A stretch of DNA of 64,000 nt from NCBI GenBank assembly GCA_900318405.1, contig ONKP01000002.1:43063-107062 (forward strand), given 5' to 3'. This document shows, one piece after another, positions 1-64,000 of this stretch. How positions within the stretch are numbered: position 1 is the first letter of the stretch; every line of letters starts with the position of its first letter. The notes below the pieces were generated by a model. It was not told the DNA's origin. It worked only from the letters and a program-made list of their open reading frames with translations, and made no database searches. The position numbers and the translations under genes were made by a program. Source of the stretch: an uncultured Eubacteriales bacterium (GTDB lineage Bacteria; Bacillota; Clostridia; Lachnospirales; Lachnospiraceae).

Positions 1-67
1 ATACTGCCGGGCGTACTTTTTCGTTAATGTTCTCTTTTCACAAATCGTTGATTCCGGATATCCGGAG

Positions 68-132
68 ATACAGATGCTTCCAGCCCGCAACCATCCGCAG
101 ACGCCGGTGGTTAGCGACGCGCAGCGACGAAC
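68..132. repeat. Family X palindromic repeat, copy 1 (half element)
   Basis: The stretch carries the ATACAGATGCTTCC arm followed by a CCCGCAACCATCCGCAGACG-type core and GCCGGTGGTTAG. It closely matches the reverse complement of the complete element at 50515-50603 and one arm of 57847-58022. Here only one arm is visible and it lies directly 3' of galM, so it is a truncated copy. Confidence 0.7.
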
Positions 133-136
133 GATT

Positions 137-1189
137 TTACTTTCTGTATGAAAGCCTGTAAACGGTATCCGAACTGAACGTCTCTCCCGCCTTCAGTACC
201 GGCTGTGCAAATGCCGGCTTATTGACAGAATCCGGATAATATTCCGTCTCCAGCGCAAACCCATCGCGGTCATGATAAATTTTTCCCTGCTTACCCGTCA
301 TGTCCTGCAGATAGTTCCCACTGTAGAACTGAATACCGGGAAGATCCGTCGACACATCCAATGCAATGCCGGTTTTTTCAGAATAAACCTCAACAACCTT
401 CCGCAGCTGTGTCTTATCCTCGGAGAGACAGAAACAGTGATCGTACCCGGTTCCATTCTTCAGCTGTTCATCAGCGGCACCGATATCTCTCCCAACCTTC
501 TTGGGCTCACGGAAATCGAAGGGGCTGTCGGCAACCTCTCTCAGGTCGCCCGTCGGAATTGACTCGTGATCTATGCAGACAATCCTGTCAGCGCAGATCT
601 TCATGACGTGATCAAGAATGCTGCCGGATCCCTCGCCATCCAGGTTAAAATAAACATGGTTTGTCGGATTGCAGATCGTATCCGCATCTGACACAGCCTC
701 ATAATGCAGGGTAAGGCTCCCGTCCTCGGTGAGAGAATAGGTAACCTTCAGTGTCAGATGTCCCGGGAATCCCTGATCTCCGTCCGGTGAATCCACGACA
801 AATGTTACGGCATTTCCTTTTTCATCGACGGGTTCTACTGCAAAGATCCTCTTACCGTAAAAATCCGGACCGCTGTGCAGATTGTTATGCCCGTTTTCAT
901 TCGGCGTAAGCGTCACCTTCTGACCGTTCAGCACAAAGGAGGAACCGCCGATCCGGTTCGCATGTCTTCCCACAACCGCTCCCAGATGTCCGCCGCCGGC
1001 TTCATATTCCGCGGCATTGTCATGTCCGAGGACGACATCCGTTGTCTTTCCCCTATCATCACTGATCGTAAAAGAAACCAGCGTTGCGCCGAAATCCGAT
1101 ACCGAAACACTATATCTGCCGGCTTTCAACGTATAAAGCTTTGTGACTCCCTTAGCGCAGCTGCCGAAATCACTGACTGTAATTCCCAT
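137..1189 (-). CDS. galM: Aldose 1-epimerase (mutarotase)
   Basis: Interconverts the alpha and beta anomers of aldohexoses in the cytoplasm, feeding sugar kinases and isomerases. The protein shows the family pattern: an N-terminal beta-sandwich start (GRYSVSVSDFGATLVS), the ENGHNNLHSG region, NPTNHVYFNLDGEG carrying a catalytic His, and ETEYYPDSVNKP near the C-terminus. I chose the ATG at 1189 because a purine-rich GGGGG lies about 9 nt upstream; an in-frame ATG at 1237 would add 16 residues with no family match. About 350 aa is normal for the family. It follows the binding-protein gene of a sugar ABC importer, but a strong terminator lies between them, so it is either separately transcribed or expressed by readthrough. 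The substrate is probably a galactose- or glucose-like hexose (inference). Confidence 0.9.
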   Translation of the reverse strand: MGITVSDFGSCAKGVTKLYTLKAGRYSVSVSDFGATLVSFTISDDRGKTTDVVLGHDNAAEYEAGGGHLGAVVGRHANRIGGSSFVLNGQKVTLTPNENGHNNLHSGPDFYGKRIFAVEPVDEKGNAVTFVVDSPDGDQGFPGHLTLKVTYSLTEDGSLTLHYEAVSDADTICNPTNHVYFNLDGEGSGSILDHVMKICADRIVCIDHESIPTGDLREVADSPFDFREPKKVGRDIGAADEQLKNGTGYDHCFCLSEDKTQLRKVVEVYSEKTGIALDVSTDLPGIQFYSGNYLQDMTGKQGKIYHDRDGFALETEYYPDSVNKPAFAQPVLKAGETFSSDTVYRLSYRK

Positions 1190-1315
1190 AATGCCATACC
1201 CCCATAAAATTATGCGCCGGTTTTGGCCGGCCGTCATTATATTCAGAACTTCAGTATAGCACAGTCCGACCGGTTCATCTGCGTTGCATCAACGAAAACT
1301 GCGAAACTGCACAGG

Positions 1316-1347
1316 TAAAAAGGGCGGGCCGCCGAAGCGGTCCGCCC
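1316..1347 (-). terminator. Rho-independent terminator after the sugar-binding protein gene
   Basis: Read on the minus strand, a GC-rich stem (GGGCGGACCGC, loop TTCG, GCGGCCCGCCC) is followed directly by TTTTTACC. It separates the ABC importer operon from galM. Confidence 0.85.
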
Positions 1348-1389
1348 AATATTTCTTTTCAGATTCTGTTTACTGTCTTCCCGAGGGAA

Positions 1390-2697
1390 TTAGTCATACA
1401 GGTTCGGAGCGATCTGATCATCGTTCATGTTGTCTGCATTGTACCAGTAACCAGGAGCATCTACGTCCTTCAGCGTCTCGCCGTTAGCAGCTGCTGTCAG
1501 AGCGTACAGTGCGTAATAACCCATCATCAGAGGAGACTGGGTAACTGCACCATACATTGTGCCATCTTCAATAGCGCCCTTGATAGTAGAACCAGCATCG
1601 AAACCAACTGCGATGATGTCACCTGCAGAAACGTCAGATCCAAGAACGGAAAGGTTTGCGTTTGCAGCAAGAACACCTTCTGCAGCAACCTGGTTGGAAC
1701 CGAAGATTGCGATGGTGTCATCCTTGGAAAGGATCGTCTGTGCCTCAGTGGAGCAAAGCTCAACGGTTGTCTGAGCCGGAACACCGACCTCGATAACTAC
1801 GTCTGCGCTGCCCTCATCAGCATCTGCGCCTTCAGCGTTATCTACATAGAACTCATTACCTGTAACAGCAACGGTCTTGCCAGCACCCTGAACAAGGCTG
1901 ATCATCTCATTGATGAAACCAAGTGTTCTCTGCTGAATGTTCAGAGCGGTTGCATCCTGAGAAACCTCACCGATACGAACCGGATCAGTAGCGTTGGTAA
2001 CTGTATCCTTGATAGCTTCCCACATACCATCAGCTGCGGTAGCACCTGCAGCGGTGTTATCGGTAACTACGGTGCAGGCCATGGAGCCTTCCGGAGCATC
2101 ATCGATACCGGTATCGAATGCTACAACCGGGATATTCTTGTCTGCGCATGTCTGCAGAGACTCAATAACTGAAGATGTATCGCATGCTGCCAGTGCGATT
2201 CCTTTCGGGTTGGAAGAAATAGCTGTGTTCAGCATGTTAACCTGATCGGCGATATCGGACTCAGCGTTCGGGCCCTGTGCGGAATAGGTAACACCGAGCT
2301 CACTTGCTGCCTGATCCATGCCCTTCAGAGCTGCCTGCCAGTAGGTGGACTGGAAGGATTTAACGATAACCGGGAACTCATAAGCATCATTTGCTTTCAG
2401 TCCGTCGAACTGATCCAGGTTAGTCCATCCGGAATCACTGGAGCTGCTGCTGGAGCTTGCGGAAGTGCTCTCAACTGCCTCGCTGGATGCGCTTGTTGCT
2501 GCACTGCTGGAAGATGTCTCCTCAGCTGCGCTGCTGGATGTGCTCTCTTCTGCTGCGCTGCTGGATGATGCTGCGCTGGAAGCAGCTGCTGAACTTGCAG
2601 CGGATGTAGAAGTGCTGGTGGATGAAGATCCGCAGCCTGCGAACAGAGTCGCTACCATAGCTGCACTGACGAGAGATGCTACTACTTTCTGTTTCAT
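1390..2697 (-). CDS. Sugar ABC transporter substrate-binding lipoprotein
   Basis: An extracellular, lipid-anchored type I periplasmic-binding-fold protein that delivers sugar to the permeases encoded upstream. The signal peptide ends in a lipobox (LFAGC, Cys22). The mature domain begins near residue 91 and has the ribose/galactose-binder layout: PVIVKSFQSTYWQAALKGM, then NPKGIALAACD, IPVVAFDTGID and DIIAVGFDAGS. Length is 435 aa, longer than the usual 330-370, because residues 23-90 form an almost pure Ser/Ala/Glu/Thr linker, presumably a flexible tether through the cell wall. A strong AAGGAGG lies upstream of the ATG. A 222-nt gap with two hairpins separates it from the permease gene, and a terminator follows. 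The family is clear; the sugar is not determinable from sequence, with ribose, galactose or a pentose all possible. Confidence 0.9.
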   Translation of the reverse strand: MKQKVVASLVSAAMVATLFAGCGSSSTSTSTSAASSAAASSAASSSSAAEESTSSSAAEETSSSSAATSASSEAVESTSASSSSSSSDSGWTNLDQFDGLKANDAYEFPVIVKSFQSTYWQAALKGMDQAASELGVTYSAQGPNAESDIADQVNMLNTAISSNPKGIALAACDTSSVIESLQTCADKNIPVVAFDTGIDDAPEGSMACTVVTDNTAAGATAADGMWEAIKDTVTNATDPVRIGEVSQDATALNIQQRTLGFINEMISLVQGAGKTVAVTGNEFYVDNAEGADADEGSADVVIEVGVPAQTTVELCSTEAQTILSKDDTIAIFGSNQVAAEGVLAANANLSVLGSDVSAGDIIAVGFDAGSTIKGAIEDGTMYGAVTQSPLMMGYYALYALTAAANGETLKDVDAPGYWYNADNMNDDQIAPNLYD

Positions 2698-2919
2698 TTC
2701 CTGAATTCCTCCTTAAATAAATGATACATCGCTTGTTTCCTTGCGTCTATATCAAGTCTCTGTTCAGACCTTTTCACAGAGACTTTCTACCTCTTGTCCG
2801 GTAGACATATTCAGTCTACCATTTCGTGAACGGTTTGTAAATCATTTTTGAACAAAATTTGAACAATTTGTAAATGCCATGTTATTTCAGCATCAATGCC
2901 ACTGTTTCGCAAGCTCTGT
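2698..2919 (-). promoter_or_regulatory. Intercistronic region with two stem-loops ahead of the binding-protein gene
   Basis: Two dyads lie between the second permease and the binding-protein gene. One has arms AGTCTCTGT (2755-2763) and ACAGAGACT (2776-2784); the other has GGTAGAC (2800-2806) and GTCTACC (2814-2820). No U-tract follows, so they look like mRNA processing or stability structures that could raise binding-protein levels relative to the permeases, rather than terminators. The flanking sequence is AT-rich and an internal promoter is possible. Confidence 0.5.
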
Positions 2920-3900
2920 TCAGGCCTTTGCTGCAGCACCTTTCTTCTTGACGATATCAATCATAACGGAGATGATCAGAACTGCACCGGTAATGATCTG
3001 CTGCCAGTTCGACTGGAGGCCGATATACGGAAGACCGGTCTTCAGAAGCATAATAACCATCGTACCAATGAAGGAACCGATGATAGATCCATAACCACCT
3101 GTTGCAGATACACCGCCGACAAATACACCGCCGATGGCATCCATCTCAAGTCCTGCACCGGTACCGGGCTGTACGGTAGGTGTAACTGCCGCATAAGCAA
3201 CAGATGAAAATCCTACCAGGAGACCGCATACTGCGTAAACCATGACATGATAGAACTTAACGTTGATACCGGAAAGTGCGGTTGCCTCACGGTTAGATCC
3301 GATGGCAATCGTATAACGTCCGAATTTGGTGTGGTTCAGAACAAACTCCAGAACGAACATCAGAACCAGCATCAGGATAATACCGAACGGGAACTTGAAA
3401 GCCTGACGGCCGGTACCAAATGTCCACTTGAAAATGGAGTGGAACCATCCTCCTGCCTGAGATGTTGTCGGCCAGGGGGTTGCACTGCACATGGAACCGA
3501 TACCTCTGGTGATCATACAGGTTGACAGCGTAGCGATGAAAGGTGCAAGTCCCATGACACCGATCAGAACACCGTTCAGAATACCGATGGCCAGTCCCAG
3601 CACCAGGCAGAGAACAATTGCTGCGCCCACCGGAAGTCCGTTATTACGAACCATCTGTCCGGCAACCAGTGCGTAGCAAACCATGCCGGTACCGATGGAG
3701 AGGTCAACACCTCCCGTGATCAGCGGGAAGGTAACGCCATATGCCATCAGGATATCATAGTAAGAGAAGTCCAGCATACTCAGGAAAGAAGTATACTTAC
3801 GGAACTCCTTACTGAAAATCAGATAGATCACGACCAGAACGATCGCCACCAGTGCGGCAATGAAACGCTGGTCATTTAACAATGATTTCTTCTTCGTCAT
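2920..3900 (-). CDS. Sugar ABC transporter permease (RbsC/BPD_transp_2 family), second of two
   Basis: Integral membrane channel subunit of a ribose/galactose-type importer. About eight hydrophobic segments are visible, with the family signature GVDLSIG near residue 65, the GLAPFIATLS loop, and the cytoplasmic EAA-like segment (GSNREATALSGINV) that contacts the ATPase. The ATG at 3900 has an AGGAGG 7 nt upstream that overlaps the end of the ATPase gene; an ATG at 3918 would precede that ribosome binding site and is unlikely. It directly follows the ATPase gene. Together with the 5446-6426 permease it gives two different permeases in one operon, as in the YtfT/YjfF galactofuranose importer, which suggests a heterodimeric channel (inference). 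Confidence 0.93.
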   Translation of the reverse strand: MTKKKSLLNDQRFIAALVAIVLVVIYLIFSKEFRKYTSFLSMLDFSYYDILMAYGVTFPLITGGVDLSIGTGMVCYALVAGQMVRNNGLPVGAAIVLCLVLGLAIGILNGVLIGVMGLAPFIATLSTCMITRGIGSMCSATPWPTTSQAGGWFHSIFKWTFGTGRQAFKFPFGIILMLVLMFVLEFVLNHTKFGRYTIAIGSNREATALSGINVKFYHVMVYAVCGLLVGFSSVAYAAVTPTVQPGTGAGLEMDAIGGVFVGGVSATGGYGSIIGSFIGTMVIMLLKTGLPYIGLQSNWQQIITGAVLIISVMIDIVKKKGAAAKA

Positions 3901-3914
3901 GTCCAGTCTCCTCC

Positions 3915-5429
3915 TCATTTGATGTTCCGGGTAGCCTTATCCATGATGCTTTCCTGTGTAGCCTCGGCAATATCCATTTCACCGGTCTTCTTGCCTTCGC
4001 ACATGATCACGATACGGTCACTCATCCTGAGAATCTCTGTCATTTCAGAAGAAATCATGATGATCGATTTGCCTTCTGATGCCAGTTTGTTCATCAGTTT
4101 ATAAATCTCGTTCTTCGCACCGACATCGATACCTCTGGTCGGCTCATCGAAAATGAGGATATCACTGTTCTTGACAAGCCACTTGGCGATAACGACCTTC
4201 TGCTGGTTACCACCCGACAGGTTCATGACCAGCTGATCCGGTCCCGGCGTCTTGGTAGCCAGTTCTTCAATATATTTCTCGGTGACTTTCTTCTCTGCAG
4301 CCTTGTCAATGAAGATTCCGTGAGAATAATCTTCAAGGCAGGCGAGTGTGGAGTTTTCGATGATCGACTTGCCGACAACCACACCGTAACGTCTTCTGTC
4401 CTCTGACAGGTAGCCGATACCGGCTTTTACGGCATCTACCGGTGAGTTGATGGTCACCTCTTCCAGTTTGCCGGTCTGCTTGTTCATGATGGAGATCTTG
4501 CCGGACTGCTTCGGGTCAGCGCCAAAGATCGCACGTGCCGTCTCGGTACGGCCGGCACCCATCAGGCCGGAGAATCCGAGGATCTCGCCCTTGTGAAGCT
4601 CGAAGCTCACATCCTGCACCATACGTCCTGCATTCAGGTTTTCCACTTTCAGAACGACCGGAGCATCCGGTGGACACATGCTGTGTGTCTTCGGTTCCTC
4701 GTAAATGACACGGCCAACCATCATGTTGATGATATCTTCCTTCGTGCAGTCCTTTGTGATCAGCGTGCCTACATAGCCGCCGTCTCGCATGACCGTCACG
4801 CGGTCTGTGATGACCTTGATCTCATCCATACGGTGGGAGATATAAACGATACCCATGTTCTGTGCTCTGAGGTCTCTGATGATGGCAAACAGATCATCGA
4901 TTTCCTTCTCTGTCAGAGCTGCCGAAGGCTCATCGAAGATGATAACCTTTGCATTGTGTGAAATGGCCTTGGCGATCTCGCACATCTGCTGTTTTCCTAC
5001 GGTGAGATCCTTCATTTTTGCCGTAGGATCGATCTCGATCTTCAGCTTGTCAAACAGAGCCTTCGAATCCTCGATCATCTTCTTATCGTCGATGCGGATT
5101 CCCTTTACCGGCTCACGGCCGATAAAAATATTCTGCGCAACCGTGAGGTCGCCGACCATGTTCAGCTCCTGATGCACGATAACGATACCAGCATCCTGTG
5201 CCTCACGTGTGTTGTGGAACTCTACTTCTTTACCTTCATAGGTGATCGTACCGGAATCCTTCTTATAAATACCGGTAAGAACCTTCATCAATGTCGATTT
5301 GCCGGCACCGTTCTCTCCCATCAGCGCGTGAACTTCGCCGCGTCTGACTTCAAAATCTACATGATCAAGCGCGTGAACGCCGGGAAAAGATTTGTCGATG
5401 CCTTTCATTGTAAGAATAACGTCGCCCAT
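3915..5429 (-). CDS. Sugar ABC transporter ATP-binding protein, double nucleotide-binding domain (RbsA/MglA type)
   Basis: Cytoplasmic ATPase that powers sugar import. The 504-aa length is typical of tandem-domain monosaccharide ATPases. Domain 1 has Walker A GENGAGKST, an atypical signature (LTVGKQQ) and Walker B VIIFDEPSAALT. Domain 2 has the usual degenerate Walker A (GLMGAGRTE), a canonical LSGGNQQ signature and ILIFDEPTRGIDVG. One consensus and one degenerate site is normal for this family. AGGAG precedes the ATG. The gene sits between the two permease genes, 16 nt after the first and overlapping the leader of the second, so all are translated from one mRNA. Confidence 0.95.
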   Translation of the reverse strand: MGDVILTMKGIDKSFPGVHALDHVDFEVRRGEVHALMGENGAGKSTLMKVLTGIYKKDSGTITYEGKEVEFHNTREAQDAGIVIVHQELNMVGDLTVAQNIFIGREPVKGIRIDDKKMIEDSKALFDKLKIEIDPTAKMKDLTVGKQQMCEIAKAISHNAKVIIFDEPSAALTEKEIDDLFAIIRDLRAQNMGIVYISHRMDEIKVITDRVTVMRDGGYVGTLITKDCTKEDIINMMVGRVIYEEPKTHSMCPPDAPVVLKVENLNAGRMVQDVSFELHKGEILGFSGLMGAGRTETARAIFGADPKQSGKISIMNKQTGKLEEVTINSPVDAVKAGIGYLSEDRRRYGVVVGKSIIENSTLACLEDYSHGIFIDKAAEKKVTEKYIEELATKTPGPDQLVMNLSGGNQQKVVIAKWLVKNSDILIFDEPTRGIDVGAKNEIYKLMNKLASEGKSIIMISSEMTEILRMSDRIVIMCEGKKTGEMDIAEATQESIMDKATRNIK

Positions 5430-5445
5430 ACTTTTCTCCTTTCCC

Positions 5446-6426
5446 TTAATTCTTTCTGCGCCGTGCTGTTACATCGGCGTAAACGGCTACGATAACGATG
5501 ATACCGGTAACGATCAGCTGAATATCCTTGCCGAAACCAAAAGCAAGAATACCTTCCTGCAGAAGGGAAATGATAAATACGCCGATAACCGTACCAAGGA
5601 TAGAAGCAATACCACCGGTCATGGAAGTACCGCCCATGACGCATCCGGCAATGGCCTCGTTGTTATACTGATCGCCGTATCCCGGCTGAACCGTTGTATA
5701 TGTTGCAACAAAATATACGGCAGCGATACCTGCGCAGATACCACAGATGACATAGGCGATCATCTTGTATTTTCTCGTATCTACACCGGAAAGCCTTACT
5801 GCTTCCTCATTGGAACCCAGGCAGAGGATATAACGTCCAGCTTTCGTATTGTACATGATGATGCCGCAGATCACAGCAGCTACTGTAAACACAACCAGTC
5901 CAACGGGAAATCCATCGTAGGAAACGATGCGTGTAAACCATCCGTTCACCGGATCGCTTGACTGCGGGAACGACTGTGAATTCACGTGAGTGAATACTGC
6001 ACCGATACCCTTGGCAATGTTCATCGAAGCCATCGAGATGATGAACGGCGGTATGGACTGGTAAGCGATCATGTATCCGTTGAAGATACCGAAGGCCAGA
6101 CCAACCAGAACGATGTAGAAGATGCACAGGCCCAGCGGCTGCTTATAGGAGTTGAAGCAGTAACCGCCGATCAGAGCACAGCAGAACATAACAGGTCCGA
6201 TCGAGAAATCGATACCACCGGTGGCGATAGAAAAGGTAACGCCGAGTGAAAGGAATCCCAAGAAGTATACATAGTTCAGTGTATTCATCAGATGATCCGC
6301 TCCTGCAGCCGCGAAGCCTTTGATCGCGACACAGAAGACGATATACATCAGAATGAGAACACCGATCAGAATAATCCTGTTAAATCCTATCTTTTTGACA
6401 ACTGGATTTTGCTTGAATTTTTCCAA
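5446..6426 (-). CDS. Sugar ABC transporter permease (RbsC family), first gene of the operon
   Basis: Membrane channel subunit. Hydrophobic segments alternate with the family motif TGGIDFSIGPVM (about residue 68), the PPFIISMASMNIAKG loop and the ATPase-contact segment (GSNEEAVRLSGVDT). The start is TTG at 6426, preceded by GGGAGGGAG 8 nt upstream; no better ATG fits. It is the promoter-proximal gene of the importer operon, with a consensus promoter and an AAACGTTT operator about 100-150 nt upstream. It is clearly paralogous to, but not a recent duplicate of, the 2920-3900 permease. Confidence 0.92.
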   Translation of the reverse strand: MEKFKQNPVVKKIGFNRIILIGVLILMYIVFCVAIKGFAAAGADHLMNTLNYVYFLGFLSLGVTFSIATGGIDFSIGPVMFCCALIGGYCFNSYKQPLGLCIFYIVLVGLAFGIFNGYMIAYQSIPPFIISMASMNIAKGIGAVFTHVNSQSFPQSSDPVNGWFTRIVSYDGFPVGLVVFTVAAVICGIIMYNTKAGRYILCLGSNEEAVRLSGVDTRKYKMIAYVICGICAGIAAVYFVATYTTVQPGYGDQYNNEAIAGCVMGGTSMTGGIASILGTVIGVFIISLLQEGILAFGFGKDIQLIVTGIIVIVAVYADVTARRRKN

Positions 6427-6525
6427 TTTTCTCCCTCCCGATACTTTATCGTATTGATTTTTTCAACAGCTGAAAGGCTTCTGTTCAGCAGCTGTTTTTG
6501 TGAGATTTCACCAACAACCAGTAAG

Positions 6526-6576
6526 GTGAAACGTTTCGCTGAGAACAATTATCTAATAATTGCCCGGCAATGTCAA
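6526..6576 (-). promoter_or_regulatory. Importer operon promoter with LacI/cre-type operator
   Basis: On the minus strand, TTGACA (6571-6576), a 17-nt spacer and GATAAT (6548-6553) form a near-consensus sigma-A promoter. The dyad GCGAAACGTTTCAC (6526-6539) begins about 9 nt beyond the -10 box, over the expected start point. That is a classical repression geometry, either for the adjacent LacI-family protein or for CcpA, since the dyad also resembles a cre site. Confidence 0.75.
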
Positions 6577-6680
6577 TGTGATTCTTGTCATTTTGCAACT
6601 TCAATTTGACTAAAAATGGTGATTCCGCTTTGTTGATTTTTGCCACTTGACGCCTCAATATCGCGTGGTTTTCTGTGGTT

Positions 6681-7715
6681 TTACACACTTTCGTGATGCT
6701 TCTCAGGGATTCCATCCTGCCACAGCGGCTGATCGGAATTGCCTTCGATCAGCTCTGCATCGAACACGCGAACCTGTGCCGGCCCCTCGATCGATCCGTT
6801 GATCCTGCCGAGTACCATATCCACGGCTGCGTGCCCCATCTCCCTCATCGGCTGTTTCATTACCGTGAGATTCGGGTTGATCACATGCGGAAGAATGAAG
6901 TCATCGAAACCGACGAGCGATACCTCTTCCGGTGATTTTATCCCCAGTTCATTCAGTGCCATGACCATGCCGATATTGAGATCGTAGTTGGTTGAAAAAA
7001 CAGCCGTCGGTCTCTCCTTCAGCGCCATCAGTTCCTTCATACCCGCATACCCGAACTCGACCGTGTGAACGCCCAGTCTGATGTATTCCGGGGGTACGGA
7101 AATTCCTGCCTTTTCCAGTGCCGCCAGATATCCCCGCTCGCGTTCAACGCCTGTGTACTCCTCAGATGAACCGATGATCGCGATTCTGCGATGTCCTTCT
7201 TTTATCAGCCTTGTGATGAGTTTCTCCGACGATTCCCGGTTATTCAGAAGAACACTGTCGAAATCACCTTCCAGCTTCCGGTCGATTGCCACCACCGGAA
7301 TGCCTGCTTCCACTGCCGGAGCCATGGATGACGGATCCGTGCATACCGGAATGACGATGATACCGTCAACCTTCTTGCTCATCAGGAAGCGGACGTTCTG
7401 TGCTTCCGTCTCCAAATCCTGCGCCGAATCACAGATCAGCATGCCGTAATTCTCACGGCGGAGCTGATGTCCTATGTGGCTCAGCAATGTCCCGTTGAAG
7501 GTACTCGCGATATTGTAGACAATAACGCCGATCGTACGCGTCCTGTTTGTTACCAGTCCCCGGGCGATCTCGTTCACCTGATAGTGAAGCTTCTCAACAG
7601 CTGCGTCGATCTTCTCTCTGTTTCTGGGAAGAACATTGCCACCGTTCAGGTACTTCGATATCGTGGCAAGAGACAGGCCAGTCTCTCTGCTAATATCTTT
7701 GATCGTTGCCGCCAC
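6681..7715 (-). CDS. LacI-family transcriptional repressor of the sugar importer
   Basis: Sugar-responsive DNA-binding regulator. The N-terminal helix-turn-helix and hinge are plain (TIKDISRETGLSLATISKYL, then LNGGNVLPRNREKI). A type I periplasmic-binding effector domain follows (GVIVYNIASTFNG, KKVDGIIVIP, GVERERGYLAAL, VGFDDFILPHVI). The start is GTG at 7715 with AGGAGG 5-6 nt upstream. The 344-aa length is standard. It lies immediately upstream of and co-oriented with the importer operon. AAACGTTT dyads occur at its own promoter and at the importer promoter, indicating autoregulation and local control. The inducer is presumably the imported sugar (inference). Confidence 0.93.
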   Translation of the reverse strand: MAATIKDISRETGLSLATISKYLNGGNVLPRNREKIDAAVEKLHYQVNEIARGLVTNRTRTIGVIVYNIASTFNGTLLSHIGHQLRRENYGMLICDSAQDLETEAQNVRFLMSKKVDGIIVIPVCTDPSSMAPAVEAGIPVVAIDRKLEGDFDSVLLNNRESSEKLITRLIKEGHRRIAIIGSSEEYTGVERERGYLAALEKAGISVPPEYIRLGVHTVEFGYAGMKELMALKERPTAVFSTNYDLNIGMVMALNELGIKSPEEVSLVGFDDFILPHVINPNLTVMKQPMREMGHAAVDMVLGRINGSIEGPAQVRVFDAELIEGNSDQPLWQDGIPEKHHESV

Positions 7716-7865
7716 TTTGAACCTCCTGCCTTATCTCCCTCTGACCGGATCCGAAAAGCTTCTGCCTGCAGCCTTGTCTGTGCCCATGCAGTGCGCGCCT
7801 GTCACCCGGCTCTGCTGCAGCATTGAGTCTATCCTGATCCCGTCATTTTGCGCACTGTGCTAATC

Positions 7866-7939
7866 GCAAAACGTTTCGCTTTTGTAGATATTATAAGATT
7901 TCTCAGATGATTTGCAAGCTTTGAATAGTAAAACGTTAC
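7866..7939 (-). promoter_or_regulatory. Promoter and two operators of the LacI gene
   Basis: This is the main content of the 342-nt gap between the repressor gene and acyP. TTGCAA (7912-7917), a 16-nt spacer and TATAAT (7890-7895) form the promoter on the minus strand. Operator GCGAAACGTTTTGC lies downstream of the -10 box (7866-7879), and a second, GTAACGTTTTAC, lies upstream of the -35 box (7928-7939). The paired placement suggests looping or dual-site autorepression. Confidence 0.7.
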
Positions 7940-8033
7940 ACTTTGTGGGGATTGCATAATTCAGAAGCCGTCAATTTGGCTGATTTGTCTATTGGGTGTG
8001 CAGTCCGCCTCTGGCATGCGACGGACAGTGAAA

Positions 8034-8057
8034 CAGGCAGAGCTTTCGCTCTGCCTG
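8034..8057 (-). terminator. Hairpin terminator of acyP
   Basis: A 9-bp perfect stem CAGGCAGAG / CTCTGCCTG with a 6-nt loop starts right at the acyP stop codon. On the minus strand it is followed by TTTCACTG, a weak U-tract. Confidence 0.65.
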
Positions 8058-8366
8058 TCAGTAGTAATCCCTTACACGGAAATAATATTCATGTTCTTCG
8101 AGCGGTATAAACGAGGAGCGGATGTGCCGAATCTCTACCCAGGTGCCCTTCTGAATCGAGGCGATCATCCGGCGGATCATGTCCTGTGTTCCCTGCGCCT
8201 CCATTATGACAGAACCGTCATCCTCATTCTGCACCCATCCTGTGATGCCATATTCCTCAGCGGCCTGTCTGGCACGCCATCGGAAACCAACGCCCTGGAC
8301 TTCACCGGTAAAAACCAGCCGCATCCGGACCGTTTTGTCCGACGCTGATCTGTTCTCATCCTTCAC
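8058..8366 (-). CDS. acyP: Acylphosphatase
   Basis: Small cytosolic enzyme hydrolysing carboxyl-phosphate bonds of acylphosphates. The alpha/beta sandwich signature is complete: VQGVGFRWRAR carries the phosphate-binding loop and catalytic Arg, and GWVQNEDDGSV carries the catalytic Asn. Length is 102 aa against the usual 90-100. The annotated start is a GTG at 8366; an internal ATG at 8324 would give a conventional short N-terminus, but neither has a good ribosome binding site. It stands alone between the LacI regulator and the phosphate symporter. Confidence 0.92.
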   Translation of the reverse strand: MKDENRSASDKTVRMRLVFTGEVQGVGFRWRARQAAEEYGITGWVQNEDDGSVIMEAQGTQDMIRRMIASIQKGTWVEIRHIRSSFIPLEEHEYYFRVRDYY

Positions 8367-8456
8367 TTCTTCATATCTCCGCTGTCTGCGATAAAAGCTG
8401 GTCCGAAAATCAGCCTGACATCAGCTTATTCAGCCGGCTGCTCCGCAATTCTCATC

Positions 8457-10415
8457 TCAGTCCCGTTTATCCTTTTTCTCTCTCTTATCACTTTTATCGC
8501 TTTTTTCGACCTTTTCGCTCTTATCGGTCTTTTCACTCTTATAATTCTTATCGCTCTTCTGTGTCTTGCCGGTCCGGGTATTTTTATCATCCTTTGTGGC
8601 TTTCACATCCTTGTCAGCCTTGCCTTTGTTTTTCTTCTTGCGGGATGTATTCTCAGGAAGCTGATACTTTTCCTGCCATGCATCGAATTCGCTGACAAAC
8701 TCCGGTTCATGTCCCTGCTTGACGGCTGTCAGATATCCGTGCGTCTCAAACGAGGAGTTCTTCGTCTGGATGATGCAGACCGCAACGTTGGAGCAGTGAT
8801 CCGATACACGCTCGCAGTTGGTGAGCCAGTCCGTGAGCGTAATGCCGAGTTCAGGCTGACATTCGCCTGTAGCCAGACGGTCAATATGGCGGTTCTTGAT
8901 CTCTGTGATCAGGTCATCGATCACTTCCTCCAGAGGCTCAACCTCCCCGGCTTTCTTTTCATCATTATCATGAAAGCTCTGATAGGTGAGGTCCAGAATC
9001 TCCCGCAGAGACGAGGCAAGTACAGCCATCTCCGACCTGGCCTTCTTTGAAAACTTCAGGCCTCTGTCACGCATTTTTTTCGCCGAATTGGTGATATTGA
9101 TCGCGTGATCACCGATTCTCTCGAAGTCTGTGATGCTGTGAAGCATTTCCGAAACGAGATCCGCATCCTCTTCTGTCAGATCGATACCGGACAGTTTGAT
9201 CAGGAAGGTATCCAGCTGATCCTGCAGATAATCCAGCTCCTGCTCCTGTTTCTCGATCTTGTCTCCGAGCTCGTCATTGTAACCGCTCTCAAAGAAGGTA
9301 AGGCAGTCCGTAAACGATTCCCTCGCCAGCGATGCCATCTCAACGGTCTTCTCGCGACACTGGCTCACAGCCAGTCCGGGAGATCGGAGAATTCTTTCAT
9401 CGAGCAGTACCTTTTTCTTTTCTGTTTCCTGAGAATCATCACCGGCCGGCAGGATCCGGTCAATAAGGTTTGCCAGCTTTTTGGAGAACGGAAGCAGGAT
9501 AGCTACCGTACCGATATTGAAGATTGTATGGAAGATAGCAATCTGGAAGGAATTGATCGCCTCTGAAAATACCGGCATGCCGACAATGTAACGGCAGATC
9601 AGGTAAAGCGTAAGCCATACAATCGTACCGAAAACGTTCAGCAGCACGTGAAGCACAGGAACTCTCTTTGCCTTCTTGCTTACACCGATACCGGAAATGA
9701 TCGCCGTAACACAGGTACCGATATTGGCACCCATGACAATGGGAATTGCCATGCCGAAGCTGATCTGGCCTGTCTGGGAAAGCGCCTGGAGAACACCGAT
9801 CGATGCCGCTGAAGACTGGATCACGCCGGTGAAGATCGTTCCGATCAGGACGCCCATGAAAGGATTATCAAAGGCTACAAGGATGTGCTGAAAGGCAGGC
9901 ACATCCGCAATGGGTGCAACGGAGTTACTCATCATCGTCATGCCATACATCAGCACGGCAAAGCCGCAGAGAATCGTTCCCACGTCGCGTCTTTTCTGTA
10001 CCTTGGACCCCATGACCATAAACACGCCGATCAGCGCGACCACAGGAGAAAAATTCTCCGGTTTCAGCATGGAGATAAAAATATTGCTCGAGGAGATACT
10101 GTTCAGAGAGAGGATCCAGGACGTCAGCGTCGTTCCGATATTGGAGCCCATGATGACAATGATCGTCTGGGAGAATTCCATGATACCGGAATTGACAAGG
10201 CCGACCAGCATAACCGTCAGCGCGGAAGAGGACTGGATGACGATCGTGATGATCGCGCCCAAGGCGAGGCTCTTAAAAGGATTGGAAGTCAGCTTTCTCA
10301 GCACACCTTCCAGACGTCCGCCGGCCATTTTTTCCAGGTAGTTGGACATGACAGTCATGCCAAACAGAAAAAACGCCAGTCCGCCGATCAGCATAAGTAG
10401 ATTATAAAGGCTCAT
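8457..10415 (-). CDS. Na+/phosphate cotransporter with C-terminal PhoU domain
   Basis: Membrane protein importing phosphate with sodium. The N-terminal ~310 residues hold two Na_Pi_cotrans repeats, each with the QSSSA/QSSAA motif (IQSSSALTVMLVGLVNSG; IQSSAASIGVLQALSQTG). Residues ~340-560 are a helical PhoU-like domain (RIGDHAINITNSAKK, ERVSDHCSNVAVCI). The C-terminal ~65 residues are an extremely charged Lys/Asp/Ser/Glu tail with repeated KSDK/KSEK units, which is unusual for the family. The ATG has GGGAGGG 5 nt upstream. It is probably monocistronic. Confidence 0.93.
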   Translation of the reverse strand: MSLYNLLMLIGGLAFFLFGMTVMSNYLEKMAGGRLEGVLRKLTSNPFKSLALGAIITIVIQSSSALTVMLVGLVNSGIMEFSQTIIVIMGSNIGTTLTSWILSLNSISSSNIFISMLKPENFSPVVALIGVFMVMGSKVQKRRDVGTILCGFAVLMYGMTMMSNSVAPIADVPAFQHILVAFDNPFMGVLIGTIFTGVIQSSAASIGVLQALSQTGQISFGMAIPIVMGANIGTCVTAIISGIGVSKKAKRVPVLHVLLNVFGTIVWLTLYLICRYIVGMPVFSEAINSFQIAIFHTIFNIGTVAILLPFSKKLANLIDRILPAGDDSQETEKKKVLLDERILRSPGLAVSQCREKTVEMASLARESFTDCLTFFESGYNDELGDKIEKQEQELDYLQDQLDTFLIKLSGIDLTEEDADLVSEMLHSITDFERIGDHAINITNSAKKMRDRGLKFSKKARSEMAVLASSLREILDLTYQSFHDNDEKKAGEVEPLEEVIDDLITEIKNRHIDRLATGECQPELGITLTDWLTNCERVSDHCSNVAVCIIQTKNSSFETHGYLTAVKQGHEPEFVSEFDAWQEKYQLPENTSRKKKNKGKADKDVKATKDDKNTRTGKTQKSDKNYKSEKTDKSEKVEKSDKSDKREKKDKRD

Positions 10416-10489
10416 TCGTTCCCTCCACGGCCAAAAACATCATGCACGGCCGTGATCCGCCTGCACGCGGGATCTCTGCCGTCCTGAAA

Positions 10490-10516
10490 CGGAGGACGCG
10501 GTTTTCGCGTCCTCCG
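10490..10516 (-). terminator. Hairpin downstream of the 10640-11797 gene
   Basis: Perfect 11-bp stem CGGAGGACGCG / CGCGTCCTCCG with a 5-nt loop, followed on the minus strand by TTTCAGG. It lies between the Tudor-like gene and the symporter gene. The U-tract is weak. Confidence 0.55.
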
Positions 10517-10639
10517 ACCATATCGTATTACCTGTTTTTGCCTTCCTGCTGCTCCTGTTTCTGCAGATATGCACACGCACAGGTATATTCCTTCGCCGAT
10601 ATATGCAGCATCAGTTATAAGCGCTGCATCCCCTCAGAT

Positions 10640-11797
10640 TTACTCCTGCGCGCCCTCAAGCTGCGCTTCCAGTGCGCGTTCCTGGAGTTCTGTCTGATGG
10701 ATCGACGCATCCAGTTCATGGATCTTCATGCAGTTCTCGGACACTTCATCGCTGAAGGTGAGGAAACCTTTCGTCACAGCTTCCGGGAGAATGAATTTCT
10801 TCTCACCGACGCCGTCAAAGGATACCGTCAGATACCTGTCATTCTGCTCCGTCACGATACCCTCGCCGAACTTTTTGTGTACAGCCTTACTGCCCTTGAG
10901 AGAAGGCGCCGTCATTTCATCCCGGCTCTCCACCAGTTTCTTTTTCTTCGCCTTCAGGCCGCGGATCTCTTTTTTGATCCTGTCCTCTTCGTTCTTTTTC
11001 TGCTCGCTCTCGGCAGAAGCTGCGGTTTTCTTCCTGCGCTTCTTCCTGGTCGCTGCAGGCATTTCGTCATAGAGCTCATAATTCAGCGCGCAGTAAATAA
11101 TATCAAACGCAAGAATATGGTTATCTCCGTCGATCTCTGTGACAGAGCTGTCATCCGAGCGGTCAGCTTCCTCCTGCAGTGCATCATCGACAGCCTCTGT
11201 GATCTCAGAATGCTGCTGAAGTTCCTCCACGATCTCATTACACATGCGGTAATATCTGGTGAGATCGATGCTGTCATCCGTGATGATATCATCATCCACC
11301 CCGGTATACTGCATGAATGCCTTGACTTCGTTCTCTTTATAAAGGAAGTTGTCTTCAGGATCGCTGAAGGTGAGGAACATCAGGGCAGAAGAGATTTCCT
11401 GATGATATTTCCACTTGTCTGACGCCACCATTTCGAGCAGGCTGTTCATATTCGTCACGAAGGCTTCTGCTCTTTTCTGTCTTGCGGCATAATCTGAATC
11501 ATCGGAAGCCAGCAGCTTGCGGAATTCCCCGCGCACGGCCTCCTGAATGTCATGACTGTGTTTGCAGAGAAAAACAACGCCGTTGATCGGCTGATAAGAT
11601 GATTCACTGATCAGGCTCTCATCGCCGCCCATGGCATTTTTGAACATTGCGCCGAAATTCTCGGCGTCCAGATCCCAGTACTTCTGAAATCTGCTTACGG
11701 CTGTCCATTTATAAATCTCATGATTCTCATCCGAATTAAAAGACTCAAATTTCTCGCTGTAATTTTCCAGTACTTTCTGGAGACGTTCGTTATCCAC
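10640..11797 (-). CDS. Uncharacterised protein with C-terminal Tudor-like (UvrD/PcrA C-terminal type) domain
   Basis: I do not recognise the whole protein. Residues 1-240 are acidic and mostly helical, with no motif I can name. Residues ~245-305 are a very basic, then Lys/Glu-rich coiled segment (TRKKRRKKTA, IKKEIRGLKAKKKKL). Residues ~310-345 read KAVHKKFGEGIVTEQNDRYL then a VSFDG..KKFILPEA segment. That pattern matches the small beta-barrel at the C-terminus of PcrA/UvrD helicases and CarD-like proteins, which binds RNA polymerase or nucleic acid. The start is GTG at 11797 with GGGAGG upstream. A role near transcription or DNA is inference only. Confidence 0.7.
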   Translation of the reverse strand: MDNERLQKVLENYSEKFESFNSDENHEIYKWTAVSRFQKYWDLDAENFGAMFKNAMGGDESLISESSYQPINGVVFLCKHSHDIQEAVRGEFRKLLASDDSDYAARQKRAEAFVTNMNSLLEMVASDKWKYHQEISSALMFLTFSDPEDNFLYKENEVKAFMQYTGVDDDIITDDSIDLTRYYRMCNEIVEELQQHSEITEAVDDALQEEADRSDDSSVTEIDGDNHILAFDIIYCALNYELYDEMPAATRKKRRKKTAASAESEQKKNEEDRIKKEIRGLKAKKKKLVESRDEMTAPSLKGSKAVHKKFGEGIVTEQNDRYLTVSFDGVGEKKFILPEAVTKGFLTFSDEVSENCMKIHELDASIHQTELQERALEAQLEGAQE

Positions 11798-12086
11798 GTA
11801 TTTTCCTCCCGGATCCGTCTTTGAACTTAGTATGCACCGCCATGCACCGGCGCGGTTACCATCCTGTCATCGATCTGTGTCTTCCTGTGCAGTCCGTCCA
11901 TTCTGTCAGAACCGCTCTGCGCCATCCGGCACAGCTCAATGATCATCCTGAAACTGTGATGCACTATTCTTTGTATCGGCATCGTATTCAGGCGATTTCC
12001 GACTCCCATGATATAGCCCGTATTTCAGCGTGTCAAGGCTGTGAAATCGTTCGGCCGCCGAGCCCGGAAATCCCGTCCGAAGCCAT

Positions 12087-12398
12087 TCAGTCTCCGAGCA
12101 TTTTGCGGATGTAAATGATCATACCGACCAGTGCCGCAATGGAAACAAAAATGGAGATAAGGCCCATTGTCGTGCTGGGAATCAGGGCCATGAAGATCTC
12201 ATCCACACCGAGGATCAGAAGAAAAATACCCGTGGCGGTCTGATACTTTCTGTTCTGCTCCGGATTCATTTTTTTCTTTTTGTAGTTTTTCCCGCTGAAT
12301 GCATCCAGAATTGCCTGTCCTTTTCCGATGAAAAAGAATACGGACAGTACAAGGCAGAGGATCGCGAGGAACCAGTCCAGTCCTGAAGCTGATGTCAT
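12087..12398 (-). CDS. Small membrane protein, DUF3784-like
   Basis: 103 aa with three hydrophobic segments: residues 8-25, about 56-73, and 79-98. A Lys-rich loop (KNYKKKKMNPEQNRKYQ) follows the first segment. The GKGQAIL and N...R...TG pattern resembles small Clostridia membrane proteins of the DUF3784 type, but the match is weak. AGGAGGT lies 8 nt before the ATG, so it is very likely translated. Function unknown. Confidence 0.7.
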   Translation of the reverse strand: MTSASGLDWFLAILCLVLSVFFFIGKGQAILDAFSGKNYKKKKMNPEQNRKYQTATGIFLLILGVDEIFMALIPSTTMGLISIFVSIAALVGMIIYIRKMLGD

Positions 12399-12521
12399 AT
12401 ATGTTTACCTCCTGCATGTGCCGGAATCTGCCGGCTGTTATTACAGTGAAATCAAGTTCATCATAACGGAATCGCCGGCATTTGTCGACCATGCAAATCA
12501 ACATGCAGGCATTCCCGGAGA

Positions 12522-12977
12522 TCACACCGGAAATCGCATGATCCGCGCATCTTCCGTGGGAGAGCTGTAATAGTGCTTCCGAAGTCCGACCTGGACAAAT
12601 CCGGCTTCCTGATAGAGCTGTATGGCGCTTTCGTTGCTGTCGCGGACCTCAAGGAATATCTTGCTGATGCCGCGGTCCGCTGCCCGGTGGATCAGCTCAT
12701 GCACCAATGCCCTGCCGATGCCACGTCGCCGGGATCTTTCATCGACCGCTACATTCGTGATATCGCCTTCATCGGGGATGCCGTAGAATCCGATGTAACC
12801 GGCGACTTCGTCCATCCACAGCGCTGTGAGAAAGATCGCGTCATCCCGCACGATGAAATCGCGGAAATCCTGTTCTTTCCACGGAAGGGAAAAATTCTGC
12901 CGTTCAATCTGCGCCACCCGCGGCAGGTCTTCCTCACGCATTTCGCGGATTTTCAGGGGATCTGTGTACTTATTCAT
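12522..12977 (-). CDS. rimI: Ribosomal protein S18-alanine N-acetyltransferase
   Basis: GNAT-fold acetyltransferase that N-acetylates ribosomal protein S18. Seen: the N-terminal strand (IREMREEDLPRVAQIE), motif A acetyl-CoA loop RRRGIGRALVHELI, and C-terminal motif B (NESAIQLYQEAGFVQVGLRK). About 150 aa is normal. The ATG at 12977 overlaps the tsaB stop codon by 8 nt; another ATG at 12986 also overlaps, and both imply translational coupling. The tsaE-tsaB-rimI order is conserved in Firmicutes. Confidence 0.92.
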   Translation of the reverse strand: MNKYTDPLKIREMREEDLPRVAQIERQNFSLPWKEQDFRDFIVRDDAIFLTALWMDEVAGYIGFYGIPDEGDITNVAVDERSRRRGIGRALVHELIHRAADRGISKIFLEVRDSNESAIQLYQEAGFVQVGLRKHYYSSPTEDARIMRFPV

Positions 12978-13743
12978 AGCTGTCATTTTTTCCGTAGTCC
13001 GAGGGCTGAAGACGGTCCGAGGATTTTTCGATCTGATCCACGGCGATGCCGGAGGCCTCTTTTTCTCTCTCTGCCTGCGGTTTCCGCAGGTATTCCGGCC
13101 GGTGTGCATAGGACGGCACGGTCTTTCCCTCCGCCAGATACTGTCTGCCGAGCCATGCCACAGCCCCCGCTCTCTGCCTGTTCAGATGTGCCGGCGCTGT
13201 GGAAAAATCAACGCGCAGCAGCTGCTTCATCTGCTCCAGATACACGGGAACACCGTCGCCGAGCAGTATGACCGGCTTTCCCTCTTCATTCAGAAGGTCT
13301 GCCAGCGTATCCACGGATACGGCCATCTGCTGTCTGACCACCTGAAGGCGGTGCTCTTCAAAGCAGTAAATACCTGTATATACCTGACTGCGTCTGGCGT
13401 CCATCATCGGAACAACGAGGCCCTTTGTGTCGTACAGATTGCAGGCAAGGGCATCCACCGTAGGCACTTCGACGAGTGGCTTATTCAGAGCAAGTCCGAT
13501 GCCCTTGGCCGTAGCAGACCCGATCCGGAGTCCCGTAAAGGATCCCGGTCCCTTGGAAACTGCGATGGCATCGATCGTCTCCGGCCCGATACCCAGCATA
13601 TTCATCAGACTGTCGATCATGGGCAGAAGTGTCTGCGAATGGGTTTTCTTAAAATTGATCGTATATTCTCCAAGCAGGGTGTCATCGTCCATCACAGCGG
13701 CAGATGCCACCAGCCCTGAACTGTCTATTGCAAGGATTCTCAT
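12970..13743 (-). CDS. tsaB: tRNA threonylcarbamoyladenosine (t6A) biosynthesis protein TsaB
   Basis: ASKHA-fold partner of TsaD in installing threonylcarbamoyl on A37 of ANN-decoding tRNAs. The N-terminus (MRILAIDSSGLVASAAVMDD) and the GPGSFTGLRIG motif at about residue 67 are diagnostic. At 257 aa it is slightly longer than usual. AGGTGAG precedes the ATG at 13743. It sits between tsaE and rimI. The YrdC/Sua5 enzyme of the same pathway is at 42633-43685; tsaD is not in the window. Confidence 0.94.
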   Translation of the reverse strand: MRILAIDSSGLVASAAVMDDDTLLGEYTINFKKTHSQTLLPMIDSLMNMLGIGPETIDAIAVSKGPGSFTGLRIGSATAKGIGLALNKPLVEVPTVDALACNLYDTKGLVVPMMDARRSQVYTGIYCFEEHRLQVVRQQMAVSVDTLADLLNEEGKPVILLGDGVPVYLEQMKQLLRVDFSTAPAHLNRQRAGAVAWLGRQYLAEGKTVPSYAHRPEYLRKPQAEREKEASGIAVDQIEKSSDRLQPSDYGKNDSYE

Positions 13744-13888
13744 TATCTCACCTGAAATTCTGTGCCGTACCGCCGGCATACCGATATTGTATACCTGAAC
13801 ACATTAACAGCTTTTTTTCACAGACTGCAACATTTTAAAGGCTTACTTCCTCTCCGGCCTGCGTGCCGAACTTCCCACACCCGTACAA

Positions 13889-14323
13889 TTACAGCCCCGG
13901 TCCTTCCGCCGTGATGATTCTGCGGTCAAATCCCTTATCCGGTTCCTTTCGGATGGTGATGCGGATCACGCCATCCGGCAGAAGCTCACTGATCTGATCT
14001 GCCCATTCGATCAGACAGACGCCATCGCCAAACAGATACTCATCCAGGCCGACCTCTTCCATTTCCTCCGGGTCTTCAATTCTGTACACATCGAAGTGAT
14101 ATAGCGGCAGCCTTCCCCCGTTGTACTCCTGCACAATGGTGAACGTCGGGCTGCATACAGGCTCTGTTATCCCGAGTCCTTCCGCGAATCCCTTGGCAAA
14201 AACCGTTTTGCCGACACCCAGATCTCCGTTCAGGGTAAAAATCTGCCCGGGCTTCGCTTTTTCTCCCCACTCCCTGGCAAATGCCAGTGTTTCCTCCGGA
14301 CTGTTCGTTTCTCTGACGATCAT
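13889..14323 (-). CDS. tsaE: tRNA t6A biosynthesis ATPase TsaE
   Basis: P-loop ATPase of the t6A complex. Walker A is GDLGVGKT at about residue 34, followed by FAKGFAEGLG and SPTFTIVQEY. The LPLYHFDVYRI and CLIEWAD segments are typical of the family. 144 aa is standard. It is first in a tsaE-tsaB-rimI operon, 145 nt before tsaB. Confidence 0.95.
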   Translation of the reverse strand: MIVRETNSPEETLAFAREWGEKAKPGQIFTLNGDLGVGKTVFAKGFAEGLGITEPVCSPTFTIVQEYNGGRLPLYHFDVYRIEDPEEMEEVGLDEYLFGDGVCLIEWADQISELLPDGVIRITIRKEPDKGFDRRIITAEGPGL

Positions 14324-14646
14324 ATCTTCTCTTCACCATCCTGTCCTGTTTAAGCGCCCATCATTGTAACATACTTCCATCGCCGTGCAAACACGTACAT
14401 GCGCATGCAGCTTTCTGTGCCTGTAACTGCTGAATGTGCTGACAGGCGTCGCACGACCGAATACATCGGTCTGACGCGGCGCTCTGTTGCAGATGACACG
14501 TGGGCTGGCACGTGGAGGCCTCTGTATTCTGGAATTTTTTCATACACACGGTAACCATCTGTGCTAAGATGGTCGGGACGGAAAAACGTCAGATCCGATC
14601 ATCCCCGTCCTGCGGACGGGTTCAGACAAAGGAGCACAGAATAATT
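14324..14646 (+). promoter_or_regulatory. Divergent intergenic region between tsaE and the cyclophilin gene
   Basis: This 323-nt gap must hold the promoters of both divergent genes. On the plus strand, TGTGCTAAGAT around 14560-14570 is a plausible extended -10 box. AAAGGAG at about 14629-14635 is the ribosome binding site of the cyclophilin gene. A small dyad (CCCGTCCTGCGGACGGG) lies at about 14603-14619. No gene is seen. Confidence 0.4.
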
Positions 14647-15165
14647 ATGGAAAATCCAGTTGTAACCATCACCATGCAGGATGGCAGTGTGATCCGCGCG
14701 GAGCTTTATCCGGAAACAGCGCCGAATACGGTCAACAACTTCATCAGCCTTATCAAAAAAGGATTTTATGACGGCCTTACCTTCCACCGTGTCATCCCGG
14801 GATTCATGATCCAGGGCGGCGATCCCGAAGGCAACGGAACCGGCGGTCCCGGCTACTCGATCCGCGGCGAATTCGAAGGCAACGGTTTCAAAAATGATCT
14901 GTCACACACCCCCGGCGTCCTTTCGATGGCGCGCGCCATGGATCCGGATTCAGCCGGAAGCCAGTTCTTCATCATGCACAAAGCTGCCGATTATCTGGAC
15001 GGACAGTATGCAGCCTTCGGCAAGGTCATTGAGGGCATGGATGTCGTCAACGCGATCGCGCTTACCGATACCGACTGGAACGACAAGCCGAAAACGCCGC
15101 AGGTCATCAAAACCATGACTGTCGATACCAGGGGCACCGATTATCCTGAACCTGAAAAAGTCTGA
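14647..15165 (+). CDS. Peptidyl-prolyl cis-trans isomerase, cyclophilin type
   Basis: Cytosolic proline isomerase that assists folding. The cyclophilin core is complete: FHRVIPGFMIQGGDPEGNG, with the catalytic Arg in FHRV, then LSMARAMDPDSAGSQFFI and LDGQYAAFGKVIEGMDV. There is no signal peptide. 172 aa is normal for bacterial single-domain forms. I used the ATG at 14647 with AAAGGAG upstream. It is one of the few plus-strand genes. Its stop codon abuts a family R palindromic repeat, and it converges with yigZ. Confidence 0.95.
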   Translation: MENPVVTITMQDGSVIRAELYPETAPNTVNNFISLIKKGFYDGLTFHRVIPGFMIQGGDPEGNGTGGPGYSIRGEFEGNGFKNDLSHTPGVLSMARAMDPDSAGSQFFIMHKAADYLDGQYAAFGKVIEGMDVVNAIALTDTDWNDKPKTPQVIKTMTVDTRGTDYPEPEKV

Positions 15166-15234
15166 TGATAACAGTGTCAAAAGTCATCACCCACGTTGCA
15201 CTTGTGCAAAAGTGGGTGAATGACTTATTGACAC
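15166..15234. repeat. Family R palindromic repeat, copy A
   Basis: About 69 bp: TGATAACAGTGTCAAAAGTC, then CACCCACGTTGCACTTGTGC, ending GTGGGTGAATGACTTATTGACAC. The inner arms CACCCAC/GTGGGTG and TTGCAC/GTGCAA form a hairpin, with TGTCA outer arms. It is nearly identical to the copies at 44602, 53472 and 63634. It lies between convergent genes and could act as a bidirectional terminator or attenuator. Confidence 0.85.
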
Positions 15235-15319
15235 ATGTTAAAGCATCATCTGATCTGGTTTGCAGCTCAGGATCAGATGAACGGAATCATACCTCTGTAT
15301 CATCCGTGAGAGTTCTCCC

Positions 15320-15964
15320 TTATGTCCGCGGCTCTGCCTCATACCATTGCTTTTCACCCTCTTCAATATGCGTTCTTCCCGCCGTGAGTTCTGTGAGAGC
15401 TTTCACCATTCCGGCAGCAGCGATTTCCGGCAGGATCAGCTGCATCATTACCTTATCTGCATATTCGGAAGAGAGAACTCTGATCTTCCTTTCTTCCAGA
15501 AAATGCTGTACCCGTCCGACATCGGTGTAATCCAGCGTGAGACGCAGCGTCTTTCCACAGATCTTCGTGATCAGTCTGCTTTTTTCCAGACAGTCCTTAG
15601 CCGCAGCCGTATACGCTCTGACCAGACCGCCGGTACCCAGCAGCGTACCGCCAAAGTAACGTGTGACAACGATCACCGCATCGGTGACGCCGGCACCGGT
15701 CAGGACATCCAGAATCGGTCTTCCGGCAGTCCCGGACGGTTCTCCATCATCCGAAGCATGCAGCTCCGGCTGCACGACTCCGATACTCCACGCATAACAG
15801 TTGTGGCGCGCGTCATAATTTTTCTTACGGATCTCCCGCACAAAATCCATGGCTTCATCCGCTGATTCCACGTGTGCGCACTCCCCGAGAAAAACCGACT
15901 TCTTTTCCTCATAGCGCCCGTGTCCGCCGCTCTGCACGGTGATAAACTGTTCCGCTTCTCCCAT
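15320..15964 (-). CDS. YigZ/IMPACT-family protein
   Basis: Conserved protein of the IMPACT/YigZ family, linked in other organisms to translation control; its biochemical role in bacteria is unsettled. The signature VVTRYFGGTLLGTGGLVRAY is complete, preceded by ASDDGEPSGTAGRPIL. The C-terminal domain has the EF-G-like fold region (LRLTLDYTDVGRVQHFLEE). 214 aa is typical. The start at 15964 is backed by GGAGG just upstream; in-frame upstream sequence is repeat-derived and not homologous. Confidence 0.92.
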   Translation of the reverse strand: MGEAEQFITVQSGGHGRYEEKKSVFLGECAHVESADEAMDFVREIRKKNYDARHNCYAWSIGVVQPELHASDDGEPSGTAGRPILDVLTGAGVTDAVIVVTRYFGGTLLGTGGLVRAYTAAAKDCLEKSRLITKICGKTLRLTLDYTDVGRVQHFLEERKIRVLSSEYADKVMMQLILPEIAAAGMVKALTELTAGRTHIEEGEKQWYEAEPRT

Positions 15965-16017
15965 TCCGCCTCCTGTATGCCAGTATTTTTTATTCACAAA
16001 CCTTACAACCATCGAAA

Positions 16018-16113
16018 ATACAGATGCTGCCAATCCGCAGCCATCCGCAGATGCCAGTGACTGTCTGTATGCCGCCAGACGCCAGTGACTGTCTGTATGC
16101 CGTCTGTATGCCG
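16018..16113. repeat. Degenerate family X element fused to a 28-bp tandem repeat
   Basis: ATACAGATGCTGCCAATCCG opens like family X. Then a 28-bp unit starting GCCAGTGACTGTCTGTATGC (16053-16080) repeats from 16081 for 22 identical bases, followed by an 11-base partial copy. It lies in the divergent gap between yigZ and the PBP gene. Confidence 0.65.
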
Positions 16114-16239
16114 CGTTGCGGTTCATGTGTGATTCTGCTATAATGCATTTTATCTATGTGCGGAAGAAAAACCAATATATTCTTTACCTTTTTCAGTGTT
16201 TCTTTCACTCTTCCGCATCTCAGGAGGAAAAATAATCGT

Positions 16240-18759
16240 ATGGATTTCAGCAGACAGGGAATTCAGAAGGAAAAGAACGCGTCACGTTCTTCTGCGGCGA
16301 GAGCGGCAAACCGCGCCGCTGTAACAGTTCTCCGCGTCGTACTCTACATCCTCATCGCTGTGACCGTTTTCATTATCTTCATGGGGATGGGTGCATACCA
16401 GGGTATTATCGCGGACACACCGGACATCACCGATGCAAACATCATGCCTCTCGGCACGGCATCTTTCGTCTACGACGCGGACGGAAATGAGGTTCAGAAA
16501 CTCAGTACCGTCGAGGGCAACCGCGTGACGGTCAGTCTGGATGACATTCCGGTGAACATGCAGCATGCGATCGTGGCCATCGAGGACTCACGTTTCTACG
16601 AGCACAACGGCGTCGATCCTCACGGTATGATCCGTGCGATCCTCGTCGCACTCTCTTCCAACTTTGAGGAGTCCGAGGGCGCCAGTACGATCACGCAGCA
16701 GCTTCTGAAGAACAATGTATTTACCAACTGGATGAATGAGAGCCGGATCGGCAGGCTCAAGCGAAAACTTCAGGAGCAGTATCTGGCGGTCCAGCTGGAA
16801 AAATCTCTCCGGGATGCCGGTCAGGATCCGAAGGCTGTCATTCTGGAAAATTACCTGAACACGGTCAACTTCGGCTCCGGTGCTTATGGCGTGCAGACAG
16901 CCGCACAGACATATTTCGGAAAAGACGCCAAAGATCTGACGCTCTCCGAGTGCGCCGTACTGGCAGCGATCCCTCAGAACCCGAGTCAGTATAATCCGAA
17001 GGTCTATCCGGAAGAAAACGCCAAACGAATGAAAGTCGTCCTCAAATACATGCTCAACCAGGACTATATCACGGAGGACGAATATAACGAGGCTCTCCAG
17101 GATGACGTGTATTCGCGCATCAAGGACACCGATGACAGCAGCACATCGACCGAGCAGGATATCTATTCCTACTTTGTCGATGAAGTGATTGCTCAGGTTC
17201 AGAACGATCTGATGACGCAGAAGGGCTACTCAGAGTCGGAAGCTTACAACGCCATCTATAACGGCGGACTCCGGATCTATACAACTGAAGATCCTGATAT
17301 CCAGCAGATCCTGGAAGAGGAATTTGCCAACGAGGCAAACTTCCCGGCCAATGTCCAGCTTAACCTCGACTGGGCTCTCACGGTAGACAAAGCCGACGGC
17401 GAGCGGGTCAACTACAGCGTACAGAACCTGCAGACGTATTTCCAGGAAAATACAGATCCGAATTTCGACCTTTATTTTTCTTCCGAAGATGAGGCGCAGT
17501 CCTATATTGATCAGTACAAGGCGCAGGTTGTTGGATCCGGCGATACCATTGTGGCGGAGCGCACTTCCTTTGTTCCGGAACCGCAGGCCTGCATGACGGT
17601 GATTGACCAGAACACCGGCTACGTGGTCGGCATTGTCGGCGGACGCGGTGAGAAACAGGGTTCGCTGACACTCGACCGTGCCACGGATTCACTCCGTCAG
17701 CCGGAGGGAACCCTGCGCATCCTGTCAACCTACGGACCTGCCATTCAGGAAGGCGATGTCACTCTGGCTACAAAGGAGTCAACAACCGTCGCCGCTGACA
17801 CTAACAGCGATGATCATTCACACGCAGCTGCACTCACCAATATCAACATGAACGTCCGCAGCGCCATTCTCCAGGGCAGCAGTGCCATCGCCACAACGGT
17901 CCTTCAGCAGGTTACGCCGGAAACAGGGCTGAGTTATCTGAAGAGGCTCGGCTTCACCAATCTGAATGACGACAAGGACGCTTCCTCCAACCTCGCGACC
18001 GGAAGTACCACGAACGGCGTGACCAATCTGGAGCTGACAGCGGCATATGCGGCGATTGCGAACAAGGGAACCTACAACAAGCCGGTATTCTACACCAAAG
18101 TGCTGGATACGGCCGGCAACACCGTTCTGGAAAACAAGGCAATGCCCGTCTCAGTATTCGATGAATCGACCAGTTATCTCCTCACCAATGCGATGCAGGA
18201 AGAGATAGCTTCCGACGGTGCTACAGGATCCGCATTCCGCCTGGAACGCCCGGATATCGACGTTGCCGGACAGACCGGTACGACGGAAAGTGATATTGAT
18301 CTGCAGTTTGCAGGCTTTACGCCTTATTACACAGCCGGTATCTGGTGCGGATATGATTCCAGCGAATCTCTGACTGATGATGAGAAATCCTATATCGCCA
18401 CGCTCTGGACCAACGTCATGAATCGGATCGATGCGGATAAGGACGCCAAAACCTTTGAAATGCCTTCGACCGTTGAGACGCTTTCCATCTGCTCCGACTC
18501 CGGTCTTCTCGCCGGTGTCGGATGCACGCCGAAGACCGAAGTCTTCTCGATCGCCAATGCGCCGACCGAAACCTGTACAGAGCATAAACCGAAACCCACA
18601 CCGACGCCCAAGGCAACGGTCACCCCTTCGCCTACAGCGGCAGCATCCGATAACACCCAGGACGCAACGCAGGGTGATAACACAGATGCAGGTCAGGCAG
18701 GAACCCAGACGCAGGCACCGGCGACCGATAACAACGCCGCTGCTGCAACAGGCGGCTGA
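16240..18759 (+). CDS. Class A penicillin-binding protein with degenerate transpeptidase domain
   Basis: Membrane-anchored peptidoglycan synthase. A single transmembrane segment (residues ~28-52) is followed by an intact GT51 glycosyltransferase domain: catalytic Glu115 in EDSRFYEHNGVD, ASTITQQLLKN, and ILENYLNTVNFGSGAYGVQ. The transpeptidase domain is recognisable by flanking conservation, but all three active-site motifs are broken. SxxK is GTLR (490-493, in RQPEGTLRIL), SxN is G-S-S/S-S-A (546-549), and KTG is QTG (678-680, AGQTGTT). A Pro/Thr/Asn/Gln-rich tail ends the 839-aa protein. AGGAGG precedes the ATG at 16240. It is probably an active glycosyltransferase with a non-catalytic transpeptidase scaffold, unable to cross-link or bind beta-lactams (inference). 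Confidence 0.9.
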   Translation: MDFSRQGIQKEKNASRSSAARAANRAAVTVLRVVLYILIAVTVFIIFMGMGAYQGIIADTPDITDANIMPLGTASFVYDADGNEVQKLSTVEGNRVTVSLDDIPVNMQHAIVAIEDSRFYEHNGVDPHGMIRAILVALSSNFEESEGASTITQQLLKNNVFTNWMNESRIGRLKRKLQEQYLAVQLEKSLRDAGQDPKAVILENYLNTVNFGSGAYGVQTAAQTYFGKDAKDLTLSECAVLAAIPQNPSQYNPKVYPEENAKRMKVVLKYMLNQDYITEDEYNEALQDDVYSRIKDTDDSSTSTEQDIYSYFVDEVIAQVQNDLMTQKGYSESEAYNAIYNGGLRIYTTEDPDIQQILEEEFANEANFPANVQLNLDWALTVDKADGERVNYSVQNLQTYFQENTDPNFDLYFSSEDEAQSYIDQYKAQVVGSGDTIVAERTSFVPEPQACMTVIDQNTGYVVGIVGGRGEKQGSLTLDRATDSLRQPEGTLRILSTYGPAIQEGDVTLATKESTTVAADTNSDDHSHAAALTNINMNVRSAILQGSSAIATTVLQQVTPETGLSYLKRLGFTNLNDDKDASSNLATGSTTNGVTNLELTAAYAAIANKGTYNKPVFYTKVLDTAGNTVLENKAMPVSVFDESTSYLLTNAMQEEIASDGATGSAFRLERPDIDVAGQTGTTESDIDLQFAGFTPYYTAGIWCGYDSSESLTDDEKSYIATLWTNVMNRIDADKDAKTFEMPSTVETLSICSDSGLLAGVGCTPKTEVFSIANAPTETCTEHKPKPTPTPKATVTPSPTAAASDNTQDATQGDNTDAGQAGTQTQAPATDNNAAAATGG

Positions 18760-18837
18760 GCTTAGCACCGCTGTGCTTTGTTGCGGGTAGAGGCATCTGA
18801 ATTCCGAAACAGTATGATAAAACAGATGAGCATAGCA

Positions 18838-18868
18838 AAGCCCCGGGATCACTGATCCCGGGGCTTTA
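18838..18868. terminator. Bidirectional rho-independent terminator
   Basis: Perfect 15-bp stem AAAGCCCCGGGATCA / TGATCCCGGGGCTTT with A-tract and T-tract flanks, placed between the convergent PBP and UPF0340 genes. Confidence 0.92.
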
Positions 18869-19002
18869 TCTTATAATACAGTTGTTACAGTAAACATCCC
18901 TCTCAACAGTGATGCCATAATACTGCATGAAGCGTCGATCACGCTTTCACTTTTCTGTGCATGCTGCGCATACGCAAAAACCACCTGTGTGTCGACTGCT
19001 TA

Positions 19003-19620
19003 TTACAGCAGATTCTGATCATAAATCGCGCGGATCCCGCCCGTATACTTCACGCGGTGACGCGCACAGATGATCGGTGCCTGTCCGATCTTACGCAGTG
19101 AGATTCGCATGGGTACGACAACCGGATGAATATGCATACCGATCAGCGTGCCGCCGATGTCGATGCCCGCATCCGCTTTTGCCCGGAGATCCTCAACGAG
19201 GACCGGATCCGTCAGCCGCTGATAGGCCACTGTCGCAAAGGCGCCACCGGCATGATTCGGCTGCGGAATGGCATTGACCTGTTCCAGATCCCAGCGATCC
19301 ATCACCTTACGTTCCACGACCAGCGCCCTGTTCAGATGCTCACAGCACTGGGCAGCCAGGTAAATACCGCGCTCCGACAGCGCCTTCTGCACGCCGTCAT
19401 AGATGTGTCCTGCCACATCCACATTCGTCGCCGTACCGATTCTCTCACCCAGCACTTCACTCGAAGAACAACCCACTACAAAAAGTGCGCCCGGTTTCAG
19501 ATGCGCCGTGTCGCAGATCTCTGCCACCGCCTGATAACTCTCACGGCTGATCTGCTCCAGCATCTGTTCATCCGCAGCAGCGTCCTGCTCTTCTGTTTTC
19601 TGTCCTTCCATGATGCTCAT
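19003..19620 (-). CDS. UPF0340 / TIGR01440 family protein (YwlG-like)
   Basis: Conserved Firmicutes protein of unknown biochemical function. Seen: FVVGCSSSEVLGERIGT, CCEHLNRALVVERKV and GIDIGGTLIGMHIHPVVVP, all typical of the family, with conserved Cys and His residues. 205 aa from the ATG at 19620, which has AAGGA 6 nt upstream; a GTG at 19623 immediately precedes it. In Bacillus the homologue lies near rpiB and upp. Here it follows hprK, separated by a palindromic repeat. Confidence 0.9.
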   Translation of the reverse strand: MSIMEGQKTEEQDAAADEQMLEQISRESYQAVAEICDTAHLKPGALFVVGCSSSEVLGERIGTATNVDVAGHIYDGVQKALSERGIYLAAQCCEHLNRALVVERKVMDRWDLEQVNAIPQPNHAGGAFATVAYQRLTDPVLVEDLRAKADAGIDIGGTLIGMHIHPVVVPMRISLRKIGQAPIICARHRVKYTGGIRAIYDQNLL

Positions 19621-19652
19621 CACGATTCCTTCTGTCGATCACAATTTTTATA

Positions 19653-19690
19653 TTCAGCAATACAGATGCTTCAGGCATCTGTATTCTGAA
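19653..19690. repeat. Family X mini-hairpin
   Basis: The arms AATACAGATGC and GCATCTGTATT around a short TTCAG loop form an 11-bp perfect stem, extended by flanking TTCAG/CTGAA. It equals the terminal arms of family X with the core deleted. It lies between hprK and the UPF0340 gene and may serve as hprK's terminator. Confidence 0.7.
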
Positions 19691-19715
19691 ACATTTCATC
19701 TGCAAAGTCAGCTGA

Positions 19716-20657
19716 TCAGCGGTCCTGTCTCTTCTTTGCAAGATTCTCCTGCACTCTCTTGTAGAGCTCCTGCGCCGCATTGTAGCCCATCTTCTTCTGG
19801 CGGTGGTTGACAGCTGCCGTCTCAACGATGACGGCCAGATTACGGCCCGGCCGGATCGGAAGAGAATGGCACACAACCTTGATACCGAGAAACTCCGTAT
19901 ACTCCTCCTCAAGGCCGAGTCTGTCGTAAACCTTGTCCTTGTTCCACTCCTCCAGCTTGATCACGAGATCGATCTTGTGCGTATCCTCAACGCTCTCAAC
20001 ACCGAAGAGGGTCTTTACATCGATAATGCCGATACCGCGCAGCTCGATAAAATGTCGTGTGATATCCGGCGATGTGCCGATAAGAGACACATCACTCACG
20101 CGGCTGATCTCAACAACATCGTCCGTGATCAGACGGTGGCCTCTCTTGATCAGCTCCAGCGCGGCCTCGGATTTTCCGATGCCGCTCTCACCCATGATCA
20201 GCACGCCCTCGCCGTATACATCGACGAGCACGCCGTGCACGGAGATCGTCGGTGCGAGCTGAACGTTCATCCACCGGATGATCTCCGCTGTAAAAGCAGA
20301 CGTCGTCTTTTCCGTGCTGAACGCCGGCACCTGATATTTCCTCGCCAGTTCCAGAATGATCGGTCCCGGCTCCATGGACGTCGTAAAGATCACGCAGGGC
20401 ACGCCCTGTGACACGAAAGCCTCAAAAGACTTTCTCTTGGTCTCATCATCCATATGCTGCAGATAGGAAAATTCCACGAAACCGATAATCTGCACGCGCT
20501 CATGGGCAAAATGCTCAAAATATCCCGTCAGCTGAAGGGCCGGCCGGTTGATCTCCGGAACGGTGATCCTGTTCACCGTCAGATCGACGTCAGGCGTCAG
20601 ATTTTTCAGGTACATATCCCTTTCCAGCTTCTCCAGCGTAATAAATTTTCCGCTCAT
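19716..20657 (-). CDS. hprK: HPr(Ser) kinase/phosphorylase
   Basis: Bifunctional sensor that phosphorylates or dephosphorylates Ser46 of HPr and Crh in response to glycolytic intermediates, driving CcpA catabolite repression. Seen: an N-terminal Mur-like domain (~1-130), P-loop GESGIGKSE at about residue 156, HRLITDDVVEI, and the family signature ELRGIGIIDVKTLFG. 313 aa is standard. The ATG overlaps the uvrC stop by 4 nt (ATGA), implying coupling. A candidate substrate is the Ser46-containing HPr homologue at 48261-48518. Confidence 0.96.
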   Translation of the reverse strand: MSGKFITLEKLERDMYLKNLTPDVDLTVNRITVPEINRPALQLTGYFEHFAHERVQIIGFVEFSYLQHMDDETKRKSFEAFVSQGVPCVIFTTSMEPGPIILELARKYQVPAFSTEKTTSAFTAEIIRWMNVQLAPTISVHGVLVDVYGEGVLIMGESGIGKSEAALELIKRGHRLITDDVVEISRVSDVSLIGTSPDITRHFIELRGIGIIDVKTLFGVESVEDTHKIDLVIKLEEWNKDKVYDRLGLEEEYTEFLGIKVVCHSLPIRPGRNLAVIVETAAVNHRQKKMGYNAAQELYKRVQENLAKKRQDR

Positions 20658-22651
20658 TCTTCTTTCTGCTGCCCCCTTGTATGAAAGAAATCATAGACGC
20701 TCTGAGCCGACCTTCGGTCAAACTCCGGTATCCCGGCCAGTTCGTCCACGTCTGCCTTCCGGATCGCATCCAGATCCGGATATCGGCTGATCAGCGCCGC
20801 CTTGCGTTTTTTCCCGACATTCGGGATGTCATCCAGTACCGAATGCACCTGCTCCTGCCCCCGCAGCAGCCGGTGATAGGTAATGGCAAACCGGTGTGTC
20901 TCATCCTGTATTCTCGTAATCAGTCGGAATCCCTCGGAATCCGTACGGATCGGAATCTCCAGATTATTATAATACAAACCTCTCGTTCTGTGATGATCAT
21001 CTTTCACCATTCCCGCCACGGGAATCGGCAGATGCATCGATTCCAGAACTCTTAGGGCGATGTTCACCTGTCCTTTGCCGCCATCCATCAGGATCAGATC
21101 AGGCAGACGGTCAAAACCGGCATCTTCGTTCACACCGCGCCGAAACCTTCTTGTCAGCACTTCCTCCATGCTCGCGTAATCATTCGGTCCCTCGACGGAT
21201 TTGATGCGGAACTTCCGGTAATCCGACTTCTTCGGCCGCCCCATCTCATAGACGACCATCGAGCCGACGGACTGGTATCCGCTCGTGTTTGAAATATCAT
21301 AGGATTCGATCCGTTCCGGCGGCTTCATGCCGAGCCAGGTTCCGATCTCTCCGATGGCGCCGGTTGTTTTTTCCGCATCCCGACGCAGCTTTTCCCTGTT
21401 CTGGGAGAGGATCAGCTCCGCATTCCGCTGTGCCAGGCTGACGAGTTTCTCCTTCATACCCTTCTTTGGCACCAGAATGCGGACCTTCATGCCCTTTACA
21501 TTCTTTTTCTGCGTGAGCCAGGCCTCCAGAAGCTCCGGTTCATCCACAGCTTCCGACAGCATCAGGCTGTGAGGGATAAAGGGCGTACCGGCATAATACT
21601 GCTGAATAAAGCTCTCCATGACGCCGCTCTTTGTCTGCCCGTCTGCCACCTTCAGGTAAAAATGATCGCGTCCGATCAGCTTCCCGTCTCTGACGAAAAA
21701 CACCTGCGCGATGGCGTCTGCGTCCTCCGTCGCCAGTGCAATGACATCTGTATCATCCCCGCTGCCGCCGGACATCTTCTGCTTTTCACTGATCTTGCGC
21801 ACCGTTGCGATCAGATCGCGGTAAGAAGCGGCGCTCTCGAAATTCAGCTCCTCCGACGCTTTGGTCATCCGCTCCGTCAGATCCCGGATCACCTCTTCCG
21901 TGTGCCCGTCCAGAAACCTCTCGACCTCCTTCACTTTTGCCCGGTAATCCTCCATCGAAATGAGTCCGGCACAGGGCGCGTCACACTGATGGATCTGGTA
22001 ATAAAGGCACGGGCGCTCCTTTCCGATATCCTCCGGAAGCCTCCTGTTGCAGGTCCGGATCCTGTACAGGCTGCGGATCAGCTCAATAGCCTCCTTCGCC
22101 GCGCCCGCATCCGGATAGGGGCCGAAATATCGCGCCCTGTCCTTGCTCATATGATGGCGATACCGTATCTTCGGATAATCCTCCTGCGTCGTGATGCAGA
22201 TAAACGGATACGCCTTGTCATCCATCAGCTGTGTATTGTATTTGGGCCGGTATTCCTTGATGAGGTTGCACTCGAGCACGAGCGCCTCGACCTCTGAATC
22301 CGTCTGGATCGTCTCAAACCTCGTGACCTGGGGCGTCATGGTATAGATCTTCAGCCGCTTGTTCCTGCTGTTGGAAAAATACTGGCGAACCCTGTTCCGG
22401 AGCTTTATAGCCTTTCCCACGTACAGGACCTCGTCATTCAGCCCGTGCATGATATAGACGCCGGGCGACTGCGGCAGCCGGTCGAGCTCCGCACGGATAT
22501 CAAAACCGTGCTCCTCCGCCACCGTATTCACCGATGGGTCGATGCCGCGGCTCTTCTCCGGTTTCTCCGGTTTCTCCAGCTTCTCGTTCTGCTCCGGCTT
22601 ATTTGAATCCTTATATTCAGTTTTCTCTGCGCCTTTTACCTCTGTCTGCAT
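20654..22651 (-). CDS. uvrC: Excinuclease ABC subunit C
   Basis: Incises DNA on both sides of bulky lesions with UvrA and UvrB. Order of domains: a Lys/Glu/Pro-rich extension (1-48) not usual in UvrC, the GIY-YIG nuclease (SPGVYIM...EVLYVGKA), a UVR domain (MTKASEELNFESAASYRDL), the RNase H-like 3' nuclease (IESYDISNTSGYQSVGSMVV), and a C-terminal helix-hairpin-helix pair (IPNVGKKRKAALISRY). At 665 aa it is about 55 longer than typical because of the extension. The ribosome binding site at the ATG is weak (ACAGGT). It is coupled to hprK. Confidence 0.95.
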   Translation of the reverse strand: MQTEVKGAEKTEYKDSNKPEQNEKLEKPEKPEKSRGIDPSVNTVAEEHGFDIRAELDRLPQSPGVYIMHGLNDEVLYVGKAIKLRNRVRQYFSNSRNKRLKIYTMTPQVTRFETIQTDSEVEALVLECNLIKEYRPKYNTQLMDDKAYPFICITTQEDYPKIRYRHHMSKDRARYFGPYPDAGAAKEAIELIRSLYRIRTCNRRLPEDIGKERPCLYYQIHQCDAPCAGLISMEDYRAKVKEVERFLDGHTEEVIRDLTERMTKASEELNFESAASYRDLIATVRKISEKQKMSGGSGDDTDVIALATEDADAIAQVFFVRDGKLIGRDHFYLKVADGQTKSGVMESFIQQYYAGTPFIPHSLMLSEAVDEPELLEAWLTQKKNVKGMKVRILVPKKGMKEKLVSLAQRNAELILSQNREKLRRDAEKTTGAIGEIGTWLGMKPPERIESYDISNTSGYQSVGSMVVYEMGRPKKSDYRKFRIKSVEGPNDYASMEEVLTRRFRRGVNEDAGFDRLPDLILMDGGKGQVNIALRVLESMHLPIPVAGMVKDDHHRTRGLYYNNLEIPIRTDSEGFRLITRIQDETHRFAITYHRLLRGQEQVHSVLDDIPNVGKKRKAALISRYPDLDAIRKADVDELAGIPEFDRRSAQSVYDFFHTRGQQKEE

Positions 22652-22815
22652 ACCTGTATTTCCCGATAAATCTATGTAATCCTTTTCATGGCAATGAAGT
22701 CAGGTTATAATTTTTATACAGAAACAGCGCCGGAGATCACAATCCCGCTGTCCATGGCAGCGCAGGATGCCTGACCTGCTGGCGCTGTATCTTTCTATTC
22801 TTCATATTAAGTTTC

Positions 22816-24792
22816 TTACGCCTGCGGCGCCGGCTGCGTCTCCCACGGCGGCGTCACCTGTTCCTCTGCCGGCGCATCATGACCATCTGCCGGCACATTC
22901 TGACCTCCTGACGACGCATCCTGACCATTCGTGCCGCGCTCCGAGATCACAGTGTTCATGATCCTCATGAATTCCTTGCCGGTGATCGTCTCCTGAATAT
23001 TCAGATAACCGGCGATCCTGTCGAGGATATCGCGGTTCTCGCTGATCATTTTTTTTGCCCTGGCATAAGCGGCATTCAGCATCTGCATGACCTCATGGTC
23101 GATCTCTGTGGCGGTCTCGTCACCGCAGTCCAGATATGCCTTTCCGGTCAGATACTTGTCCTGCTGTTTTGCCAGCGCCATCAGTCCGAATTTATCGGAC
23201 ATGCCATACTGTGTCACCATCGAGCGGCAGATGCTTGTCGCCTTCTCGATATCGTTCGCCGCACCGGTGGTCACATCGCCGAAAACAATCTCCTCCGCCG
23301 CGCGGCCGCCGAGATAGCCGACAACCATCTCCTCAAGCTCTTTGCGGGAGTTCAGATATTTTTCTTCCTCGGGAACCTGCATGACATAGCCAAGCGCACC
23401 CATGGTCCGGGGCACGATCGTGATCTTCTGCACCGGCTCCGTATGCTTCTGCAGCGCATTGACGAGCGCGTGTCCGACTTCGTGATATGCGACGATGCGG
23501 CGCTCCTCTTTCGAGAGCACGCGGTCCTTTTTCTCGCGTCCCACGAGCACGACCTCGACCGCATCACGCAGATCCTGCTGGCTCACGGCATGCCGTCCGT
23601 TTTTCACAGCGAGAATAGCCGCCTCATTCACCATATTGGCGAGATCCGAGCCAACGGCGCCTGACGTCGAGAGCGCGATCTCGTGGAAATCCACCGTGTC
23701 ATCGATCAGCACATTGCGCGCATGCACGCGGAGAATATTGATTCTTCCCTGCAGATCGGGTCTGTCGACCACGACGCGGCGGTCAAATCTGCCGGGACGG
23801 AGCAGCGCGGGATCCAGAATTTCCGGGCGGTTGGTCGCCGCCAGGATCAGGATGCCGGACTTGCTGTCGAATCCGTCCATCTCCGACAGGATCTGGTTCA
23901 GCGTCTGTTCGCGCTCATCATTTCCGCCGAGCTGCGAGTCACGCGTCTTGCCGATCGCATCGATCTCATCGATAAAAATAATGCACGGTGCCTGCTTCTT
24001 GGCTTCCTCGAACAGATCACGCACACGCGATGCGCCGACGCCGACGAACATCTCCACAAATTCCGAACCGGAGACAGAGAAGAACGGCACATGTGCCTCA
24101 CCTGCCACGGCCTTTGCCAGCAGTGTTTTTCCCGTTCCGGGAGGACCAACGAGCAGCACGCCCTTCGGAAGCTTGGCACCGATCGTTGTGTATCTGGCGG
24201 GGTTGTGAAGGAAATCCACGACCTCCTTCAGAGAATCCTTGGCCTCTTCCTCACCGGCCACATCGGCAAAGGTAACGCCCGTCTCCTTCTGGACATAGGT
24301 CTTCGCCTTCGACTTTCCCACGCCCAGAGCAGTACCGCCGCCCATCGAGCGCATCATCAGCTGTATGAACAGGAAAAAGATCACCAGCGGAAGCACAATC
24401 GACACCAGAACAGAAGCGATGGCGCTTCCGATTCCCTGATCCTTCTTGGAATAGGTAATGCCGGTCCCCTCGAGCAGATCGTTCAGGCCGTTTTCATCAC
24501 CGACAAGCAGGGTGTGATATTTTTTTCCTAAGGTATAATCGGGATCATCATCCTTTACGGAAGACTTCGGCGTAATCTCAATCGTATCGCCGTTCAGCTC
24601 AATCTCCCGGATCTCGTCTTTCTGCACCATCTCGACAAACCGGTCATAGGTGATCTCCTCATCCGACGCACTGCTGATGATGCTGCCGTAGGATGCCGCC
24701 ATGATGAGACCCAGCACGACGCAGATCACGATCAGTGTGATCATCTGGCGATTGTTGCCACCCGGTTGTCTTCCGTCATTATTATCAGCCAT
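22816..24792 (-). CDS. ftsH: ATP-dependent zinc metalloprotease FtsH
   Basis: Membrane-bound AAA+ protease for quality control. A transmembrane segment (~17-35) and an extracytoplasmic domain precede the second transmembrane segment (~122-146). Then Walker [14 protein letters not shown], Walker [13 protein letters not shown], the second region of homology ([20 protein letters not shown]) and the zinc site HEVGH are all present. A Gly/Asp/Gln/Pro-rich tail ends the 658-aa protein. AAGGAG lies immediately before the ATG. No hpt or tilS is adjacent, unlike the usual Firmicutes order. Confidence 0.96.
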
Positions 24793-24948
24793 ACTCCTTC
24801 TTTCTCAGCTCATCAATCACAGATCAGCAGAATACGCACATGAATCAGCCGATCTTCCGCATAAGTACGCGGATCAGCAGATCCTCCAGACAGGCACCTG
24901 ACAGGTCAGTCATGCAGATCTCCGCAAAAGAACCCGTCAGCTGTATCT

Positions 24949-25560
24949 TCACTTGTCCTGTGACCCGAATTTCCGTACCTGATTCATCAGCGTGTCGCGA
25001 TCGCTGTCGTATTCCGAACAGAAAGCATCTGTCGCAGCCCGCGTAAACACGGCAAAATCCTCCACCAGTTCTGTGTCAGCCGGTGTCTGATAGGCGACGT
25101 CAAAGACGTCATTGGCGATCTTGCCCGTCAGCGTATCCTCCTTGATCTTGCCAAGACCGAGAAGGACAGAGTTATAGCCCTTGTCGCGGCGGCACAGGTC
25201 AAAATACACCTTCGTCATATTGAAGAGCTCTTCATAGAGCACCTCACGCCCGATTTCGCCGTACGACTCCGTCAGCGGAACCTGCCAGTTGTCCAGAATC
25301 TCCGCTCTGGTCTTCTCGATCTTCCTCTTCGAAAAAATATTTCTGGTTGTTCCCTTCAGATAGTACAGGCCCATCCAGCCGGCGATGAAGTGATCTACAT
25401 CCTGTCCGTTGTAATTATCATAGCGTTTTTCATATATTTTCTGACGAAGCTCATTTTCCGGTGTCAGGCCCTCCACGGAAATAGCTTCATCGAGAATCTG
25501 TTTCCTCTTTTTCCTGTCAATCTCGTACATGTACTGTACGACCCAGGGTTTCTTTTCCAT
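24949..25560 (-). CDS. Conserved hypothetical protein, helical
   Basis: I recognise no domain. 203 aa, soluble, charged and predicted largely helical, with no signal peptide or membrane segment. Notable stretches are GWMGLYYLKGTTRNIFSKRK at about residues 61-80 and YEELFNMTKVYFDLCRRDKG. The ATG at 25560 has GGGAGG 6 nt upstream and starts MEKKPWVVQYMYEIDRKKR. It lies at the end of the J-protein/DUF5685/zinc-ribbon gene run and is likely co-transcribed with it. Confidence 0.75.
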   Translation of the reverse strand: MEKKPWVVQYMYEIDRKKRKQILDEAISVEGLTPENELRQKIYEKRYDNYNGQDVDHFIAGWMGLYYLKGTTRNIFSKRKIEKTRAEILDNWQVPLTESYGEIGREVLYEELFNMTKVYFDLCRRDKGYNSVLLGLGKIKEDTLTGKIANDVFDVAYQTPADTELVEDFAVFTRAATDAFCSEYDSDRDTLMNQVRKFGSQDK

Positions 25561-25593
25561 GTACTTCCTCCCATTCATACGCGAAATCTGTTA

Positions 25594-26247
25594 TCAGCAG
25601 CAGCAGATCAGCGGAAGTCCGCCGCCGTACGCTCCGAAGCAGGAAAGACAACAAAGGAGCGACAGGCAGGCGCCCGCCGCACGGCTGCACGTCGAGGCAT
25701 CTCCGCTCTCTGTGCACGGTGAACCGCCATACCCGTAGGCACGTCCCATGTAATCATACCAGCCGCCTGAGATCTGCTGATAGAGATACTGATATTCCTG
25801 ATTGTTCGGTTCCATATCACAGGCAGTCCGCGCATCCCGGAGTGCCTCATCCGTATTTCCCATACCGGCATTCGCCGCCGCATGCAGATAGAACCAAAGC
25901 GCCGGTCTCGCCGACATGCTGTTCAGCACATGGAGAGCTTCACTGAAATGTCCGGAATTGATATAATTGGCCGCTGCCTGGAATTCAGGAGTTTCCTGAT
26001 ACTCATTCTGCGCACCCTGACTGCCGTAGCCGCCGTAATCTGTCGTTCTCTTCCGTCCCGTGCGTTCATCCATAATCTGCCGGTAGGCTGTCTGGACTTC
26101 CTTGAACTTCTCTTCCGCCTCGTCTTTGTGCGGATTATTGATATTGGCATCCGGGTGATATTTACGGCTCAGCTTCCGGTATGCCTTCTTTACTTCCTCA
26201 TCTGTGGCATCCCTGGAGATGCCGAGTACCTCATACGGGTCTCTCAT
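25594..26247 (-). CDS. J-domain protein with C-terminal cysteine string
   Basis: DnaJ-like cochaperone. The J domain is at residues 1-70 ([20 protein letters not shown], then [19 protein letters not shown]) with the HPD motif intact. A Gly/Tyr/Gln-rich linker and a TPR-like helical pair (residues ~95-155) follow. The last ~43 residues contain nine cysteines in a hydrophobic, Gly-rich tail ([16 protein letters not shown], ending CCC). There is no zinc-finger or substrate-binding domain of true DnaJ. The ATG overlaps the DUF5685 stop (ATGA), so the two proteins are translationally coupled and probably act together. The tail may bind metal, be acylated or insert in the membrane (inference). Confidence 0.88.
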
Positions 26248-27089
26248 TGATCTGCCTTATTCCCTTTATCCGTGTCTTCCGGTCTCTTCGCCCGATAGCG
26301 AATCCAGATACCAGAATACAATATATTCCGCAGGATGTCCACATCCTGCAGGAGCGGCAGCGCCTCGAAGGCCCTTGCTGCCCCCGACGCCTGCATGGTC
26401 ATCAGCCGGAGTGCGCTCTCATCGGCTTCCGCCTGTCCGGGGAGCCGCAGAAACGGATTATACGCGTGATTTTTCCGGTCTTTATCCATATCGTCCCAGG
26501 CATCCATCAGATAAATGAACTTGCCCAGATAAAATCCCGTCTCCCTCATGAGATCTGCCCATTCATCATCCCGGCAGCAGAAGATCTCGGCCATCAGTGT
26601 TCCGGTCTCCTTCGCCGCGTTCTCCGGTGCGGCGTCATCGCGCCTCTCCGTCTCATGAAGTTCTCTGAGGTAATGACGGATTGCCTTTGTCTGTCGGGGA
26701 TAACGGGGCGCCGTCTTCAGATAGGCGTGCCGAAAAGCCCGGACGGCGGCCAGCGACGGCACATTCCTGTCATCGATCCAGTTGTCCTCCAGATCATGGT
26801 ACATCAGCAGCATATTCATATCCGCCGCGTAAGCTGTATAGGGATTCCGGATCACCTTTATTTTTTTTACCGGATGAAGGATACAGCGCACATCCTTTTC
26901 TTCGTCCGCGCCCTCATACAGCGATGTCAGAAGAATCGCGAGGAACGTCATATCATAGGTAAGCGTCAGTCTCGCCGCCTCACCGCACGTATCCCGGATA
27001 TCTCTGCAGACCCCGCAGTAATACGCCCTGTAGCGGTCAAAATCCTTGCCCTTCAGCTCGCCTCTGTCCACTGTCAGATAACCGAACAT
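26244..27089 (-). CDS. DUF5685 family protein
   Basis: Conserved in Clostridia, function unknown. The family start is clear: [20 protein letters not shown], then [10 protein letters not shown] (a CxxC pair), [20 protein letters not shown] and HPVKK. Later acidic helices ([11 protein letters not shown]) recall the Asp-rich motifs of all-helical isoprenoid enzymes, but this is only a resemblance. 281 aa. AGGAGGGG precedes the ATG. It is coupled to the J-domain protein and 17 nt after the zinc-ribbon gene. Confidence 0.85.
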
Positions 27090-27106
27090 TCACCCCTCCT
27101 GATGCA

Positions 27107-27511
27107 TCAGCGAAGCTTTCCCGTATCCTTGACAAATTTGGTCCGGCACTTCGGACAGGTGATCTCAATATGCCCCTTGTACCTCGGCACACGCACCTTC
27201 TGTCCGCAGTTCGGACACTTGAAATACAGATGATCCCTGTCTTTTGCCTGGCGCATACCGCCCCTGAAAAATCCGGTGACGCGTCCGGTAACATCCAGAA
27301 ATTTCTGATTTTCATCCTGTCTCTTCCCGATATCCCTCGACAGCGTCCGGTACAGTTCCCAGATAAGCAGAAGCATAATCACAAGATCGAGAATAACATT
27401 CCGCGCAAAAATCGAAATGACCAGCAGAATAAGAACAACGATGCTCAGAAAACGATTGAGCTGATCCGTCCCGTACCGTTCCTGCATCCATTGACGAAAT
27501 CTGTCTCCCAT
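27107..27511 (-). CDS. Membrane protein with C-terminal zinc ribbon
   Basis: 134 aa. Residues ~20-50 are hydrophobic and form one or two membrane segments (FLSIVVLILLVISIFA, VILDLVIMLLLIWELY). Residues ~98-125 hold a zinc ribbon of CPNCGQKVRVPRYKG then ITCPKCRTKF, with the CxxC...CxxC pattern. GGAGGG precedes the ATG at 27511. It is the first gene of a compact run with DUF5685, the J protein and the 24949 gene. I infer a membrane anchor or adaptor for that group. Confidence 0.82.
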   Translation of the reverse strand: MGDRFRQWMQERYGTDQLNRFLSIVVLILLVISIFARNVILDLVIMLLLIWELYRTLSRDIGKRQDENQKFLDVTGRVTGFFRGGMRQAKDRDHLYFKCPNCGQKVRVPRYKGHIEITCPKCRTKFVKDTGKLR

Positions 27512-27758
27512 ATGTCCCTCCATTTCACCGCCGTTCGCCGACGGCACTCTTATGATATCACACTCTGTCAGAACATCACCTGTGCAGTCCTGTCCCGCAG
27601 CCCGACCATCCTGTCCGTAATCGATTGACGTTTTGCCCTGCAGACATTATCATACTTATACACCTGATGACACTGACTACAGATTGATAGTTTACTTTTC
27701 AAATGTGTCTAACTTGTGAGAAAACATCATTCTGCACAAAATAATCGCTGGAGATTCT

Positions 27759-28100
27759 ATGAAAAACGAGCATGAAATAACTGGAAACAAAGAGAAGAAA
27801 AAATATCCCTGGACGGTACGCCGCGTAATGGCACTGGTCGGCATCATTCTCCTTCTCGCCATGTATGGCATGACCATGGTATTTGCACTGATGGGCAGTC
27901 CGGCATCTAAAAATCTGCTGATGGCTGCGATTTTCTGCACGATCGCGGTTCCGATCCTGCTGTACGCCATGCAGATCGTGGCGCGAGGGCTGAAGGGCAA
28001 AGGACGTGGGGTCGACTCAGACGATTCCTCCGGTGAAACAGCCAGAGACGATGTATCTGAGACGCACAGTAAAGAAACGACCGATGACGGACGCGGCTGA
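27759..28100 (+). CDS. Small two-TM membrane protein
   Basis: 113 aa. A basic N-terminus (KNEHEITGNKEKKKYPWTVR) precedes two transmembrane helices (residues ~24-45 and ~54-73), followed by an acidic, Ser/Thr-rich cytoplasmic tail. No family recognised with confidence; it resembles small orphan membrane proteins of Lachnospiraceae. A GGAG lies a few bases before the ATG and a strong terminator follows. It is transcribed opposite to its neighbours. Confidence 0.72.
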   Translation: MKNEHEITGNKEKKKYPWTVRRVMALVGIILLLAMYGMTMVFALMGSPASKNLLMAAIFCTIAVPILLYAMQIVARGLKGKGRGVDSDDSSGETARDDVSETHSKETTDDGRG

Positions 28101-28139
28101 TAATTTTCAGTCAGGTCAGATAAAACCGGGTGAAACGCA

Positions 28140-28170
28140 GACGGCCGGCAGTCACTGACTGCCGGCCGTC
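28140..28170. terminator. Bidirectional terminator
   Basis: Perfect dyad GACGGCCGGCAGTCA / TGACTGCCGGCCGTC followed by TTTGCTG on the plus strand, between the convergent small membrane protein and aldo-keto reductase genes. Confidence 0.85.
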
Positions 28171-28184
28171 TTTGCTGTATTATT

Positions 28185-29201
28185 TCACTTCTCCCAGAGG
28201 GCGTCTGTTCCGTCAAGATCCCACAGATCCTGCCAGTCATCAGCGCCCGGCCACAGGAATACCTGTCCCTTGACGAGGCGGTTATTGCATTCCAGTGTCT
28301 CGATCCTCTTCATTTCCTCATCTGTCAGCGGATCTTCTGTCACGCACTTCAGATTCGTGTACAGATTTTTCTCCTTGATGGAGAACGGAATCGGCGTATG
28401 GCCCTTCTGAACAGCCCATTTGATCGCGATCAGTACCGGATGAACACCGTGCGCCGCTGCAATCTCCTTCATCACAGGTGTCTGCAGATCTGCAACATCC
28501 TCCGGCGTGCGGTCTCTTTCCGGACGATCCGGAGAGCCGAGCGGGCAGAAGCCGACGATCTCGATGCCCTGTGATTTCACGTAATCGTAAAGCTCCTTCT
28601 GCTGGAAGCACGGATGAAGCTCCATCTCGATGCAGGCCGGTTTGATGCGGCACAGCGGAAGAACTGCTTTCAGCTTCGGGATCGTCATGTTGGACATGCC
28701 GATATGACGAACCAGTCCGTCATCGACCAGCGACTCCATCTGATGCCAGGTATCCATGAAGCGTGCGACGGAGAACGGCTTGGAGTCAGGATTGCGCTCC
28801 GTCACATCGCATTTCGGCGGATGATAGTTCGGGAAAGGCCAGTGAACATAGTACATATCCAGGTAATCCAGCTGCAGATCAGACAGCGTCTTCTCGCAGG
28901 CCTTGCGGACTTCCTTATGCATATCGTTCCATACCTTGGATACGATGAAGAGATCCTCTCTCTTCACGACGCCTTCATCAAAAGCCTCTTTATAGACTTT
29001 ACCGATTTCCTGTTCATTGCCGTAGCAGGCTGCGCCATCAAAATGACGGTAGCCCATCCGGATGGCCATCCGGACCGCATTCTGCACTTCTTCTGCCGTT
29101 GCATGGTCGGAACCGAATGTTCCGAGTCCGATCGCCGGCATCTTTGCTCCCGTATAGAGTGTTCTCTGCGGGATCAGTGACGGATCTACATAGTACTCCA
29201 T
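28185..29201 (-). CDS. Aldo-keto reductase
   Basis: NADPH-dependent carbonyl reductase of the AKR fold. The catalytic tetrad is visible: Asp and Tyr in FDGAACYGNEQEIGK, Lys in LFIVSKVW, and His in YYVHWPFP. The coenzyme-binding C-terminal region includes IPFSIKEKNLYTNLK, so the IPKS motif is modified to IPFS. 338 aa is slightly long. AAAGGAGG precedes the ATG. It is the last gene of the aldolase-lacI-kinase-dehydrogenase operon, 20 nt after the Zn dehydrogenase. A plausible role is reduction of lactaldehyde or interconversion of a sugar and a polyol (inference). Confidence 0.9.
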   Translation of the reverse strand: MEYYVDPSLIPQRTLYTGAKMPAIGLGTFGSDHATAEEVQNAVRMAIRMGYRHFDGAACYGNEQEIGKVYKEAFDEGVVKREDLFIVSKVWNDMHKEVRKACEKTLSDLQLDYLDMYYVHWPFPNYHPPKCDVTERNPDSKPFSVARFMDTWHQMESLVDDGLVRHIGMSNMTIPKLKAVLPLCRIKPACIEMELHPCFQQKELYDYVKSQGIEIVGFCPLGSPDRPERDRTPEDVADLQTPVMKEIAAAHGVHPVLIAIKWAVQKGHTPIPFSIKEKNLYTNLKCVTEDPLTDEEMKRIETLECNNRLVKGQVFLWPGADDWQDLWDLDGTDALWEK

Positions 29202-29221
29202 AAAAACCTCCTTTGTACCCC

Positions 29222-30283
29222 TTACTTTTCAGAATCCACGAGAATCTTACCCTTAACCTTGCCGCGCTCCTTGTACCAGCTGAATGCCTCTGCGAGCTGT
29301 GAAAGTGGAACGATCTTCCAGATCATGCGGGGATCGTATTTCAGCTGACCGGTGGCAAAATAATGTGCCACATCCGTCCACTCGTGTCCCGGGAACGGTG
29401 CCGAATAGCTCATCCAGGAGCCGGTCAGTGTGAACTCCTTGCGGTTCAGATTCTCCCACTCCTTTACGCTGAACGTGAGTTCCTTCTTCGGTGTACCGAT
29501 GAAGCATACACCTGCCTTGTTGGCAGCCAGTTCAAATGCCATACGCATCGTGATCGTATTGCCGGCGGTCTCATATACATAATCATAGCCTACGCCGTCC
29601 GTAAGTGCCATGGCTTTGTCCATGAAGCCATCCTCCAGCGTATTGACAGCGGCATCAGCGCCGAGTTCCAGCGCGAGATCAAGCTTTTCCGGAACAATAT
29701 CGAAGACAACGACTTTGGACGCGCCGAATATTTTTGCCCACTGTGCTGTCAGCATACCGATCGGGCCCGTGCCGAGGATAGCCACGGTATGGCCGCCCTT
29801 GTAGCCTGTTCTCTCAAGGCCGTGCAGCGCGATCGTCGCCGGCTCGAACAGAGCTGCCTGCTCAAAGGAAATGGACGGATCAAACTTTACAGCGTTGACT
29901 TCCGGCACGCAGACATACTCAGCGAATGATCCGAACTGACGGGATCCGATAAAGCTGTAGTGCTTGCAGAGAGAATAGTCTCCGCGTGCGCAGTCAGGGC
30001 ACTTCATGCACGGTACAAGCGGTACGCCTGCCACGTAATCGCCCGGCACAAGCTTCTCCACGCCCTCACCGACAGCCTCGACAATACCTGAAAACTCATG
30101 TCCGAGAACGTTCGGGAAAAAGTGGCACGCATCGCCGTTGACACGCGGTACATCCGAACCGCAGATGCCCGTATATTTCACCTTGATCAGAACCTCGCCC
30201 GCCTTCGGTACCGGTTTCTCGATATCTTCGTAGCGGAGATCATCCTTTGCGTGAACCACGCCTGCTTTCATCATTTCTGCCAT
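29222..30283 (-). CDS. Zinc-dependent medium-chain dehydrogenase (galactitol-1-phosphate/sorbitol dehydrogenase-like)
   Basis: NAD(P)-dependent polyol or polyol-phosphate dehydrogenase. Catalytic zinc ligands lie in GICGSD and GHEFSG. The structural zinc Cys4 motif is CMKCPDCARGDYSLC. The Rossmann motif is GTGPIGMLTAQWAK. The GSRQFGSFAEYV segment is characteristic of galactitol-1-phosphate 5-dehydrogenase relatives. 353 aa is standard. AGGAGG lies 8 nt before the ATG. A 193-nt gap separates it from the kinase gene; the gap shows no convincing gene. It sits within a ketose-1-phosphate type catabolic operon. Confidence 0.9.
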   Translation of the reverse strand: MAEMMKAGVVHAKDDLRYEDIEKPVPKAGEVLIKVKYTGICGSDVPRVNGDACHFFPNVLGHEFSGIVEAVGEGVEKLVPGDYVAGVPLVPCMKCPDCARGDYSLCKHYSFIGSRQFGSFAEYVCVPEVNAVKFDPSISFEQAALFEPATIALHGLERTGYKGGHTVAILGTGPIGMLTAQWAKIFGASKVVVFDIVPEKLDLALELGADAAVNTLEDGFMDKAMALTDGVGYDYVYETAGNTITMRMAFELAANKAGVCFIGTPKKELTFSVKEWENLNRKEFTLTGSWMSYSAPFPGHEWTDVAHYFATGQLKYDPRMIWKIVPLSQLAEAFSWYKERGKVKGKILVDSEK

Positions 30284-30476
30284 TTGATTTTCCTCCTGCC
30301 TGATGATACAACTGTGCAGCTATCTGCTGCTTGTACACTTCCATGCCCCTGATTCGGGACACGCGTATTAACACGTTAAAATCTTCTGCCGTGAACTGTA
30401 AGCGTCCTGCATCCATCTTACGTTCGGCCATGCGTTGCGGTTTCAGACGCTGTATGCCTGCAAGCGCTGTATTCTC

Positions 30477-32009
30477 TCACGCGTTGCGCATTCTGAGAGC
30501 GTTGTCATGCATCAGACCCCTGAGGTCCCGATAGAGCGTCAGATACGTCTCATAAGCTTCAGCATAGACCTCAGCCTTCGAAGGATCGGGATCCTGGCGG
30601 CGCGTATCGCGCACAGTACAGGAAACAGCCTCCTCATAGTCACGGTACATACCCGTGCCGACACCCGCCAGCATGGCTGCACCGAGCGTCGTCGCCGTAT
30701 CCGAAGACGGAACAACGATGGGCTTGCCGGTGACATCGGCTTTGATCTGTGTCCATAGACGTGAGTTCGCCGAACCGCCGACCGCTCGAAGCACCTTCAC
30801 ACCTGCGCCTGCAGCCTCTGCCACATCCAGATTGTGTTTCAGGGCAAACGCCACGCCCTCCATGCAGGCACGGAGCATATGTCCCTTCGTCTTGGAAAAA
30901 TCCAGGCCGTAGAACACGCCCTTGGCGTCGGGGTCCCAAATCGGCGAACGCTCACCGCTCATATAGGGCAGAAAAACAAGTCCGTCGCATCCTGCCGGCA
31001 CAGCCTCCGCGAGTTCGTTGAGCTGCGTCAGGGACGACTTTCCTCTTTCTTCCGCGAGCAGGCGTTCCTCACCGGCGAATTCCTTCTCAAACCATCGCAT
31101 CACACCGCCGCCGCCTGTTGTACCGCCCTGCAGCAGCCACTTGCCCGGAATGACATGGAAGGAAAGGATCAGCCGTGGATCCGCTTTGTATTCATCGAGG
31201 CAGATGCTCATGCCGCCTGCCTGTCCGCCCTGCTCCTGCGTATCGCCGTCGTGGATAACGCCCGCGCCCAGTGTTCCGCATGCGGCATCAAGACCGCCCG
31301 CCGCGACCGGTGTGCCCTCCAGCAGCCCTGTCTCCAGTGCCGCCTGTTTCGTCACGCGTCCGATGATCGTATCGCAGTTAACGATATCAGGCAGCAGATC
31401 TGCCGGAATGCCGAGTGCCGAGGCCATATTCGGGTCCCAGGTGCCCTTCCGCATATCAAAGCAGTGCCATCCGTAGGCATCACAGATATCCTCCGTGATC
31501 TCTCCGGTCAGCCGATAGCCGATGTAGCCGTTCGCATGCAGGATCTTCGCTGTTTTTTCATAGATTTCCGGCCGGTTCTCACGATACCAGATTACCTTCG
31601 GTGTCGTGTATGACGGCTGCAGCGGATTGCCTGCCACTTCAAAAATATTGTCAGCGCCAATATCGTTATTCAGCCTGTCGCAGATCTCCTGCGCGCGCGT
31701 ATCCATCCATATCGGCGTATTCGTCAGATTTTTTCCCTCACGGTCGATGGCGATGGCCGACCATCCCTGTCCGTCGATGCCGACGGCAGCGATATCAGCC
31801 GGGCTGACCGCTCCCTTCGCCCAGATTTTGCGGAGCGCCTCGCAGACACCGTTGTACCAGTCATCTGCATTCTGCTCTGCCCAACCCGGATGGGGATAAT
31901 ATACAGGATAGTTCCCGTTCTCTGCCGCCAGCACATGACCCTCACGGTCCAGCACCGCCGTCTTGCAGGAACTCGTTCCTATATCGATTCCCAGTAAATA
32001 TTCACCCAT
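30477..32009 (-). CDS. FGGY-family carbohydrate kinase (xylulokinase/fuculokinase-like)
   Basis: Phosphorylates a ketose or polyol with ATP. The FGGY fold is complete: LLGIDIGTSSCKTAVLD (phosphate 1), GIDGQGWSAIAID, WMDTRAQ, GGLDAACGTLGAGV, QGGTTGGGGVMRWF, FLPYMSGERSPIWDP and the C-terminal LRAVGGSANSRLWTQIKADV. 510 aa. Two adjacent ATG codons (32012, 32009) follow AGGAG; I used 32009, with 8-nt spacing. Sequence alone does not decide xylulose, fuculose or another ketose. Adjacency to class II aldolase, FucU and FucI makes L-fuculose or a related deoxy-ketose attractive (inference). Confidence 0.9.
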   Translation of the reverse strand: MGEYLLGIDIGTSSCKTAVLDREGHVLAAENGNYPVYYPHPGWAEQNADDWYNGVCEALRKIWAKGAVSPADIAAVGIDGQGWSAIAIDREGKNLTNTPIWMDTRAQEICDRLNNDIGADNIFEVAGNPLQPSYTTPKVIWYRENRPEIYEKTAKILHANGYIGYRLTGEITEDICDAYGWHCFDMRKGTWDPNMASALGIPADLLPDIVNCDTIIGRVTKQAALETGLLEGTPVAAGGLDAACGTLGAGVIHDGDTQEQGGQAGGMSICLDEYKADPRLILSFHVIPGKWLLQGGTTGGGGVMRWFEKEFAGEERLLAEERGKSSLTQLNELAEAVPAGCDGLVFLPYMSGERSPIWDPDAKGVFYGLDFSKTKGHMLRACMEGVAFALKHNLDVAEAAGAGVKVLRAVGGSANSRLWTQIKADVTGKPIVVPSSDTATTLGAAMLAGVGTGMYRDYEEAVSCTVRDTRRQDPDPSKAEVYAEAYETYLTLYRDLRGLMHDNALRMRNA

Positions 32010-32121
32010 CATTACTTCTCCTGTATTGACAGCCTCCACAGTGATTGATTCACTATTGACGGCTGTTGTCCTGCGAAACGCACATGTAAGTCTGACATGC
32101 CATCACGCTCACAACACCATT

Positions 32122-33132
32122 TCACAGCCGCCGCACGGAATGCCCGGGAACGATCTCGGTCTCCAGCCACACATGTTCGGCGACTACCGGTCCGCCGCTG
32201 TCCTTCTGCTCCAGCTCCCGCAGCATGATCTCCGCTGCGCGGCTGCCGATGGCCTGCACCGGCTGGTTCACGATCGTGAGCCTGGGATGCACAGCCCGCG
32301 CAAACTGCGGATTGTCGAAGCCGATCATGGAGATCTGTCCCGGGATGTCGATGCCCATCTCATTTGTGCCGATCACGGCGCCCATGGTCATCTGATAATT
32401 GGAGATGATCACTGCCGTCATCTGCGGCGATGTCGTCATCAGTGCGTGAATGCCCTGCGTTCCGCTCGCGATCGAATCATCGCCGAAGAAAACAAACCGG
32501 TCTTCCGGGCTGATGCCGTTTTCCTCACAGGCCTGTTCAAATCCCTTCAGCCGCTGTTTCGAAGCGTTGTTTGTCTGCGGCCCGGCGATCATGCCGATCC
32601 GTCGATGGCCCTCTGCTGCGAGAAGATCCACGGCTGACCGCATGGCTCTGCGATTGTCCACACAGACGGAGCTGCACTCCAGTGCATCGATCTGCCTGTC
32701 GATCAGCACAATCGGTCTGCCGCTCTCGGCGAAATCCCGGAAATTACTCCCTGTCGAATCCACGGGGATCACGAACAGTCCGTCAACGCGGCGCTTCATC
32801 AGAAAATCCACCGCTTCTTTTTCTCTCGCAGGGTCCGACCGGCAGTCACAGACGAGCATGGCATAGCCGTGCTTGCGCAGCGTATCCTCGATCTCCGAGA
32901 GCACCTGGGCACAAAATGTACTGTCCAGCTCGGGGATCACGGCGCCGATCATCCGCGTGCGGTTTGTCTTCAGCTGCCGGGCTGTTTCATTCACCGTATA
33001 ATGAAGCTCACGGATCGCCGATTCTATTTTTTCCCGGTTCTGTGGACGGACATTCCTGCCATTCAGATAGGAGGAAACTGTCGCCACTCCGCAGTCTGCC
33101 TTTTCCGCAATATCACGGATTGTCACCGCCAT
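32122..33132 (-). CDS. LacI-family regulator of the aldolase-kinase operon
   Basis: Ligand-responsive repressor. The helix-turn-helix is TIRDIAEKADCGVATVSSYL, the hinge LNGRNVRPQNREKIESAIR. The effector domain shows GAVIPELDSTFCAQVL, KRRVDGLFVIPVD, EGHRRIGMIAGPQ and MIGFDNPQFARAV. 336 aa is standard. It is encoded between the aldolase and the kinase within the operon it probably controls. Two TCGAATCGGTTCGA dyads flanking the operon promoter are the likely binding sites, distinct from the AAACGTTT dyads near the first LacI gene. Confidence 0.92.
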   Translation of the reverse strand: MAVTIRDIAEKADCGVATVSSYLNGRNVRPQNREKIESAIRELHYTVNETARQLKTNRTRMIGAVIPELDSTFCAQVLSEIEDTLRKHGYAMLVCDCRSDPAREKEAVDFLMKRRVDGLFVIPVDSTGSNFRDFAESGRPIVLIDRQIDALECSSVCVDNRRAMRSAVDLLAAEGHRRIGMIAGPQTNNASKQRLKGFEQACEENGISPEDRFVFFGDDSIASGTQGIHALMTTSPQMTAVIISNYQMTMGAVIGTNEMGIDIPGQISMIGFDNPQFARAVHPRLTIVNQPVQAIGSRAAEIMLRELEQKDSGGPVVAEHVWLETEIVPGHSVRRL

Positions 33133-33174
33133 GCCATCACCCCGCTTTCGATCAGCCGGCTGATTCAGTACAGA

Positions 33175-34029
33175 TCAGGCCTTGCCGTCAGCGCCGCAGA
33201 CCTTCATGCGGTACTTCACCTGCTCAATGACAGCGAGACGGCCCTCTGCCTGATATTTCTTCGGATCAAATACATCCGGATCCTTCTGCATATATGCCTT
33301 TACCGCATCGGAGTAAGCCTTGCGGAGCTCCGTGGCGAAGTTTACCTTGCAGATGCCTCTCTCCACGCAGGAACGAACCTGCTCATCGGTGAGGCCTGAT
33401 GCACCGTGAAGCACCAGCGGAATGTCTACGACTTTGCGGATCTCCGACAGACGGTTGACATCCAGCACCGGTGTGCCCTTGTAGAAGCCATGGGAAGTTC
33501 CGATGCCGACTGCCAGGGAATTGATGCCTGTACGCTCCGCGAATTCCTTTGCCTCCTGCGGATCTGTATAAATATCCTTCTTATCATTGCTGACGGTATC
33601 GTCTTCCTTACCGCCGACCTTTCCGAGTTCGGCTTCTACTGGAACGCCTGCCGCATGAGCCATCTCAACAACCTTCTTTGAAATAGCGATGTTATCCTCA
33701 AACGGCAGCTTGGAACCGTCGATCATGACGGAGGTGTATCCGGCTCTCACACACTTCACAGCCATCTCGAAGCTTGGACCGTGATCCAGATGCAGGCAGA
33801 CCGGAACGCTTGCCTCTGCAGCCGCAGCGGATACCATATGGAAAAACATCAGCGGATCAGCGTATTTGAGTGTTCCGCCTGTCGTCTGGATCATGACAGG
33901 GGCTCTCAGCTCATCTGCAGCCTTCACGATGGCCTGTACCATCTCCATATTTTCCGCATTAAAAGCGCCTACGGCGTAATGTCTCTTCTGTGCATCAAGA
34001 AGCATCTCTTCTGAAGTAACCAGTGCCAT
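33175..34029 (-). CDS. Class II ketose-bisphosphate aldolase family (FbaA/KbaY/GatY-like)
   Basis: Zinc-dependent aldolase releasing dihydroxyacetone phosphate. The metal ligands and motifs are in order: AVGAFNAENMEM, CLHLDHGPSFE (His pair), VMIDGSKLPFEDN, EAELGKVGGKEDD, AVGIGTSHGFYKG and VLHGASGLTDEQV. 284 aa is typical for tagatose-bisphosphate-type enzymes. GGGAGG precedes the ATG. It is the first gene of an operon behind a perfect sigma-A promoter. No FucA- or RhaD-type aldolase is in the window, so this enzyme may cleave the 1-phosphate made by the adjacent FGGY kinase (inference). Confidence 0.93.
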   Translation of the reverse strand: MALVTSEEMLLDAQKRHYAVGAFNAENMEMVQAIVKAADELRAPVMIQTTGGTLKYADPLMFFHMVSAAAAEASVPVCLHLDHGPSFEMAVKCVRAGYTSVMIDGSKLPFEDNIAISKKVVEMAHAAGVPVEAELGKVGGKEDDTVSNDKKDIYTDPQEAKEFAERTGINSLAVGIGTSHGFYKGTPVLDVNRLSEIRKVVDIPLVLHGASGLTDEQVRSCVERGICKVNFATELRKAYSDAVKAYMQKDPDVFDPKKYQAEGRLAVIEQVKYRMKVCGADGKA

Positions 34030-34156
34030 TTTTCATTCCTCCCGGCCGCAGTCGGCCTGTCCGCGGGTTCTCAGCCTGCCCGCTTCCTGTAATTGTCTCA
34101 ACTGTTCTGTCCTGTCTCATCGATCGCTTATCAACCCTCGATTTTCAGCTGGCAAC

Positions 34157-34238
34157 TCGAATCGGTTCGACTTTCTTATATTTTGAATTATATGGTATTG
34201 GCTGTTGCATGTCAATAATCATTTCCGAATCGGTTCGT
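34157..34238 (-). promoter_or_regulatory. Consensus promoter flanked by two LacI-type operators (aldolase operon)
   Basis: Minus strand: TTGACA (34210-34215), 17-nt spacer, TATAAT (34187-34192), a perfect consensus. Dyad TCGAATCGGTTCGA lies downstream of the -10 box (34157-34170) and CCGAATCGGTTCGT upstream of the -35 box (34225-34238), centre to centre about 68 bp. This occupies the aldolase side of the 408-nt gap between the aldolase and fucU genes. Confidence 0.85.
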
Positions 34239-34310
34239 TTTTTATCAAACCTTTTTTTCCTTCAGGAGCGATGTTCAGTTTTTCGTTAGCTGCGTCTTTT
34301 ATTTCGGTGC

Positions 34311-34369
34311 GCGAAACGTTTCATATTTTTCCTCTGTTCTATTGAAATTATAAGAGCGAAACGTTACAA
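34311..34369 (+). promoter_or_regulatory. fucU promoter region with two AAACGTT operators
   Basis: Two dyads, GCGAAACGTTTCAT (34311-34324) and GCGAAACGTTACAA (34356-34369), bracket a TATAAG -10 candidate (34349-34354) whose -35 box is poor, as in activator-dependent promoters. The dyads match those at the ABC importer and first LacI gene, so fucU may belong to that regulon or be CcpA-controlled. Confidence 0.65.
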
Positions 34370-34437
34370 TGTTTATGAGTCCGATACAGGGCGAAGGGTG
34401 TATCACAACAAATTATTTTTATGGGAGGATTTTTATC

Positions 34438-34908
34438 ATGTTAAAAAATGTACCTGCGATCATGCCGCCGGAACTGCTCAAGGTTATCTGCGAAATGGGT
34501 CATTCTGACCGTCTTGTCATCTCCGATGGCAACTTCCCGGTTCCTACAATGGGTAAGGACGCTGTTGTCATCAACATGCAGGGCCATGGCGTACCGGAAA
34601 TTCTGGATGCCATCCTGCAGTTCTTCCCGCTGGATCCGTATGTAGAGCATCCGGTAAACCTGATGGAGGTTATGCCCGGCGATAACGTAGAGACTCCTAT
34701 CTGGGATACCTACAAAGAGATCATTGCCAAGTATGACAAGCGCGGTGCTGATGCTGTCGGCACAATCGAACGTTTCAAATTCTATGAGGAGACCCAGAAG
34801 ACCGCTTACTGTGTCATTGCCACCAGCGAGACCGCACTGTATGCGAACATCATGCTGCAGAAGGGTGTTGTACTGCCCGAGGATCAGCCGGCTCCTTATA
34901 AGAAATAA
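34438..34908 (+). CDS. fucU: L-fucose mutarotase (FucU/RbsD family)
   Basis: Interconverts anomers of L-fucose, or of ribose in RbsD relatives, so that the isomerase receives its preferred form. The family pattern is clear: KNVPAIMPPELLKVICEMGH, then SDGNFPVPTMG, MEVMPGD and IATSETALYANIMLQKGVV, with the catalytic His of the EMGHSD segment. 156 aa from the ATG at 34438 with GGGAGG upstream; an upstream in-frame ATG at 34369 lies inside the operator and is not used. A strong terminator follows. It converges with fucI, supporting the fucose assignment over ribose. Confidence 0.9.
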   Translation: MLKNVPAIMPPELLKVICEMGHSDRLVISDGNFPVPTMGKDAVVINMQGHGVPEILDAILQFFPLDPYVEHPVNLMEVMPGDNVETPIWDTYKEIIAKYDKRGADAVGTIERFKFYEETQKTAYCVIATSETALYANIMLQKGVVLPEDQPAPYKK

Positions 34909-34950
34909 TCCCGAATCATACACAGACAATGGAATAAAGTCTGATAAAAA

Positions 34951-34980
34951 AGGCACTGCGGTTATCCGCAGTGCCTTTTT
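34951..34980 (+). terminator. Rho-independent terminator of fucU
   Basis: Stem AGGCACTGCGG / CCGCAGTGCCT with a 4-nt loop, flanked by an A-tract and followed by TTTTT. Confidence 0.92.
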
Positions 34981-35016
34981 CATCCACTGTAACTATTTGC
35001 AAATTGCTGGTAAAGA

Positions 35017-35043
35017 AAGAGGATCCGCCACGCGGATCCTCTT
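35017..35043 (-). terminator. Terminator of fucI
   Basis: Stem AAGAGGATCCG / CGGATCCTCTT with a 5-nt loop; on the minus strand it continues TTTCTTTACC. Confidence 0.8.
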
Positions 35044-35110
35044 CCCTGATACATGCTGTTATCCTATGACAACGGCGTAAGTTCCGGACCTGTCTGCGAC
35101 AGGATCGGCA

Positions 35111-36925
35111 TTATTTGTATTTCTTGTACAGCGGTCCGAATGCCTTGCATGCACGATAGTCAGCGCCCTCTTTGTCAACGGTGCCGAATGCGTTCCATGC
35201 CGCCGGACGATAGATCTTCTCTTCCGGAACATTGTGCATAGCTACCGGAATACGAAGCATGGAAGCCATCGTGATGAGATCTGCGCCTACATGACCGAAT
35301 ACGGTTGCGCCATGGTTAGCGCCCCAGTTTCTCATGACATCATATGCTGTGCAGAATGCAGAACCCGGCTTGTGGTCTACACGAGGTGTGAACCATGTGC
35401 AAGGCCAGCTGTAGTCAGTTCTCTTCCAGAGCGTCTCAGTTACTTCATCCGGAAGTGCTACTGTCCAGCCTTCTGCGATCTGAAGGAACGGTCCGAGGCC
35501 TTTGACAAGGTTCAGACGTACCATCGTGACAGGCATCTCTGTCTTGGTAAGGAATCTTGAAGAATAACCGCCGCCGCGGAAATATCCGTTATCTGCCGGC
35601 CACCACTCGGTTGCCTTGCACATAGCATCCATATCCTCATCGGTGAGATCCCACCAAGGCTTGATTGTAGGATTGCCGTCCTTGTCCTTGCAAACGCCTG
35701 AATACTCAAGTGCGGATGCACCGGAGTTGATCAGATGCAGGAAACCATCGGCATCCTTTGCATGACCTTCGATGTCATATCCTGTAACTCTCTTGACGGA
35801 TTTAGCACTCCAGTATGTACGTACATCGGAGAACAGTGCGGAACGTCCGGTCAGCTGTTTCTCAAAGAGCATGCAGAGACCATTCAGGCAGTCGTTCTCA
35901 GTTGCGAGAACGTACGGCTCACGCGCACCGTCGTAATCGAACGATGTGGAGAGGAATGCTTCCGGATAATCGCAGTTCGGCCAGTGATCGGTCCACTGTC
36001 TCTGTCCCTGGAAACCACCGGCGATCGCATTGTGTCCGAGCGCCTCCTCCGGGAACTTGTCTGCGAGCTTCTCGTTGCCACGCATCAGATCCTTGATGAT
36101 GATGTACATCTTTACAGTGAACTCCCACTGCTCGTCCTTGGTCTTTCGATCCTTCTGAATCCACTCAGGGTTCTTATCGAATCCTTCCTTGCAGTGTTCC
36201 TTCGTCCACTTAAGTGCTCTCTCATACTCCTCGTGATCGTAGATGCCTTCCTCCATACGGCGAAGAACCTCTACCTCATCAACAGACTCTACGCGCATGC
36301 CGAGATAGGACTCCATGAAATCCTGATCCATGATGGATCCGCCGATACCCATGGTAACGGAACCGATCTGCAGATAGCTCATGTTGCGCAGGGATGCAGC
36401 TGCAACAGCTGCACGTCCGAAGCGGAGAAGCATCTCCTGAACGTCATCCGGAATGGTATCATCGTCAGCTTCCTGCACATCACGGCCATACATACCGAAA
36501 GCAGGAATGCCCTTCTGTGCGTGGGTAGCGAGAACGGATGCCAGGTAAACGGCACCGGGTCTCTCGGTTGCGTTCAGTCCCCAAACGCCCTTGATGGTCG
36601 TGGGATCCATATCCATTGTCTCTGAGCCGTAGCACCAGCACGGTGTAACGGACAGTGTGATGTCAACGCCTTCCTTCTTGAACTGCTCTGCGCAGAGTGC
36701 GCTCTCACGTACACGTCCGATCGTCCAGTTGGAAATAACAACCTTAACCGGTGTACCATCAGCGTACTTCAGGTTCTGCTCATAGAGAGCTTTGGCTCTC
36801 TTGGCCATACCCATGGTCTGTTCCTCAAGAGATCCGCGGACATCGAGAGGTCCCTTACGTCCATCGATGATAGGGCGGATACCGATGACAGGCTTACCGC
36901 CAACCAGTTTTCTTGCATCTGCCAT
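35111..36925 (-). CDS. fucI: L-fucose isomerase
   Basis: Converts L-fucose to L-fuculose, and often D-arabinose to D-ribulose, in a Mn2+-dependent hexameric enzyme. The protein begins KPVIGIRPIIDGRKGPLDVR, followed by TPCWCYGSETMDMDP, IWGLNATERPGAVYLA-like sequence (here VWGLNATERPG), SFDYDGAREPYVLATENDC and HGATVFGHVGADLITMASML. 604 aa is as expected. GGAGG lies 9 nt before the ATG. It is transcribed divergently from an AraC-type regulator and has its own terminator, so it is likely a single-gene unit controlled by that regulator. Confidence 0.96.
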   Translation of the reverse strand: MADARKLVGGKPVIGIRPIIDGRKGPLDVRGSLEEQTMGMAKRAKALYEQNLKYADGTPVKVVISNWTIGRVRESALCAEQFKKEGVDITLSVTPCWCYGSETMDMDPTTIKGVWGLNATERPGAVYLASVLATHAQKGIPAFGMYGRDVQEADDDTIPDDVQEMLLRFGRAAVAAASLRNMSYLQIGSVTMGIGGSIMDQDFMESYLGMRVESVDEVEVLRRMEEGIYDHEEYERALKWTKEHCKEGFDKNPEWIQKDRKTKDEQWEFTVKMYIIIKDLMRGNEKLADKFPEEALGHNAIAGGFQGQRQWTDHWPNCDYPEAFLSTSFDYDGAREPYVLATENDCLNGLCMLFEKQLTGRSALFSDVRTYWSAKSVKRVTGYDIEGHAKDADGFLHLINSGASALEYSGVCKDKDGNPTIKPWWDLTDEDMDAMCKATEWWPADNGYFRGGGYSSRFLTKTEMPVTMVRLNLVKGLGPFLQIAEGWTVALPDEVTETLWKRTDYSWPCTWFTPRVDHKPGSAFCTAYDVMRNWGANHGATVFGHVGADLITMASMLRIPVAMHNVPEEKIYRPAAWNAFGTVDKEGADYRACKAFGPLYKKYK

Positions 36926-37139
36926 TGAAATATACCTCCATGTAGATCCGACGGTCTTCTGACTGCATCTTCGCTGTGCAGCCCCGCGCCGTCATTGTCC
37001 AGTTACTTTTCCGGACCATCTCAGGTCATTTAAAGGCTCCGCGCAAAATGGAAGGTCTGATGGAACCGCGGAACCCGTCCACGCGTTCCCCATTTTCGTT
37101 TCGCCGTTGTATCTTGTCCGGTTATTACGATACTACCAC

Positions 37140-37168
37140 TTTTCACCCGTTTTGTGTTGTGTTATAAT
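37140..37168 (+). promoter_or_regulatory. Extended -10 promoter toward the AraC gene
   Basis: TTTTCA, 17 nt and TGTTATAAT (extended -10) read toward the AraC gene, followed by a CGTTTCGCG half-dyad. This is the main content of the 472-nt gap between fucI and the AraC gene, together with the family R copy at 37312. The fucI promoter must also lie here but I cannot place it with confidence. Confidence 0.55.
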
Positions 37169-37311
37169 CGTTTCGCGCATGACAATATTCACTTTTTTGA
37201 GTATTTTGTCAACATTTCACAACTTCGTGAATCATATTTTGGTTATTTTGCAGCCTATGACGATGCTGCAGCGCAGAATATTGCCGCTACGCCCTCGCTG
37301 AAGGGGCGTTT

Positions 37312-37378
37312 TATGAAGTCATCCACCCACTTTTGCACAAGTGCAGCGCGGGTGTTGCCTTTTGAAACCGTTATCATA
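37312..37378. repeat. Family R palindromic repeat, copy E (degenerate)
   Basis: Reverse-orientation copy: GAAGTCATCCACCCACTTTT, GCACAAGTGCAGCGCGGGTG, then CCTTTTGAAACCGTTATCAT. It differs from the other copies at several positions in the right arm. It ends about 8 nt before the AraC ribosome binding site, so it sits in the 5' leader and could sequester or expose it. Confidence 0.7.
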
Positions 37379-37397
37379 CGAACCGGAGGAAAAATAC

Positions 37398-38441
37398 ATG
37401 CAATATATGGACCTGAATGAAAAGAGACAGCACGGAACCTCCGATTTTCCGTTTGCTTTTTATCATCTGGACCGGAATCACCCCAGATTTCAGATGAACT
37501 ATCACTGGCATCCCGAATACGAGATCATCCGTGTGCTGAACGGAACGCTGGATATGACGCTGGATGAGCGCAGGCAGAAGGTGTGTGCAGGGGAAATGGT
37601 ATTTGTGCATGCGGGTGTACTGCATTCCGGTGTGCCGGATAACGACTGCGTGTACGAGTGTCTTGTGTTCGACCTCAATGTGTTCACACGCCACAACGCA
37701 GGATGTGCACCCTATTTTCAGAAGATTCTGGACCGTCAGGTGATCGTGGCCGATTTCTTTCCTGCCGCTCACGCTTCCGACGCAGAAGCCAGGCCGGCTT
37801 CATCTGTTTCAGCCGCTCACGCTTCCGATACGAAAAACGTTCCGGCTTCTGCCGGTGCCGTTGGTCAGGAGCATGCATCTGCAGACCGGAAATGCGGGCC
37901 TCTGAACACTGCATCTGAAGTCAAAATGCGCCCACTTCAGGGCAGCGAAAATACCTGCAAAGGCAGCACGGCAATTCACATGATCGCCGATGGTGCGTTC
38001 CGGGCCATTCGCGAAAAAAAAGAAGGCTACCAGCTTGAACTCTTTGGCAGCCTTTACCTCTTTTTCTCTGTGATCTTCCGTGAACATCTGTACACGGAGC
38101 ATGAAATTCAGACGCGCCACGGCTACCGCAAGGTCATGCAGCTTCGCCGTGTGCTGGATTATATTGATGAAAATTACTCGCAGGACATCACCCTGGAACA
38201 GCTCGCCGGCGCCGCCTCCATGTCACCCAAATACTTCTGCCGCTTCTTCAAGCAGATGACGCACCGGACGCCGATGGATTACCTGAACTACCAGCGTATT
38301 GAGCACGCCTGCTATGCGCTCTCCACCGGAGATGCCGCCGTGACGGATGTGGCCTATGCCTGCGGTTTCAACGATCTCAGCTACTTCATCAAGACCTTCC
38401 GCAAGTACAAGGGTGTGACACCGGGTCAGTACCGGCGATAA
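37398..38441 (+). CDS. AraC-family transcriptional regulator with N-terminal cupin
   Basis: Sugar-responsive activator, probably of fucI. Residues ~20-115 form the cupin ligand-binding domain (MNYHWHPEYEIIRVLNGTLD, GEMVFVHAGVLHSG). The C-terminal ~100 residues hold two helix-turn-helices (DITLEQLAGAASMSPKYFCR, then VTDVAYACGFNDLSYFIKTF). Residues 122-190 are an unusual low-complexity Ala/Ser/Asp insertion containing an imperfect internal repeat (PAAHASDAEARPAS / SAAHASDTKNVPAS). Total 347 aa, longer than the typical 280-300. GGAGGA precedes the ATG at 37398. It is divergent from fucI. Confidence 0.9.
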   Translation: MQYMDLNEKRQHGTSDFPFAFYHLDRNHPRFQMNYHWHPEYEIIRVLNGTLDMTLDERRQKVCAGEMVFVHAGVLHSGVPDNDCVYECLVFDLNVFTRHNAGCAPYFQKILDRQVIVADFFPAAHASDAEARPASSVSAAHASDTKNVPASAGAVGQEHASADRKCGPLNTASEVKMRPLQGSENTCKGSTAIHMIADGAFRAIREKKEGYQLELFGSLYLFFSVIFREHLYTEHEIQTRHGYRKVMQLRRVLDYIDENYSQDITLEQLAGAASMSPKYFCRFFKQMTHRTPMDYLNYQRIEHACYALSTGDAAVTDVAYACGFNDLSYFIKTFRKYKGVTPGQYRR

Positions 38442-38535
38442 ATGGCGGATCTTCTTCCATACAGGGATGAGTCACCGGATAAACAGACGCTGATCCGGTG
38501 GTTGCTGATCCGCTGATGAACAGTCCCTCGGATTC

Positions 38536-38919
38536 TCAGCCCTCGTCGTAAAACTTCATCCGGTCGCTCAGATAACCCGGCTCATTGTAAATGAGTGCCA
38601 TGAATTCCACGTCCTCATCATAGTTGTTCTCGATGCTGTGGAACTGACCCACACGAATCACGCATACGTCACCCGGGCCCACCTTTGTGACGGAATGGTC
38701 ATTGTCAATAAAATCCGCATGGCCCTTCAGAATATAATAGGGCTCCGTGTCATGTTTGTGCTGATGCCAGCCGACGCTCGCACCCGGCGGGAGAATGACA
38801 CGGGCATACATTCTTCCGTGTCCGTACAGCTCATCCTTGCTGACTACATGGCAGACAGTCGCTGTTCCCCGTCCGCCGGCCAGTCCGTTGACCTGCTCCA
38901 CCTGTTCTCTTCTTACCAT
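38536..38919 (-). CDS. Single-domain cupin protein
   Basis: Small beta-barrel protein, 127 aa. Cupin motif 1 is GASVGWHQHKHDTEPYYILKG, giving two His and a Glu as metal ligands. Motif 2 is PGDVCVIRVGQFHSIEN, giving the third His. The substrate is unknown; relatives include sugar-phosphate or oxalate enzymes and simple sensors. The ATG at 38919 has GGGAG upstream; upstream in-frame sequence is not homologous. It converges with the AraC gene and may be part of the sugar locus, but nothing proves it. Confidence 0.85.
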   Translation of the reverse strand: MVRREQVEQVNGLAGGRGTATVCHVVSKDELYGHGRMYARVILPPGASVGWHQHKHDTEPYYILKGHADFIDNDHSVTKVGPGDVCVIRVGQFHSIENNYDEDVEFMALIYNEPGYLSDRMKFYDEG

Positions 38920-39058
38920 ACCGTTCTCCCTTCTGTCACTTCGCAGTGGCCAGGACATGTCATCTCATCCGTCATTTGCAGCAGGCACTGTCCATTTCTG
39001 CAAAATATGACGTTCATTGCACAGCGCGCCTGCCGTGCTGTTCCACGCATCCTGAGGT

Positions 39059-40756
39059 TCAGTTATCCAGGACACGCACCGCCCAGACGGCATGCGCCGT
39101 GTCTAAGGTGTTGGCGATAATGCCCACTGCCGTGCCATAGGCTTCGATCGTCGTGTTATTGCCCGTGCAGAGTGCCACGTGATAGACGTATCCGTCCTTT
39201 GCGAAAAATATAAGATCGCCGGCCTCAGCCTCGCTCACCGGAATCTGCGTACCGCAGACCGACTGCGCCTCAGCCGTCCTCGGCAGACTGACGCCATACA
39301 GCCCGAAAAGCGTCTGAACAAAGCCGGAACAGTCACAGCCATTCGTGAGGCTGGTCCCGCCCCATACATAGGGGTTGCCGATGCAGCTGGCCGCTGTCTC
39401 AAGAACCGCCTTCCGAATGGGGTTCTCAGCACTTCCTTCCTCCGTAGATGTATAAGTATAGTAGAAAGCCGGGTTGTCCTCCGGCGCGACCGTTTCCTCC
39501 GCTGTAGGCATAGCGTCTTCGCCACCGGCCTGTCCGACCAGTGCAGAAGCCTCATCGCCGGTATACAGATACCGTGCCTTCACAAATCCCCTGACATCTC
39601 CCGATTCTATGTAGTCCCAGGAGCCACAGGTTGAAAGCACATAGGCAATATCCCCTGCATCCAGTTTGCCGATTTCATCTGCCTTCGAGCTCATCGAACT
39701 GTGAACCGTGAGACTTCCGGTGAGATTTCTGACAACGGCATCCGTTTTGCCTACCACACGGTCATACACGGTTGCCAGACTGTGCAGGTAAGCAGCATTA
39801 TCGCGAATGGAAACACTCTGTTTCGCATAGGTGTAATAGCTCTCCGGATCCACCGTCGTCCCTGTCTCGGCAGAAGCCGCCTCAGCCTGCGCCGTATAGT
39901 TCTGAACGATCTGTGCCGAGGCATTATCATCCGTCATACTTTCCGTACGGACAAAACCGCGCACAGGGCCGGACTCCACGTAATACCAGCCGTCTCCGAG
40001 GTTTTCGAGAATAAAAGCAACGGCATCCTTTTTCAGCGTACCCGCCTCTGCGGCATCATCCGCCTTATCCTGAAGGATCGTCGTATCCTCAAGCGCAAAA
40101 GCCGGCTTGCGGTCGACCAGATAGAAGCGGTAATTTTTCTCCAGCGGCGCAACATTCACAATGTGCTGCTGTGCCATCAGCTCTTCATTCGTCTGCTCCG
40201 GCTTATCGCTGTTCTCTTCCTGCGCCTCTTCAGAAGCATCGTCCGCCGGGAGGTTCTGCACATCTGCCGGTGTTTCTCCCGTATCCCCGCTGTTCTGATC
40301 ATTCGCCGGCGCTGCGTCGGAAGGATTTCCCGCATCAGAAGCCGGTGTCGTCCCATTGTCACCTGCCGTGTTGCCGCTGTCCGTGTTCACGTTTTCAGAA
40401 GAATCCGTACCTGCGGAAGCAGATGAGGGGCTGTCCGTACCGGCCGGATCCGTCGCTGTATTTTTATCTCCCGACGTTGCGGATGTGCTTTTTGCATCGT
40501 TCGCAGAATCATCCGGAGAAGAGCTGTCCGAAACCACCGATTCTCCGGCAGCCGCCGCTGCCAGGTCATTTTTATCTCCTGCATCTTTTGAAGAAGATGA
40601 GGAAGCCACTGTCAGTTTATCGGCCATAGCCGGCACAGCCTGAAATGTCATCACAGCTGAAAGCGCTATGGCCGTAAGCCGGGTACCCCTGCGCAGTGCT
40701 TTTCCATCTTTTTTATTTTTTCCGTTGTTCTGATCTTTTTTCTGCAATGTCTTCAC
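39059..40756 (-). CDS. Secreted NlpC/P60 cell-wall hydrolase with SH3 domains
   Basis: Exported cysteine peptidase cleaving peptidoglycan stem peptides. A basic N-region and signal peptide (ALSAVMTFQAVPAMA) precede a ~130-residue Ser/Asp/Ala/Thr-rich spacer. Two bacterial SH3-like domains follow (GWYYVESGPVRGFVRTE; SWDYIESGDVRGFVKARYL). The C-terminal NlpC/P60 domain has catalytic Cys in NGCDCSGFVQTLFG and His in VYHVALCTGN. 565 aa. The start is GTG at 40756. It is not obviously linked in function to neighbouring nucleotide-metabolism genes. Confidence 0.93.
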   Translation of the reverse strand: MKTLQKKDQNNGKNKKDGKALRRGTRLTAIALSAVMTFQAVPAMADKLTVASSSSSKDAGDKNDLAAAAAGESVVSDSSSPDDSANDAKSTSATSGDKNTATDPAGTDSPSSASAGTDSSENVNTDSGNTAGDNGTTPASDAGNPSDAAPANDQNSGDTGETPADVQNLPADDASEEAQEENSDKPEQTNEELMAQQHIVNVAPLEKNYRFYLVDRKPAFALEDTTILQDKADDAAEAGTLKKDAVAFILENLGDGWYYVESGPVRGFVRTESMTDDNASAQIVQNYTAQAEAASAETGTTVDPESYYTYAKQSVSIRDNAAYLHSLATVYDRVVGKTDAVVRNLTGSLTVHSSMSSKADEIGKLDAGDIAYVLSTCGSWDYIESGDVRGFVKARYLYTGDEASALVGQAGGEDAMPTAEETVAPEDNPAFYYTYTSTEEGSAENPIRKAVLETAASCIGNPYVWGGTSLTNGCDCSGFVQTLFGLYGVSLPRTAEAQSVCGTQIPVSEAEAGDLIFFAKDGYVYHVALCTGNNTTIEAYGTAVGIIANTLDTAHAVWAVRVLDN

Positions 40757-40774
40757 CCTGTTGTCTTTATATGT

Positions 40775-41269
40775 TTATACTTCAATTTCAATGCTGCGTT
40801 CCGTCGGCTGATACTTCTGAAAAGCAACGCCGGCCGCCTGGAACATCTTCTTTGAGGCGATCACCGCCGGTGTTCCGTCGTATTTGTTCTCCGCGTAAAT
40901 CACCTTGCGGATGCCCGCCTGAATAATAGCCTTCGCACACTCATTGCACGGGAAGAGAGATACATACATTCTGGATCCCTCCAGCGTCCCACCGCGAAAA
41001 TTCAGGATGGCGTTCAGTTCGCTGTGCGTCACATACATATACTTGGTCTTCAGCGGATCGTTGTCCTCCGATTCTCTCGCCCACGGAAACTCTTCATCAG
41101 AGCAGCCGCGCGGAAAACCATTATAACCGATGGACAGGATTTTGTTGTCAGAGCTCACGATACAGCATCCGACCTGAGAATGCGGATCCTTGGACCGAAG
41201 GCCAGCCAGCTTGGCAACCGCCATAAAATACTCATCCCAGCTGATATAATCTGTGCGTTTGTCTGACAT
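40775..41269 (-). CDS. dCMP/cytidine deaminase family protein (ComEB-like)
   Basis: Zinc-dependent deaminase, most likely dCMP to dUMP for thymidylate supply. The zinc motifs are THSELNAI (H-x-E) and FPCNECAKAI (PCxxC). The N-terminus carries KDPHSQVGCCIVSSDNKI and GYNGFPRGCSDEEFPWARE, diagnostic for dCMP deaminases. 164 aa from the ATG at 41269, with GGAG 8 nt upstream. It follows upp and rpiB in a pyrimidine and pentose-phosphate run. Confidence 0.93.
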   Translation of the reverse strand: MSDKRTDYISWDEYFMAVAKLAGLRSKDPHSQVGCCIVSSDNKILSIGYNGFPRGCSDEEFPWARESEDNDPLKTKYMYVTHSELNAILNFRGGTLEGSRMYVSLFPCNECAKAIIQAGIRKVIYAENKYDGTPAVIASKKMFQAAGVAFQKYQPTERSIEIEV

Positions 41270-41367
41270 GTCAATCACTCCTTCCTGAAGATCTGCATCG
41301 GCCACGCTGCAGGTTGCATAAGACGCATATCCGCCGTTCGGTTCACGAGCGGCGGATTCACAGCATG

Positions 41368-41997
41368 TTACTTTGTTCCAAAAATACGGTCGCCCGCATC
41401 GCCGAGGCCGGGAACAATGTACCCGTTCTCGTTCAGATGATCATCCATGGCACCGATCGTGATATCGACATCCGGGTGCGCCTCCTGCAGGTGCTTCAGG
41501 CCCTGCGGTGCAGCGATGATGCAGAGGAAATGGATATGCGTGCAGCCGTGCTTCTTCAGCTGATTGATCGCATCCACCGCAGAACCTCCGGTGGCAAGCA
41601 TCGGATCCACGACGAAGACCTCTCTCTCCTCAATGTCGGCAGGAAGCTTGCAGTAGTACTCCACAGGCTCCAGCGTATCCGGATCGCGGTACATGCCGAT
41701 GTGTCCCACCTTGGCGGAAGGAATCAGTGCCTGCATGCCGGGTACCATGCCAAGACCCGCGCGAAGGATCGGAATGATGGCGAGCTTCTTGCCGGCCAGC
41801 CTCTTCACCGTCGTCTTCGTGATCGGCGTCTCGATCTCAACATCCTCGAGTTCCAGATCGCGGGTAGCTTCGTACGTCTCCAGCATGGCGATCTCAGAGA
41901 TCATTTCGCGGAAATCACGGGTACCGGTTGACGTCTCCCTGATAATACCAATCTTATGCTGAATCAGCGGATGATCCATGATGATTACTTTTCCCAT
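41368..41997 (-). CDS. upp: Uracil phosphoribosyltransferase
   Basis: Salvages uracil to UMP using PRPP. The PRPP loop [18 protein letters not shown] is present, with the N-terminal [20 protein letters not shown] and the C-terminal [15 protein letters not shown] typical of the enzyme. 209 aa is standard. I used the ATG at 41997, preceded by GAAGGGGG. The rpiB-upp neighbourhood is conserved in Firmicutes. Confidence 0.96.
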
Positions 41998-42064
41998 AAC
42001 AGTAAAACCCCCTTCAGTATTTTTCAATGCTTAATTATCCGTACCTTCATCATCAGATGATGTG

Positions 42065-42117
42065 AGTGTCATCCGTATGATAACCGGATCGCTACGCGTT
42101 GCGCGCTTTCGCGATCA
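42065..42117. repeat. GATCGC hairpin element, copy 1
   Basis: GTGTCATCCGTATGATAACC followed by GGATCGCTACGCG and CGCTTTCGCGATC, a stem-loop. The same sequence occurs inverted at 44727-44779. It lies just 3' of rpiB and upstream of upp and could terminate rpiB transcripts. Confidence 0.65.
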
Positions 42118-42558
42118 TCAGATATCTGTGTCTTCAATTTTCTGAATTCTTCTCTTATGCCTCTCGCCCTCGGAAAAAGGCGTATTCAGAAAAGTATCCG
42201 TGATCTGGCAGGCGAGGCCGCCGCCGATGACTCTTCCGCCCATGGCGAGGATATTGGCATCGTTATGCTCTCTCGTCTTCTGTGCCATATAGCAGTCAGT
42301 GCAGAGAGCTGCGCGGATGCCCTTAAAGCGGTTGGCGGCCATGCTGATACCGATGCCGGTGCCGCAGATCAGAATTCCCTTCTCACATTCGCCGCTGAGG
42401 ATTGCTTTCACGACTTTATGGGCAAAATCAGGATAATCCACAGACTCCTCTCCATTGTACGTGCCGAAATCTTTATATGCAATCTTCTGTTCATCCAGAT
42501 GCTGCTTCACTTCCTGCATCAGCGCATATCCGCCGTGATCACAGCCAAGTGCTATCAT
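42118..42558 (-). CDS. rpiB: Ribose-5-phosphate isomerase B
   Basis: Interconverts ribose 5-phosphate and ribulose 5-phosphate; relatives act on galactose or allose 6-phosphate. Seen: MIALGCDHGGYALMQEVKQH, the active-site Cys in GILICGTGIGISMAANR, and REHNDANILAMGGRVIG. 146 aa is standard. GAGAGG precedes the ATG. It lies between sua5 and upp. Confidence 0.95.
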   Translation of the reverse strand: MIALGCDHGGYALMQEVKQHLDEQKIAYKDFGTYNGEESVDYPDFAHKVVKAILSGECEKGILICGTGIGISMAANRFKGIRAALCTDCYMAQKTREHNDANILAMGGRVIGGGLACQITDTFLNTPFSEGERHKRRIQKIEDTDI

Positions 42559-42632
42559 ATAATTCCTCTCTTTCTGTGCTTCTCTGCGTTTCCCGTCAGA
42601 CTCGTCTGTCTGACCTTTCCCAAAAAGCGGTC

Positions 42633-43685
42633 TCAGGCTTCGATGACCTCATGACCGGCAGCCTTGATCAGACGGTTCATAATAGCCATCCCCATACGCG
42701 GTGTCTCAAAAGACTCCGTGTAAATAAAATCGACGCCGTCTTCATCGAAATCCCTGAGGATCTCATACAGGTGGTGTGCAATCGTCCGGTCATCGGCTCT
42801 GCTGCCGATGCAGCGCACATCTCCCTCAGGATACTCCTTCCGGCTCTCTTCTGTACAGATAATGCCGACTTTGCTGCCCTCTTTCAGGCGCTGTGCCGTG
42901 AGCTCCCGGATTTTCGCGAATACCTTCGCCGGTTCTCCCTCAACAATGGCAAGATCCGCCTTCGGCGCATAATGCTTGTAGCGCATGCCCGGCGCTTTCG
43001 GCCGCACATGCACATTTTCACTCATGATGCCGGGATCCACGCGAACTTCTCCGAGGACCTCCTTCAGCATGTCCTCATTGAGAAATCCGGGCCTCAGAAT
43101 CACCGGCACATCCTCGGTAAAATCAACGATCGTCGATTCCAGTCCGATATTGACCTGTCCGCCGTCGAGAATCATATCGATGCGGTCTCCCAGGTCCTCG
43201 TCCACATGAGATGCGAGCGTCGGACTCGGGCGTCCCGAGGTATTCGCGCTGGGTGCGGCCACATAGCCGCCGCCCTGCCGGATCATCTCGCGTGCGATCT
43301 CGTTGTCGGGAAAACGCACGGCAACCGTATCCAGTCCTCCGGTTGTCTCCAGGGGCACGATATCACTTTTATGAAAAATCATCGTGAGCGGTCCCGGCCA
43401 GTAAGCCGCGGCCAGCTTCAGCGCCGCGTCCGGCACCTCCGTCACCAGCGGAAAGAGCGCATCGAACTCAGCGATATGGACAATGAGCGGGTTGTCTGAC
43501 GGACGTCCCTTGGCCGCGTATATTTTTTTTGAGGCCTCAGGATCCAGCGCGTTGCCGCCGAGTCCGTATACCGTCTCCGTCGGAAAAGCGACAAGCCCTC
43601 CGTTTCTCAGGATACGCCCCGCCTCGCGCAGGGCTTCCATATCCAGATGATCTTCCGTCATCTTCACTATTTTTGCATGCGACAT
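42633..43685 (-). CDS. L-threonylcarbamoyladenylate synthase (Sua5 type)
   Basis: Makes threonylcarbamoyl-AMP from threonine, bicarbonate and ATP for tRNA t6A. The N-terminal YrdC domain has GGLVAFPTETVYGLGGNA, KGRPSDNPLIVHI and APSANTSGRPSPT. After the linker (VILRPGFLNEDML), the C-terminal Sua5 domain begins SPGMRYKHYAPKA-like (here APGMRYKHYAPKADL). 350 aa fits the two-domain Sua5 form. Together with tsaB and tsaE at 12.9-14.3 kb, three t6A genes lie in this window. Confidence 0.95.
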   Translation of the reverse strand: MSHAKIVKMTEDHLDMEALREAGRILRNGGLVAFPTETVYGLGGNALDPEASKKIYAAKGRPSDNPLIVHIAEFDALFPLVTEVPDAALKLAAAYWPGPLTMIFHKSDIVPLETTGGLDTVAVRFPDNEIAREMIRQGGGYVAAPSANTSGRPSPTLASHVDEDLGDRIDMILDGGQVNIGLESTIVDFTEDVPVILRPGFLNEDMLKEVLGEVRVDPGIMSENVHVRPKAPGMRYKHYAPKADLAIVEGEPAKVFAKIRELTAQRLKEGSKVGIICTEESRKEYPEGDVRCIGSRADDRTIAHHLYEILRDFDEDGVDFIYTESFETPRMGMAIMNRLIKAAGHEVIEA

Positions 43686-43712
43686 ACGAATACAAACGCC
43701 TCTCTTCGTCTG

Positions 43713-44339
43713 TTATTCAGAGATGTCCGAAGGAATGGCGACATCACTGACGATGTTCTGAATCTCGCGGTAGGAGTTCATGAACTGCTTCTGCACCTGA
43801 TTGAAGATTTCAATGACATGCGCCAGTTCTTCCTGTACGGCTTCATACTGCATCTTGCCGTTGCGGTTTTTCTCCTCGATCTGCTTCTCCACGTCCTCGA
43901 TCATCTTCTCGCCTTCAGCCGCCGCATTATCACGGATCTGCTGGGCCTCTGTCTGGGCCTCGGCGAGAATTTTCTGCTTCTGCGCCTCTGTATCCCGGTC
44001 GACCTGCTTTGCCCGGAGCTTTGCCTCATAGATCAGGCTTCCGATCGTATCATAGTTGTCCACATAGGACTGATACTTCTCCCTGACATTCTTCTCCATA
44101 TCCTGAAGCTCTTTATCCTTCGCGATCAGCGAATCCTGAAGCTCCCGGATTTTCGCATTCAGCGAGCTGATCTCGGCATCCTTGTCCGAAATCTGTTTGT
44201 TTGCCTGATCCAGCTTGTTTCTGAGATCATTCTTTTCCACGGTAGCAGCATCCTGAATGCGCTGGATGCCCTGCTCCACATCCTCCTTATCGTAACCGCC
44301 AAACTTGGCAGTACGGAAAATTTCTTCACCCGTTGCCAT
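43713..44339 (-). CDS. Coiled-coil protein with DivIVA-like N-terminus
   Basis: 208 aa, almost entirely coiled coil. The N-terminus (EEIFRTAKFGGYDKEDVEQG) resembles the DivIVA/GpsB lipid-binding or septal-targeting motif, where a hydrophobic residue pair and a Gly-Tyr precede the first helix. A long heptad region follows (ISSLNAKIRELQDSLIAKDK; EAQTEAQQIRDNAAAEGEKM). The role is probably pole or septum organisation (inference). GGGAGAG precedes the ATG at 44339. It may be expressed with the downstream sua5. Confidence 0.78.
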   Translation of the reverse strand: MATGEEIFRTAKFGGYDKEDVEQGIQRIQDAATVEKNDLRNKLDQANKQISDKDAEISSLNAKIRELQDSLIAKDKELQDMEKNVREKYQSYVDNYDTIGSLIYEAKLRAKQVDRDTEAQKQKILAEAQTEAQQIRDNAAAEGEKMIEDVEKQIEEKNRNGKMQYEAVQEELAHVIEIFNQVQKQFMNSYREIQNIVSDVAIPSDISE

Positions 44340-44601
44340 GTGCACTCTCCCTTCCCGGCCTGTCCTTACCGGCCGTTGCTTCTTTTATTCAGCCGCACGT
44401 ATTGTCATCCGCGGCCAGGGACGATTTCTTCAGACGCATAATCAGCCGTCATCTGGAATGTATTATACTCCCTCCGGGAGCCATTTCGGATGACGGCTGC
44501 AAATTTTTTTAAAAAATAATTGTTTCTGTTCACTTGATTTAAGAATGCAGAAGCTTCTGTATCTCTTGACACCCTGCCAGAACATCACAAGGTCAAAGAT
44601 A

Positions 44602-44670
44602 TGGTAACAGTGTCAAAAGTCATCACCCACGTTGCACTTGTGCAAACGTGGGTGAATGACTTATTGACAC
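44602..44670. repeat. Family R palindromic repeat, copy B
   Basis: Nearly identical to copy A: GGTAACAGTGTCAAAAGTCA, CACCCACGTTGCACTTGTGC, then GTGGGTGAATGACTTATTGACAC. It lies in the 470-nt gap between the GH18 and DivIVA-like genes. Confidence 0.88.
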
Positions 44671-44779
44671 GCCCCTCAGCGAGGGCATAGTGGGGCGAAG
44701 CCACACGAGAGCCCGAGCTGAGGGAGGATCGCGAGAGCGCGTAGCGCGTAGCGATCCGGTTATCATACTTATGACACCT
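44671..44779. repeat. Multi-hairpin tail of copy B, with GATCGC element copy 2
   Basis: Directly after copy B come CCCTCAGC and GCTGAGGG arms (about 44673 and 44717), an inner GTGGGGCGAAGCCAC hairpin, then GGATCGCGAGAGCGCG / GTAGCGATCC and GGTTATCATACTTATGACAC. The last part is the inverted copy of 42065-42117. Together with copy B it makes a ~178-bp block of consecutive hairpins. No gene is seen in the gap. Confidence 0.65.
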
Positions 44780-44813
44780 ACATCAAAGATATAGGAACAT
44801 TAAAATAGCCACC

Positions 44814-46475
44814 TCAATTTTTCAGATATTGGTTTATGATATTCCACACGTCTGCCGTCTCAAGACCGAGCCGCCATGCAGCGACGCCGGCAAGCTGATA
44901 TTTCTCGACCAGCTGCATCTTCGACTCGATGGACTGGGCATCCTCTTCCCAGATGCTGTACGTCGTATCGTTTACCGTGGCCTTTCCGGTATTCTGACAG
45001 AGATTGGCATCCCACGATACGGTGATGCCGTGGCTGTCGGCCCATGCCTTCTGGTCGCCCATGGCCAGAACCTCGCAGGTCGGGCTGTCCTCTCCGGCAT
45101 TCTGCGTCCATCCTCTGGAATAGAAGGGAATGCCATTGATCACCCGCGATGCATCAACGCCCTCATTCAGAAGATCGGTTATGCCCTGCTCTACGAAAGA
45201 GATGGAGGCTACAGATCCCGCCTCGCCCGATGACGTCGTGTGCTCATCGTAGCCCATGATCACAAGATAGTCAGCGGTTTCCGCCTGCTCTTTTCTGTTC
45301 AGATACTGCGTATAGGTGGACGTGTAATTGTCAACGGATACGACCAGATTTTTCTTATGTGCTGCCTCGCACAGTTCGCGGATAAACTGCAGGTAATACG
45401 GCGTCGCCTCCTCGGTGATCGTTTCTATATCGAGATTGATGCCGTTCATTCCCGTGTCGGAAGCCGCCTGGATCAGCTGATCGATGATATGCTGCCGCAC
45501 CGACTCCGTCTGCAGATAGGAGGCTGCCGAAATACCATCATTGTCGTACACATCCTGGAAGCAGCCCCAGACCATAATGCCGCTGTTGTGTGCCTGATCC
45601 ACGTAGTCCTTCGCGGCAAGCGAGGAAACGGTTCCCTTATTGTCATTCACGGTAAACCAGGTGGGAGAAATGATATTGACGCCTGTATTGTTCGTCAGAT
45701 CGCCAAAGGCGGACAGGCCGCTGTCCTGCTCCGTGTACTGCCAGCCCATGCAGATCGGGCCGTCAACACTGATTTTTTCAAAGGAGAAGCGGGGATCCGA
45801 TGTGTGCGTGAGTTCATCGCCGGATTTCAGGACATCCTTTTTGACGTATCCGATGAACCCGTCGTTCGTCGCCACGCAGCACCAGTTGTCCGCATTCTGC
45901 GTGAGCACAACGGTATCGCCCTTTTTCACGTGCGTGAGGATCTCACCTTTCTTGCCGTCCGTCAGACGGACATCGCTGTCCTCCGTGAGTACTTCCGTGG
46001 GGATATTATCCCATTTGGTCCTCGCGACGACACGGTCCGGATCCGAAAAAATATCCATGTCGATATCCGAATTCTCTTTCACGCAGGAAGCGGAGATGTA
46101 GGGTGTTCCGTCTTTTACAAGAAGTGTGCCATCCCCGTCCTTCCAGCTCTCCGTCCCCGACGGAAGCGTGAGAAGCATCTGGCCGGACGACTCATCCCAG
46201 AGGAACCGGTCATTCAGGTACTCTCTTACCGTATCGTAATCGAGGTAAATCGTGTCATCCTGCAGAATTCCCTTGGCGTCGATAATCTCATCATTGACGA
46301 CGATCGCCGCCTCACCGTCAGAAATGCCGAAATACGACTGCAGGTCAGCGTCTGCCGCCGACTCTGAGAGTGACGGATAAACCTTGACAACAGCGTAGGC
46401 GATCAGAACCGCCAATGCGAGCAGCAATATGATCGGAATCGGCGATCTCTTTCTTCTTCTCTTTTTCCCTGCCAT
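44814..46475 (-). CDS. Membrane-anchored GH18-family glycosidase with SH3 domain
   Basis: Cell-surface protein of the LysM/SH3-GH18 type related to spore-cortex and peptidoglycan hydrolases. A basic N-terminus (AGKKRRRKRSPIP) precedes one transmembrane helix (~14-31). A copper-amine-oxidase-like region follows (residues ~45-150), then an SH3 domain (GEILTHVKKGDTVVLTQNAD). The GH18 barrel has the catalytic Glu in GINLDIETI, VSVDNYTS, YLVIMGYDEHT and GIPFYSRGW. The ATG at 46475 has AAGG upstream; upstream in-frame sequence is not homologous. 553 aa. Confidence 0.9.
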   Translation of the reverse strand: MAGKKRRRKRSPIPIILLLALAVLIAYAVVKVYPSLSESAADADLQSYFGISDGEAAIVVNDEIIDAKGILQDDTIYLDYDTVREYLNDRFLWDESSGQMLLTLPSGTESWKDGDGTLLVKDGTPYISASCVKENSDIDMDIFSDPDRVVARTKWDNIPTEVLTEDSDVRLTDGKKGEILTHVKKGDTVVLTQNADNWCCVATNDGFIGYVKKDVLKSGDELTHTSDPRFSFEKISVDGPICMGWQYTEQDSGLSAFGDLTNNTGVNIISPTWFTVNDNKGTVSSLAAKDYVDQAHNSGIMVWGCFQDVYDNDGISAASYLQTESVRQHIIDQLIQAASDTGMNGINLDIETITEEATPYYLQFIRELCEAAHKKNLVVSVDNYTSTYTQYLNRKEQAETADYLVIMGYDEHTTSSGEAGSVASISFVEQGITDLLNEGVDASRVINGIPFYSRGWTQNAGEDSPTCEVLAMGDQKAWADSHGITVSWDANLCQNTGKATVNDTTYSIWEEDAQSIESKMQLVEKYQLAGVAAWRLGLETADVWNIINQYLKN

Positions 46476-47038
46476 AATAAAATACCTTCGTAAATCCGCG
46501 CCACGGACATCCCGGACGCCTGTGTGTTCAATCTCTGTCATTTTACCATGACGGAGGGGAATAAACAAGAAGTGTGCCACGAATGGAGCCTGAAAGGGCG
46601 TTCTGTGGGGTGCACGGGTTCAATTATGTCAATTTTTTTCTCTCAGGTGGGGAATGAGGAATATTTCACTGTTTTTGAAATTATATATTGTAATTATAGT
46701 ATAAGTATATATAATAGAAGTACACAGGCGCGGATGGAAGCACCGGAGAAAAACATCTCTTATTATCTTTCTCTCTATATAATTTCCTTTTCCACTATTT
46801 ATTTCACTGTTTTTCAATTTTTTCACTATTTATTTCACTATTTTTTAACGACACTTATGCACCCAAAAACGCAGCCAGTAAACTGCCTTCTTTCCGCACC
46901 TGCACGCGCCGCCGTCACAGACGAATTCGATCTCCTGCGATCCACACTTTGTCAACGGCGGCGCGTACAAAGCCTGCGTCATCTTCTTTACTTTTAAAAT
47001 GTGGTTCGTTATACTTGTGGCAAAAGAGGTGATGCCAG
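46476..47038. promoter_or_regulatory. AT-rich divergent intergenic region with repeated TTTCACT motifs
   Basis: This 563-nt gap between the GH18 and mecA genes has a very AT-rich core (about 46620-46860). CACTATTTATTTCACT occurs twice with a 31-bp period (about 46794 and 46825), and a related ATTTCACTGTTTTT lies near 46665. TATAAT-like hexamers are frequent on both strands. No credible gene is seen. It probably holds regulated promoters for both flanking genes. Confidence 0.5.
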
Positions 47039-48106
47039 GTGAAAATAGAAAAAATCAGTGATAACCAGATCAAATGCACATTAACCAGTGAAGACCTGGA
47101 TGCACGCAATATCCGTCTGAGCGACCTGGCCTACGGTTCAGCACAGACACGCAAACTCTTCCGTGAAATGATGCACGAAGCAGATATCGAAGTCGGATTT
47201 CGTTCCCAGGGAGCACCGCTGATGGTGGAAGCCATCCCGACATCTTCTGACAGCATTATGCTGATCATCACGCGCGTAGATGACCCTGACGAACTTGACG
47301 CCCGGTTCTCGCGTTTCACCAGACCGAAAAAGGGTGATTTCTCCGGCGACGTGGATGATACAGTGGATTTGGCGCAGGCAGAGGATCCGGTGCCATTCCA
47401 GACAGACAGCGACAGCAGCGTCGATACGGATATGTCCCGGACAGACGGGCTGCATCCCGCATCTTCTGATGATGATTCTGATAATGAGATGCAGGGGCTG
47501 GAGGATCTGTTCCATAAGCTCTTCGAGGCACTTGGCCGCAGAGATGACAGCAGCCATCCGGCAGATGATTCTGCTGATTCTGCACAGACGCAGCAGGCGG
47601 AATCCCCGGCTGATGGCAGTTCTGCAGTCAATGGCACATCTGCATCTGACGCAGGTAACACGGGATCTCCCACAGTAAGTTCCGATACCGTCAGTTCAGC
47701 TGCAGATCCAGGCGAATCCGTTCCGCAGAAATCAGCTGCACAGAATGATCAGAAGAAAAGCGCTGCAGATGCCGCCGGGAAGAAACCTTCCGCATCGACT
47801 GCCGTGAAAAAGCCCGGAACCTGTGGTTTTGAATTCCCGACGCTCGACAGTGTCATTGAAGCAGCGCACAGTCCGGCAGGTACCTATCACGGACGCAGCG
47901 TACTTTACCGCCGGCCTGACAAACACGGCACCTATCTGCTGATCGTGTATGAGGGCACTTCATCCGGTGAATTTACCTCCGTCTGCAGTATCCTTTCCGA
48001 ATACGGCCATCCGCTGCGGACATCGCAGGCGCGGGAAGCATTTCTCGCAGAGCACGGTGATACTCTCATCCGGAGCAATGCGCTTGCAAAGCTCATGAGC
48101 GTGTGA
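47039..48106 (+). CDS. mecA: Adaptor protein MecA with extended disordered linker
   Basis: Adaptor delivering substrates to ClpC-ClpP. The N-terminal substrate domain (residues 1-85) reads KIEKISDNQIKCTLTSEDLD, then LFREMMHEADIEVGF. The C-terminal ClpC-binding domain (from ~260) includes FEFPTLDSVIEAAHSPAGTY and HGDTLIRSNALAKLM. Between them lies about 170 residues of Asp/Ser/Ala/Gln-rich sequence, far longer than the short linker of the 218-aa Bacillus protein. The start is GTG at 47039 with AGAGGTG upstream. A strong terminator follows. Confidence 0.9.
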   Translation: MKIEKISDNQIKCTLTSEDLDARNIRLSDLAYGSAQTRKLFREMMHEADIEVGFRSQGAPLMVEAIPTSSDSIMLIITRVDDPDELDARFSRFTRPKKGDFSGDVDDTVDLAQAEDPVPFQTDSDSSVDTDMSRTDGLHPASSDDDSDNEMQGLEDLFHKLFEALGRRDDSSHPADDSADSAQTQQAESPADGSSAVNGTSASDAGNTGSPTVSSDTVSSAADPGESVPQKSAAQNDQKKSAADAAGKKPSASTAVKKPGTCGFEFPTLDSVIEAAHSPAGTYHGRSVLYRRPDKHGTYLLIVYEGTSSGEFTSVCSILSEYGHPLRTSQAREAFLAEHGDTLIRSNALAKLMSV

Positions 48107-48127
48107 ACCGCCATTGAATATCTGAAA

Positions 48128-48167
48128 AAAATGACCGGGAACTCTTTTCAGAGCTCCCGGTCATTTT
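48128..48167 (+). terminator. Terminator of mecA
   Basis: Stem AAATGACCGGGAACTC / GAGCTCCCGGTCATTTT with a short loop (one mismatch), ending in TTTTGTC. Confidence 0.88.
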
Positions 48168-48183
48168 GTCTTCGATTTTTATT

Positions 48184-48261
48184 GTATGTCTGCCGACTGT
48201 CGACGGCTGAGATGAATTTCCGGTATGTCTGCCGCCTGTCGATGGCTGACATGTATTTCCT
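48184..48261. repeat. 39-bp direct tandem duplication
   Basis: Two 39-bp units, 48184-48222 and 48223-48261, each starting GTATGTCTGCCG and ending ATTTCC, with five mismatches. The second unit ends at the last base of the Crh-like gene's stop codon. Confidence 0.8.
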
Positions 48262-48518
48262 TATTCATCCTTCGTGAGAAATTCCACGACGCTCTTCATG
48301 GCTTCCTTCTCATCAGGACCATCGGCCGTGATCGTAACCTGCTCTCCGTTATCAAGGCCCAGTGTCATCATGCCCATGATGCTCTTGGCATTGACGTTCT
48401 TTGTTCCGTTTTCCAGGTGAATTGTGCTCTCGAACTGACTCGCCACCTGTACCAGCATAGCGATAGGCCTTGTCTCAAGGCCGTTTGAAATTTCGATCGT
48501 GACAGTTTCCTTCACCAT
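48261..48518 (-). CDS. HPr-family protein lacking His15 (Crh-like)
   Basis: HPr fold, 85 aa. The phosphotransfer centre is altered: canonical GLHARPA is GLETRPI, so residue 15 is Glu and PTS phosphorelay by enzyme I is not possible. The HPr kinase site is intact, with Ser46 in NAKSIMGMMTLG. This matches Crh of Bacillus (Gln15, Ser46), a CcpA co-effector, and its gene order (rapZ-whiA-crh) also matches. It starts 4 nt after whiA. The hprK gene at 19716-20657 encodes a plausible partner. The biochemical role is inferred from residues and synteny. Confidence 0.9.
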   Translation of the reverse strand: MVKETVTIEISNGLETRPIAMLVQVASQFESTIHLENGTKNVNAKSIMGMMTLGLDNGEQVTITADGPDEKEAMKSVVEFLTKDE

Positions 48519-48521
48519 GTT

Positions 48522-49580
48522 CTATTGCCTCCTTGTGTTTCGCAGATCTTCCGCAATCCTGCTGATTTCCCTGAGTCTGTGATTGACTCCCGACTTGCTT
48601 ACCGGTGGTTCCAGCAGGTCCCCGAGTTCTGCTAAGGTCGCCGTAGGGTATTGTAAACGAACCTCCGCCATTTCGTCAAGGGCTTTTGACAATTTGGAAA
48701 GTCCCACCGTTTTCTCAATATAGTGGATATCATCGATCTGACGCGCCGCTGCCGTGGCAGTTTTTTCAATATTCGCGGTCTCGCAGTTGACTTTTCTGTT
48801 AACGCCGCCACGCACCTCGCGCATGATTCTCACATTTTCAAAATCGAGAAGCGATACGCTGGCGCCCATCAGACCGAGAAGATCTGAGATCTGTGCGCTC
48901 TCTTTCACATAGATCACATAATATTTCTGCCGCTGCACGATCCGGGCATCGATCTCCAGAGAACGGATCAGGCTGCACACGCCTTCCGCCAGTTCCTCCG
49001 TTCCACAGACAATCTCAAAATGATATGACCGGTTCGGATCACTGACGGAGCCGGCCGCGAGAAATGCGCCCCGGACGAAAGCCCGTCTGCAGCAGCTCCT
49101 TCTCAGAATGACGCTGTGCACACCCGGCATGGCGCAGGTACCCGTCGCATCTGCAGGGGCACAGTCTGTGGCCTCAAGGATCAGCGCCGTCGTTTCGGGA
49201 TCCGGTACACATACCTCATAGACATCACTGTTTTTCCGGAGTCTGCTGCTGATCTGAAGCTGTTCTTCATCGATACGGAATATTTTTTTCAGCAGAAGCA
49301 GATACTTGTCATAAACGCCTCTGTGCGTCGTGCTGAACATCAGCATGGACACCACGCCGTGGTTCTTCACAGCTCCTCCGTGGCGCTCTTTCACAGACGC
49401 CGCGCGGGAATCTTCTGTGGTCGCCACGGGAGAATCTTCCGTGTACGCCTCGCTGTGATCCACAGCGGGCTGTATCCGGCCGCAGAAAACGATCAGCGCG
49501 GACAGCTCGGCAATGCGGCAGTGGCGGGCATTGTCCATGACGCTGTACAATTCATTTTTTACATCTGAAGAAAAAGACAT
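48522..49580 (-). CDS. whiA: DNA-binding protein WhiA
   Basis: Regulator with a LAGLIDADG-like N-terminal domain and a C-terminal helix-turn-helix, linked to cell division and chromosome segregation in Firmicutes. Seen: RSCCRRAFVRGAFLAAGSVS, SYHFEIVCGTEELAEGVC, YYVIYVKESAQISDLLGLMG and the terminal ELGDLLEPPVSKSGVNHRL. I used the ATG at 49580 because homologues begin MSFS; a GTG at 49598 with AGGAG, overlapping the rapZ stop, is an equally good start. An insertion of ~30 residues (about 46-75, Glu/Asp/Ala/Val-rich with repeated ATTEDS-like units) is unusual. Confidence 0.94.
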   Translation of the reverse strand: MSFSSDVKNELYSVMDNARHCRIAELSALIVFCGRIQPAVDHSEAYTEDSPVATTEDSRAASVKERHGGAVKNHGVVSMLMFSTTHRGVYDKYLLLLKKIFRIDEEQLQISSRLRKNSDVYEVCVPDPETTALILEATDCAPADATGTCAMPGVHSVILRRSCCRRAFVRGAFLAAGSVSDPNRSYHFEIVCGTEELAEGVCSLIRSLEIDARIVQRQKYYVIYVKESAQISDLLGLMGASVSLLDFENVRIMREVRGGVNRKVNCETANIEKTATAAARQIDDIHYIEKTVGLSKLSKALDEMAEVRLQYPTATLAELGDLLEPPVSKSGVNHRLREISRIAEDLRNTRRQ

Positions 49581-49594
49581 CGTGTCATCTGACC

Positions 49595-50482
49595 TCACGT
49601 TCTCCTGCGGACGGCGTCCTTTTCGATATCCCGGTGTTCGAGGCGCAGGCCGTAGCTGTCATTGTCCTTGAGGCGTGCCGCAATCTCATTGGCAAGCGTG
49701 ACGGAGCGGTGCTGTCCGCCGGTGCATCCGACGGCAATCACCAGCTGATGGCGCCCCTCTTCGATATAATTGGGGATCAGGAATTTGAGCAGATCCGTGA
49801 CCTTATCCAGAAAAACCTGTGAAACTCTGTGTTTCATCACATAGTCATGCACCGGCGCGTCATTGCCCGTGTAATTTTTCAGCTCCGGAATGTAGTAGGG
49901 ATTCGGGAGAAAACGGACGTCAAAAACAATGTCCGCGTCTGCCGGAATGCCGTATTTGAAACCGAAGGACAGAATGGTGACCATCAGACTGCGGAAGTCT
50001 GAATCATCGACGAATATCTTTTTCAGTTCATTTCGGAGATCCCTGGTGAGCAGCTCGCTCGTGTCGATGATATAGTCCGCCTTTGCCCGGATAAACGCCA
50101 GGCGCTTGCGCTCGAGTGCGATGCCGGTCTCCACGCGCCCGTTCTTAGCCAGCGGATGCGTGCGGCGGGTCTCTTTATATCGTTTGATCAGGGTGCTGTC
50201 ATCGGCGTCCAGGAAAATCGTTCTGCAGTCGATCTGTTCTTCTCTGAGTCTGTCGACGACGCTGCCGAAGTCACTCAGATGGCTTCCGTTGCGGATGTCA
50301 ACGCCAAAAGCAATGCGGCTGTCCGTCTCACCGTTTCCGCTGACCGTCAGCTGGACCATCTTGTCAATGAGCTGAACAGGCATATTGTCCACGCAGAAAA
50401 AGCCCATGTCCTCGAGCATCTTCAATGCAGTGGATTTGCCTGCTCCGGACATGCCGGAGACAAAGATCAGTTTCAGTGCCAT
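49595..50482 (-). CDS. rapZ: RNase adapter / nucleotide-binding protein RapZ (YvcJ)
   Basis: P-loop protein that in other bacteria binds UDP-GlcNAc or regulatory RNA and tunes amino-sugar synthesis. The N-terminus is LKLIFVSGMSGAGKSTALKM with Walker A. The C-terminal domain has VAVGCTGGQHRSVTLANEIA. 295 aa is standard. GGGGGAAG precedes the ATG. It overlaps whiA. The yvcK gene usually found between rapZ and whiA in Bacillus is absent, as in many Clostridia. Confidence 0.94.
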   Translation of the reverse strand: MALKLIFVSGMSGAGKSTALKMLEDMGFFCVDNMPVQLIDKMVQLTVSGNGETDSRIAFGVDIRNGSHLSDFGSVVDRLREEQIDCRTIFLDADDSTLIKRYKETRRTHPLAKNGRVETGIALERKRLAFIRAKADYIIDTSELLTRDLRNELKKIFVDDSDFRSLMVTILSFGFKYGIPADADIVFDVRFLPNPYYIPELKNYTGNDAPVHDYVMKHRVSQVFLDKVTDLLKFLIPNYIEEGRHQLVIAVGCTGGQHRSVTLANEIAARLKDNDSYGLRLEHRDIEKDAVRRRT

Positions 50483-50514
50483 GCGCTTCCCCCTTCTTGT
50501 GCTAAGATTTCAGA

Positions 50515-50603
50515 ATACAGATGATTCCTCCCGCAACACGCTCTCGCTCGTCCTCGCAAACCACCGGCGTCTGCGGATGGTTGCGGGTAGGAATCATCTG
50601 TAT
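50515..50603. repeat. Family X palindromic repeat, complete copy
   Basis: Perfect 15-bp terminal arms ATACAGATGATTCCT and AGGAATCATCTGTAT, followed inward by CCCGCAAC/GTTGCGGG and a GGCGTCTGCGGATGG core. It lies between murB and rapZ, 33 nt upstream of rapZ, so it is transcribed in the rapZ leader. Confidence 0.88.
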
Positions 50604-50640
50604 CTCCAGACACCCGGCAAAGCCATAATAATTCCCCTGA

Positions 50641-51555
50641 TTATTCTCCAAAGCCGAGCATGCGAATCTCCGGCTCCAGGTGAACGCCGAAGGTCTGCCC
50701 GACGACGTCCTGCACATGCCGGATCAGGGCGAGCACATCGGCCGCTGTGGCGCCGCCCCGGTTGATGACAAATCCGCAGTGTTTCTCTGACACCTGCGCA
50801 CCGCCGACGCGGTAACCGCGAAGTCCCGCATCGCTGATCAGTTTGCCGGCAAAAAATCCCTCCGGCCGTTTGAATGTGCTTCCCGCGCTGGGATATTCCA
50901 GCGGCTGCTTCGCCGTCCTCTTCTCTTTCAGTTCATTCATCCGCGCACGAATCTGATCCTGATCGCCTTCGGTAAGACATATTTCCGCGCCGAGAACGAT
51001 CCACGGCTCGAACTGTACACGGGTACAGCGGTATCCGAAGAGCATTTCCCCCGGAGAAAGTGTGCGCACGCTGTCATTCTCATCGAGGATCGTCACCGAT
51101 TTCAGGATATCTCCGATCTCTCCGCCGTAAGCGCCGGCGTTCATCACGCAGGCACCCCCGACCGTCCCGGGAATTCCCGAGGCAAATTCCATACCTGTGA
51201 GGCCGTGCTCACAGGCAGCAGCAGCTGTGCGTGACAGCAGTGCGCCTGCCTCAGCACGGATCGTCGTGCCCTCTGCTTCCACGTGATTCAGATTTTTTCC
51301 GATCTGGATCACCACACCTCGGAATCCCCGGTCACTGACCAGCAGATTGCTTCCGTTACCGAGAATAAAATACGGAATACAGCAGCTGCGAAGCACATCC
51401 GCCAGCCTGGCGATTTCCGTTATTTTTCTGGGGACAATATACAGATCAGCCGGTCCGCCGATACGGAAGGTCGTATGGCTGCTCATCGGCTCGTCAGCGT
51501 GCACATTTTCTTCGCCTGAGATCTCTCTGAGTTCATTCCATAACTGATTATCCAT
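50641..51555 (-). CDS. murB: UDP-N-acetylenolpyruvoylglucosamine reductase
   Basis: FAD enzyme completing UDP-MurNAc synthesis. The FAD-binding segment TTFRIGGPADLYIVP is followed by GNGSNLLVSDRGFRGVVI, then GMEFASGIPGTVGGACVMNAG. The catalytic Ser is in YPSAGSTFKRP and the C-terminal catalytic Glu in VHLEPEIRMLG. 304 aa is typical of the short (type II) enzymes. GAGGAAAT precedes the ATG. The murB-rapZ-whiA order is conserved in Clostridia. Confidence 0.96.
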   Translation of the reverse strand: MDNQLWNELREISGEENVHADEPMSSHTTFRIGGPADLYIVPRKITEIARLADVLRSCCIPYFILGNGSNLLVSDRGFRGVVIQIGKNLNHVEAEGTTIRAEAGALLSRTAAAACEHGLTGMEFASGIPGTVGGACVMNAGAYGGEIGDILKSVTILDENDSVRTLSPGEMLFGYRCTRVQFEPWIVLGAEICLTEGDQDQIRARMNELKEKRTAKQPLEYPSAGSTFKRPEGFFAGKLISDAGLRGYRVGGAQVSEKHCGFVINRGGATAADVLALIRHVQDVVGQTFGVHLEPEIRMLGFGE

Positions 51556-51592
51556 ATTTCCTCAGCCTCTGTTTTCCCGGCAGTCGCAAAGC

Positions 51593-51718
51593 CTGCCGGT
51601 CCCGTTTCTGTTATTCCTGCCGGACGCACGGTCTGCCGGTCCTGTTTCTGTTATTTCTACCGGGCACACTTTCTGCCGGTCCTGTTTCTGTTATTTCTGC
51701 CGGGCACACAGCCTGCCG
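51593..51718. repeat. 40-bp tandem repeat, three copies
   Basis: Units at 51593, 51633 and 51673, each 40 bp and starting CTGCCGGTCC, with TTTCTGTTATT in the middle; a 6-base partial fourth unit ends at 51718. The array fills the gap between the TPR gene and murB, six bases from the TPR stop codon. CCGG...CCGG arms allow a hairpin per unit. Confidence 0.9.
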
Positions 51719-51724
51719 AAGCTA

Positions 51725-53260
51725 TTACTGTGCCGTCGTATTTGTACCGTTCGCTGTCGTCGTATTCGTGTTGCCGGTCGTGCCTGACGTATTCGCGTTC
51801 CCGGTGGTGCCGGTCGCATTTGTATCACCGGCAGTGCCTGACGCGTTCGTATCACCAGTGGTGCCTGTACCGCCCGTTGTGGTGTCTCCCGTGCCGGTAC
51901 TGTCTGAAGTGTCGCTTCCGGTATCCGTCGTGCTCACACCGAGCTCGTCGGCGAGATTATCTGCCATCGTCTGCGCATAGGTTCCGTTATCCGTACCGGC
52001 ATATGCATCCGCGATCTTCTGCCACGTTTCCATCTGCTTCTGCTTATCGCCAAGGCCTTCATAGCTGCTGACCAGAAGAACAAGTGTATCATAATCATTC
52101 GATCCCGTAGCCAGAGCCTTTTCATAATAGGAAGCAGCTGATTTGTAATCTTTCTGATAGTAGGCAGTGTCGCCCAGATTTTTATAGACGTCAAACGCCT
52201 GATCGGACAGACTGCTGCTGAGACTCTCGTAGATCGTCTTCTCATCTGCCGTCAGACAGTCTTCGTCTACCTGATCCACCTCGGTGAGCGCGGTCTCATA
52301 ATCTTCATTGTAGGATGCCTGCAGCGCCTTCAGCAGGTGTTCGGCAGAATCCGACGTCTTCTGCACCTCATTCTGCGCACTGCTGGTACTGGAGATCGTC
52401 TCATCCTTTGTGCTGATCTCATTGTTCAGCTCATCGATCTGCGAATTTTGCGCATCGATCGTGGTCGTCAGTTCCACGATGCGGTCATTGTTATTTTTGA
52501 CAGCGGATGAGCGCACCGCCGGTACGATCAGCAGACAGGCTGCCAGAAGTCCCACGGCAACACCGAAGATAATATTGACCGCCGGTGAAAAATCATTGCC
52601 CACGCGAAAAATATTGCGTGTTCCTGCCGTTCTCTGCCTGGCCAGCGACCCGTTCCTCGCCTCATCCGACAGGTCATCCTCTACAGGCGTCCGTCTGTCC
52701 GCGGGGTTACCCGTCTGTTCGGCGATTTCCTGCAGGTAGCGGACAGCCTGTGGATTAAAACGATCTGTTTTGAGCACCCGGTTCAGCAGCCGCTTCGCCT
52801 GATTAAAACGCCTCTCGCGGATATTGATCAGGGCCAGCAGCAGCTGGGCATCGATAAGTCTGGGATTCTTCTGGATTGCGCGGCGCAGCCTGAGCGACGC
52901 GACATCATCATTTCCATCCTGACAGTTTCGAAGCGCTTCATTATAGTCACTGATCCCGCGGCTCATCTGCTTCAGTTTCGAAGCTTCCTTTTCCACACTC
53001 CTGATGTACTGCGAAGCAGAATTCATGGCGGGCTGTATGTTCTGGCTCAGAATCCATTCACGAAGTGCAGCCACAGTCTCTCCGCGCTCATAGAGAACAA
53101 GGCCGTACAGATTTCGAGCCTGAACATTTTTCTTGTTCAGCTGCAGGCTTACGCGCAGTTTTTCAGCCGCTCCGGTCAGATCGCGTATGCGGGCACGGTT
53201 CAGCGCCTCGTTGTAATAGCGGTCTGACAGTAAACCCGCTTCTCTCTCAGCATTCGTCAT
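51725..53260 (-). CDS. TPR-repeat membrane protein with coiled coil
   Basis: 511 aa. N-terminal TPR repeats (residues ~10-175; LRVSLQLNKKNVQARNLYGL, LLALINIRERRFNQAKRLLN) are followed by one transmembrane helix at ~225-248 (IIFGVAVGLLAACLLIV). A coiled coil at ~255-290 (IVELTTTIDAQNSQIDELNN) and a second TPR block (~310-435) follow. The last ~65 residues are a Gly/Thr/Asn/Asp repeat tail. One TPR block would lie on each side of the membrane. Function unknown; TPR scaffolds near murB suggest an envelope role (inference). Its ATG overlaps the stop of a 58-aa gene. Confidence 0.85.
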   Translation of the reverse strand: MTNAEREAGLLSDRYYNEALNRARIRDLTGAAEKLRVSLQLNKKNVQARNLYGLVLYERGETVAALREWILSQNIQPAMNSASQYIRSVEKEASKLKQMSRGISDYNEALRNCQDGNDDVASLRLRRAIQKNPRLIDAQLLLALINIRERRFNQAKRLLNRVLKTDRFNPQAVRYLQEIAEQTGNPADRRTPVEDDLSDEARNGSLARQRTAGTRNIFRVGNDFSPAVNIIFGVAVGLLAACLLIVPAVRSSAVKNNNDRIVELTTTIDAQNSQIDELNNEISTKDETISSTSSAQNEVQKTSDSAEHLLKALQASYNEDYETALTEVDQVDEDCLTADEKTIYESLSSSLSDQAFDVYKNLGDTAYYQKDYKSAASYYEKALATGSNDYDTLVLLVSSYEGLGDKQKQMETWQKIADAYAGTDNGTYAQTMADNLADELGVSTTDTGSDTSDSTGTGDTTTGGTGTTGDTNASGTAGDTNATGTTGNANTSGTTGNTNTTTANGTNTTAQ

Positions 53261-53433
53261 CCCTTATTCTCTCCGTCGTGAACGGTTCCGTTTCCCTCCT
53301 GCCGCGCCTCAGTCCCGAGTTCACGCAGGATATCTACAATGTCCGTCATGTCCTGATGGCGGATCGTGTCCTCAGCATTTTCCAGTTCGAGCGAAGGTTT
53401 GAATTTCTTCAGTTCTTCATCAAAATCCAGCAT
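53257..53433 (-). CDS. Small conserved acidic protein, 58 aa
   Basis: An acidic, helical 58-aa protein (MLDFDEELKKFKPSLELENA, then EDTIRHQDMTDIVDILRELG). GGGAGAACGAA lies before the ATG at 53433. The stop overlaps the TPR gene start by 4 nt (ATGA), implying translational coupling. Similar short acidic proteins beginning MLD...EL.KF.PSLE occur beside this TPR gene in related genomes to my recollection, which would argue for a real partner of the TPR protein. Function unknown. Confidence 0.75.
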   Translation of the reverse strand: MLDFDEELKKFKPSLELENAEDTIRHQDMTDIVDILRELGTEARQEGNGTVHDGENKG

Positions 53434-53471
53434 TTCGTTCTCCCGTTACAGTTTCTACTACTTTGATACAG

Positions 53472-53540
53472 GTGTCATAAGTCATTCCCCCACTTTTGCA
53501 CAAGTGCAGCGTGGGTGATGACTTTTGACACTGTTATCAT
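53472..53540. repeat. Family R palindromic repeat, copy C, overlapping folC
   Basis: Inverted copy: GTGTCATAAGTCATTCCCCC, ACTTTTGCACAAGTGCAGCG, then TGGGTGATGACTTTTGACAC and TGTTATCAT. It overlaps the 3' end of folC, whose stop codon (53482-53484) lies inside it. Confidence 0.88.
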
Positions 53541-54981
53541 ACTTTTTCTGGATATAGCTTCTGATCTCTCCTGCCAGGTACAGGGATCCGATGCAGAAAA
53601 GCATACCGTCTCCGCGAATGGCATAGGCCTGATCAAAAGCACGCGCCGGGTCCGGTTCAGCAAAAACTTCCGCAACGCCGTTTTCACGGAACAGTCCGGC
53701 AAAAATATCCGCCGGAACCTTCCGTTCTCCCGCGATCTCCGTGGTCACCACGCGCTCCGGCCGGATGCCCTCCGCCAGCTCACGGATCATGGTCCGGTAA
53801 TCCTTATCAGACACGGAGCTGTAGAGCAGTGTGATCTCATGCGTCTTGTGAAAACACGCCGCCGTGCGGATAAACTGCGCTATGCCGTCGGCATTGTGCG
53901 CTCCGTCGATGATCACGCCGGGCAGCACTCTCTCCATACGGCACGGCCACTGCATTCGTTCAAAGCCTTCGCGGATCGCGTCGTCGCTGATTGCGTGTAT
54001 ACAAACACTGCCCTGACCGATATCGGCTTGAGAATTTCCGTTGCCATCCTTTGTATTCTTCCCTGCACGGGATGTGCTTACTATGTCTGCTTCCTGTGCA
54101 AGTTCCTGCCTGCTGCCTTCCGTATTCTGCCGCGTACAGGACATATTTTCGCCCGCAAGCCGATTCCAGACCTGCAGAGCCGTCCACGCCAGTGAGGCAT
54201 TGATCACCTGGTAAGAAGCCGCCTGTGGTATATGCAGGCGCTTTCCATTGATTTCAAAATCAAATCCCTTCTCATCGGCAGAGATTTCCCGGACATCCCC
54301 TGAAGCCACGCCGAGGGCAGGACTCTGCAGCTCCGCCGCACGCGCACGGATCACCTGCTCTGCCACAGGATCATCCGCATCATAGATGACTGGGATTCCC
54401 GGTTTGATGATGCCGGCTTTTTCCCCAGCGATCTCAGCGATCGTATGCCCCAGGTACTGCGTGTGATCGAGGCTGATTGAGGTGATGACCGTCAGCACGG
54501 GTGACGTCACGGCATTGGTCGCATCGAGCCGTCCGCCCATACCGGTTTCCAGCACGGCGATCTCCACGCCGGCCCGCTGGAAAATCACCACGCCCATCGC
54601 GAACAGTGTCTCGAAATACGTAGGATGTTCATACGCCGGCGACAACCTCTGGATCTCCTGTACAGCCTTCATGACGACGTCAAAGGCTTCCGCAAACGCC
54701 GCATCACTCACATCTGTACCGCTGATCCGGAAGCGTTCATTCACCCGCACCAGATGCGGGCTGGTAAAAAGTCCTGTCCGGTAACCGGCTGTTCTGAACA
54801 CAGATTCCAGGTATGCGCACACACTTCCCTTGCCGTTGGTGCCGGCGACGTGGATGATCCGGAAGGATTCTTCCGGATGCCCGAGCTGCGCCAGCAGCCG
54901 CTGTGTGTGCGCCACCGATGTTTTTTTCGTGAATCGCGGTATGCTGCTGATATAAGATGCCGCTTCCTCATAGCTCAGCAT
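53482..54981 (-). CDS. folC: Bifunctional folylpolyglutamate/dihydrofolate synthase
   Basis: Adds glutamates to folates. The Mur-ligase fold shows P-loop GTNGKGSVCAYLESVF, TGLFTSPHLVRVNERFRISG, TGMGGRLDATNAV, SISLDHTQYLGHTIAEIAGE and IDGAHNADGIAQF. I used the ATG at 54981 (GGGAG 9 nt upstream). The protein is 499 aa, longer than the usual 420-450. A ~45-residue low-complexity stretch near residues 280-325 accounts for most of this, and the final 18 residues (NSVKSHHPRCTCAKVGE and the preceding Asp) are encoded by family R repeat copy C, so the original stop has been lost. Confidence 0.93.
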   Translation of the reverse strand: MLSYEEAASYISSIPRFTKKTSVAHTQRLLAQLGHPEESFRIIHVAGTNGKGSVCAYLESVFRTAGYRTGLFTSPHLVRVNERFRISGTDVSDAAFAEAFDVVMKAVQEIQRLSPAYEHPTYFETLFAMGVVIFQRAGVEIAVLETGMGGRLDATNAVTSPVLTVITSISLDHTQYLGHTIAEIAGEKAGIIKPGIPVIYDADDPVAEQVIRARAAELQSPALGVASGDVREISADEKGFDFEINGKRLHIPQAASYQVINASLAWTALQVWNRLAGENMSCTRQNTEGSRQELAQEADIVSTSRAGKNTKDGNGNSQADIGQGSVCIHAISDDAIREGFERMQWPCRMERVLPGVIIDGAHNADGIAQFIRTAACFHKTHEITLLYSSVSDKDYRTMIRELAEGIRPERVVTTEIAGERKVPADIFAGLFRENGVAEVFAEPDPARAFDQAYAIRGDGMLFCIGSLYLAGEIRSYIQKKYDNSVKSHHPRCTCAKVGE

Positions 54982-55092
54982 GCTTCCATCTCCCGGCATC
55001 CGCCAGCCCGGGCTGGCTGTTCATCCTGCCTCCGTTAAAGGCATCGACAACAGCCCGGACTGTTGTGCCATGAAACGCCTCAGAGTGGCGCC

Positions 55093-57753
55093 TTATTTCT
55101 GCTTCTTCAGCAGCTCATCGAGGCTCTGTCTTACCCGGTCTGCCTCTTCTTTATACTTTGCGAATTTCTCTTTCTCGGCCTCGACCTTTTCTGCCGGTGC
55201 CTTGCTGATGAATCTCTCGTTGCCGAGCATGCCCTCGCTGCGGGCGATCTCTTTGGCGAGGCGTTCAGCCTCTTTTTTCAGCCGTTCGATCTCCTTCTTA
55301 ATATCAACGAGATCGGCAAACGGAATATACAGCGTCGCACCCGGCAGTGCCGCTGAGAAAGCGTCCTCATCGATACCGCTCCTGTCCTTCTGCAGGATCA
55401 CGTCTGCGGCGTGTGCCAGCGGGCCGAAAAATTCTCTTGCCTCGCGGAAATGCGCCAGTACATCCTCATCCGATGAAACAACGAAGATCTCCGCTTTTCT
55501 CGACGGTGCCACATTGTGCGCCGTGCGGATATCACGGACTCTGCGCACAGCTTCCTTGATGTTCTCCATGATCTCGTGCTCAGCCGGGAAGTTCCAGTCG
55601 TCCCTGTAAACCGGCCAGTCGGAGATCATGATGGATTCCTCATCTGGATTCAGCGTGCAGTAAATTTCTTCTGTAATAAAAGGCATAAACGGATGCAGCA
55701 GCTTCAGCGATTCCGAGAGCACCGTGCGCAGAACCCAGAGAACGGTTCCCTTCTGCTCCGCATTGCCGGCGTAGAGAACCGGCTTCACCATCTCAATGTA
55801 CCAGTCGCAGAATTCATTCCAGATGAAATCATGCACCTTCTGCACGGCGATGCCGAGCTCATAGCGATCCATGTTCTCCGTAACATCCTTTGCCAGCTCA
55901 TTTACCTTGTGCAGGATCCACTTCGCCGGAAGCGGCAGCGTCGAAGCATCAACATCAGCAGGAATCTCCGCGCCTTCCATGTTCATCATGATAAAACGCG
56001 ACGCGTTCCATACCTTGTTAGCGAAATTACGGCTTGCCTCAACCCTCTCCCAGTAAAAACGCATGTCGTTGCCGGGTGCGTTGCCGGTCATCAGCGTCAG
56101 GCGCAGTGCGTCGGCACCGTATTTGTCAATGACCTCCAGCGGATCAATACCGTTGCCGAGCGACTTGCTCATTTTTCTGCCCTGGGAATCGCGCACAAGG
56201 CCGTGAATCAGCACGTGATGGAACGGTACCTTACCGGTCTGCTCAATGCCTGAGAAGACCATACGGATAACCCAGAAGAAAATAATGTCATAGCCCGTAA
56301 CCAGTACGTCCGTCGGGTAAAAATATTTGTACTCCGGCGTCTCATCCGGCCAGCCGAGCGTGGAGAACGGCCACAGAGCGGATGAGAACCAGGTATCCAG
56401 CGTATCCTCGTCCTGATGGAAATGCGTACCGCCGCACTTCGGGCACTTCGCCGGTGCGCCGCCGCGCTGTACTACGACTTCACCGCAGTCATCGCAGTAA
56501 TAGGCGGGAATGCGGTGGCCCCACCAGAGCTGACGGGAGATGCACCAGTCCTTGATGTTCTCCAGCCAGTGCTCATATGTTTTTCCGTAGTTATCCGGAA
56601 CAAAGCCGAGCTCGCCCCTGTGATAGGCATCGAGCGCCGCCTGTCCCATCTCTTTCATGCGGACAAACCACTGCGGCTTGATCATTGGCTCAACGGTCGT
56701 ATGGCAGCGGTCATGTGTGCCGACAGAATGGGTGTGCGGAACAACCTTTACCAGGAGACCAAGCTTGTCGAGATCCTCGACCATTGCTTTTCTCGCCTCG
56801 TAGCGGTCCATGCCGGCGTATTTGCCGCACTTGTCGTTCATCGTCGCGTCATCGTTGAGAATATTGATCTGCTCAAGGTTGTGACGCAGTCCGACTTCAA
56901 AGTCGTTCGGATCATGTGCAGGCGTGATCTTCACGCAGCCCGTTCCGAATTCCTTGTCTACATATTCATCCGCGATCACAGGGATCTGGCGGTCCGTGAG
57001 CGGAAGCTCAAGCATTTTTCCGACGAGATCTTTGTAGCGCTCATCGTCAGGATTGACAGCCACAGCGGTATCGCCGAGCAGCGTCTCCGGACGGGTGGTC
57101 GCGATCTCGACAAACTTTCCGGGCTCGCCGACGATCGGGTAATTGATATGCCAGAAAAATCCATCCTGATCAACGTGTTCAACCTCGGCATCAGACAGCG
57201 ATGTCTGGCACTTCGGGCACCAGTTGATGATCCGGCTTCCGCGGTAGATATAGCCCTTCTCGTATAGACGGCAGAATACCTCCTCCACGGCGCGGGAGCA
57301 TCCCTCGTCCATGGTGAAGCGCTCTCTGTCCCAGTCGGCAGAGACGCCGAGCTTCTTCAGCTGCGTCGTGATGGTGCGTCCGTACTCGTCACGCCATTTC
57401 CAGCAGTAGTCGACAAATTTTTCCCGGCCGATATCCTGCTTGTCGATGCCCTTCTCCTTCAGCGCATTGGTCACCTTGACTTCTGTCGCGATTGCGGCGT
57501 GATCGGTGCCGGGCTGCCAGAGAACCTCATAGCCCTGCATCCGCTTGTAACGGATGAGGATATCCTGCATGGTGTTGTCCAGTGCATGTCCCATGTGAAG
57601 CTTACCGGTGATATTTGGCGGCGGCATCACGATCGTGAACGGCTTTTTGTCCGGGTTGACTTTTGCATGGAAGTAGTCCTTTTCGAGCCACTTCTGGTAG
57701 GTGCGGTCCTCGATCTCTTTGGGATCGTAGGTTTTGGCGAGTTCTTTGCTCAT
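55093..57753 (-). CDS. valS: Valyl-tRNA synthetase
   Basis: Class I aminoacyl-tRNA synthetase. HIGH motif in PPPNITGKLHMGHALDNT, the editing domain around TTRPETLLGDTAVAVNP, KMSKS in GRKMSKSLGNGIDP, and a C-terminal coiled-coil arm (ADLVDIKKEIERLKKEAERL). 886 aa is typical. GGGAGG precedes the ATG. No T-box sequence was found in the leader, which instead carries a family X element. It is followed by folC, as in most Firmicutes. Confidence 0.97.
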   Translation of the reverse strand: MSKELAKTYDPKEIEDRTYQKWLEKDYFHAKVNPDKKPFTIVMPPPNITGKLHMGHALDNTMQDILIRYKRMQGYEVLWQPGTDHAAIATEVKVTNALKEKGIDKQDIGREKFVDYCWKWRDEYGRTITTQLKKLGVSADWDRERFTMDEGCSRAVEEVFCRLYEKGYIYRGSRIINWCPKCQTSLSDAEVEHVDQDGFFWHINYPIVGEPGKFVEIATTRPETLLGDTAVAVNPDDERYKDLVGKMLELPLTDRQIPVIADEYVDKEFGTGCVKITPAHDPNDFEVGLRHNLEQINILNDDATMNDKCGKYAGMDRYEARKAMVEDLDKLGLLVKVVPHTHSVGTHDRCHTTVEPMIKPQWFVRMKEMGQAALDAYHRGELGFVPDNYGKTYEHWLENIKDWCISRQLWWGHRIPAYYCDDCGEVVVQRGGAPAKCPKCGGTHFHQDEDTLDTWFSSALWPFSTLGWPDETPEYKYFYPTDVLVTGYDIIFFWVIRMVFSGIEQTGKVPFHHVLIHGLVRDSQGRKMSKSLGNGIDPLEVIDKYGADALRLTLMTGNAPGNDMRFYWERVEASRNFANKVWNASRFIMMNMEGAEIPADVDASTLPLPAKWILHKVNELAKDVTENMDRYELGIAVQKVHDFIWNEFCDWYIEMVKPVLYAGNAEQKGTVLWVLRTVLSESLKLLHPFMPFITEEIYCTLNPDEESIMISDWPVYRDDWNFPAEHEIMENIKEAVRRVRDIRTAHNVAPSRKAEIFVVSSDEDVLAHFREAREFFGPLAHAADVILQKDRSGIDEDAFSAALPGATLYIPFADLVDIKKEIERLKKEAERLAKEIARSEGMLGNERFISKAPAEKVEAEKEKFAKYKEEADRVRQSLDELLKKQK

Positions 57754-57846
57754 TTTCTGTATATCCTCCCTGAAAATAACAGGTTATTAAAACGCATTAG
57801 TCGTTTCATCATAAGGCGGCGGCGATGCCTTTGTCAACTGCGCGCG

Positions 57847-58022
57847 GCATGCTTCCATCCGCGACCGCTCCCGCTAGTCCTCAGCGCAACGGGTACGCGC
57901 AGTATACTTCCATCCGCGACCGCTCTCGCTAGTCCTCAGCGCAACGGTGCTAAGTTCGTCCTTCGCTTACGCTCGGACTTACTAAGCACCGGCGCCTGCG
58001 GATGTCGCGGATTGGAAGCATG
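57847..58022. repeat. Family X element, expanded copy with 56-bp tandem duplication
   Basis: Outer arms GCATGCTTCCATCCGCGAC (57847) and GTCGCGGATTGGAAGCATGC (58003-58022). A 56-bp unit (CTTCCATCCGCGACCGCTC... from 57852) is repeated from 57908. An inner hairpin GGTGCTAAG...TAAGCACC spans about 57946-57990. It fills most of the 386-nt gap upstream of valS; the remainder, 57754-57840, is the valS leader and 58023-58139 shows nothing recognisable. Confidence 0.85.
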
Positions 58023-58139
58023 CCGCGCTCACCGGGTGCCAACCGTCAGAACACTGACATATGAAATTCCATTGCAATAACGTATCATCTGACTTGCGAT
58101 GAGATTGTACTTTGTCGGACATAAATAATTCTAATATAG

Positions 58140-58913
58140 TCAATGACGCTCTGCGAAATCGGAGTATACTTCGCAGAAGCGGCCGGCGAAGGACGGGGTG
58201 TCGTCGCTGGCCTTGAGATGGGATATGTCTCCTATGCGCAGTGCGCGGAAGATTGCTTCTCCTTTTTCGCGCTCTTCGGTGACAAGCTCGGTTACTGACG
58301 AAGGCGTCATGCAGAGCACATGCCATGTCATGAACGGTGAGCAGTTCCAGAGATGTGAGAGCAGCACGCAGCTGACCCCGAAGTGGCAGAAAAATGCGAT
58401 GGTATCTTTGTTTTCTTTTTCTGCGTGATACAGTCTGCCGTCACGCCTGTAGCCGTGGGAGGCAAGGAGTTTGTCGAACTCCCCTGTCACATGATCGTAC
58501 ATACCCACAAGATCGCTGACAGCGGCGATATCCGATGTGCGCCAGTCGACGGGATCGAGCAGCTCCGGCCTCTTCATTAGTTCTGCCGGTGCCATATCCC
58601 AGAAGATTCTCTCGTTGTCGGCGTTTTGATGGTCTTTCCAGTCAGGATAGGCTTTTTTGATCCATGGCGCCGCGTCCACATTCAGGCGTCCCGGAAATTC
58701 CTGCAGCCAGTCGCAGGTGACGCCTTCTTTTCCGATCCTTGCTTCTGTAAAAAATGCTGTTTTCTGTGCACGGCCGAGTGGTGATTTATATATGTAGTCA
58801 ATGTGCTCTTTCGCCATATATTCCGACAGCTCCGCTGCTTCGCGGTCGCCCATCGTCGTCAGGGTATCTCGTTCGTAATCAGGATCTCCGTGACGGATCA
58901 GTAATAATCTCAT
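58140..58913 (-). CDS. Histidine phosphatase (phosphoglycerate mutase-like) family protein
   Basis: Phosphohydrolase of the branch 1 histidine phosphatase superfamily. The catalytic RHG motif is in LLLIRHGDPDYERD, with KSPLGRAQKTAFF downstream and the second His in IAFFCHFGVSCVL. 257 aa from the ATG at 58913, with AGGAGGGG upstream. The substrate cannot be named. It lies between a family X element and the rhaA terminator and is probably monocistronic. Confidence 0.9.
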   Translation of the reverse strand: MRLLLIRHGDPDYERDTLTTMGDREAAELSEYMAKEHIDYIYKSPLGRAQKTAFFTEARIGKEGVTCDWLQEFPGRLNVDAAPWIKKAYPDWKDHQNADNERIFWDMAPAELMKRPELLDPVDWRTSDIAAVSDLVGMYDHVTGEFDKLLASHGYRRDGRLYHAEKENKDTIAFFCHFGVSCVLLSHLWNCSPFMTWHVLCMTPSSVTELVTEEREKGEAIFRALRIGDISHLKASDDTPSFAGRFCEVYSDFAERH

Positions 58914-59004
58914 AGTCCCCTCCTGTTTTCTTTGCTCCCTGTATCTTAGCAAAAAAGCATCGATGACGAAAGTATCCGGCAAATACTTTTCCTCAGGGCA
59001 GAAA

Positions 59005-59038
59005 GGGACCTCCGGTCGGTTTCCCGACCGAAGGTCCC
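59005..59038 (-). terminator. Terminator of rhaA
   Basis: Stem GGGACCTCCGGTCGG / CCGACCGAAGGTCCC (one mismatch) followed on the minus strand by TTTCTGCC. Confidence 0.85.
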
Positions 59039-59126
59039 GAAATCAGATATTCATGGAAAAGTGATGCATATACGTGCTGTTATCAAACAGAGGTGATTTC
59101 CATCACATACTGCCTTTCACACACGC

Positions 59127-60398
59127 TCAGACTCTCTTCGCCTGAACATCGTTCCAGTATTTGTTGATCTCAGCGGTATATTCAGCGCCTTCCTGCGGTG
59201 CGTTGCACTCCTCGCAGTACTTTGCCCATACATCGCCGAACGGCAGCATCTTATCTGCTTCCTGATCGATCATGAGCTGTGTGAACTCACCGGCATCCTG
59301 CTCTTTCTTCAGCTTCTCGTTCGGCAGGCACAGTGCGTTCAGCATGCACTTCTGCCATGTACGGAAACCGACTGCCCATGCGGATACACGGTTAATGGAT
59401 GCATCAAAATAATCCAGAGCCATGTGTACACGATCAATGGCGTTGTTACGAACGATCTCCTTGGCCATTTCCTTCGGCTCGTCGTCGAAAAGAACCACAT
59501 GGTCGGAATCCCAGCGAACCGGACGGGTGATATGAAGAGCGATCTCCGGGAAGAAGCAGAGCAGAGCTGAGATCTTGTCGGATACCACTTCTGTCGGATG
59601 ATAATGGCCGTTGTCCATCAGCGGGATCAGTTTGTCTTTGTTGAAAGCAGCATAGGTAAGCGCGAACTCAGAAGATCCGGAGGTGAAGGACTCAACGCCG
59701 ATACCGAATACCTTGGACTCCAGGCAGGGTTTTACCTTGTTGAAATCATACGGCTCGGAGAGGATCTGGTCTACGGAATCTTTATAACGCATACGCGGGC
59801 CCATACGATCTGCCGGAACGTCCTTCAGGCCATCGCCTGTCCAGATATTCATAACGCAGACCTCACCGGTCTCCTCGGCAAAATAATTGGCGATACGGAT
59901 GCAGGCTTTGCCATGCTCGATCCAGAATTTTCTTACGTCCTCGTCAGCACTGGAGAGGTTCATACCATCAGCGCCCTTGCACGGATGAGAGAAGAATGTC
60001 GGGTTGAAATCGATGCCCATATGATGCTTCTTGGCGAAATCTACCCATTTCTGGAAGTGCTTCGGCTCGATCTTGTCACGGTCTACCTTCTGGCCCTTTT
60101 CAAAAATAGCGTAGGAAGCATGCAGGTTGAGTTTTACCTTGCCGGGGCAGAGCTTCATAACCTCTTCGATATCGCTCATCAGCTCTTCCGGTGTTCTGGC
60201 AATACCCGGGTAATTACCGGTCGTCTGGATGCCGCCGGTCAGCGGGCCGTCGCTGTCAAATCCGTGTACATCATCGCCCTGCCAGCAATGCAGGGAAATC
60301 GGGATGTCTTTCAGTTTTGCGATAGCTGCATCGGTATCGACACCGATCTTTGCATACTCCTCTTTCGCGATCGCGTATCTCTCGTCAACTGTTGCCAT
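59127..60398 (-). CDS. rhaA: L-rhamnose isomerase
   Basis: Converts L-rhamnose to L-rhamnulose. Diagnostic segments: ISLHCWQGDDVHGFDSDGPL, GGIQTTGNYPGIARTPEEL, KLNLHASYAIF, GIDFNPTFFSHP and PLMDNGHYHPTEVVSDKISA, with the metal-binding Glu/Asp/His residues in place. 423 aa is standard. AAGGAGG lies 7 nt before the ATG, and this ribosome binding site region is tandemly duplicated. It follows rhaB in the same direction across a ~430-nt structured gap. No rhamnulose-1-phosphate aldolase gene is in the window. Confidence 0.96.
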   Translation of the reverse strand: MATVDERYAIAKEEYAKIGVDTDAAIAKLKDIPISLHCWQGDDVHGFDSDGPLTGGIQTTGNYPGIARTPEELMSDIEEVMKLCPGKVKLNLHASYAIFEKGQKVDRDKIEPKHFQKWVDFAKKHHMGIDFNPTFFSHPCKGADGMNLSSADEDVRKFWIEHGKACIRIANYFAEETGEVCVMNIWTGDGLKDVPADRMGPRMRYKDSVDQILSEPYDFNKVKPCLESKVFGIGVESFTSGSSEFALTYAAFNKDKLIPLMDNGHYHPTEVVSDKISALLCFFPEIALHITRPVRWDSDHVVLFDDEPKEMAKEIVRNNAIDRVHMALDYFDASINRVSAWAVGFRTWQKCMLNALCLPNEKLKKEQDAGEFTQLMIDQEADKMLPFGDVWAKYCEECNAPQEGAEYTAEINKYWNDVQAKRV

Positions 60399-60470
60399 TT
60401 CTGTACCTCCTTAAATATAAATGCATATATGCGGTTCTGTACCTCCTTAAATATAAATGCATATATGCGG
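60399..60470 (-). repeat. 36-bp tandem duplication of the rhaA ribosome binding site
   Basis: Two identical 36-bp units, 60399-60434 and 60435-60470. Each contains TAAGGAGGTACAGAA on the minus strand. Only the first-listed unit is followed by an ATG; the other leaves an orphan Shine-Dalgarno 36 nt upstream. Confidence 0.95.
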
Positions 60471-60539
60471 TAAATCACTTTTTATGTATAAAGTCGTCGT
60501 CAGGCAGGCGGTTTTGGGGCATGCAATGCATGCACATAA

Positions 60540-60740
60540 AACTGCATGCTTGAACGACGCTAACATATATGAGCATGGAACGATGCGATAGCATCGCGAG
60601 AATGCGAATATGCGCGGGCAGTGAGCCGCATCCGTGCACGCGAAGCGTGATACGGTGAGGCGAACGCCGCGACAGCCCGACGAAGCCGGGCATACATGTG
60701 ACAGCTGCGAGAGTTGCGAAGCAACGAAGCAGCGGGCTTT
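60540..60740 (-). other. Hairpin-rich rhaB-rhaA intercistronic region
   Basis: Consecutive stem-loops: GATGCGATAGCATCGC, CACGCGAAGCGTG, GCCCGACGAAGCCGGGC and GTTGCGAAGCAAC nested in GCTGC...GCAGC. The GCCCGA.GAAG.CGGGC hairpin recurs at about 62645. No gene fits. It could stabilise or process the bicistronic message, or be another dispersed repeat. Confidence 0.6.
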
Positions 60741-60824
60741 ATACACTTGTAGTATGGGGTTTACTTTGTAATGAGTTCTCCGTCCGATCCGTATACCTTG
60801 ATACCAAAGGATTTATGGATGTTA

Positions 60825-62237
60825 TCACGTGCCTCTTCGATCGTGCTGAAGACGCCGGTAGCCAGCATCTGTGCCGTGATATTGCCCCTCTTCGATCGTG
60901 CTGAAGACGCCGGTAGCCAGCATCTGTGCCGTGATATTGCCGATGGCTGTGCCCTCGCTCGGGCCGGCATGAACTTCCCTGCCGCATGCCTTTGCGGTGA
61001 GCCGGTTCAGGTAGTCCGCGTTGCATCCGCCGCCGACGATGTGAATACGGCTGTAGGTGCGTCCGTTGATCTCCTCAAGCTCCTTCTCTGTCTTTGCATA
61101 GCACTCTGCGAGAGAAGCATAGATAACCGTAGCAAGCTGTCCGAAATTCTCCGGTACTTTCTGGCCTGTCCGACGGCAGTAATCCTTGATCTCCCCGATC
61201 ATGCTGTCCGGAGAGAGGAAGCACTCGTCATTCGCGTCAACACGTGACGGGAAATCCTTTTCCTCCACAGCCATGTCGCAGATCTGAGAAAAGCTGTATT
61301 TATCATTCACCTCATGACGGGCGGAGTTGATCATCCAGAGGCCCATGATATTTTTCAGATAACGGAACCGGTGATCGTAGCCGCCTTCATTCGTGAAGTT
61401 ATGCTCCTGGCTGAGCTCCGATGTGTCGGCTGTCTTCCGCTCAACGCCCATGAGAGACCATGTGCCGGAGCTGATGTATACGAAATCATCGTCATTCGCC
61501 GGTACGGCAAGCACTGCGGATCCTGTATCATGGGTGCAGGGTGCGATGACCTCGCAGTCGTAGCCGATCTCTTTCGCAATCTCAGGGCGCAGATGACCGA
61601 TCTTTGTTCCCGGCATTACGAGCTTCTTGAAAATTCTTCTCGGATAACCGAGTTTATCGATCAGTTCCCAGTCATATTCATTGGTCTCCGCACTGATCAG
61701 CTGACCGGTCGTTGCTTCGGTGTACTCGTTTACTTTTTCCCCTGTGAGCAGGAAATGATAGTAATCCGGCGTATAGAGCAGCGTCTCCGCCTTCTCGAGA
61801 TACTCCGGATGTTTCTTCTTGATCGCCATCAGCTGGTAAACGGTGTTGAAGATGGCCTTCTGAATACCTGTGCGGCGATAAAGCTCCCTCTCCGGAATGA
61901 TTTTGTAAACTTCCTCATCCATTCCGTCGGTACGATGATCACGATAACCCACCATGTTGCCGATGACCTTGTCATCCTTGTCCAGGAGAACAAAATCAAC
62001 GCCCCACGTATCAACGCCTACATAGCTGGGCTCCATACCCATCTCGCGGCACTTCTTGAATGCCGTGATAACTTCCTTGAAAATTCTGTCGTGTTCCCAG
62101 CAGAGTTCCCCGTCTTTCTTCACCAGGCCGTTTTCAAAACGATGGACTTCCTTCAGCTGGAACTTTCCGTCCTCGATCCAGCCAAGCATCATTCTTCCGC
62201 TTGATGCGCCGAAATCCAATGCTGCATAGTATGTCAT
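60825..62237 (-). CDS. rhaB: Rhamnulokinase, C-terminus frameshifted by a tandem duplication
   Basis: FGGY-family kinase phosphorylating L-rhamnulose at C1. Seen: AALDFGASSGRMMLGWIEDG, VGVDTWGVDFVLLDKDD, YRDHRTDGMDEEVY, CTHDTGSAVLAVPA, YISSGTWSLMGVE and IHIVGGGCNADYLNRLTAKA. The first ~450 residues are intact. A 55-bp duplication (60832-60941) then shifts the frame, so the protein ends GQYHGTDAGYRRLQHDRRGT. Without it, reading would continue ARDNIHKSFGIKVYGSDG... to a stop at 60761. The lost tail is the final helix region, so activity may be reduced or retained. GGAGG precedes the ATG at 62237. rhaA follows. Confidence 0.9.
   Translation of the reverse strand: MTYYAALDFGASSGRMMLGWIEDGKFQLKEVHRFENGLVKKDGELCWEHDRIFKEVITAFKKCREMGMEPSYVGVDTWGVDFVLLDKDDKVIGNMVGYRDHRTDGMDEEVYKIIPERELYRRTGIQKAIFNTVYQLMAIKKKHPEYLEKAETLLYTPDYYHFLLTGEKVNEYTEATTGQLISAETNEYDWELIDKLGYPRRIFKKLVMPGTKIGHLRPEIAKEIGYDCEVIAPCTHDTGSAVLAVPANDDDFVYISSGTWSLMGVERKTADTSELSQEHNFTNEGGYDHRFRYLKNIMGLWMINSARHEVNDKYSFSQICDMAVEEKDFPSRVDANDECFLSPDSMIGEIKDYCRRTGQKVPENFGQLATVIYASLAECYAKTEKELEEINGRTYSRIHIVGGGCNADYLNRLTAKACGREVHAGPSEGTAIGNITAQMLATGVFSTIEEGQYHGTDAGYRRLQHDRRGT
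60832..60941. repeat. 55-bp perfect tandem duplication inside rhaB
   Basis: Units 60832-60886 and 60887-60941 are identical, beginning CCTCTTCGATCGTGCTGAAG. 55 is not a multiple of three, hence the frameshift. Confidence 0.95.
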
Positions 62238-62267
62238 ACGTTCATATCCTCCTTCGAGTAAATATCC

Positions 62268-62312
62268 TTCTTCGGGTCAATGCCGTTCTTCGGGTCAATG
62301 CCGTTCTTCGGG
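62268..62312. repeat. 18-bp tandem repeat in the rhaB leader
   Basis: TTCTTCGGGTCAATGCCG at 62268 and 62286, with a partial third copy (TTCTTCGGG) at 62304, followed by a perfect GATATCG/CGATATC dyad at 62315-62333. It lies 30-95 nt upstream of rhaB and may be regulatory. Confidence 0.85.
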
Positions 62313-62487
62313 CCGATATCGTTTTTCGATATCACACACCTGTAACAGATGTTTACAGATGAGACTCCCTGTTTGCAAAAAACAATGCTAATACACGCTT
62401 CCGAATTTTCTCCCGTTATCGCGACATTCACCACCATCGATCACTCTGTGATCGGCTGCGGCTCTCTGCCCACATAAAACAAAAACC

Positions 62488-62522
62488 CCCGCAGTCTGCT
62501 ATCAGTATAGCAAAACTGCGGG
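62488..62522 (-). terminator. Rho-independent terminator downstream of recO
   Basis: Outer arms CCCGCAGT/ACTGCGGG with an inner TGCTAT/ATAGCA stem; the minus strand continues GGTTTTTGTTTT. It separates the era-recO unit from rhaB within the 702-nt gap 62238-62939. Confidence 0.85.
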
Positions 62523-62717
62523 AGTGCTTAAATGGTACTATTTTCATAAAAGTGGTAAATTTTGTGACCCAACCCCGAATCATACGAATACTGCATAAGT
62601 CCACGCGCCACTCCACACTGCGTGCTCTCGCGCCGCTGCAAGTAAGCCCGACTTCATCGGGCTGTCGCGCTGCATCCTCATACCTGTTGGCTTCGAAACC
62701 GCATACATTCTCTTTTA

Positions 62718-62939
62718 CACACGCTTCGCGTGTGACGAGTCTGTATGCGATTCGAATTTACACACGCTTCGCGTGTGACGAGTCTGTATGCGATTCGAAT
62801 TTACACACGCTTCACGCTTCGCGTGTGACGAGTCTGTATGCGATTCGAATTTACACAAGCTTCGCGTGTGACGAGTCTGTATGCGATTCGAATTTACACA
62901 CGCTTCGCGTGTGACAAGTCTGTATGCGATTCGAAGAGT
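62718..62939. repeat. 43-bp minisatellite, five copies, abutting recO
   Basis: Units begin at 62718, 62761, 62804, 62854 and 62897. Each reads CACACGCTTCGCGTGTGACG then AGTCTGTATGCGATTCGAAT. The third unit carries a 7-bp internal duplication (50 bp in all). Each unit contains a CACACGC/GCGTGTG hairpin and a TTCGAA dyad. The array ends at the recO stop codon. Confidence 0.95.
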
Positions 62940-63587
62940 TTATACAATGACTTCGTCAAGTATCCTGCGGCTTTTCAGTGGTCTGTCGAGAATACGCGCC
63001 ATATGCTTTTCCGTGCAGGCATCCAGTTCCTTCTGTACCTCGGGTTTGACGGTAAATGTGTAGAGCTTTGTGAGGCCTGCATGAATGATATAATCGATCA
63101 CATAGCGTGTTTCCGGACTCACATCCTGTCCGTCAATGGCATACTCGCCGTTGATCGTCATGAGCCTGATTTCATAAATGCGCCGGATCAGCCGGTCATC
63201 TATCTCCGGCCGCAGAAGAGCCTTCAGTGACAGGTAGAGCAGGTTCAGCATTTCCGTACCGTCCACACTTTCGCGTCCATAGTAATCGGCAAAATCGAGG
63301 AAATAATAGCCGTAATAAACGCCCGGCTGCTCCATGGCCAGCTCGGTGAAATAATCACGGATCTCCGTCGCAATGAGGTTATAGGAATTTCGTCCCTGAA
63401 TCAGTGTAAACTTACCGGTCACAAAAGGATTGGAGGCCGCCATCAGTGTGCTCCCGGGGCGTCTCGCTCCGCGGGCAAACGTGCTGATCCTGCCGAGCTC
63501 ACTCGTCAGGATAACCAGCCTCTTGTCACTTTCTCCTACAGGCATCGTGGACAGCACCATACCCGAAACCGTAATCTGTTCACTCAC
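62940..63587 (-). CDS. recO: DNA repair protein RecO
   Basis: Mediator of RecA loading in recombinational repair. The N-terminal OB fold is clear (VSGMVLSTMPVGESDKRLVI, then LGRISTFARGARRPGSTLMA), followed by the helical domain (YYFLDFADYYGRESVDGTEM). At 215 aa it is shorter than the usual ~240-250, and the Cys4 zinc-finger region of many RecO proteins is not evident. The stop codon touches a minisatellite, so the last residues could have been altered, although the end (KSRRILDEVIV) resembles normal RecO termini. It follows era, the typical order. Confidence 0.88.
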   Translation of the reverse strand: MSEQITVSGMVLSTMPVGESDKRLVILTSELGRISTFARGARRPGSTLMAASNPFVTGKFTLIQGRNSYNLIATEIRDYFTELAMEQPGVYYGYYFLDFADYYGRESVDGTEMLNLLYLSLKALLRPEIDDRLIRRIYEIRLMTINGEYAIDGQDVSPETRYVIDYIIHAGLTKLYTFTVKPEVQKELDACTEKHMARILDRPLKSRRILDEVIV

Positions 63588-63633
63588 TGCACAACCTCAT
63601 ACTATGATGTGGGTATCACAAGTATGATAACCG

Positions 63634-63702
63634 GTGTCAATAAGACATTCACCCACTTTTGCACAAGTGCAACGTGGGTGATGACTTTTGACACTGTTAT
63701 CA
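63634..63702. repeat. Family R palindromic repeat, copy D
   Basis: Inverted copy: GTGTCAATAAGACATTCACC, CACTTTTGCACAAGTGCAAC, then GTGGGTGATGACTTTTGACA and CTGTTATCAT. It is preceded by TATCACAAGTATGATAACC, shared with the composite element near 44760. It lies between era and recO. Confidence 0.88.
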
Positions 63703-63718
63703 TTTTAATCACTAAATT

Positions 63719-64000
63719 TTAATCAAGATTCTTCTTATCGTATCCAAAATTCTTCACGAGGACATCGCTCTCACGCCAGTTATTTTTCACCTTGACATGG
63801 ATCTGCAGATTAACCCTTGTACCCACAAGTTTCTCAATATCTGTGCGCGCTTCGCTGCCAATCTTCTGAAGCATGGAACCGCCCTTGCCGATAATGATAC
63901 CCTTGTGAGATTCACGTTCGCAGATGATCTCCGCGTCGATGTCTGTGATCACACTCTCATCGATATCGCTCTTCTTCTGTTTTGTCGAAGCTCTGTTATT
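63719..64000 (-). CDS. era: GTPase Era, C-terminal KH domain (partial)
   Basis: Essential ribosome-assembly GTPase; only the C-terminal ~93 residues lie in the window and the gene runs past position 64000. The KH domain is plain: [39 protein letters not shown], then [20 protein letters not shown]. The GTPase domain is outside the window. A family R repeat follows the stop codon, then recO. Confidence 0.93.

Follow-up and report, generated by a model that had tools for sequence, protein, structure and literature searches.

A sole class A penicillin-binding protein in a Lachnospirales genus that probably retains its transpeptidase domain without transpeptidase activity

Introduction

Can a bacterium keep the transpeptidase (TP) domain of its only class A penicillin-binding protein (PBP) when the residues that would make it a transpeptidase are gone? 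The question is raised by a gene in a 64,000-nucleotide stretch of DNA, here called the window, from an uncultured Eubacteriales bacterium of the family Lachnospiraceae (contig ONKP01000002.1). A first-pass annotation, made from the letters alone, saw a canonical glycosyltransferase (GT) half joined to a TP half with all three catalytic motifs destroyed, and read this as selection for a pseudo-transpeptidase rather than decay. Whether the TP half does more than cross-link is usually studied through engineered mutants, and here we describe natural cases in several species that have one class A PBP; as loss-bearing species stand beside intact close relatives, that role, and life without class A transpeptidation, become testable by comparison of sister species. 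We find that the window protein is probably (at roughly 0.62) a class A PBP that only polymerises, its TP domain maintained as a pseudo-transpeptidase and cross-linking left to other enzymes acting in trans.

Results

Gene, start site and domain architecture

The gene lies in a single frame, open throughout as first described, at 16156-18759 of the forward strand, with 867 codons as called mechanically. An AGGAGG ribosome-binding site precedes ATG 16240 and, in the congener G005, a stop codon stands immediately 5' of the matching MDFSRQG start, which together make 16240 the likely true start. Orthologue matches within the genus begin at residues 24-30 of the 867-residue frame, and the 28 extra residues given by the mechanical start (16156-16239) are without support. 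The catalytic glutamate of the GT half is Glu115 when counted from 16240 and Glu143 when counted from 16156 (Table 1).

Pfam finds a full GT51 domain (PF00912, residues 110-299, 196.4 bits), followed in the same chain by a weaker match to PF00905 (residues 479-712), which at 63.7 bits still stands above its cut-off of 22.1; the protein thus has the architecture of a class A PBP and not that of a monofunctional glycosyltransferase, from which the TP domain is absent. Orthology agrees, as congeneric proteins are 57-75% identical to it over full-length matches. The GT half has the sequence of a canonical GT51 peptidoglycan glycosyltransferase, with EDSRFYEHNGVD and ASTITQQLL intact, much as the first-pass annotation had it, and the catalytic Glu is present in 161 of 161 proteins compared (15 from congeners, 146 from outside the genus). 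Gene order around the pbp gene is common to most congeners; in G006 (L047) and G008 (L046) the gene has the opposite orientation, with respect to the adjacent yigZ, hprK and uvrC, from that in the other congeners.

Table 1. Positions in the window of the features of the class A PBP gene
Feature	Coordinates	Strand	Basis
Class A PBP gene from likely start	16240..18759	+	AGGAGG; stop codon in G005; starts of orthologue matches
GT51 domain (PF00912), intact	16483..17052	+	Pfam; catalytic Glu kept in 161/161 proteins
GT motif EDSRFYEHNGVD with Glu143 (Glu115 from 16240)	16582..16617	+	sequence
GT motif ASTITQQLL	16681..16707	+	sequence
TP domain (PF00905), predicted folded, catalytic residues gone	17590..18291	+	Pfam; AlphaFold
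SxxK position, Gly518-Thr-Leu-Arg521 (GTLR)	17707..17718	+	alignment with PDB class A PBPs and orthologues
Loop ahead of SxN position, residues 548-558	17797..17829	+	pLDDT block 39 vs 89 in intact G011
SxN position, Gly574-Ser-Ser576 (GSS)	17875..17883	+	alignment with PDB class A PBPs and orthologues
Ser617 in place of near-invariant Gly	18004..18006	+	Gly changed in 7/7 loss-bearing, 0/8 intact congeners
KTG position, Gln706-Thr-Gly708 (QTG)	18271..18279	+	alignment with PDB class A PBPs and orthologues
C-terminal tail rich in Pro/Thr/Ala	18586..18756	+	direct reading of translation

Loss of the transpeptidase motifs

Where an active D,D-transpeptidase carries SxxK, SxN and KTG, the window protein reads GTLR, GSS and QTG. 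The best PDB match found by phmmer, 7u4h (titled Pbp1a from Chlamydia trachomatis), sets GSTMK opposite EGTLR, SIN opposite GSS and GKTGTT opposite GQTGTT, the PDB class A PBPs being matched in several stretches. Together with the orthologue alignments, this bears out the losses originally called at SxxK and KTG; of the two candidates named for SxN, GSS or SSA, the alignments place GSS at that position and SSA falls away. A motif scan finds no intact SxxK/SxN/KTG set elsewhere in the TP domain of the window protein: its sole SxxK is SYLK at 593, the Ser of which is not conserved in G005, SDD at 551 and SSN at 610 resemble SxN but lie away from the aligned position, and [KRH][TS]G occurs nowhere in the whole protein.

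The orthologue of G005, 75% identical, carries changes at the same five catalytic sites, all of them near-invariant among 114 intact relatives, so that the loss in the window protein is more than chance; GTLR and QTG are common to the two proteins, so that it is older than their split. The near-invariant Gly replaced by Ser617 played no part in selecting the loss-bearing proteins among which it is always changed. Judged by its residues, the window TP domain would be unable to perform the known transpeptidase chemistry.

Loss-bearing and intact orthologues

The genome that holds the window (2.18 Mb, 91 contigs, 91.66% complete) contains one GT51 and four PF00905 matches above the cut-off. The orthologue is the only GT51 found in each of 15 of the 16 congeneric genomes, this one included; no GT51 or class A PBP is found in the sixteenth, G010, which is 67% complete. 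Orthologues with like losses do exist: catalytic residues are gone in 7 of the 15 congeners, probably through several events and with differing replacements (Table 2), and the other eight have all three motifs intact. Six of the seven are altered in every motif, among them G007, which retains the Ser of SxxK; G001 is altered in SxxK only.

Table 2. Residues at the three TP motif positions of the loss-bearing proteins
Protein	SxxK	SxN	KTG
Window protein	GTLR	GSS	QTG
G005	GTLR	GNS	QTG
G003	GTFR	TNN	ETG
G013	GTFR	VNN	ETG
G015	NALE	TNE	DQG
G007	SALS	TMN	TVG
G001	TTLT	SNN	KTG

Beyond the genus, the TP motifs are intact in 145 of 146 class A proteins (15+25+60+6+40 rows, the last 40 from the family and other families of the order; G066 and G049 contribute two rows each, and six loci may duplicate genomes already in the set). 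All 106 rows of the first outside set are intact, the third motif having been scored by eye. The counts leave out G010, the 6 of 160 family genomes with no match at 1e-110, some of the matched genomes (G021 and G054 among them), and a second copy in G195. The single outside exception, L248 (G195:C102), has STFQ for SxxK with its other motifs intact and sits next to a second class A PBP copy. We found no description of natural loss of class A transpeptidase motifs in open-licence papers, a weak absence given that scope.

Number of independent losses

A single loss inherited by all seven proteins is rejected by the three class B PBPs (AU p = 0.004, 2357 columns) and, on a quick tree, by a larger concatenation of class B PBPs, RodA, HprK, UvrC, cyclophilin, YigZ and the GT domain (AU p = 0.00016), the tested groups having been defined after sight of a first tree. 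With loss taken as irreversible, hand counts give four losses on the class B and concatenated trees (the window protein with G005; G007; G015; and G001 with G003 and G013), whereas the GT-domain tree calls for three and the TP-domain tree for two. Equal-cost parsimony with regain permitted needs only 2-3 changes; regain of the catalytic set was put aside as implausible, which is a judgement. A clade of the window's genome (G000) with G005, G007 and G015 is not rejected by the class B PBPs (p = 0.297) and is rejected by the larger set (p = 0.023). Nor is G007 with G015 rejected by the larger set (p = 0.355), or, with class B PBPs only, G015 with G000 and G005 (p = 0.434) or G007 with G000 and G005 (p = 0.176), and the long branches of G007 and G015 add doubt to the count. 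That the replacements differ, and that G007 retains its Ser, is in keeping with separate histories. At least two losses can safely be concluded, and three or four are likely.

Retention of the transpeptidase domain

AlphaFold predicts the window protein about as confidently as the intact protein of G011 (mean pLDDT 86.8 and 86.7), with a like TP layout save for one loop, and most pLDDT blocks in the window TP domain fall at 89-98; each of these two structure jobs used an alignment of 80 of the 117 proteins prepared. A Foldseek search of the PDB ranks full-length class A PBPs first (2olv, TM 0.77 by target length). G003 (L020) and G013 (L021) carry an insertion of about 30 residues in the TP domain ahead of SxN, where the window protein is modelled with low confidence.

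Conservation was read from near-invariant columns, taken to be those with a constancy of 95% or more across 114 intact proteins (106 outside and eight congeneric, a set that predates the last 40 outside rows). At 59 such TP columns the seven loss-bearing proteins differ at 9-13 and the eight intact congeners at 0-1, while at 56 such GT columns all 15 congeners differ at 0-1. Across the seven, changes fall in 28 of 42 cells of the six catalytic columns and in 47 of 371 cells of the other 53 TP columns, an excess that is partly built in, as motif changes were the basis for picking the seven.

Pairwise substitution rates point to purifying selection on the altered domain. Between the window protein and G005, the NG86 method gives dN 0.244, dS 1.39 and a ratio of 0.18 for the TP stretch (YN00: 0.237, 1.949 and 0.12), and dN 0.065, dS 1.625 and a ratio of 0.04 for the GT stretch; between G003 and G013 the NG86 values are 0.205, 1.378 and 0.15 (TP) and 0.031, 1.324 and 0.02 (GT). 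As dS approaches or exceeds 1 in most pairs, these NG86 values are rough. Close intact pairs (G006-G008, G009-G012, G002-G004, G002-G011, G004-G011 and G014-G011) have TP ratios of 0.02-0.06, whereas distant intact pairs (G002-G009, G008-G002 and G025-G118) reach 0.13-0.18, similar to the loss-bearing pairs, so that the ratio alone is no marker of the altered proteins. Identity tells a similar story: the window protein and G005 are 69.3% identical in TP and 74-77% in their class B PBPs, and G003 and G013 72.5% and 74-85%, while in six intact pairs the TP domain is mostly better conserved than the class B PBPs, except that one class B type scores higher in G009-G012. The TP domain thus changes faster in the loss-bearing pairs than in close intact relatives, and part of the signal is relaxed constraint. 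By these sequence comparisons, selection on the domain appears relaxed yet still purifying; the original claim of selection rather than decay stands as to maintenance and has to be softened as to strength.

The main rival to a maintained pseudoenzyme is that the TP domain became redundant and stays only as a folded neighbour needed by the GT half, with no part in regulation. Such passenger retention would fit the TP tip branches, which relative to the class B tree are longer in the seven (median 1.13, range 0.92-2.0) than in the eight intact congeners (median 0.72, range 0.17-1.07), with overlapping ranges, and also the loop ahead of SxN, which is modelled with low confidence and varies in length among the loss-bearing species. 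We nevertheless consider it unlikely, since dN/dS is well below 1 in both loss-bearing pairs, none of the seven proteins is changed at 37 of the 53 near-invariant TP columns outside the catalytic set, and their genes carry no stop codon within the GT or TP stretch. With an open frame, the same predicted fold, conserved columns and dN/dS of about 0.12-0.18, the TP domain is retained and is not decaying.

Less probable still is a change of chemistry, in which the domain would use another residue, or would sense the stem peptide or some other ligand without turnover. The Ser nucleophile of G007 (SALS), the SNN and KTG of G001 and the replacement of Gly617 in 7/7 could be taken that way, but the replacements vary by lineage (GTLR, SALS, NALE, GTFR, TTLT) and share no common new active site, and the window protein offers no alternative SxxK/KTG set. 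Errors in the drafts, or an additional intact class A PBP missing from the assemblies, are a highly improbable source of the pattern: all genomes are drafts and the loss-bearing ones are 77-94% complete, so that a second copy could be missed in any one of them, but seven separate assemblies show the loss, derived states are shared in two species pairs, gene order around pbp is conserved in most congeners, and one GT51 is found in each of 15 genomes, four of which are 99% complete and belong to congeners of the intact type.

Other wall enzymes

The class B PBPs have SxxK, SxN and KTG intact in 45 of 45 cases (three types in each of 15 genomes). SEDS matches occur in all 16 genomes, three in each except G003, which has two, and two class B genes of the window's genome adjoin a SEDS gene (contigs C17 and C35). 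A Peptidase_S11 (D,D-carboxypeptidase) gene follows a class B PBP-SEDS pair at L113:5047-6096 (C17 of the window's genome) and at L099:4693-5850 (G008). YkuD matches are likewise present in all 16 genomes, at 2-7 each, and the SxGC motif is found in 4/4 copies of the window's genome and 4/5 of G005. Extra L,D-transpeptidases were considered as compensation and rejected, as the counts in loss-bearing (3-7) and intact species (2-5) do not separate. Intact congeners own the same other enzymes, which therefore account for tolerance of the loss and not for its cause.

Discussion

We favor a polymerase-only class A PBP in which the GT51 domain, to judge from its sequence, would polymerise lipid II. 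The TP domain, having lost its nucleophile, general base, SxN and KTG lysine, would persist as a folded pseudoenzyme; its most likely part is to lend the protein stability and to steer or regulate both the polymerase and the proteins that partner it. Cross-links between the strands would be made by the three intact class B PBPs, by L,D-transpeptidases or by both, with tetrapeptides presumably supplied by the D,D-carboxypeptidase. Two further proposals of the first-pass annotation, that the domain recruits or regulates class B PBPs and that the protein is blind to beta-lactams, draw on chemistry and analogy and may hold; one beta-lactam target fewer would then be expected in these bacteria.

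More tentatively, and with somewhat less than even confidence, we suggest that this Lachnospirales genus has made its sole class A PBP polymerase-only at least twice, and probably three or four times, passing from partial (G001, G007) to full loss, with the pseudo-TP domain serving as an allosteric or docking domain and class B PBPs and L,D-transpeptidases performing the cross-linking. If true, these species would offer a natural series of increasing loss of an activity reported to be indispensable to C. difficile (PMC12539705).

In that study, C. difficile has a single class A PBP1 and five L,D-transpeptidases, PBP1 S487A fails to support growth although septa still form with the TP-dead protein, and functional FtsW/FtsI orthologues are lacking. 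The likeness lies in a lone class A PBP alongside several L,D-transpeptidases. The TP activity needed for growth there is, by sequence, naturally missing from the window protein, and the growth failure of S487A speaks against easy dispensability of class A TP activity; in the genus described here each genome encodes two or three SEDS proteins and class B PBPs come in three types, unlike C. difficile with no functional FtsW/FtsI in that account. For E. coli, PMC5089857 reports that the GT activity of PBP1b, the S510A form included, suffices together with YcbB and DacA. There too class A GT activity is in use with TP activity dispensable, and the window's genome has a similar enzyme set, but the E. 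coli state was selected or drug-driven, whereas that of the window's species would be natural and fixed. A monofunctional glycosyltransferase likewise works as a GT51 without transpeptidation, yet the window protein keeps a full TP domain. It is most like the bifunctional class A PBPs (GT51 with PF00905) of its own family and order, with which it shares domain order, GT motifs and predicted TP fold, and from which it differs in the loss of the TP catalytic residues that 145 of the 146 outside proteins keep.
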